A stretch of 24,941 bases of DNA from a virus: the IMG/VR virus record IMGVR_UViG_3300046009_003320, positions 1-24,941 of that record. The stretch is one strand, 5' to 3'. Each line of letters begins with the position of its first letter. Within the stretch, counting starts at the first letter, position 1. A model generated the notes under the pieces. It was given only the letters and a program-made list of their open reading frames with translations. It was not told the origin of the DNA and made no database searches. Positions 1 through 24,941 of the stretch are shown here, piece after piece. Both the position numbers and the translations under genes were made by a program.

Positions 1-2
1 AG

Positions 3-131
3 GACCGAGTTCTCCTCGGCTGGGTGTCTGTCCAAGCTGACAGAGACTTGTGGCTGGATGAGCGAGAGTACAGCACCGACGGCGGTAAAACGTGGCTCCC
101 GTGTGGAGTGGTGGAGGAGGCCAAGCCATGA
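3..131 (+). CDS. C-terminal end of an unidentified small phage protein (5' truncated)
   Basis: A reading frame enters from the left edge and runs 42 codons without a stop to a TGA at 129-131. The visible product contains LGWVSVQADRDLW and later STDGGKTWLPCG, and ends in EEAKP. The stop overlaps the ATG of the next gene in an ATGA arrangement, as at many other junctions in this module, which supports it as a real gene. The aromatic, acidic composition resembles small accessory phage proteins, but no family is recognised. Its start lies outside the window. Confidence 0.6.
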   Translation, partial: DRVLLGWVSVQADRDLWLDEREYSTDGGKTWLPCGVVEEAKP

Positions 132-340
132 GCGACACACCAAGGACGGATGCGAAGCGTGGTTTTCATGATTTGGACACCGCCGTTGATGCTGAGTTTT
201 CTGAACAACTCGAACGCGAACTGAACGCCTCCAACGACCGCATCAAGCGGCTGGAGGAGGCAGGGGACAATATGGTTACGGAAGAGGACGTATTTATTCG
301 TCTCAAAATCTGGACCAAAGCCAAGGAGGCCAAGCTGTGA
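128..340 (+). CDS. small coiled-coil early protein, MSDTxRTD type (copy 1)
   Basis: A 70-residue acidic protein of unknown function. The start at 128 is preferred over an in-frame ATG at 92 because a GGAGGAGG Shine-Dalgarno sequence lies just upstream, the ATG overlaps the preceding stop, and the N-terminus MSDTPRTDA is a form I recognise from small phage proteins. A predicted helix (LERELNASNDRIKRLEEAGD, residues about 33-52) has coiled-coil character. It is a clear tandem paralogue of the next gene, sharing MSDTxRTD, LERxLN and KRLxEAGDxM. Being first in a run of coupled micro-genes suggests early expression and an accessory role; nothing indicates an enzymatic function. Confidence 0.75.
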   Translation: MSDTPRTDAKRGFHDLDTAVDAEFSEQLERELNASNDRIKRLEEAGDNMVTEEDVFIRLKIWTKAKEAKL

Positions 341-555
341 GTGATACGCTGCGAACAGATACGCTTCTAATTATACATGACATGGATCCTGAACCAAAAG
401 TTCTTATCAACCATGCGCGTGCCTTGGAGCGGGCGCTGAACAATGCTGACGCTAAGATCAAGCGGTTGGGGGAGGCGGGGGACAGAATGCGACTGTATTG
501 CGCTGATCCTGATGACTGCTTCGCTTGGGATAGGGCTAAGGAAACCAAACAATGA
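337..555 (+). CDS. small coiled-coil early protein, MSDTxRTD type (copy 2)
   Basis: A 72-residue protein starting at a GTG inside a GTGA overlap with the previous stop, preceded by a strong AAGGAGG Shine-Dalgarno sequence. It repeats the plan of the gene before it: MSDTLRTD at the N-terminus, then LERALNNADAKIKRLGEAGD as a helix in the middle. The C-terminal third (YCADPDDCFAWDRAKETKQ) diverges and carries two cysteines. The segment around the start (GAGGCCAAGC followed by ATGAG or GTGAG) is also repeated between the two copies, so the ribosome-binding junction was duplicated with the gene. Function unknown; likely an early accessory protein. Confidence 0.75.
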   Translation: MSDTLRTDTLLIIHDMDPEPKVLINHARALERALNNADAKIKRLGEAGDRMRLYCADPDDCFAWDRAKETKQ

Positions 556-773
556 ACACCCCACCAGACCTGTCAGTCGCGTTCGTTTACAAGCACAGAA
601 TGACCAGCGAGGTGCTTGTGGTGGACATCGACCGCGCACGCGAACTCGACGCAGCCAGACCATACTGGCAGCACGTTTCAACGGTAAACCCAATCATCAT
701 CCTGCAACTCATCGTCAAAGCGAAGGGTCGAGCTAGGACCAAGATCATTAAAGAACTAAGCGAGAAACCATGA
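552..773 (+). CDS. hypothetical small early protein
   Basis: A 73-residue protein in an ATGA overlap with the preceding gene and another ATGA overlap with the following one, so it lies within a translationally coupled string. The N-terminal half reads as short beta strands (VAFVYKH, EVLVVDIDRA) and the C-terminal half as a basic helix (IIILQLIVKAKGRARTKIIKELSEK). I recognise no family. The basic C-terminus could contact nucleic acid, but that is only inference from composition. Confidence 0.65.
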   Translation: MNTPPDLSVAFVYKHRMTSEVLVVDIDRARELDAARPYWQHVSTVNPIIILQLIVKAKGRARTKIIKELSEKP

Positions 774-955
774 AACCCAAAAAGAAGAACACAGTAATCA
801 CCATCGACTCAGCACTCCACGAAGAGTTCCGCAGATACTGCGAACAGAACGGAGTCAAGATCGGCTTTCTCGCTGCCCAAGCGTTGCGAAAGCTGCTGGA
901 TGAAAAGCGTGGGACGACGCAAGTACCACACTCCTCATCGGCGGCTAACGCTTGA
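770..955 (+). CDS. ribbon-helix-helix (Arc/MetJ-like) DNA-binding protein
   Basis: A 61-residue protein. Residues about 8-45 fit the ribbon-helix-helix plan: a short strand (NTVITIDSAL), helix 1 (HEEFRRYCEQNG), a turn (VKIG), and helix 2 (FLAAQALRKLLDEK). Proteins of this fold dimerise and insert the paired strand into the DNA major groove, usually as repressors. The basic N-terminus (MKPKKKN) suits DNA contact and the tail (TTQVPHSSSAANA) looks disordered. It ends just before the only sizeable gap in the left module, where a direct repeat could be an operator, so it may regulate the downstream replication genes. The family call rests on pattern only. Confidence 0.6.
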   Translation: MKPKKKNTVITIDSALHEEFRRYCEQNGVKIGFLAAQALRKLLDEKRGTTQVPHSSSAANA

Positions 956-1036
956 CAGCGAAGCCTCCCGTGTGGGCGGCACAATCCCCTTCGCTCGCTA
1001 TGAAGCAGTGGGCGGAGGGGCAAATTTCCTAAAACT
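956..1036 (+). promoter_or_regulatory. 81-nt gap upstream of the helicase: candidate control region
   Basis: This is the only gap of notable size in the left module. It holds an 8-bp direct repeat GTGGGCGG at 972-979 and 1008-1015, a 7-bp inverted repeat AGCGAAG/CTTCGCT at 957-963 and 989-995, and a 10-codon ORF (MKQWAEGQIS, 1000-1032) whose stop lies 4 nt before the helicase ATG. A GGAGG at 1014-1018 is 18 nt from that ATG, too far for a normal ribosome site. A TTGACA at 952-957 lacks a well-spaced -10. The role is inferred: promoter, operator for the adjacent RHH protein, or leader-coupled translation. Confidence 0.3.
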
Positions 1037-2116
1037 ATGAATCTGAGAGACTACCAAAAGAACGCAGTAGAGTGGGCCAAAACTAGCGACGGCCTGATCA
1101 TCGCACCGGCTGGCAGTGGCAAGACATGGATTGCCGCGAGCATCATCAAGCATTACGCAACGCTGAATCCAGAGTGGACGTTTGGCTGGACAGCACCCAC
1201 TAGGGAAACCTGCCAGCAAGCTAGAGTGTCTCTTCGCGTTGCTGGTGTGCCTGAAAGCGTCGTCGATATCCGATGTCCGCATGAGTCAGTGGACTTCAGT
1301 AAGAAGCAGCTTCTCGTAATCGACGAAGCAAAGCATAGCCCTGCTCGCGTTCTGAAAGGCATCATCGAGTCGTGTAACGGCATGCGTTATGGCTTCGATG
1401 CCACGCCCTGGTGCGATGATCCAGAGCGTAATGCGGTGACGCGAACGCTCTTCCGCAATCGCACCTACGAAATCAAGCGCAGCGACATCGGCGATTCATT
1501 GGCCGACGCTTACCTTCAACTCTCCGACGCTACCGACCTGAACCTGAAGCAGAAGATCGACGACAACATCGACCGCTTGTTCCAAGCAAGACGGCGGTAT
1601 ATGCGGATAAGTGATGACGAATTAAAACGCATGTGCGCTTGGGAATCCTTGGTGGACATTGGCATCTGCCAGAATGATGCGCGCAATCAGTACGCCATCG
1701 ACTACGCGATAGAACACCTCGACATGCAGACTCTCATCCTTATACCGCGCATCACGCTGGGCGAGGAATACGAAGCCGCGATTCCACGTTCGCTCCTCGT
1801 CCATTCGAAGATCGGCAAGAAGCAGCGCAAGGCGGCGATGGAGGAGTTCAAGGTCGGAAACCTACGAACCATGATTGCCACATCATTGGCCGACGAAGGA
1901 CTTGATCTACCGAACGTGGAACTGCTGATCATGGTCAGCGGCGGCAGGTCATCGCAGAAGACGATCCAGCGAGCGAGCCGCGCATTGCGGAAAACAGATT
2001 CCAAAAACTGTGCGACAATTCTGGACTTTTCTGACAGGTTCCATCCCATCGGTGCATACCACGCGAAGAAGCGAATGGAATGCTACCGCCAACTAGGTTG
2101 CGTATTTTTACAATGA
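1037..2116 (+). CDS. SF2 DNA/RNA helicase (DEAD/DEAH-like)
   Basis: A 359-residue, two-domain superfamily 2 helicase. Visible motifs are a Q-like LRDYQ (3-7), Walker A APAGSGKT (23-30), motif II VIDEAKH (94-100), motif III DATP (121-124), motif V ATSLADEGLDLP (281-292) and motif VI QRASRALR (311-318) with its arginines. Such enzymes use ATP to unwind or remodel branched DNA; phage relatives such as T4 UvsW act in replication and recombination. At 359 residues it is a minimal version without extra domains. Motif II is DEAK, with histidine one position later than in DEAH. The SSB start overlaps its stop (ATGA), consistent with a replication operon. Confidence 0.88.
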   Translation: MNLRDYQKNAVEWAKTSDGLIIAPAGSGKTWIAASIIKHYATLNPEWTFGWTAPTRETCQQARVSLRVAGVPESVVDIRCPHESVDFSKKQLLVIDEAKHSPARVLKGIIESCNGMRYGFDATPWCDDPERNAVTRTLFRNRTYEIKRSDIGDSLADAYLQLSDATDLNLKQKIDDNIDRLFQARRRYMRISDDELKRMCAWESLVDIGICQNDARNQYAIDYAIEHLDMQTLILIPRITLGEEYEAAIPRSLLVHSKIGKKQRKAAMEEFKVGNLRTMIATSLADEGLDLPNVELLIMVSGGRSSQKTIQRASRALRKTDSKNCATILDFSDRFHPIGAYHAKKRMECYRQLGCVFLQ

Positions 2117-2469
2117 GTGCATCAACGACATCAAACGAAACAGCCACGCCTACGGAGAACGTAGTTTATCTCATCGGAGAACTACGAGGCATCAGCCGCC
2201 AAACGGAAACCAAGAGTGGAGCATTGATGGTACGACGTGTTATCTCAATCGCTCGCCATTGGACCGACAATGATGGCCGATTCCACGAAGAATACGATGA
2301 TTTCGAGTTGTCGAGCTGGGGACAGGTGGCTGAGAAGATAATAGAAATCGGCAATGGCGCGTTGGTTCGCGTCAAAGGCCGAGTGAAGGTCGAGAAATGG
2401 AATGAAGGTGGCGACACGAAAAGTGCGGTTCGAATCGCTGCCGAACAAATAACGGTTCTGTGTTACTGA
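2113..2469 (+). CDS. ssb: single-stranded DNA-binding protein (OB fold)
   Basis: A 118-residue protein; the ATG at 2113 overlaps the helicase stop and is preferred over an in-frame ATG at 2080. After a Ser/Thr-rich leader of about 15 residues it follows a bacterial/phage SSB pattern: NVVYLIGELRG, then TKSGALMVRRVISIA, then FELSSWGQVAEKI, then GALVRVKGRVKVEKW, then VRIAAEQITVL. These are the strands of an OB fold that wraps ssDNA during replication. The usual acidic C-terminal tip for partner docking is absent; the protein ends ITVLCY. Placement between a helicase and a resolvase supports a replication/recombination role. Confidence 0.8.
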   Translation: MSASTTSNETATPTENVVYLIGELRGISRQTETKSGALMVRRVISIARHWTDNDGRFHEEYDDFELSSWGQVAEKIIEIGNGALVRVKGRVKVEKWNEGGDTKSAVRIAAEQITVLCY

Positions 2470-2472
2470 TTT

Positions 2473-3036
2473 ATGAAGACCTGCTCAAAGTGCAATGCAG
2501 AAAAGCAAATTGAAGCCTTCTCTCTCAACAAGAGGAGAAAAGACGGAAGGCAAGATTGGTGCAAGGTGTGCGTTTCAAATAGATTTTTTGAAAACCGAGA
2601 TTTGATTTTGCAGAAATCTGCTGATTACCGACAAAAAAACAGGGAAAAACTTCGGCAGTATCAGTCTGTTTACAACGCGGTTCACGCATCAAAAATTAGA
2701 GAGCATTCACGAGACAGACGCTCAAAAATAAAACTCGATCCTATTAAATTCCAAAGATTTAAGGATCAGACAAGAATGGGATGCAAACTTTCAAAACTTA
2801 AGCATGCAGACCGAGAGCTTGCTAGGATTGCTGTTAAGAAGGCCATTAAGGCTGGAGAAATTGTAAGGCCGGAATACTGCTCGGCGTGTGGGGTTCATTG
2901 TAAACCAGAGGCACATCACGACAGTTACGAGCAGGGACAGTGGCTCTCGGTTAGATTTTTGTGCAGAAAATGCCACAACATTCACCATCGGAAATATCCA
3001 GAAACAAAAACTGAGAACAAACTGAAAACAGCATGA
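2473..3036 (+). CDS. HNH-type endonuclease-like protein with two zinc-binding clusters
   Basis: A 187-residue protein. The N-terminus carries CxxC pairs (CSKCNAEKQIEAF, later WCKVC) typical of zinc-knuckle domains of phage HNH proteins. A basic helical linker follows. The C-terminus has CSACG, then EAHHDSYEQGQWLSVRFLC, then CRKCHNIHH, the beta-beta-alpha metal layout of HNH nucleases, with the paired histidines as candidate catalytic residues. The gene is AT-rich (hand counts of 32%, 42% and 35% in three 60-nt lines) against about 57% in the adjacent helicase, indicating separate acquisition. It starts 3 nt after the SSB stop and overlaps the resolvase by ATGA. It could be a free-standing homing nuclease or a packaging-related HNH protein. 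Confidence 0.7.
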   Translation: MKTCSKCNAEKQIEAFSLNKRRKDGRQDWCKVCVSNRFFENRDLILQKSADYRQKNREKLRQYQSVYNAVHASKIREHSRDRRSKIKLDPIKFQRFKDQTRMGCKLSKLKHADRELARIAVKKAIKAGEIVRPEYCSACGVHCKPEAHHDSYEQGQWLSVRFLCRKCHNIHHRKYPETKTENKLKTA

Positions 3037-3485
3037 AAACAATAATTGCGGTAGACCCAGGGGTTGGAGGCGGCTTTGCGGTTCACACAAGGGACGGAAT
3101 TCTCCTGTTCCCGATGCCAGATTCGGTGCCTGACATGCACCAGCTTTTACTTGGATTCAAAGTTACTGAGTCCCAATTGTGGATTGAGAAAGTTCCCAAG
3201 TTCGTGAGCAAGCTGACTCCTGCTGCAAGCGTTGCCACGCTACATGAGAACTACGGAATTATCCAAGGGTTGGCCTACGCTCAAGGTTATGCGCTTCACC
3301 GCGTAGAACCGAAAATCTGGCAAGATCCGCTTGGACTTGGAGGACGTAAATCATGTGGAACAGGACCAGAATGGAAACGCAAACTTCGAAGCAAGGCGCA
3401 GGAATTGTACCCCCATCTGGACGTAACCCTGAAGAACTGCGACGCGCTTCTGATCCTTCACTATGCCCTAGGAGGTGGCAGATGA
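3033..3485 (+). CDS. RuvC-like Holliday-junction resolvase / RNase H-fold nuclease
   Basis: A 150-residue protein of typical phage RuvC length. Acidic residues in RuvC-like settings are D8 in IIAVDPGVGGG, E52 in LWIEKVP and D137 in KNCDALLILHYAL. The central segment with HENYGIIQGLAYAQGYALHRVEPKIW (about 71-96) matches the RuvC core helix and the strand leading to the substrate face. RuvC proteins cut four-way junctions symmetrically; phages use them to resolve branched replicating DNA before packaging. Only one of the two usual C-terminal acidic residues is evident (H143 follows instead). ATGA overlaps on both sides place it in the coupled replication string. Confidence 0.75.
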   Translation: MKTIIAVDPGVGGGFAVHTRDGILLFPMPDSVPDMHQLLLGFKVTESQLWIEKVPKFVSKLTPAASVATLHENYGIIQGLAYAQGYALHRVEPKIWQDPLGLGGRKSCGTGPEWKRKLRSKAQELYPHLDVTLKNCDALLILHYALGGGR

Positions 3486-3601
3486 TCCGCAGATCGAGCC
3501 GTCCTCCCTCATCGGACGAAATCAGACAGCTCCTCATCGCCGCATTCTGCGCTGGCATGGTCATCACCGCCGCATACTTCATTCTCTTCGTCGTCAAATG
3601 A
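3482..3601 (+). CDS. 39-residue single-pass membrane micro-protein
   Basis: A tiny ORF, in frame inside a longer open stretch, bounded by an ATGA overlap with the resolvase stop and another ATGA at its own stop, which supports real translation. The product has a basic N-terminus (MIRRSSRPPSSDEIRQ) followed by one hydrophobic segment (residues about 17-38: LLIAAFCAGMVITAAYFILF) and ends VVK. This is the pattern of a single transmembrane helix. Function is unknown. It sits in a replication module rather than beside lysis genes, so a holin or spanin role is not supported. Confidence 0.5.
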   Translation: MIRRSSRPPSSDEIRQLLIAAFCAGMVITAAYFILFVVK

Positions 3602-3792
3602 GCGAGCCTACCAAACCTCTCGCAGAGGAAACCGACATCGAAACCCTGCGCCATGCCATTGAGGAATACCAATGGTTGGCCAAGGTTCTCTTCAAATCTC
3701 TCGGATGCGGATGCAACGCAGGACATGACCTGTGCTGGAACTGCACCCAAGCTGAGCGACACTACAAACACACAATCGAGATATACAAATGA
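3598..3792 (+). CDS. small cysteine-rich hypothetical protein
   Basis: A 64-residue protein starting at the ATG in the ATGA overlap with the preceding micro-gene; an upstream in-frame ATG at 3475 is rejected because it would overlap two genes. The N-terminal half is an acidic helix (about 8-33). Residues about 36-50 contain CGC and then CWNC (CGCNAGHDLCWNC), four cysteines plus a histidine able to bind one zinc. No family is recognised. A role as a small zinc-binding early protein is inferred from the cysteine spacing only. Confidence 0.55.
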   Translation: MSEPTKPLAEETDIETLRHAIEEYQWLAKVLFKSLGCGCNAGHDLCWNCTQAERHYKHTIEIYK

Positions 3793-3986
3793 GCATGAAC
3801 AAAGTAACGACAGTCCGAGTGGCAGACGCAGACGAATCGACCCCAAGGATCGACTTCGCCTACATCGACCGAAAGTACAAGGAATGGCTGATCCGCCGTG
3901 GATTCGCCAACGAAATCGGAACCGAAATGGGAATGCGCCGAGCAGGCGGACGACGCGGCAAACGAATCGAACCCGATGAAATCTGA
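3789..3986 (+). CDS. small basic hypothetical protein
   Basis: A 65-residue protein starting in an ATGA overlap with the previous gene. It begins with short beta-like segments (VTTVRVADAD, PRIDFAYIDRKY), followed by an amphipathic helix (KEWLIRRGFANEIGTEMG) and a very basic stretch (MRRAGGRRGKR). The arginine/glycine-rich C-terminus could bind nucleic acid, but there is no recognisable domain. The next gene starts 11 nt inside its 3' end, so the two are probably translationally coupled. Confidence 0.55.
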   Translation: MSMNKVTTVRVADADESTPRIDFAYIDRKYKEWLIRRGFANEIGTEMGMRRAGGRRGKRIEPDEI

Positions 3987-4176
3987 AATCACGCGACAAC
4001 AGTTGTTGAAGGAGGCCCCTCAGTTGATCGAGTATGCACTTCTTCGCGGTTGGATGAGCAGGCCGAAGCCCCAGCAAAACGTGGATGGAGTCTGGCATTC
4101 GAGCGGTTCAGGCCATCTCGACGATGCAACCGAAGATGAGATACAAGAACTTAGGAAACAGCTCGGTGCAGGTTGA
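3976..4176 (+). CDS. hypothetical small helical protein
   Basis: A 66-residue protein. The ATG at 3976 is chosen over one at 3898 because it gives an 11-nt overlap instead of a long one and the product then begins with a normal helix (MKSEITRQQLLKEAPQLIEYALLRGWM). The rest is polar (SRPKPQQNVDGVWHSSG) and ends in an acidic helix (DATEDEIQELRKQLG). No family or catalytic residue is recognised. It is part of the micro-gene string between the resolvase and the primase-helicase. Confidence 0.5.
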   Translation: MKSEITRQQLLKEAPQLIEYALLRGWMSRPKPQQNVDGVWHSSGSGHLDDATEDEIQELRKQLGAG

Positions 4177-4321
4177 ACTCCTCTCCGACGACGTAGAGAT
4201 ACGAATCGGAGAAACCAAGTGGTCTGGAGTTGTCTACATGCGGGAAGGCAAACGAAAGCTCTACGTTCGAACAAAGGCTGAATTCAATGCCAAGTTCGCG
4301 CTGATAGATGCGAAGCCCTAG
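4136..4321 (+). CDS. small beta-rich phage protein
   Basis: A 61-residue protein with alternating beta segments (SSVQVELLSDDVEIRIG, then WSGVVYMREGKRKLYVRTKAEFNAKF). The pattern of an N-terminal MRYKNLGN, a central VVYxREG and a closing YVRTKxEFxxKF matches a type of small phage protein I have seen, and fixes the start at 4136 even though a GTG at 4166 has a better-spaced AGGA. It overlaps the preceding gene by 41 nt in another frame, the largest overlap here. The fold suggests a small SH3-like barrel. Function unknown. Confidence 0.5.
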   Translation: MRYKNLGNSSVQVELLSDDVEIRIGETKWSGVVYMREGKRKLYVRTKAEFNAKFALIDAKP

Positions 4322-4532
4322 CCATTACATCGCAGCACAAGAGCAGCTCTTTGCGAAGTTCAAGTCTCGCTCCATACCCATCCAACAGTGGAGCAAGTAC
4401 CTGATGACTCCCAAAGAGCTGGCTCTCCTTTTTCAGAAGCTGGAGAAATCAAATTCTGTTCTTCAAGACATCGCCAAGACTGACCTTGGCAGGTCCGGGG
4501 AACTCGCGAGAAAACAACTTGGAATCGAATGA
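4308..4532 (+). CDS. hypothetical small helical protein
   Basis: A 74-residue, mostly helical and slightly basic protein (QEQLFAKFKSR, then TPKELALLFQKLEKSNSVLQDIA, then RSGELARKQLG). Its start overlaps the preceding gene by 14 nt and it ends in an ATGA overlap with the primase-helicase start. No Shine-Dalgarno sequence is obvious before 4308; an internal ATG at 4404 is possible but would leave a larger gap. There is no recognisable family. Its position directly before the primase-helicase makes a replication-accessory role possible, but that is inference. Confidence 0.5.
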   Translation: MRSPSHYIAAQEQLFAKFKSRSIPIQQWSKYLMTPKELALLFQKLEKSNSVLQDIAKTDLGRSGELARKQLGIE

Positions 4533-6349
4533 GCAATTCAAATATCGACCGTGCGCGAGCATGGCTTCGCAACACCCCCGGTGCCATCAGCGGCCAGGGC
4601 GGTCATAACACAACCTTCGCAGTAGCTACCGCTCTAGTGCATGGCTTCGAGCTATCGCATGGCGAAGCCGAAACGCTCCTGCATGAGTACAACGCGAAAT
4701 GTCTCCCACCGTGGAAGCCGAACGACTTGGTTCATAAGCTAAACGAGGCGTTTAGAGTTTCTCACGACAAGCCGAAAGGTTGGCTTCTCTCAGCGCAGAG
4801 CGGAACGCCCGTATCAACGACCGGAAAGTTCATCGTTCAGAAGATCCAAGCAATTCCGCAACCGGAATGCCGATTTACAACCATCGACTTTCTCAAAGCC
4901 TGCTTCGAGCCGGACGAAGTTGTCTGCATCTGCAACGACATCATCTGCGACGAGGAGGGTAAGGGTAGGCCAGCGTCCAAAGGTACGTTCCTCAAGCGCG
5001 ACGAATGGATTGAGAAGCATTTCACGCCGCCCATAAGTTCCATGTGGAACGGTCCTGATAGCCGTGGCGCGTATGTCCGAGTGAATCCGTGTCTCGATGA
5101 AACCGGATCGGACTCTGGCGTGTCAGCATTCCGCCATGTGCTGGTCGAGATGGACGAGAAGACCAAGGATGAGCAATGGACGATCCTGAAGGATTCGAAG
5201 CTGCCGCTATCCGTCGTCATCGATTCCGGTGGCAAGAGTCTGCACGGCTGGGTGCGCGTTGAGGCGGCGAACAAGGAGGAATGGGGCGAGCGTCGCGATG
5301 TTGTTTATCGCCATCTGGAGGCTCTCGGCATCGATCCGAAGAACAAGAACGCGAGCAGGTTCTCTCGTCTTGCCGGTGTGATGCGCGATGGCAAGGAGCA
5401 GAGGCTTGTCGCCATCAATGTGGGCGTCGTGAACTGGGATGCGTTCACGGACTATCTGGAGTCCCAGGACATGCCTCAGGAGTTCCCGCTCCAGAGCATC
5501 ATCGATTATGATCCTGAGAACGACCCTGACAACCTGATCGGCGACAGATGGATTCGACGCGGCTCATCGATGCTCTTTGTCGGTCAGAGCGGATGCGGTA
5601 AAAGCTCGATGGCGTTCTATCAAGGACTCAGGTGGGCCATAGGTTCGGATTGGTTCGGATGTCAGCCGGTACGACCGCTCAAGGTGGCCTACGTCCAAGC
5701 TGAAAATGATATCGCCGATCAGCACGATGCGCTGAAAGGAGCCGCGCAGATGGTCTTCGGAAGCGATTGGCGGAACGGATTGCGCCGTGCGGGCATGCTC
5801 TTCTTCCGCGAGGCAGTTCGAACCGGCGCGGAGTTCACGACCATGCTGCGTCGTCTTATCCGCAAGACGAAGGTGGATATCGTCTACATCGACCCTTTGC
5901 TCTCCTACATCGGCGGCAATCCATCGGACATCGAGGTCTGCGCGAACTTCACGCGGCACTTGCTTCAGCCGATTATGATGGAGACAGGAGTCGTCATCGT
6001 GCTGGTTCATCACTTCCCCAAGCCGAAGGGTAAGGACGACAAACCGGAGAGCGTGGCAGATATGGCCTACTCAGGATTCGGCTCGTCTGACCTGACCAAC
6101 TGGGCGAGAGAGGTGATTGTGCTGAAGGAGGTTGGATTCAATCAGCCGCGACGCTTCATGCTTGGAATGGCGAAGCGCGGAGACAGGTCAGGATTGAAGG
6201 ATAAGAACGGAAACAAAACCGGCTCCATCGTTATTCAACGAGGAGTCGGAACGATATCCTGGGACTACGCTCCACCTGAGCAGTTCGTAGTCGATAAGGC
6301 GGCGGCAACGACAAAGAAGCCGTGGGGCGGACGACCTAGGGGGCGTTAG
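4529..6349 (+). CDS. bifunctional primase-helicase (AEP-like primase plus RepA-type hexameric helicase)
   Basis: A 606-residue replication protein. Residues about 6-76 form a helical primase-associated region with GGHNTTFAVATAL. Residues about 200-300 look like an archaeo-eukaryotic-type primase core: VLVEMDE (204-210), then SGGKSLHGWVRV (233-244, with the S-x-H element), then SRFSRLAGVMR (279-286 region). The C-terminal half is a RecA-fold ATPase: Walker A GQSGCGKSS (352-360), Walker B DIVYIDPL (450-457), VLVHH (491-495) and a sensor-like GSSDLTNWARE (518-528). Such proteins prime and unwind at the phage fork. It ends the plus-strand module, and its TAG overlaps the stop of a convergent gene. 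Confidence 0.82.
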   Translation: MSNSNIDRARAWLRNTPGAISGQGGHNTTFAVATALVHGFELSHGEAETLLHEYNAKCLPPWKPNDLVHKLNEAFRVSHDKPKGWLLSAQSGTPVSTTGKFIVQKIQAIPQPECRFTTIDFLKACFEPDEVVCICNDIICDEEGKGRPASKGTFLKRDEWIEKHFTPPISSMWNGPDSRGAYVRVNPCLDETGSDSGVSAFRHVLVEMDEKTKDEQWTILKDSKLPLSVVIDSGGKSLHGWVRVEAANKEEWGERRDVVYRHLEALGIDPKNKNASRFSRLAGVMRDGKEQRLVAINVGVVNWDAFTDYLESQDMPQEFPLQSIIDYDPENDPDNLIGDRWIRRGSSMLFVGQSGCGKSSMAFYQGLRWAIGSDWFGCQPVRPLKVAYVQAENDIADQHDALKGAAQMVFGSDWRNGLRRAGMLFFREAVRTGAEFTTMLRRLIRKTKVDIVYIDPLLSYIGGNPSDIEVCANFTRHLLQPIMMETGVVIVLVHHFPKPKGKDDKPESVADMAYSGFGSSDLTNWAREVIVLKEVGFNQPRRFMLGMAKRGDRSGLKDKNGNKTGSIVIQRGVGTISWDYAPPEQFVVDKAAATTKKPWGGRPRGR

Positions 6350-6531
6350 CTTTCCTTCTCACGCTCAGCGCGGCGACGACCTTTCGCAGCGAGCGATTGG
6401 AACTTCGCCTTGCCGAGCTTTTTGCGGCCAATGTACGCCGCCAAAGCGCGAGACTCTCTCACACCCTTCTTCTCAAGCTCGCCGATGAGCTTCTCGTAAC
6501 GTCCGCCACCACCAAGTTTCATCTTGTCCAT
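6346..6531 (-). CDS. small basic conserved phage protein
   Basis: A 61-residue, lysine/arginine-rich protein and the last gene of the minus-strand late operon. It has a glycine run (KLGGGGRYEKLIGELEKKG), then a helix with AAYIGRKKLGKAKFQSLAAKG and a basic tail. I recognise this layout (GGGGRxxxLxxxLxxKGV, AAYIGRKKxGKxxF) from many small phage proteins of unknown function. Its TAA overlaps the primase-helicase TAG on the other strand, so there is no room for a conventional terminator between the convergent genes. No clear Shine-Dalgarno sequence precedes the start; the M at residue 4 is an alternative. Confidence 0.65.
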   Translation of the reverse strand: MDKMKLGGGGRYEKLIGELEKKGVRESRALAAYIGRKKLGKAKFQSLAAKGRRRAEREKES

Positions 6532-6561
6532 ATCAGTTAGAATGAGTTGTTACCGAAGAAA

Positions 6562-6834
6562 TTACCACGCTTTGCACGACCAATACTTAGGCGTCGTCTT
6601 GTCCTTAGCCTCCGCGCAATTATGCCGCGCGCGGAAGTTCTTACGACGCTCAGGATTGTCGCGTTTAATCTCCATGTTCGGATCGCCGAAGCGAACCTTG
6701 ATGACGTTGCCGCTGTCGTTCTTAACGTAGACAGCACTCTTCTTCCGCTCTCCCGGCGTGTAGAACGGCTTGTTGAGCGTCACCTTCTTGCCTTGGTAGC
6801 GATTACCTTTCTTCTTGGAGAAGGAGGTTTTCAT
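6562..6834 (-). CDS. conserved phage protein with FGDPNMEIKR/RARHNC motif (DUF5872-like)
   Basis: A 90-residue basic protein. Residues about 30-72 carry a signature I recognise from many phages, including T4-like ones: SAVYVKNDSGNVIKVRFGD, then PNMEIKRDNPERRKNF, then RARHNC, closing with KYWSCKAW at the C-terminus. I believe Pfam files this as DUF5872, but that name is from memory. In other phages it occurs alone or attached to head-maturation genes. Two conserved cysteines (C72, C87) and a histidine could bind metal. It lies at the distal end of the structural operon, which fits a virion or assembly role, but the function is unknown. Confidence 0.65.
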   Translation of the reverse strand: MKTSFSKKKGNRYQGKKVTLNKPFYTPGERKKSAVYVKNDSGNVIKVRFGDPNMEIKRDNPERRKNFRARHNCAEAKDKTTPKYWSCKAW

Positions 6835-6845
6835 TCAGAAATTAG

Positions 6846-9800
6846 TTACCTTCCAAAAAGGTTGGATAAAGATTGTTTGAATGGAGTTAAAACAGGTTCA
6901 GCTTCCTCTTGGTTCAGCATCAACCTGTCTCGTTCAATGTTGAGGATGCGAGGCCACAGCCTTTCAATCTTATCGATCTGAGCCTTGGTTGCTGAATCAA
7001 GAGGCTTTGAAACAATGTCGAGGTATTCAGGAGTTTTAAGAATCCTCCCAATAGCAGCGTCAACAGCTTCTTTCATCCCCTTTTCCATCGTTTTGTAAAC
7101 ACCGTATCCACCAAGCCCAACACCAGCTCCAACAAGACCTTTGTAGGTTCCGTATCCAATTCCGTATCCAACACCAGTCGCAAGTGCTGGAGCGATGAAT
7201 CGACTGAAAACGCTGGGTTTTCCAAGGTCTGATACTTGTTCCAACTGGTTGGCAACCGTGTTTATTCGCTTGACCCCATCTTCTCCAAGCAGTCTTTGGG
7301 TTGCTTCGTAATACTTACCTTGAGCCTCCTTATTCCCAACGAGAGAGGAAATCTTTTTGGTGTCGATCTTTGATCCGTCAAACGACTCGGAGATGATTCT
7401 ACCGATCAACATGTTTTGAGCATCGTTGATAAGCTCAGGCTTGTTCTTACCAACAACCTCCATGAATCTTTTCACCCGATAATCAGACGAAAGACCAGAC
7501 CCCTTTGCTGGCGCAAGGAAGTCGATCAGATTTGAAGGTGTGAAGTTTTCGAGTTGGCCACCGGGTTGCATGGCCTTTTTGACGACATCGTAAAACTTGT
7601 CCCGCGCTGCACTTGTGCTTTCAACGGCTCGTTCAAGTGCTTTGTACAGTGGAACCCCTTCTTCCGTGGCAAGTTCTCGAACCACTTCGTCCAACTTAAA
7701 TGTGTCCAATGCGTCGCCGCGAGCAGCACCGGCTTCGTTTACACGGGCTTGAATTTTTCCAAGCGATTCAATAATTCTATTTTCACGCTCGATAACATTT
7801 GATGCCCTCAACTTTGAAATTTTATCAGTAATTACATCGGTGCGCGAAGTTAGCTGATTCAATTTTTCCTGTGCGCCAGCAATTCCTGAGTCAACTTGAT
7901 TTTGAAGCTCCTTGATATTTGAGTCAATTGACTTCTTTTCGACTTCAAGCGCAGCTCTCTGGCCGATCAAAGAACGATACTTGGTTGCAACATCATTGAT
8001 TTCAGAAAGGTCTGGAAACAACTCATTCACCACCTCTTTTTGAATCCCAGTAGCATACCCGCCCTTTCCTTTTGCAAGAGAATCAAGGAATTGATTCGGG
8101 TTTTCACCTTTGATTTGAGTGTAAACAAAGGCTCTAAGATTCGGTTCAATCTCCCCATACCTGTTTCCAAGCATGTTCTTAAGAAGCCGCAGATTCTGCG
8201 CGCCATTTGCGCCGGAAATCGTGGAAACAATCCCCGGCATTCCACCAGCCTCACCAGCTTCTCTTAAAACTTTGTCAGCAAAAAATCCTTTGAACCTAGA
8301 GATTCCGGTGCTGTAAAATTTGTTTTCAGCCTCAAGAAGATTTTTTAGATTAGGACTGTCTGCCAACGCTTCATTAAGCTGATTGTTGATTTTATCCAGC
8401 CGCTCAAAAACAGAATAGTCAGCTTTCTGGACAGCCTTGTTAAAATCAATTTCCTTGAGAATTTTTGAGCGTTCTTCTCTGAGTTGGTTTGCGGTTTTTA
8501 CCACTTCAACTTCTTTACCATCAGGTCCAATTTCAGTTGTGGTTATTTTTACCTCATCAAGTTTTGGCTCAAGTTTTCCATAGCCCTCTTTGCTCTGTTT
8601 CTTAAAAGCCTCAAGCTCTTCACGGGCAACCTGTTGAACTTGCTGGCCAAGTTCCTCGCGGGAGATTCCAGCGGCAGGGCCATAGCCAGGAAGTGCGCCA
8701 GCCTCTATGTCCTGAATGCGCTGATTTATCTGCGAAATCTCACCGTCAATCCGGGTGCGCTCGGCAGAGCCGCTTGGAAGTGAATCTCTTTTAGCCTTCA
8801 ACCCTGTGATTTGATCGATTAGCGGTTGAGAATCAGTGCTGTATCGACCTTCGTAAATACGAGCAAGATCAGTCAGCCTCTTGTTACGAGTCGCAAGTCT
8901 CGAATCTACAGCATTCTGAACCCTATCCAAAAGCGTTTCAGATTGGTCTACAAACCTGTCAACCGCATCAGCAGAAATCTTGTCTGCGTTCTGAACGTAA
9001 TTTCCAAGCTGAGTCTTGATTGAGCTGGAGATTTCATCAGCAGGAAGACCAGACGAAACACCTCTCGCAAGAGATTTCGAAACAATGTCTGAAATATTTT
9101 TCCTGAACTCATCAGGTCTAAGGCCAGAGTTTGGAGAATACAGAAGCCTAGCAATTTCATCAGCCGATTGAGCGGCCAGTCCGCCAGCCCCTTGACGATC
9201 AAACTCCCTCAGAACTTCCTGCTTTCTGTCCTGAATGAACTGCTGTGTAAAGGGCCGCTCAAACTCTGCTGCCGCTTGCCGAGCATACCGTTTAGCACGT
9301 TCAAATTTTCCAACGGAATTCAACGGTCCAACCAACTCTTCAGCCTGAACGCCTCTAGCCCTACCCAATGCTCCAGCAGTTCTAAATCCAATGCTGGCAG
9401 ATGGAGTCAAAATGCCAGCTAGTCCCGTTGAAAGAAGAACATCCGAAAGGTCAGTGCCTTCATCGAAAGCAGCTTCTAATCCAGCCTGTGCAGCAGCGGT
9501 TCCAACCGAAGAACCTGTTTCGAGAGCGAATTGAGCCAACTTGCTTGCACGTTGGCCAACCGGAACTCCTGGGACAGCCCCAGCCATCATTTCACCAAAT
9601 CTGTAAGGTTCTGGAGAAATGGTTTGAGATAATGCTTGGCTTCCAAGTCCAACGCCGCTTTCAAAAAGAAGCCCTGTTCCAAGGCCCATTCCAGCAGCAG
9701 CAGGTGCAGCTAGAAGCGGGGGAATCATTGCGGCACCAAGCGCAGCACCTCTCCGCATTCCGCGAGATTCTGCGGCACCACCTCTTGTAAACTCGCCAGA

Positions 9801-10157
9801 CGGCTGAAGCCTTCCACCCTCAAACGGAGCAAGCATTCCGGTCGGTTCGGCCATCTGCCCCATCGTCCCAACAAAGCTCTCCATTTTTCCGACATTGCCA
9901 GCATCCTGCACAGCCTTATTCAACTGAGCGGTCGATCCAACAGCGACAGCGGCTTGAGCTTCAGGAAGCGCAGCAACCATCCCCTGCTCCTCGCGACGCC
10001 GCATCTCGGCAATCGTGGCGGGAGGTTGAGGTGAAGGTTCAGCAGCGGATCCACGCAAAGCAGAAAGAACGTCCGCCTCAGTTGGCTCGGTGGCAGAATC
10101 AAGGACAACGCGCTTGCGAACACCGTTGTCGTTAACCGTTACAGCAAATTTTGGCAT
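6846..10157 (-). CDS. very large internal virion / DNA-ejection protein
   Basis: A 1103-residue protein, the largest product here. Residues 1-35 form a small domain (MPKFAVTVNDNGVRKRVVLD, then EADVLSALRG) of a type found at the start of large phage virion proteins. Residues about 135-190 are Gly/Ala-rich and hydrophobic. Residues about 280-860 are mostly long heptad-rich helices. Near the C-terminus another glycine-rich hydrophobic span (GVGYGIGYGTYKGLVGAGVG) could cross a membrane. Size, helical make-up and position after two shorter helical proteins match T7 gp16-type ejection proteins that form a channel through the cell envelope. No lytic transglycosylase motif is visible. The body is AT-rich while the N-terminal part is GC-rich. 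Confidence 0.6.
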   Translation of the reverse strand: MPKFAVTVNDNGVRKRVVLDSATEPTEADVLSALRGSAAEPSPQPPATIAEMRRREEQGMVAALPEAQAAVAVGSTAQLNKAVQDAGNVGKMESFVGTMGQMAEPTGMLAPFEGGRLQPSGEFTRGGAAESRGMRRGAALGAAMIPPLLAAPAAAGMGLGTGLLFESGVGLGSQALSQTISPEPYRFGEMMAGAVPGVPVGQRASKLAQFALETGSSVGTAAAQAGLEAAFDEGTDLSDVLLSTGLAGILTPSASIGFRTAGALGRARGVQAEELVGPLNSVGKFERAKRYARQAAAEFERPFTQQFIQDRKQEVLREFDRQGAGGLAAQSADEIARLLYSPNSGLRPDEFRKNISDIVSKSLARGVSSGLPADEISSSIKTQLGNYVQNADKISADAVDRFVDQSETLLDRVQNAVDSRLATRNKRLTDLARIYEGRYSTDSQPLIDQITGLKAKRDSLPSGSAERTRIDGEISQINQRIQDIEAGALPGYGPAAGISREELGQQVQQVAREELEAFKKQSKEGYGKLEPKLDEVKITTTEIGPDGKEVEVVKTANQLREERSKILKEIDFNKAVQKADYSVFERLDKINNQLNEALADSPNLKNLLEAENKFYSTGISRFKGFFADKVLREAGEAGGMPGIVSTISGANGAQNLRLLKNMLGNRYGEIEPNLRAFVYTQIKGENPNQFLDSLAKGKGGYATGIQKEVVNELFPDLSEINDVATKYRSLIGQRAALEVEKKSIDSNIKELQNQVDSGIAGAQEKLNQLTSRTDVITDKISKLRASNVIERENRIIESLGKIQARVNEAGAARGDALDTFKLDEVVRELATEEGVPLYKALERAVESTSAARDKFYDVVKKAMQPGGQLENFTPSNLIDFLAPAKGSGLSSDYRVKRFMEVVGKNKPELINDAQNMLIGRIISESFDGSKIDTKKISSLVGNKEAQGKYYEATQRLLGEDGVKRINTVANQLEQVSDLGKPSVFSRFIAPALATGVGYGIGYGTYKGLVGAGVGLGGYGVYKTMEKGMKEAVDAAIGRILKTPEYLDIVSKPLDSATKAQIDKIERLWPRILNIERDRLMLNQEEAEPVLTPFKQSLSNLFGR

Positions 10158-10163
10158 AATGTA

Positions 10164-11507
10164 TTACGGGATAACTTCAACGGACTCGATCTTAATTCCA
10201 CCTCCACCACCAACCGGAGCCGACGGTGCAACCTGACGCTGCCGACCGAACGGCGTGAGCGGCAGCTTGTACTTCACGACAAGCTCGTTGGCCAACTTCA
10301 CTTGCTCTGGTGAAATTTTACGCTTTGTCTTAAAGTCATCAATCGTACTCCACAAGTTTTCCGCAGAAAATTTAGCAAAGTTGTTAACATCGTTGACAAA
10401 GTTTTTGCTCCTAATGTCGCCGATGGCCGCTTTCAATCGAACCGTTTCAGGCTGTGTGACAGCTTTACCAGAAGTGGCAAAAGCCTCTTCGTTGAATACT
10501 GTATTAAATCTTTGAAGAAGCTCGTACGCGTCTTTCTCTTCGTCAGTTTTTGATTCTTTTAACCTCCGAGAAATGTCTCCAAGTTTACCGTCAATAATAC
10601 CAACGTAGTTTTGAATTTTTCCTTTTCCGTACGTTTGCTCAAACTTGTTCAACTCATCAACAAGTCTCGACGAACCTCTTGCAGTATTTTGATCGCCACG
10701 AATTTGACGGGCATCTTCCCCTTCAGGCCATTTCCAGTCGCTCTGCATGACACTGTTCTTGATCCTTGAAGCAGTGCGACCATCCGCAGGACCAAACAAC
10801 TCTTGCCAATCATCAACAGCATCATTTGCAATGGTCATTTTCATGCTGTCAGAAGGGTTGATTCGACCTGCTCGACGAGCCTCAACATTAACGCGAGCAG
10901 TCTTGATTCGTTCCTGAAGAGGGATTGTTTTATCCAACAGAAAAACCTCTTCGGACATTTCTGTTCCGAGGTCTTTGATAGCTTTCCTCTCCTCCATGTC
11001 CTTTCTGACAACAGAAAGATTTGTCCTGTAAACATCTTCGTTAACTTGTCCAGTCTGAGGGTCAAAAACGTCAATTCCTCGATTCTGCATCTCGGAAATC
11101 ATTTCAGCTCTAGTCTTTTCGAACTGTTCGCGAGCCTTGATGATTTTTGCTCGCGGAGAATACTGCTGAAGACCCTGATAGACTCTATTCGCCTCCTGAT
11201 TAAAAACCTTTGACCTGAAGCGAGGAAGCGCAGGCATTGGAGACTTCAACTCAGGATCGTTGAAATAGGTTCCAACTTCCTCGTTGAACTTTTGGAACGT
11301 GTCGTACTCCGCAGCTTGAGCCTCCTGCTCCGCCAACGCCTGAGCATAAGCGTTCGACTGGATCTTGTTCTGAAGATCGAACTGCCGCTGACGCATTACC
11401 TGTTCAGCAGCGTTCATCTGCATCTGCTCCATCATACGAGCCTGCGTCTGTGCGCGGTCGAACAGCGATGCGCCTAGCTGAAATGCTTGAAGAGATTGGT
11501 CGGCCAT
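10164..11507 (-). CDS. coiled-coil internal virion protein (T7 gp15-like position)
   Basis: A 447-residue helical protein without recognisable enzymatic motifs. The N-terminus (FDRAQTQARMMEQMQMNAAE and on to about residue 70) is Gln/Met/Ala-rich coiled coil, the middle has further helices (EQFEKTRAEMISEMQNRG; DELNKFEQTYGKG) and the C-terminus ends in a Gly run and IKIESVEVIP. It lies between a 286-residue gp14-like protein and the 1103-residue protein, with gaps of 4 and 6 nt, so all three are probably made together and packed inside the head for ejection. GC content falls from about 58% over the N-terminal codons to about 35-45% in the body. Confidence 0.55.
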   Translation of the reverse strand: MADQSLQAFQLGASLFDRAQTQARMMEQMQMNAAEQVMRQRQFDLQNKIQSNAYAQALAEQEAQAAEYDTFQKFNEEVGTYFNDPELKSPMPALPRFRSKVFNQEANRVYQGLQQYSPRAKIIKAREQFEKTRAEMISEMQNRGIDVFDPQTGQVNEDVYRTNLSVVRKDMEERKAIKDLGTEMSEEVFLLDKTIPLQERIKTARVNVEARRAGRINPSDSMKMTIANDAVDDWQELFGPADGRTASRIKNSVMQSDWKWPEGEDARQIRGDQNTARGSSRLVDELNKFEQTYGKGKIQNYVGIIDGKLGDISRRLKESKTDEEKDAYELLQRFNTVFNEEAFATSGKAVTQPETVRLKAAIGDIRSKNFVNDVNNFAKFSAENLWSTIDDFKTKRKISPEQVKLANELVVKYKLPLTPFGRQRQVAPSAPVGGGGGIKIESVEVIP

Positions 11508-11511
11508 AAGA

Positions 11512-12372
11512 TTAGCGTCCGTAGATTGAAGAGCCGTACTCTGGGAACAAGCTCGTTGAAGTCGGCCCTAGCTCGGAAGTGTTCGTGGCGGGAATCGCGT
11601 AAAGCTCAGGATCATTCATCGGATTGTACGAAGGCGACGGCCCACGTTGGCCAGCCATCAACCCCTGATACATCCCATACTGCGACAGCGCGCCACCAAC
11701 AGTCCCTCCAAAGTTCGTGAACGCAGTCTGAGCCGCCTGCTGCATCGGAGAAGGAGCGGCAGCAACCTGAGCGGCAGTCAAGTCACGACCGTACATTCTG
11801 GCCTGCTGTTCCTGAATCGCCCCAATACGCTGCGCTGGCGTGATGAACATGCTGCTCACCGAGAACGGCTGAACCATGCCGAACGCTCTCTGCTGCTGGA
11901 TGAAGTTCTGCGCCTGAGCAAGACCTTGATTCTGAATCTGCATGCCGGTCAGACCTAAATCGCGAGCGGTCAGCGCACGGCCAAATCCAGATCCTGCGCC
12001 GAATCCACCAGACAAAGCGCGTCCAGCGGTAGAACGCTGAACCTGAGCGGAAACTTCAGGCGAGATTTCGCCGCGAAGAGAAGCGGCAATGTTCTGCCCA
12101 GCCTGAGAAACAAGCTGGTCATAACCAGGAATCGCACGACGAAGCTGTGTCTCAAGCTGAGACTGTTCAGCGGCGGTCGTCTTTCTGGCCAACTCGGTAG
12201 CAGGCTCAAGCGACGCGATGTTCTGCTGAATCGCCTGCTGCTGCTCCTTGGCGAAATCAATCGGCTTCAGCTCAGGAACCTTCGGCTTCTTTCCACCGAA
12301 CAGCCCACCAAACAAACTTCCAAGGCCGGAGATTGCCGCTCCGCCCAAAATTGCCGTTCCCGGGTCGATCAT
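11512..12372 (-). CDS. small internal virion protein (T7 gp14 / P22 gp7-like)
   Basis: A 286-residue protein with an N-terminal glycine-rich hydrophobic segment (AILGGAAISGLGSLFGGLFGG, residues about 8-27, then KKPKVP), followed by Gln/Ala-rich helices (EQQQAIQQNIASLEPATELA; AEQSQLETQLRRAIPGYDQL) and a second Gly-rich stretch (ALSGGFGAGSGFGRALTARD). This plan is typical of the smallest ejected protein of podoviruses, which inserts into the host outer membrane and helps conduct DNA. An AGGA Shine-Dalgarno sequence lies 6 nt before the ATG. The next gene starts 4 nt after its stop. The assignment is by architecture and gene order, not by a diagnostic motif. Confidence 0.6.
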   Translation of the reverse strand: MIDPGTAILGGAAISGLGSLFGGLFGGKKPKVPELKPIDFAKEQQQAIQQNIASLEPATELARKTTAAEQSQLETQLRRAIPGYDQLVSQAGQNIAASLRGEISPEVSAQVQRSTAGRALSGGFGAGSGFGRALTARDLGLTGMQIQNQGLAQAQNFIQQQRAFGMVQPFSVSSMFITPAQRIGAIQEQQARMYGRDLTAAQVAAAPSPMQQAAQTAFTNFGGTVGGALSQYGMYQGLMAGQRGPSPSYNPMNDPELYAIPATNTSELGPTSTSLFPEYGSSIYGR

Positions 12373-12388
12373 AAATTATCCTTTTGGT

Positions 12389-13360
12389 TCAGAACCATTG
12401 CGAGAATCCACCGCCATTTAATCCTACACCGACCATGCGTATCGTCGCGACAGCATCGCCTAGGTACTGCATCGTCTGCTCCTGCACAGCTTGAACCGCT
12501 TTAGCTTCGTAGGCCACTGCTTCCTGAATCAAATCGTTCTCCTCCTTGCGAATCGCCATGACCATCAGCTTGATGGCATCAGGACACGGAGGAATGAGGT
12601 AGTCGTTAACGCTCGTCGCGTTGATATGGCGCATCTTTGCCATGACCGTCACCGGCTTATCCTCGTCGTTGTGGCAGCGGTCGGTCAGTAGGCTCCGACG
12701 GTACTGCGGCAAAGTTTCATCAGGGTCGTAAACTGCCAGATCGAGTTCGGACAACGCAGTCGCATCGTACTCGTACAAACGGCTCGCGGTGTTCGTCGCC
12801 TCGCGAATTACTCCGGTAAGCTGAGTAAATTTCTTGGTGGACTGAACGTAGGGCAAAGCGAGCGTCAGCTTCTCTCCGTCAATCCATGCGCCACCGGACT
12901 GCGTTCGAATCCACTGACCGTTCTGATCGACTCCTTGCAGGGTGATGGTCTTGCCGACATCCGAAGCGTCACCAGGGTAGACTCGAATGTAGCTGTTAAG
13001 GCCACCAGACATGTCGCGGTAAGAGACGACAGTGCCACGGTCAATAAGCTGCTTGCCGACGCAAGCTTCTCCTGAGTTGAGCAGTCCATAGCCGGTTTCC
13101 TGAAACTCGAACCATTGATTGCGAACCGTTCCGACTCCGCAGCAATCGGCTACAGCTTCGATGGTTTCGATCTGACGCGGCCAAGTGATGCATCCGCCGA
13201 CCGTATGAATCGTGAATCGCCCATACGCACCAGCCCACAACCCCTTGTGCAGAAGCCTTCGACACGCTTGATTGATGTAGTCGTAAACGCGCTGATCATC
13301 GACACATACGCCGATGACCCGAGCGATAGTTGAGCGAATGTCCTGAACGATCAGCTTCAT
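12389..13360 (-). CDS. tail adaptor/tubular-like structural protein
   Basis: A 323-residue protein. The N-terminus (DIRSTIARVIGVCVDDQRVYDYINQACRRLL, residues about 7-38) is a helical bundle like those of head-tail adaptor and tail tubular A proteins. Residues about 40-220 are beta-rich (YGRFTIHTVGGCITWP; ITLQGVDQNGQWIRT). The C-terminus returns to helices (CPDAIKLMVMAIRKEENDLIQEAVAYEAKAVQAVQEQTMQYL, split by turns). In T7-like phages this kind of protein links the portal to the nozzle. It overlaps the tail-collar gene by ATGA and precedes the internal virion genes, which suits such a role. A different neck or stopper protein is possible. Confidence 0.55.
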   Translation of the reverse strand: MKLIVQDIRSTIARVIGVCVDDQRVYDYINQACRRLLHKGLWAGAYGRFTIHTVGGCITWPRQIETIEAVADCCGVGTVRNQWFEFQETGYGLLNSGEACVGKQLIDRGTVVSYRDMSGGLNSYIRVYPGDASDVGKTITLQGVDQNGQWIRTQSGGAWIDGEKLTLALPYVQSTKKFTQLTGVIREATNTASRLYEYDATALSELDLAVYDPDETLPQYRRSLLTDRCHNDEDKPVTVMAKMRHINATSVNDYLIPPCPDAIKLMVMAIRKEENDLIQEAVAYEAKAVQAVQEQTMQYLGDAVATIRMVGVGLNGGGFSQWF

Positions 13361-14058
13361 TTGGTGTAGTAGACTCGGGCGGTTCGCTTGATGAAGTAAA
13401 CACCGTAAAACGGCGGCAGGTTGTTGTGGGCCGCTCCACCCCCAGTGGATGAAGTGGCAACATTTGCGGTGGTGCCGTACTGGACGCCATTGGCTCCGCC
13501 ATTATTTGCATCCGCAGTGACAAGCGGGAAGAAATTGTGAGTGTGAGCAGGTATCTCAGGAACCGTCAGCGTGTGTTGATCCTCTCCAGCGATAGCGGTT
13601 GACGTAGTAGTTCCGCCAACCGTGACAACACCACTCGCCGCAAAAGTTCCGGCACCGACCGGGAAGCGAGCCTGAAAATTCGTATCAACCTCCCACATCG
13701 CTCCGGTGTAATTGGTAGGAGGGTTAGAAGTTCCATCGCCACCATCGTACGAAAGCAAGTCGTTGGTGGTGCCAATGAAGATCCGACGCTCGGAACTGGT
13801 TATGGAAACCGGATGCTTTCGATTCCAATACCCACCGTTAAAGACCCACCAATTACCATCTTCATCTAGCCACGGATAAACCTGATTGTTCAGCGCAGGC
13901 GTCGAAGATCCAAAGTTGAAGAACGAGTTTCCAATCGAGCTGTTGAACGTCGCCTGAGTGCCGCTGATGATATCGTTGGCCAACGTCTGGTAATTCAGCG
14001 GACAATATCCAACCGGCAGACTCGGCGGAGTAAGAGTGATGAGCGTAAGGTTTGGCAT
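13357..14058 (-). CDS. tail-collar domain protein (receptor-binding candidate)
   Basis: A 233-residue protein. The C-terminal 90 residues match a phage tail-collar pattern: FPVGAGTFAASGVVTVGG (132-149), then AGEDQHTLTVPEIPAHTH (157-174), a variable Gly/Asn/Thr-rich loop (175-210), and HNNLPPFYGVYFIKR (211-225). The HTH triplet at 172-174 resembles HxH metal-binding motifs in T4-type fibre tips. The variable loop between the two conserved blocks is where receptor contacts are usually made. The N-terminal 100 residues (with EDGNWWVFNGGYW) are a separate small domain, possibly the tail attachment. It sits between nozzle-like and adaptor-like genes in the late operon. Confidence 0.75.
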   Translation of the reverse strand: MPNLTLITLTPPSLPVGYCPLNYQTLANDIISGTQATFNSSIGNSFFNFGSSTPALNNQVYPWLDEDGNWWVFNGGYWNRKHPVSITSSERRIFIGTTNDLLSYDGGDGTSNPPTNYTGAMWEVDTNFQARFPVGAGTFAASGVVTVGGTTTSTAIAGEDQHTLTVPEIPAHTHNFFPLVTADANNGGANGVQYGTTANVATSSTGGGAAHNNLPPFYGVYFIKRTARVYYTK

Positions 14059-14068
14059 AATTGTTAGG

Positions 14069-15922
14069 CTATTCTGACGTATAGGTCAGCGGGTTGATAT
14101 CGCAGACATCAAGCGGTGTGCAGGCAGGGAAGACCGTCCGGCACTCTCCAACACTCGACTCCTGAATGTCGTAGGCGTGAACCCGAAGACTCTTGATCCG
14201 GCAATACCCGATGATGTTCATCATAACCTGAACCTCGTAAAGATTCCGAGCGGGGGTGCTGATCGTCGCGTTGCACGGCGCATCCGATGGAGTCGGGAAA
14301 CGCATCTTAGGCCGGTACTGCGGCTTGAAGTTCGTAATCGGACAAAGATCAAAGCACTGCGTAACAGTCGCGCATTCGGCGAAGTCAATCCACTCGATCC
14401 AACCGGGATACTGGTCGGGTCGATAGGTGACATTGAACGAGACATCGCCTTCCAACCTGTCGATGAACAAGTCGCCGGAATCGAGCCGCTTCAGGCCGAA
14501 CGGAACCTCGAAGTTGTAGGCGCGGGTCTGCACTTGCCACTCGATTTCCTTCTTGGGAATCTCGCTCAAGTTCATGTCGAACTTCTCGGACTTGGTGATT
14601 TCCCAAATCTGAATCGAGTTGTCCGATCCGCGAGCGATTGCGAAGCAGTTGTCCCCGTAAGCGTTCTCGGTCTTGACGAGCTGCAAGATGTTCAGGCCGG
14701 TCCAGATGCCAGCCCATGCTGGAGGAGCTTTCTTCCGCATCGAGGTGACAAGCTCCATATCCAGAACAGATATGGCCTTATGAATCACACCCTCTGAATT
14801 GAAGCGAGGCTGAGAAGTCATCAGCACCCGATTGTCGAAGACGACGGCTGAACTGGCCCACAAGAGACTCGACTGATCGTTCTCAACGATGGGCGTCATC
14901 TCCCCGCTGATAGGCGTGTTGCCCCAATCACTGAACGACCGGCGAGCGATAATGAATGAGCGGATGCCGTCGATAGCTCGGTAAAAGACATCGCCATTGA
15001 CTGTGATGGCCGACCGTGCGCCCAACGCACCGCTGGTCAGCAAGCTGATAGCCTGAATCGGATAGTTCAGGTTCTTCCAGACATCGCGGTCTACAGGGGC
15101 TTGGACGCTGAAAACATATCGAGGCGTGAAGACAAGAAGCGGTCCTTGACCAAGCGACGTATCTGGGTCGCCGGGGACGGCCATCGCTGTGATGCCTCCT
15201 GAATCTGACGGAACCGAAAAGTCTCCGCCTTCATTGAGGAAGGTGTTCTCGGTTTCTTTGAGAACACTGGCTCGCGTACCGTCTCCATAAACAATGTCGG
15301 TAGCTCGGAATGAAAATCCGTTCGGAAGCGCGTACCAGATACGGCCATTGACGTAGGCCATAACTCTGCCGGTCTTAATCTCGTCGTCCTTAGCTCGGCG
15401 CAGGCTTGTCCCGTTGAAGATCAGCGGCTTGCTAAACCCGTCCTGAATGACGACGAAGTTCTCCGCCTGAACCATCCAGCCATCGAGCAGGTTGGAAGGA
15501 TTCTCTAGGTCGGGAGAGGTTGTGAGGTTCTGAGCGTTATTTTGAGCGCAGTTGTAAAGCCACACTTTACCACTGATCATCAGCAGGATGAACGTGCGCC
15601 CATCGTCTGAGATATAGGGTAGAGCGCATTGGAACGTGCCGGTTAGACCCTGAGGACCGTAGCACTCCTCCGACCAACCATCCGCCGTCACGTTCGTTTG
15701 GTCAGCGGTAATCTCGGCGTTATCAGCGGTGACTGTGACACAGAGGTCGTAGTCCTTCTGAATAAAACCGGGGCGAGGCGATATGAAACCCTCGCGGAAG
15801 TTGGCATTGACGGCGAACGCAACCTGATTCTTGTCCACCTCAGAAGGCATCACGCCAGCATCAATGCCACCATCGAAGGTGACAGATCCGTCCGTGTACC
15901 TGCGTGGTGCGCGTTCGCTCAT
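14069..15922 (-). CDS. tail nozzle-like protein (tail tubular B-like)
   Basis: A 617-residue, largely beta-strand structural protein. The N-terminus with DGGIDAGVMPSEVDKNQVAFAV and then FISPRPGF is a pattern seen in podovirus-like tail tube/nozzle proteins that begin by describing a set of NANFR-type strands. Repeated WD-like strand pairs (GKVWLYNC, GRIWYALPNG, DNSIQIWEI) suggest a beta-propeller core. The C-terminal quarter is cysteine-rich (CATVTQCFDLCP; CRTVFPACTPLDVC), unusual for a cytoplasmically assembled protein. A short Thr/Ala/Asp repeat (TADNAEITADQTNVTAD) lies near residue 65. It follows the fibre gene by 3 nt. Confidence 0.6.
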   Translation of the reverse strand: MSERAPRRYTDGSVTFDGGIDAGVMPSEVDKNQVAFAVNANFREGFISPRPGFIQKDYDLCVTVTADNAEITADQTNVTADGWSEECYGPQGLTGTFQCALPYISDDGRTFILLMISGKVWLYNCAQNNAQNLTTSPDLENPSNLLDGWMVQAENFVVIQDGFSKPLIFNGTSLRRAKDDEIKTGRVMAYVNGRIWYALPNGFSFRATDIVYGDGTRASVLKETENTFLNEGGDFSVPSDSGGITAMAVPGDPDTSLGQGPLLVFTPRYVFSVQAPVDRDVWKNLNYPIQAISLLTSGALGARSAITVNGDVFYRAIDGIRSFIIARRSFSDWGNTPISGEMTPIVENDQSSLLWASSAVVFDNRVLMTSQPRFNSEGVIHKAISVLDMELVTSMRKKAPPAWAGIWTGLNILQLVKTENAYGDNCFAIARGSDNSIQIWEITKSEKFDMNLSEIPKKEIEWQVQTRAYNFEVPFGLKRLDSGDLFIDRLEGDVSFNVTYRPDQYPGWIEWIDFAECATVTQCFDLCPITNFKPQYRPKMRFPTPSDAPCNATISTPARNLYEVQVMMNIIGYCRIKSLRVHAYDIQESSVGECRTVFPACTPLDVCDINPLTYTSE

Positions 15923-15925
15923 GGT

Positions 15926-17131
15926 TTAAGCCTGAATCCGCTGGATGGAGAAGGAAGAGTTAGCTCCGACTGTTCCGCCAGATCCAAAAGACGTAACAAC
16001 AAGCTCGTAATAATCACCGGCAACAGCTTGATCTATGTATTGAAGAAAAAACGGCCCAATCGCAACCGGAGAAATTGTTGCCGTTTCGCTTAATGGAAGA
16101 AGAGTTGTTGATCCGTTTTTTCTAATTGAAGCGTTGGCATAACTTCCAGCAGCAGGTGTAAAAATAAACAAAGCGTCTAACCTGTAGTATCCAGCGTAAG
16201 GAACAACAAACCTTCCGTTTACAGAATTAAATCCAGAGGCAGTATCAATTCCGGTATAGTTTGTACTTGGATAATTTGTACTGCTAAAAATGTTTTGATT
16301 TACAGGTGATGGGTTAACAAATGGAAGCGTTCCAGAATCAACCCTGCGCGTAAACGTGACGTAGCTAAACGCAGGTCCAGCCGTCGATGCGATTGAAATG
16401 GTTCCAGCTCCCGGCGTAATCGTAATGCCAGACCCTTGAGTCAAGCTGGCCACCGTGTATCCGGTTCCATTGCCGATCAGAATCTGACCATTAGACGGAA
16501 CGGTCGTAACATTCGTCCCACCCTTGGCAATCGGCAACGTACCGCTGATGTCGCCAACCGGCACCGTCGCAGCCGTCGAGACGACGCCAGCACCGCCAGA
16601 TCCGGCGGTCTTCATGTAACCGGCGGCAAGCGAATCGAGGGCAGTCTCGTTCGTTAGAGTTCCATCTGCTGTTCGGCAAATGTAGGAAGCTCCAATCGGC
16701 GCACCGCCAGAAACACCCGCAGCACCCGTAGGACCAATCGCTCCAGCTAGCGTGATGAGCGAACCGGGAGGAATCAGCGTAGTCGGAATCGCATTGGCAA
16801 TGCCGAGAACACCGGGAGCAGGGTTTTGAAGCGTTAGCTGCAAGCCGTCAACCGACAGAACCTGCATGTACCCAAGACCCTGAATCGAAACGAAGAACTG
16901 TCCGGCGACTGATTCGGGCAGAAACTCGGTATTATCGACGAAAACAAGAACGCTCGAACCAAGCGCAGGAACAAAAAACGCAGCCGTTGTGTAGGTGAAC
17001 GAATCAATTCCGTTCGTGCCATTGGTGCCGTTTGTACCCGCTGCTCCTTGAGGACCGGGGATATTCACGACTACCGGCTCGGAGTCGCAAGGCTGGCAAC
17101 AGCCGGATGAAGAAACAAGTTGCGACGGCAT
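15926..17131 (-). CDS. tail fibre-like protein with collagen-like stretch and C1q-like head
   Basis: A 401-residue protein. The ATG at 17131 is chosen over 17167 because AGGA lies 5 nt upstream. In order: a Cys-rich tip (CCQPC, 11-15); a short collagen-like run (GPQGAAGTNGTNGTNG, 26-41); a beta-rich domain (about 43-140); a second mini collagen-like run (GAIGPTGAAG); a phage-fibre repeat (DISGTLPIAKGGTNVTT, then NGQILIGNGTGYT, then SGITITPGAGTISI); and a C-terminal domain (about 254-401) resembling C1q/TNF-like trimeric heads (RFVVPYAGYYRLDALFIF; YYELVVTSFG). It should be a trimer that binds receptors or decorates the tail. The head-encoding DNA (about 15930-16340) is markedly AT-rich compared with the rest of the gene. 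Confidence 0.7.
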   Translation of the reverse strand: MPSQLVSSSGCCQPCDSEPVVVNIPGPQGAAGTNGTNGTNGIDSFTYTTAAFFVPALGSSVLVFVDNTEFLPESVAGQFFVSIQGLGYMQVLSVDGLQLTLQNPAPGVLGIANAIPTTLIPPGSLITLAGAIGPTGAAGVSGGAPIGASYICRTADGTLTNETALDSLAAGYMKTAGSGGAGVVSTAATVPVGDISGTLPIAKGGTNVTTVPSNGQILIGNGTGYTVASLTQGSGITITPGAGTISIASTAGPAFSYVTFTRRVDSGTLPFVNPSPVNQNIFSSTNYPSTNYTGIDTASGFNSVNGRFVVPYAGYYRLDALFIFTPAAGSYANASIRKNGSTTLLPLSETATISPVAIGPFFLQYIDQAVAGDYYELVVTSFGSGGTVGANSSFSIQRIQA

Positions 17132-17185
17132 ATTTTTCCTTTCGCACAACCTCAAGTCCAACGACAACTAATGCAAGGCCAAACT
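17132..17185. promoter_or_regulatory. divergent gap between the tail operon and the packaging genes
   Basis: This 54-nt stretch separates the first gene of the minus-strand late operon from the terminase on the plus strand, so promoters for both late units must lie here or inside the neighbouring genes. It contains the AGGA ribosome site for the fibre gene (17137-17140) and an AAGG 7 nt before the terminase ATG. I see no convincing -35/-10 pair in either direction and no strong inverted repeat. A phage-specific late promoter is possible but cannot be recognised. Confidence 0.35.
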
Positions 17186-18865
17186 ATGGCAGAGCAAGTG
17201 TCTGAGAATCCACTGATCGACCACAAGTACGGAATACGTTCTCCCGTCAAGATTCCCGATCTTGAACTGGAGCTGTACGCTTTCCGCAACCGACTCCAAC
17301 CAAACGAGGGTGGACTAGGTACTTTCGAACATTTTCAGAATGCGACGAAAATGCTCTGGCCAAAGATGAGCTGGAACCCATGGCTCGAAGCTCAAGTCGA
17401 AAGCCTCTGCGAGCATGACTACGTTGGCTGGGCGGGATGCGGAGCGAGCGGAAAGACCTTTGGCGCAACGCTTTTTGCGACGGTCTGGTGGTTGGCCAAC
17501 CCTGCCAAGTCAACGGTTGTCCTGACATCGACGACCGCGAAGATGATCCGAAAGCGTATGTGGGCTAATCTTCAGGATCTTGTTCGGAAATCGCGAGGAT
17601 TCCCCGGCAACATGGTCGATTCGAAGATGGCGTTACAGGCTGTCAAAGGTGACGACCGGCACTCTATTTCAGCTATCGCCGTCGCCGAAGGTAACACCTC
17701 GAAGGCGGTGGCCAACATTCAGGGTATCCATGCGGAACGCGTGATGGTCATCATCGACGAAGCGACAGATACGCCTGAAGCGGCGTTCGAGGCTTGTACA
17801 AACCTCTCCAAGGGTTGCCGCGAGTTCAAGATGCTGGTCATCGGGAATCCGGCATCAAAGTTCGATCCGCACGGCAGATTCTGCACACCGGCAAAAGGGT
17901 GGCGCAGCGTCACGATTGAAGATCAGCATTGGCTGACGGAACGCGGTATGTGCCGACGTTTCGACGGCATGAAGTCGCCGAACATCACCGAGGGGCGAAC
18001 GAAGTACCCATATCTCATCACTCAAGATCAGGTCTTGTCGGCAATGCGCCATGAGGGCGAGCAGAGTCCTACGTTCTGGAAGTACACACGCGGATTCTGG
18101 AGTCCTGACGGCATGGTCAAGACAGTGCTGTCCGAGTCGCTTATCGAAACGCACACACCTACAAAAAATTTGGTGTTTACTACAAACGTCCAAATTGTTG
18201 CCGGTCTTGATCCGGGTTTTGGCGGCGATAGATGCGTCCTTCGCTTTGCCAAGGTTGGCACCGCTAACGACAAGCTGAGCATTCTCTTTCAGGACATCAT
18301 CCAGATATCGCCCAACGCACAGCTCACCGAGCCGGTCCATTACCAGATAGCCAATCGAGTTAAAGAGGAATGCAACAAGCGCGGTGTTCCACCCGATAAG
18401 TTCGCTCTCGATTCAAGCGGTGAGGGTGGCGGTCTTGCGGACATTCTGACTCGCGAATGGGGTGTGGTTCATCGCGTCGAGTTCGGCGGCTCTCCATCGA
18501 CCATTCCGGTCAGCGACGAGGATAGTAGGCCATGCAATGAGGCTTACGACCGCAAGGTGACGGAACTCTGGTTCTCGATGCGTAAATGGGTTGTCGAGGA
18601 ACGGGTCGGCGGCATGGACATCGAGACGTTGCAGGAGTTCTGTGCGCGAATGTTCGACGATGGGAAGCGTAAGATATCCGTCGAATCGAAGACTGTGATG
18701 AAGCAAAGGACTGGTAAATCTCCTGACTTGGCCGACGCTGCTGTAGTCTTGCTTGATCTGGTGCGTAAAACCGCCTCCTTTGAACCGCGAGCAACAAAAG
18801 CTGACAAGGTATGGGAAAAGCTGGTGAGGGACGCAGACTCCATTTACTACGACGGGGACGTATGA
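17186..18865 (+). CDS. terL: terminase large subunit
   Basis: A 559-residue DNA-packaging motor. The N-terminal ATPase has Walker A GCGASGKT (84-91) and Walker B VMVIIDEA (186-193, catalytic E192). The C-terminal RNase H-fold nuclease has the expected aspartates: D342 in AGLDPGFGG, D409 in ALDSSGEG, and D514/D517 in SPDLADAAV. The protein binds the portal, pumps DNA into the prohead with ATP and cuts the concatemer. The ATG at 17186 has AAGG 7 nt upstream; in-frame starts at 17120 and 17171 lack a ribosome site and the first overlaps the fibre gene. No small terminase gene is visible in the window. The stop overlaps the next gene by ATGA. Confidence 0.9.
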   Translation: MAEQVSENPLIDHKYGIRSPVKIPDLELELYAFRNRLQPNEGGLGTFEHFQNATKMLWPKMSWNPWLEAQVESLCEHDYVGWAGCGASGKTFGATLFATVWWLANPAKSTVVLTSTTAKMIRKRMWANLQDLVRKSRGFPGNMVDSKMALQAVKGDDRHSISAIAVAEGNTSKAVANIQGIHAERVMVIIDEATDTPEAAFEACTNLSKGCREFKMLVIGNPASKFDPHGRFCTPAKGWRSVTIEDQHWLTERGMCRRFDGMKSPNITEGRTKYPYLITQDQVLSAMRHEGEQSPTFWKYTRGFWSPDGMVKTVLSESLIETHTPTKNLVFTTNVQIVAGLDPGFGGDRCVLRFAKVGTANDKLSILFQDIIQISPNAQLTEPVHYQIANRVKEECNKRGVPPDKFALDSSGEGGGLADILTREWGVVHRVEFGGSPSTIPVSDEDSRPCNEAYDRKVTELWFSMRKWVVEERVGGMDIETLQEFCARMFDDGKRKISVESKTVMKQRTGKSPDLADAAVVLLDLVRKTASFEPRATKADKVWEKLVRDADSIYYDGDV

Positions 18866-19482
18866 GCGGCTACAAGATTCTCAATGAACACAATGTAATC
18901 CCTGGCGGATGGAACTACCGCGTTCCTGAAACCGGAATCGAGATACCGGCTGGTTCATTGCCACAGCTCCGCGAGTTCGTCCGAAACCATTACGCCGCCA
19001 ACGCGGTAAAAGTTCCAGACAACCTCGACATCTTAATCACCGAGTATCAGTGCCGTAACGGTGCTGATTGTTCCTACGATGAAGTTGAGATTCCTAAGCC
19101 AAAAGGTTTGAAATCTCTTCAGATCGGAGACGTTATCCGCTTCAGCATGAGCCTGATTCATGGGCTGACCGTTGGCGGCGGTAAGGTGGATCAGGCGGAA
19201 GCGATTCGAAGGGCGAGCATTTGCGCCGGATGTCAGTTCAACCGGAAACCGCTTGGATGCACCGGATGTAACGCTCGCGTCCTCAAGGAAGCTGTTAGAA
19301 CGCTTTCTCAACACGGAACAACGCCACTAGACGACCAGCTTCAAAGCTGTGAATTTTGTGGTTGCTTCATTAGAAGCATGGTGTGGTTTCCCATTGAAAC
19401 ACTCCATAAATTTACGGACGCTACAGAGAACGCAAACTTGCCAGCTCACTGCTGGAAAAAACGACCATGTACGGAAACCTAG
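18862..19482 (+). CDS. cysteine-rich protein between terminase and portal (probable zinc protein)
   Basis: A 206-residue protein, started at 18862 by the ATGA overlap with the terminase stop. The N-terminal half has a small domain (VIPGGWNYRVPETGIEI, then LREFVRNHYAANAVKVP) that I have seen in phage proteins of unknown function, followed by C64 and C70. The C-terminal half has nine cysteines in an ordered set: C121/C124, C133/C136, C163/C166/C168, C197 and C203, enough for two zinc sites. Encoded between terminase and portal and overlapping both, it could help packaging or act as a small-terminase substitute. That is inference from position; no family function is known to me. Confidence 0.65.
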   Translation: MSGYKILNEHNVIPGGWNYRVPETGIEIPAGSLPQLREFVRNHYAANAVKVPDNLDILITEYQCRNGADCSYDEVEIPKPKGLKSLQIGDVIRFSMSLIHGLTVGGGKVDQAEAIRRASICAGCQFNRKPLGCTGCNARVLKEAVRTLSQHGTTPLDDQLQSCEFCGCFIRSMVWFPIETLHKFTDATENANLPAHCWKKRPCTET

Positions 19483-21716
19483 CCCAACTGCCGCTCGAAA
19501 CCATAAACGAGGAGGGTAAAGCTCCCGAAACTCGTATTGCCGACGCGGCATCGGCTCGCGAGATATTCCAAAAGCTCATCATGGCCGACGAGCTGCGGAA
19601 TAGCACCCGCGCAAAGCTCCGTGGTCTTGTTGACGGCAATCCTCCGTACAATCCGGCGGAGTTGCGACGAAACAACCAAGCGTTCCGTACCAACGTCAAC
19701 TTCCGCGAGTCGGAAGCATTCCTCACGTTGGCCATGTCAGCCTTCTACGATGTGTTCGCCGAGGTTCCGACCTACGCGACAATTCGTACCGCTTACGGCA
19801 ATGACATGGATAAGCGGGAGGAGTGGTCGAAGATCATCACCGAGGAGTTCGACCGTCTCCAGAAGCTGGACAAGGACTTCGACTACATCATGCAGCTCTC
19901 GCAGCGTGAGATGGTCCTCATTGGAAATGGTCCGCTAATCTTCGAAGACAGCTCCAACTGGCGGTGCAAAGCCATCATGGCGACGGATCTTCTCGTCCCC
20001 GATGGCACCAAGTCCAATGTCAGCGATTGGAAGGTGGCCTGCGTCCGCACTCGTATGGGCGTGGATGATTTGTTCGAGAAGATCCAAGACGAGAAAGCTG
20101 CGACTGCTGCCGGTTGGAACGTGGACTACGTTCGCCAGCGTATCCGTGCCGCGATGCCTGAGCCGTACCGTTCCGGCGTTCAGTACGATTGGGAGTTCTT
20201 CCAACGTCAACTCCGCTCAAACGACATCACGTTCTCCGCACGGTCAGAGGTCGTACTGATGTCCCACATCTTCTACAAGGAGTTCGATGGCCAGATCAGC
20301 CATGCCATCATCGATGAGCGGGACAGCGAGAACTTCATGTATCGGAAGCTGCGCCGTTACAAGCGGTGGGAGCAGATCATTCATCCGATGTATTACGACC
20401 GTGGTGATGGCGAGCATCACGGCGTAAAGGGTCTTGGTATCAAGATGCTTCAGGCAATGGAGCTTAAGAACCGGCTCCGCTGCTCGATGGTGGACAGCGC
20501 ATTCGCTCGCACCCAGATCCTCTTCCGTCCCCTCAACCCGAACGCTCTCAGCAAAACAAGCGTCGTTCAGCAAGGACCGTATGCCATTCTCCCGCCAGAC
20601 TACGAAGTCATTCAGCAGAACATTGCTGGCGTTCTGGACGCTCCTATGGCGGTCAACGCGGACCTTGAGAATGTTCTTCAGGGCAATCTCTCTCAGTATC
20701 GCCAATCGCTCAACAAACCGGCTGGCAACCCACGAACTGCGACTGAAATCCAAGCCATCGTGGCGCAGCAGTCAGCAATCGGTAAGACGCAGCTCAGCCG
20801 GTATTACAACCAGCTCGATTCCTTCTTCGAAGAGCGGTACAACCGAGCCTCCAATCCCAACCTGAACCCGATTACCAAATCGGATAAGGATGCGATTGAG
20901 TTCCAGCGTCGTTGCACTGAGCGCGGCGTTCCGGTTCAGGCGATGCTTGATATCGACTTCGTTGAAGCGACTCGCACGGTTGGCCAAGGTTCTCAGTTCG
21001 CGAAGCAGCAGCTCCTTGGCTCTCTGCTCGGACTTCTCGGTTCTTTGCCAGAGGGTGGTAAGGTTAGCCTTTTGCGCGACTACATCGCCGCTCAGGTTGG
21101 CCAACAAATGGTGGATCGTTATCTGCCAACTCAGATCCAATCTTCGCGAGTTCAAGATCAGACCGCTCTGGCTGTTCTGGAGCATTCGTCGCTGCGCCAG
21201 GGCAACATGGCCATCGTCACCGATACGCAGAACCACATCGTTCACATCGACACGCATCTTGCGGCGGCGAACGAAGCTGCTTCCTCGATCCAGCAGGGCG
21301 GCAATCCGCAGGAGATTATGCTCTTCCTGCAAGGTATTGGTCAGCACGTTCAGGATCATCTGGCTCGTCTCTCCACCGATCCTACTCGTCGTCCTCAGGT
21401 CGAAGCCTACGCGCAGCAGCTCCAGATGCTTGTCCAGACCGTTGAACAGCTTGGTCAGATGCTGGCCGAGCAGCAGCAGGCAATGGCGCAGCAACAGCAG
21501 GCGATGGCTATCCAGCAGGGAGTCGATCCTCGCACCGCCGTGATGAATGCGGAGGTTCAGGCGAAAATCGCTCGCCAGAATGCCGAGACTATGGCCAACA
21601 TTCAGCGTCAGAACACGAAGGCGATGGCCGACTTGGCTCGCCGGAATGCCAAGACAACCGCTGATATTCAGCGAGCGAATGCAACTGCCGAGTCCAACTT
21701 GGCGCGTCAGGGATAA
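19467..21716 (+). CDS. portal protein (head-tail connector)
   Basis: A 749-residue protein, in the size range of P22 (725) and N4-type portals. The core (about 30-500) has NNQAFRTNVNFRESEAF, a helical wing, and a DGEHHGVKGLG to MLQAMELKNRL region typical of podovirus-like portals, which form a dodecameric ring at the capsid vertex for DNA passage. A long helical C-terminus follows: a Gln/Met-rich stretch (EQQQAMAQQQQAMAIQQ, near 670-690), then four 11-residue repeats (702-745). This would form a barrel reaching into the head. It overlaps the upstream gene by 16 nt and directly follows the packaging genes, supporting the call. Sequence motifs in portals are weak, so this relies on size, composition and context. 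Confidence 0.75.
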   Translation: MYGNLAQLPLETINEEGKAPETRIADAASAREIFQKLIMADELRNSTRAKLRGLVDGNPPYNPAELRRNNQAFRTNVNFRESEAFLTLAMSAFYDVFAEVPTYATIRTAYGNDMDKREEWSKIITEEFDRLQKLDKDFDYIMQLSQREMVLIGNGPLIFEDSSNWRCKAIMATDLLVPDGTKSNVSDWKVACVRTRMGVDDLFEKIQDEKAATAAGWNVDYVRQRIRAAMPEPYRSGVQYDWEFFQRQLRSNDITFSARSEVVLMSHIFYKEFDGQISHAIIDERDSENFMYRKLRRYKRWEQIIHPMYYDRGDGEHHGVKGLGIKMLQAMELKNRLRCSMVDSAFARTQILFRPLNPNALSKTSVVQQGPYAILPPDYEVIQQNIAGVLDAPMAVNADLENVLQGNLSQYRQSLNKPAGNPRTATEIQAIVAQQSAIGKTQLSRYYNQLDSFFEERYNRASNPNLNPITKSDKDAIEFQRRCTERGVPVQAMLDIDFVEATRTVGQGSQFAKQQLLGSLLGLLGSLPEGGKVSLLRDYIAAQVGQQMVDRYLPTQIQSSRVQDQTALAVLEHSSLRQGNMAIVTDTQNHIVHIDTHLAAANEAASSIQQGGNPQEIMLFLQGIGQHVQDHLARLSTDPTRRPQVEAYAQQLQMLVQTVEQLGQMLAEQQQAMAQQQQAMAIQQGVDPRTAVMNAEVQAKIARQNAETMANIQRQNTKAMADLARRNAKTTADIQRANATAESNLARQG
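21570..21713 (+). repeat. 33-nt tandem repeats encoding 11-residue units at the portal C-terminus
   Basis: Portal residues 702-748 consist of consecutive 11-residue units: ARQNAETMANI, QRQNTKAMADL, ARRNAKTTADI, QRANATAESNL, then a partial ARQ. Units 1 and 3 are most alike, also at the DNA level, suggesting a 66-nt duplication of a 33-nt pair. Eleven-residue (hendecad) periodicity is known to favour nearly straight or right-handed coiled coils, which suits a twelve-helix barrel. Upstream, the DNA for EQQQAMA/QQQQAMA is also repeated. Confidence 0.75.
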
Positions 21717-21721
21717 GAATT

Positions 21722-22339
21722 ATGGGAAACGAAGAAAACATCGTTCAGTTTATCGCCGACAACTTCCCGAAGATGGGCGGCTGGTGCGACCCGAAGAAAG
21801 GTTTGGAAATTGCCAAACTTGTTCTCGAAACCAAGCCGCAGCGTATCGCCGAAGTTGGCGTCTTCGAGGGCAAGTCAACGCTCGCTCTTGCTCAAGCCTG
21901 CAAGCTGAATGGAAGCGGAACCGTTTATGCCATCGACTCTTGGAAGAAAGAGGACTGCATCGACGACGAGACGAGTGCTAATCAGGACTGGTGGGCGACA
22001 CTCGATCTGGACAAGCATTACGAATCGTTCGTTGGTCATTGCGTCCGAGCGCAGGTTGTGAAGCAGATTCAGTTCTGCCGCATGTCGTCATGGGATGCGT
22101 CGCGATTCCTGCCTGACATGGACATGGTTCACATCGACGCCAATCACGCCGAATGGCCGTCTACGAGCGATGTCGTCAACTGGCTTCCGAAGCTGAAGGT
22201 TGGTGGCTACATCGTGATGGACGATGTGAACTGGGAATCAACCCAGACTGCTCTCAAGTTCGTCCTGAAACGCTGCGAATTTGTCTCGCGATTTGACCTG
22301 AGCGAGAGCGTTTTTGCCATCTATCGAAAACTGAAATAA
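21722..22339 (+). CDS. class I SAM-dependent methyltransferase (Methyltransf_24-like)
   Basis: A 205-residue Rossmann-fold methyltransferase. Motif I is IAEVGVFEGKSTLALA (about 41-56), the acidic end of strand 2 is VYAIDSW (about 69-75), a motif IV-like strand is MDMVHIDANH (about 137-146), and VGGYIVMDDVNW (about 161-172) follows. The HIDANH and DD residues resemble families that methylate small molecules or sugars, including cephalosporin-hydroxylase-like relatives. It is the first gene of the glycan cassette, 5 nt after the portal stop, and is followed at 4 nt by a GT25-type enzyme, so a sugar or glycoprotein substrate is likely by context. The actual acceptor cannot be read from sequence. 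Confidence 0.7.
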   Translation: MGNEENIVQFIADNFPKMGGWCDPKKGLEIAKLVLETKPQRIAEVGVFEGKSTLALAQACKLNGSGTVYAIDSWKKEDCIDDETSANQDWWATLDLDKHYESFVGHCVRAQVVKQIQFCRMSSWDASRFLPDMDMVHIDANHAEWPSTSDVVNWLPKLKVGGYIVMDDVNWESTQTALKFVLKRCEFVSRFDLSESVFAIYRKLK

Positions 22340-22343
22340 CCCC

Positions 22344-22946
22344 GTGCAAACGGTCGTTATCACGATGCGAGGTAGTTCTCGCATCCCGCGCCTACAAAGA
22401 AACCTAGATTCCGCCGGAATCACGGACTATCGCATTTTCTATGGCCTGAACGGCGCGAAGTCCGGTCTGAAAGCGAGCATTCCGTACGAGGTGGATGCTC
22501 CCGGCTCAGGCTACCTCATCTGCTCCAAGCACGTTGGATGCACGATGTCCCATTGGATGCTATGGAACGCGCTGGATTTCGATCCTTCCACGCCGGACAT
22601 GGTGATGGTCTTAGAGGATGACATCCTGTTCCGTCCTCATTGGCGCGAAACAATCGAACGCGCACTAACAAAACTGCCCGAGGATTGGGATATTCTCTAT
22701 CCTGGCTCCTGCTGCGCGCACGGAAAGCTCTCAAGCGAGTTGGATTCCAACCTCTTCGAGGGGATGCCGCTTTGCACTCACTGCTACATCGTCCGAAAAA
22801 AGGCTCTCAAGACTCTCATCGAAACGAACGAAGAGGTCTTCGCGCCAATCGATTTGCAGATGTACTTCAAGAGCCGCCAGCATCTGAAATGCTTCACAAT
22901 TTTCCCGCGAGTTGCGGATCAAGAGGACTGTCCTTTAGCCGACTAA
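22344..22946 (+). CDS. GT25-type glycosyltransferase, copy 1
   Basis: A 200-residue glycosyltransferase of the LPS-biosynthesis/collagen-galactosyltransferase family (GT25). It starts with a GTG and no clear Shine-Dalgarno sequence. Family features: an opening strand with a basic loop (VVITMRGSSRIPRLQRNL), GCTMSHWMLWNAL (about 65-77), the metal- and nucleotide-sugar-binding VLEDDILF (about 92-99), then DWDILYPGSCCAHG, then CTHCYIVRKKALKTL, then APIDLQMYF. GT25 enzymes transfer hexoses (often galactose) to LPS, or to hydroxylysine in collagen. It is a clear paralogue of the GT25-type gene two positions downstream. The target, whether host surface sugar or virion protein, is inferred, not seen. 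Confidence 0.78.
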   Translation: MQTVVITMRGSSRIPRLQRNLDSAGITDYRIFYGLNGAKSGLKASIPYEVDAPGSGYLICSKHVGCTMSHWMLWNALDFDPSTPDMVMVLEDDILFRPHWRETIERALTKLPEDWDILYPGSCCAHGKLSSELDSNLFEGMPLCTHCYIVRKKALKTLIETNEEVFAPIDLQMYFKSRQHLKCFTIFPRVADQEDCPLAD

Positions 22947-22950
22947 AATT

Positions 22951-23541
22951 ATGGGTTCACCTTTCAATGGAGACACATTCATCGAGCAGGAGTTTCTTTA
23001 CCTCAAAGAACGCTTCGAGCTGACGACTGCTGTCGAAACCGGCACTCACGAAGCGGACACTACCGTTTGGTTGGCCAAAAACTTCCTCAAGACCGTTTCA
23101 TGCGAGCTGAACCACGACTTGGTTGAGAGAGCTAAGGAGAAGTTTAAGCGCGAGAAGGTCTACGTCGAAATGTTCGAGGGCAGCAGCGATGCCTGCATGA
23201 ACTGGTTCATCCCGCATCACGGAATTGGACACGACACGATTTTCTTTCTCGACGCCCATTGGAACGACTACCTGCCGCTCCTCGAAGAGCTTGAGGCAAT
23301 CAACCGATACGACCTGCATCCAGTCATTGCCATCCACGATTTCAAGGAGCCGACCGGACAGCTTGGATACGACAGCTACAACGGCCACGACATCTGCCTC
23401 GGCTACATCAAGGAAAAGCTGGACGCAATTTATAAGGCCAAGACCCTGACGCAGAAGTACGGCTACAGCTTCTACTACAACCATCCCAGCCGATGCGTAG
23501 GTGCGCGTCGCGGCATCATCTACATCCTCCCGAACCGATGA
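22951..23541 (+). CDS. class I SAM-dependent methyltransferase-like protein, second type
   Basis: A 196-residue Rossmann-type protein. Motif I is TTAVETGTHEADTTVWLAKN (about 26-45), motif II is VSCELNHDLVERAKEKF (about 50-66), and the middle strand reads DTIFFLDAHWNDYLPLLEEL (about 94-113) with PVIAIHDFKEP (about 124-134). It differs from the methyltransferase two genes upstream (ETGTHE against EVGVFE; LDAHW against IDANH) and so is not a simple duplicate. Wedged between two GT25-type genes with a 4-nt gap upstream and an ATGA overlap downstream, it most likely acts on the same glycan. Substrate unknown. Confidence 0.65.
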   Translation: MGSPFNGDTFIEQEFLYLKERFELTTAVETGTHEADTTVWLAKNFLKTVSCELNHDLVERAKEKFKREKVYVEMFEGSSDACMNWFIPHHGIGHDTIFFLDAHWNDYLPLLEELEAINRYDLHPVIAIHDFKEPTGQLGYDSYNGHDICLGYIKEKLDAIYKAKTLTQKYGYSFYYNHPSRCVGARRGIIYILPNR

Positions 23542-24167
23542 AACTACAGCTCGAAAAGACGCCGTGCTTCATCGTCTCGAAGCCTGAAAGCGAGAAGGAA
23601 AGACGTTGCATCCGCTACATGAAGACATTCGGAATCGATGCGGTTCCGATGTATGGATTCAGAGCTGAGAACTGTGGCATCTCGACCGACTACTACCACA
23701 CACGCGAGAAGGAGAAGGCAAAGGTCAAAACAATCGTCGCCGGACTCAGTCATTTCTCCGTCTGGTCGGCCATCAAGTGGATGGTTGAGTCGAAGGTGAC
23801 TGATCATCGGACGTTTCTGATTGTCGAGGACGACGTTGAGTTCACATGCGCCGATTGGAAGGCAAAGCTGGCCGACAATCTGGACTATCTGCCGAGCGAC
23901 TGGCATGTCGTCTACATCGGAAGCTGCTGCGCCGACCCGATTGAAGACCACGGCTACATCGCGTCGAATCTTTACAAGCTGGTCCGAGGCATGTGTACGC
24001 ATGCTTACCTTGTAAATTACGAAGGTGTCTGCAAACTACTCGAAACGAATCAGAAGGTTTGGGGTCCAATCGACATCCAGATGCTGGTCGATTCGATGCC
24101 TAGGATGAACTTTTACGGGATTCTTCCGAGGCTTGCTACGCAGGAGAACACAAAATTGTATCCATAA
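23538..24167 (+). CDS. GT25-type glycosyltransferase, copy 2
   Basis: A 209-residue GT25-type enzyme, started at 23538 in an ATGA overlap. Motifs line up with copy 1: CFIVSKPESEKERRCIRYMK at the N-terminus, AGLSHFSVWSAI for the acceptor helix, FLIVEDDVEF as the EDD motif, DWHVVYIGSCCADP, CTHAYLVNYEGVCKLL, then GPIDIQMLV and a closing RLATQENTKLYP. Shared blocks GSCCA, CTHxYxV, ETNxxV and PIDxQM show the two copies arose by duplication and then diverged. Different acceptor loops suggest they add successive sugars or act on different acceptors. The stop shares one base with the next ATG (TAATG). Confidence 0.78.
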   Translation: MKLQLEKTPCFIVSKPESEKERRCIRYMKTFGIDAVPMYGFRAENCGISTDYYHTREKEKAKVKTIVAGLSHFSVWSAIKWMVESKVTDHRTFLIVEDDVEFTCADWKAKLADNLDYLPSDWHVVYIGSCCADPIEDHGYIASNLYKLVRGMCTHAYLVNYEGVCKLLETNQKVWGPIDIQMLVDSMPRMNFYGILPRLATQENTKLYP

Positions 24168-24941
24168 TGAAAGACATCATCCGAAGTCTGTCTCTTAAAG
24201 CTCTCAAACGATTCGCAAATGGCGGTGATGGTCAGGCCGATTTGCTCATGCAGATCGAGGATTTGCAGAAGACGCTTGAGATTCGAACCAAAGAAAACGA
24301 AGAGCATCTCACCGAGGTCCGCGAGGAGCGCGACCATTGGCTTGCTCAATACGACGAAATCAAATTCGCAGCCGAGTTTCTAATGAGCTACGCAAAGAAC
24401 GACGTACCCAAGCTGGCCGAACAGTGCGACTGGGAGGTTGGCAAAATCACGCTTCCTGAGGAGGTTGGAACCTACTACTTCAACCCTGCAATCATTCAGG
24501 AACCGAGCGGTCAGATCCTGCTTTTCGCCCGACGCTGCCGCAACAAGCGCGAGAAGGATGAGGACGTTTACCTTGAGAAGAACGACATCGTTGTCTTTGA
24601 GCTGACCAAGGATCTTGGGGCCATCAAGAAGGCGTTGCTGACACTTACCTCGCACATGCCGGGAGAGCAGTTCGAAGATCCGCGCATCGTCAAGTTCGGC
24701 GACAAGTACGGACTAAGCTGCTGCACGTTCGTCCCATTCAAGAGCTACGCGCATCAGGCGATGTTCGTCTTGGACAAGCAGTTCCTGAACGTCGCCCGAT
24801 TCGACCCGATCTACGGCAACAACTACGCGCAGGCGATGGTGAACGATGGCCATGAGAAGAACTGGCTCTACTTCGTCCACGACAACACGCCACACATGGT
24901 GTATTCGGCCAATCCTCATGTCGTAGTGCGCCTTAATGGGC
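24167..24941 (+). CDS. five-bladed beta-propeller glycosidase/phosphorylase-like protein (GH130/GH43-like), 3' truncated
   Basis: An ORF of 258 codons that stays open to the right edge, starting at 24167 in a TAATG overlap. The N-terminal 25-65 region is a charged coiled coil (EDLQKTLEIRTKENEEHLTE). From about residue 95 it shows beta-propeller glycosidase features: YYFNPAIIQEPSGQILLFAR (the NPA start of a blade), EQFEDPRIVKFGDKYGLSC (the EDPR motif) and EKNWLYFVHDN followed by VYSANPHVVV (the EKNW and NPH motifs of GH130-type proteins). Such proteins cleave, phosphorolyse or transfer mannosyl-type sugars. It closes the glycan cassette as far as it is visible. The catalytic acid cannot be assigned with the C-terminus missing. 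Confidence 0.6.
   Translation, partial: MKDIIRSLSLKALKRFANGGDGQADLLMQIEDLQKTLEIRTKENEEHLTEVREERDHWLAQYDEIKFAAEFLMSYAKNDVPKLAEQCDWEVGKITLPEEVGTYYFNPAIIQEPSGQILLFARRCRNKREKDEDVYLEKNDIVVFELTKDLGAIKKALLTLTSHMPGEQFEDPRIVKFGDKYGLSCCTFVPFKSYAHQAMFVLDKQFLNVARFDPIYGNNYAQAMVNDGHEKNWLYFVHDNTPHMVYSANPHVVVRLNG

Follow-up and report, generated by a model that had tools for sequence, protein, structure and literature searches.

Bacterial capsule and O-antigen loci hold a variable set of glycan enzymes inside conserved flanks. Virion glycosylation is known in a few phages. In mycobacteriophage Corndog (cluster O), an O-methyltransferase, two glycosyltransferases and a putative N-acetylglucosaminyltransferase (gp35 to gp38) are encoded between the portal and protease genes; according to the part of PMC4351075 drawn on here, all four proteins were detected in infected cells and capsid modification was proposed. 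Glycans are carried by the mycobacteriophage capsid and tail tube, as reported in the portion of PMC12619734 used here. The chlorovirus PBCV-1 (A064R, A111/114R) encodes glycosyltransferases and a methyltransferase acting on a terminal sugar, and the core of its glycan is conserved (PMC7826918, as excerpted). Interchange of gene variants at fixed places between near-identical cores has been described for Cryophage and others; in the sections of PMC7468147 used here, the commonest annotated genes of such variable regions are DNA methyltransferases, homing endonucleases and tail genes, and glycosyltransferases account for six annotated hits.

Here we describe a cassette of glycan and methyl-transfer genes in the window, by which we mean an entire viral record, 24,941 bases long. 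No tRNA was found in the window. The terminase large subunit gene (17120..18865, plus strand; phrog_2, E=1.7e-23) opens the same-strand gene run that contains the cassette. It is followed on the plus strand by a small conserved gene of 223 aa with no assigned function (18811..19482; median 89% identity among whole genomes) and by a gene of 749 aa (19467..21716), which forms the conserved left flank. This left gene is called portal-position because of its location behind the terminase and its size; it has no profile match. The cassette consists of five consecutive plus-strand genes: MT1 (21722..22339), GT1 (22344..22946), MT2 (22951..23541), GT2 (23493..24167) and P5 (24167..24941, the end of the record). 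The spacing is 5 nt from the left gene to MT1, 4 nt from MT1 to GT1 and 4 nt from GT1 to MT2. MT2 and GT2 overlap by 49 nt, or by 4 nt if GT2 uses its second ATG at 23538, and GT2 and P5 overlap by 1 nt.

These coordinates and spacings confirm the earlier note, which had listed five consecutive genes with gaps of at most 5 nt or with overlaps. It had also placed them directly after the portal and inside the morphogenesis region; the position after the terminase holds, the portal identity has no profile support, and the morphogenesis setting is borne out on the terminase side only, the other cassette neighbours, including the gene after P5, being without a profile match. The 393-aa gene after P5 was considered as a scaffold protein and a 424-aa gene as the capsid protein, and both assignments were dropped, as Pfam and PHROGs gave no hit at E<=0.01 for either. 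The only scaffold match in a whole genome was PF06810, to a separate protein of 1058 aa and below the cut-off (20.1 against 35 bits).

GT1 and GT2 are predicted GT25-type glycosyltransferases. GT1 scored 41.8 bits against PF01755 (cut-off 24 bits, E=1.5e-10). GT2 stayed below this cut-off (18.3 bits, E=0.002) and is a clear paralogue of GT1 (35% identity, E=3e-24), which agrees with the proposal of two paralogous GT25-type enzymes. A further member from the relatives, GT25b of L189, reached 89.1 bits. The EDD motif (E91, D92, D93) is invariant in 12/12 aligned GT25 members, GT1 and GT2 included. By profile, the GT25 set resembles mimivirus R655 (E=6e-15) and procollagen galactosyltransferase 1 (GT25; E=4e-11), its closest PDB sequences.

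The two methyltransferase assignments were likewise upheld, for MT1 by Pfam and for MT2 by structure prediction. MT1, a class I methyltransferase (Methyltransf_24), lies above the Pfam cut-off for PF13578 (E=6e-20) and PF01596 (E=2e-6) and below it for the RMNT_CmcI and TylF models. O-methyltransferases, NovP (E=3e-6) and CmcI among them, match a profile built from MT1 and MT28, and residues D139, H142, D167 and D168 are invariant in 11/11 aligned members; we take the D-x-x-H and DD residues to be the metal site. On these sequence data, MT1 is probably an O-methyltransferase. MT2 is distant from the Pfam models and gave no significant Pfam match. AlphaFold2 (pLDDT 80.8) predicts a class I methyltransferase fold for it, and Foldseek returned 904 PDB matches at E<=0.001 (best E=1.8e-8), of which the best 50 were all methyltransferases or proteins with a methyltransferase domain. 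In two other viral contigs, distant relatives of MT2 lie near UDP-glucose-dehydrogenase, epimerase, FkbM-type and capsule-type genes.

P5 is cut by the record end at codon 258, and the truncated protein alone gave no GH130 match by Pfam. The copy in L126 (14701-16041) has 447 codons, the first 257 of them identical to the window copy. Full-length relatives exceed the 26-bit cut-off of PF04041 (GH130), with 36.4 bits in L126 (E=3.8e-9) and 39.2 bits in G014 (E=5e-10), and GH43 drew no Pfam match with full-length P5, so that the GH130 half of the initial GH130/GH43-like description stands and the GH43 half does not. Three PDB sequences matched P5: 5b0p (Lin0857), 1vkd (TM1225) and 7fip (beta-1,2-mannobiose phosphorylase). 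E170, D171, P172 and R173 are invariant in 9/9 members and align with EDAR of 5b0p and EDPR of 7fip; the Asp of this ED[PA]R motif is presumably catalytic in GH130. H238, D239 and N240, also invariant in 9/9, stand opposite HRP in 5b0p and HRR in 7fip. The Arg that follows the conserved His, which we assume to have a role in GH130 phosphorylases, is absent from the alignment of nine members. Scores against the NCBIfam mannobiose phosphorylase equivalogs (41.8 against 550 bits and 36.7 against 450 bits) were below the curated cut-offs. The AlphaFold2 model of P5 (pLDDT 37.5) was rejected as a basis for its fold.

The cassette was then compared among relatives. Architectures were determined by tblastn with one representative per family, and whole-genome gene calls followed a simple longest-ORF rule. 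Distinct loci number 85, 87 or 84 under differing criteria; the set of 84 stretches, which runs from the left gene to P5, needs the left-gene end, compares shorter flanks and excludes L307-L355, which are pieces of whole genomes plus a single phage record. The cassette is not a chance arrangement, because 84 distinct stretches, the window's included, hold such a cassette at the same place. They combine nine glycosyl- and methyltransferase families in ten ways, with only two to five genes between the flanks, all from these families, and with no unexplained gap of at least 150 nt. No left gene with more than 3.5 kb downstream lacks P5. The window's own gene order, which the earlier note had wished to see sought in other phage genomes, recurs in 33/84 distinct stretches; such frequencies are biased towards it, since genes from this phage group served as seeds for the scans. 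The alternation of methyltransferase and glycosyltransferase genes is real in the window and is no general rule, being one of the ten combinations. At least one GT25-type and at least one methyltransferase occur together in 87/87 distinct loci, and two glycosyltransferases in 81/87. This constant pairing and the absence of unexplained gaps lend indirect support to the suggestion that the enzymes may form one joint pathway.

The cassette is an exchanged module with near gene-exact boundaries between conserved flanks. The portal-position gene is 87-100% identical across 75 loci and P5 80-100% identical among relatives. Among pairs whose left-gene DNA is at least 95% identical, 90/167 differ in architecture, as do 3/8 at 99% identity or above; the compared pairs overlap in genomes and are not independent observations. 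Measured from the left-gene stop, the upstream break has a median position of +2 nt (84 pairs, -4 to +10); measured from the P5 start, the median position of the downstream break is 0 nt (48 pairs, -9 to 0). In the 47 of the 90 differing pairs with enough flank for the comparison, the median fraction aligned at 85% identity is 100% over the upstream 2 kb, 1.6% in the cassette and 100% over 2.6 kb from the P5 start. On the left-gene tree the cassette type changes 29 times among 75 loci (minimum 9), a count that chimeric assembly could inflate. All nine cassette families are under purifying selection, with median dN/dS of 0.05-0.09 against 0.06 for the left gene; up to 150 pairs were sampled per family, those with dS outside 0.05-1.5 were dropped, and 8 (GTA47) to 94 (GT2) pairs were retained per cassette family.

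Exchange of the enzyme set between conserved flanks, the main feature of the locus, is invisible in the window alone.

The phage group is known here from environmental contigs alone. Among 50,697 phage records, in which those very near the window may be missing, the cassette-region DNA had no match, and neither did the left gene, MT2 and gene-5 fragment proteins at E<=1e-5. The matches of GT1 were confined to Burkholderia phage AP3 (two records, 26%). MT1 had one unannotated match (29%, E=5e-4) and full-length P5 one match (27%, E=5e-3); the terminase matched 48 records, all below 60% identity. To look for a host, the left gene was run against 84,980 species genomes, both as an alignment and as one protein, and no relative turned up. 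A literature search, judged from listings, found no paper on this exchangeable cassette.

We consider, with moderate confidence, that the cassette serves an uncultured group of tailed phages as a modular and recombining locus for glycan decoration, with a virion protein as the most likely acceptor. The glycosyltransferases (one or two, with a GT25-type always among them) and the one to three methyltransferases would build a short methylated glycan. The GH130-like P5 would act on its constant part, and the swappable modules would set the outer sugars and methyl groups. Expression would be late, and the acceptor would most likely be a virion protein made concurrently. Recombination in the conserved flanking genes would exchange cassettes between related phages, as a result of which near-identical phages would differ in a glycan trait. 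A collagen-like protein, present in 21/22 records and considered because the GT25 set resembles procollagen galactosyltransferase, was rejected as acceptor. Its longest repeat is six GXY triplets, and no lysine occurs at X or Y in 348 triplets from 58/58 proteins, so hydroxylysine-type glycosylation is not expected; its covariation with cassette type is also weak. Of eight other genes compared with cassette type (1000 permutations, counts uncorrected; a ninth, with 14 loci only, was left out), none covaries convincingly, the counts being 31 for the tail fibre, 33 for the collagen-like protein and 263-998 for the six others.

It is rather unlikely that the cassette alters a host surface glycan (LPS or capsule), whether to exclude superinfecting phages or to stop freed virions from binding debris. 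Such a role would agree with the description of PF01755 in Pfam as an LPS biosynthesis family, with the modification of host serotype by temperate phage glycosyltransferases (PMC12619734, in the portion used here) and with a swappable pool of types facing strain-varying host surfaces. Yet the genes lie in the run after the terminase and not in an early or lysogeny region, Pfam detected no Gtr seroconversion operon family (GtrA-type, GtrB or dedicated Gtr) in the cassette or in 52/69 called ORFs of G014 and no integrase family in those ORFs, and the tail-fibre covariation expected under this explanation is the weak one given above. Modification of intracellular host or viral proteins for takeover or counter-defence, without a virion coat, is improbable: the constant GH130-like partner and the sugar genes near the distant MT2 relatives suggest carbohydrate assembly, even though fast swapping would fit counter-defence. 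Attachment of glycans to phage DNA is more improbable still. Pfam found no family for the synthesis of a hydroxymethylated base, or of one activated in another way, in the same 52/69 ORFs and groups MT1 with O-methyltransferases, and the primase gene lies about 15 kb from the cassette in the window; in its favour, the best PHROG of MT1 (phrog_2675, E=1.4e-15) is named 'DNA methyltransferase', G014 encodes ThyX and a C5-cytosine methylase family, and phage glycosyltransferases modifying DNA with glycans are reportedly known (Pyle 2024, as cited in PMC12619734).

With ten enzyme sets in neighbourhoods that are otherwise alike, the locus is a natural experiment. If the virion is the acceptor, it would allow a direct test of what phage coat sugars are used for, be it escape from binding proteins, contact with the host or predators. 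The locus also yields small GT25 and methyltransferase enzymes and a GH130-like protein without one phosphorylase residue.

In layout the cassette is like capsule and O-antigen loci, with conserved flanks and variable enzymes; unlike them, it has two to five glycosyl- or methyltransferase genes, and no polymerase, flippase or sugar-nucleotide gene was found between its flanks. We tentatively raise the possibility that it does for phages what a serotype locus does for bacteria and sets a virion 'glycotype', with P5 constant and a pool of glycosyl- and methyltransferase genes traded between two conserved genes, by which phages of one group would alter their coat in near-constant flanks; P5 may then be a propeller-type transferase or a trimming enzyme at the glycan base. 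PBCV-1, likened here by description only, shares virus-encoded glycosyltransferases plus a methyltransferase and differs as an algal virus with multidomain enzymes (from the excerpt of PMC7826918). The flexible modules described in the sections of PMC7468147 used here differ from the cassette, which is a multi-gene glycan set whose gene content differs per type. Corndog, likened by gene descriptions only, has its glycosyl- and methyltransferase genes between portal and protease; in our phages such genes follow the terminase and the portal-position gene, and no profile matched the latter or the gene next to P5 on its downstream side. The locus is only partly 'unusual', as it had been called, since Corndog has a similar post-portal set, whose account, in the part of PMC4351075 drawn on here, mentions neither a GH130-like gene nor whole-cassette exchange. 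Gene sets of this kind were already known from Corndog; what is new is that entire enzyme sets are swapped.

The last five plus-strand genes of the window, a whole 24,941-base virus record, are borne out in the order and at the positions that an earlier note gave them. Spacings from the conserved gene preceding them (the left gene) through gene 5 (P5) are 5, 4, 4, -49 and -1 nt; the -49 nt between the second methyltransferase (MT2) and the second glycosyltransferase (GT2) becomes -4 if GT2 begins at its second ATG. Pfam upheld the reading of the first gene (MT1) as a methyltransferase (PF13578, E=6e-20) and of the second (GT1) as a GT25-type enzyme (PF01755, E=1.5e-10), and GT2 is, as proposed, a paralogue of GT1 (35%, E=3e-24). 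MT2 gave no significant Pfam match; its predicted model (pLDDT 80.8), with Hen1, NovO and COMT as the best among the matches listed, has a class I methyltransferase fold. The window copy of P5 is cut off by the contig end. A full-length relative (L126, 447 aa), identical over residues 1-257, exceeds the Pfam cut-off for GH130, in keeping with the GH130-like call. The name 'portal' for the left gene found no profile support.

IMG/VR was scanned eight times, twice from the left gene and once each from GT1, MT2, P5 and three families found in relatives (GT32, GTA47 and MT28), and the loci belong mostly to one phage group. Exact end repeats of 127, 127 and 245 nt were found in 3 of 16 whole contigs examined, these three being 45.5-46.9 kb long. 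The contig of L059 (92,531 bases) is roughly twice as long as its relatives and may be a joined or duplicated assembly. The first left-gene scan kept 80 loci of 168 relatives; P5 was reached in 70, and in the other 10 the contig stops before it. No left gene with more than 3.5 kb downstream lacked P5. In total there were 415 loci including the window, many sharing contigs; 366 held both the left-gene end and P5, giving 84 distinct stretches.

Ten gene combinations occur between these flanks, at frequencies biased by the scan seeds: MT1-GT1-MT2-GT2, as in the window (33/84), GT32-MT33-MT1-GT1 (17/84), GT32-MT33-GT25b-MT28 (10/84), GTA47-MT2-GT2 (8/84), GT32-GT25b-MT28 (5/84), MT1-GT1 (4/84), MT1-GT1-MT2-GT2-MT28, GTA47-MT1-MT2-GT2 and GT32-MT33-GT25b (2/84 each) and GT1-MT2-GT2-MT28 (1/84). 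The additional families were assigned by Pfam to PF04488 (GT32), PF08241 (MT33), PF01755 (GT25b, E=5e-25), PF13578 (MT28) and PF02709 (GTA47, score 23.2, cut-off 23). No stretch of the 84 contained an unexplained gap of at least 150 nt. In an earlier locus set, all 87 distinct loci had at least one GT25 and at least one methyltransferase, with two glycosyltransferases in 81 and one in 6.

The cassette varies by swapping of intact genes and not by decay. Median dN/dS is 0.05 to 0.09 in the nine cassette families, 0.06 in the left gene and 0.08 in P5, and only one of 317 cassette genes carries an internal stop (GT2 of L023, inside the matched range). The combination differs in 90 of 167 pairs whose left-gene DNA is at least 95% identical, and in 3 of 8 at 99% or more. 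Loci L170 and L167 share 99.6% identity across 4,751 nt, ending 2 nt beyond the left-gene stop; their cassettes are unlike, with a sole alignable part of about 650 nt at 77% identity, and 92% identity resumes 3 nt ahead of P5. In 84 pairs with unlike first genes, the median position of the upstream break is +2 nt relative to the left-gene stop codon (-4 to +10); in 48 pairs with unlike last genes, the median position of the downstream break is 0 nt relative to the P5 start codon (-9 to 0). Over 47 pairs, the median fraction that aligned was 100% for 2 kb on the upstream side, 1.6% for the cassette itself and 100% for the 2.6 kb beginning at P5. A FastTree tree of 75 left genes requires 29 changes of type, against a minimum of nine and 42.5 with shuffled labels, so types cluster yet have been exchanged often. 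Chimeric assembly could be the source of part of the apparent exchange. A protein resembling exonuclease VIII (phrog_412, E=5e-78) is encoded by the relative genome G014 and is a plausible aid to cassette exchange. Genes outside the cassette vary too between these genomes, and the cassette is not the sole variable place. A minus-strand protein of about 1000 aa (window 6846-10157), found in the same place in G001-G018, splits into six clusters when the copies of 16 genomes and of the window are grouped at 35% identity, and thus varies strongly between relatives as well.

The D-x-x-H and DD motifs occur in both MT1 and MT28 (11/11). The joint profile of the two matched mostly O-methyltransferases in the PDB, best 2hnk, among them CmcI and the sugar O-methyltransferase NovP (E=3e-6); against this, the best PHROGs match of MT1 is named 'DNA methyltransferase' (E=1.4e-15). 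Distant MT2 relatives lie in two other, larger viral contigs (L124, 9430-10591, two in tandem; L125, 9983-10600), where the 10 neighbours scanned include UDP-glucose dehydrogenase, epimerase, FkbM-type and capsule-type genes; L124 also encodes PhoH. The nearest PDB sequences to the GT25 set are procollagen galactosyltransferase 1 and mimivirus R655, described in PMC9546862 as a putative collagen glycosyltransferase. P5 retains the aspartate of ED[PA]R, has HDN opposite the HR of 5b0p and 7fip, and scored far under the cut-offs of NCBI mannobiose phosphorylase models; hydrolysis, transfer or binding would be its likelier role.

Terminase, a small gene and the left gene precede the cassette in one run on the same strand, an arrangement that speaks for late expression and for the virion as candidate acceptor. 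Genes after P5 had no profile match, and we therefore claim no scaffold or capsid neighbour. Covariation with cassette type singled out no protein among eight genes (of 1000 permutations, 33 for the collagen-like protein, 31 for the tail fibre and 263 to 998 for the six others). The collagen-like protein (window 15926-17167, minus strand) adjoins the terminase, and 21 of 22 records carry it, with 57-73% identity; the longest GXY run was exactly six triplets in all 58 proteins. Neither an integrase nor a GtrA-type or base-activating family turned up by Pfam in 52 of the 69 called ORFs of G014. At the tail-fibre place of that genome (L340 5039-7918, plus strand) stands a 960-aa protein with a lectin-like Laminin_G_3 domain and a tail-fibre-connector-like N-terminus.

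This kind of locus is already known. Phage Corndog carries a cassette set of like kind after its portal (PMC4351075); chlorovirus PBCV-1 methylates a terminal sugar on a capsid glycan with a conserved core (PMC7826918), and flexible modules are documented in phage pan-genomes (PMC7468147). What is new is the combination: a glycan set of several genes comes in ten different contents, is traded at near gene-exact boundaries and adjoins a constant GH130-like gene, and the left gene of the phage group that carries it matched none of 50,697 phage records.
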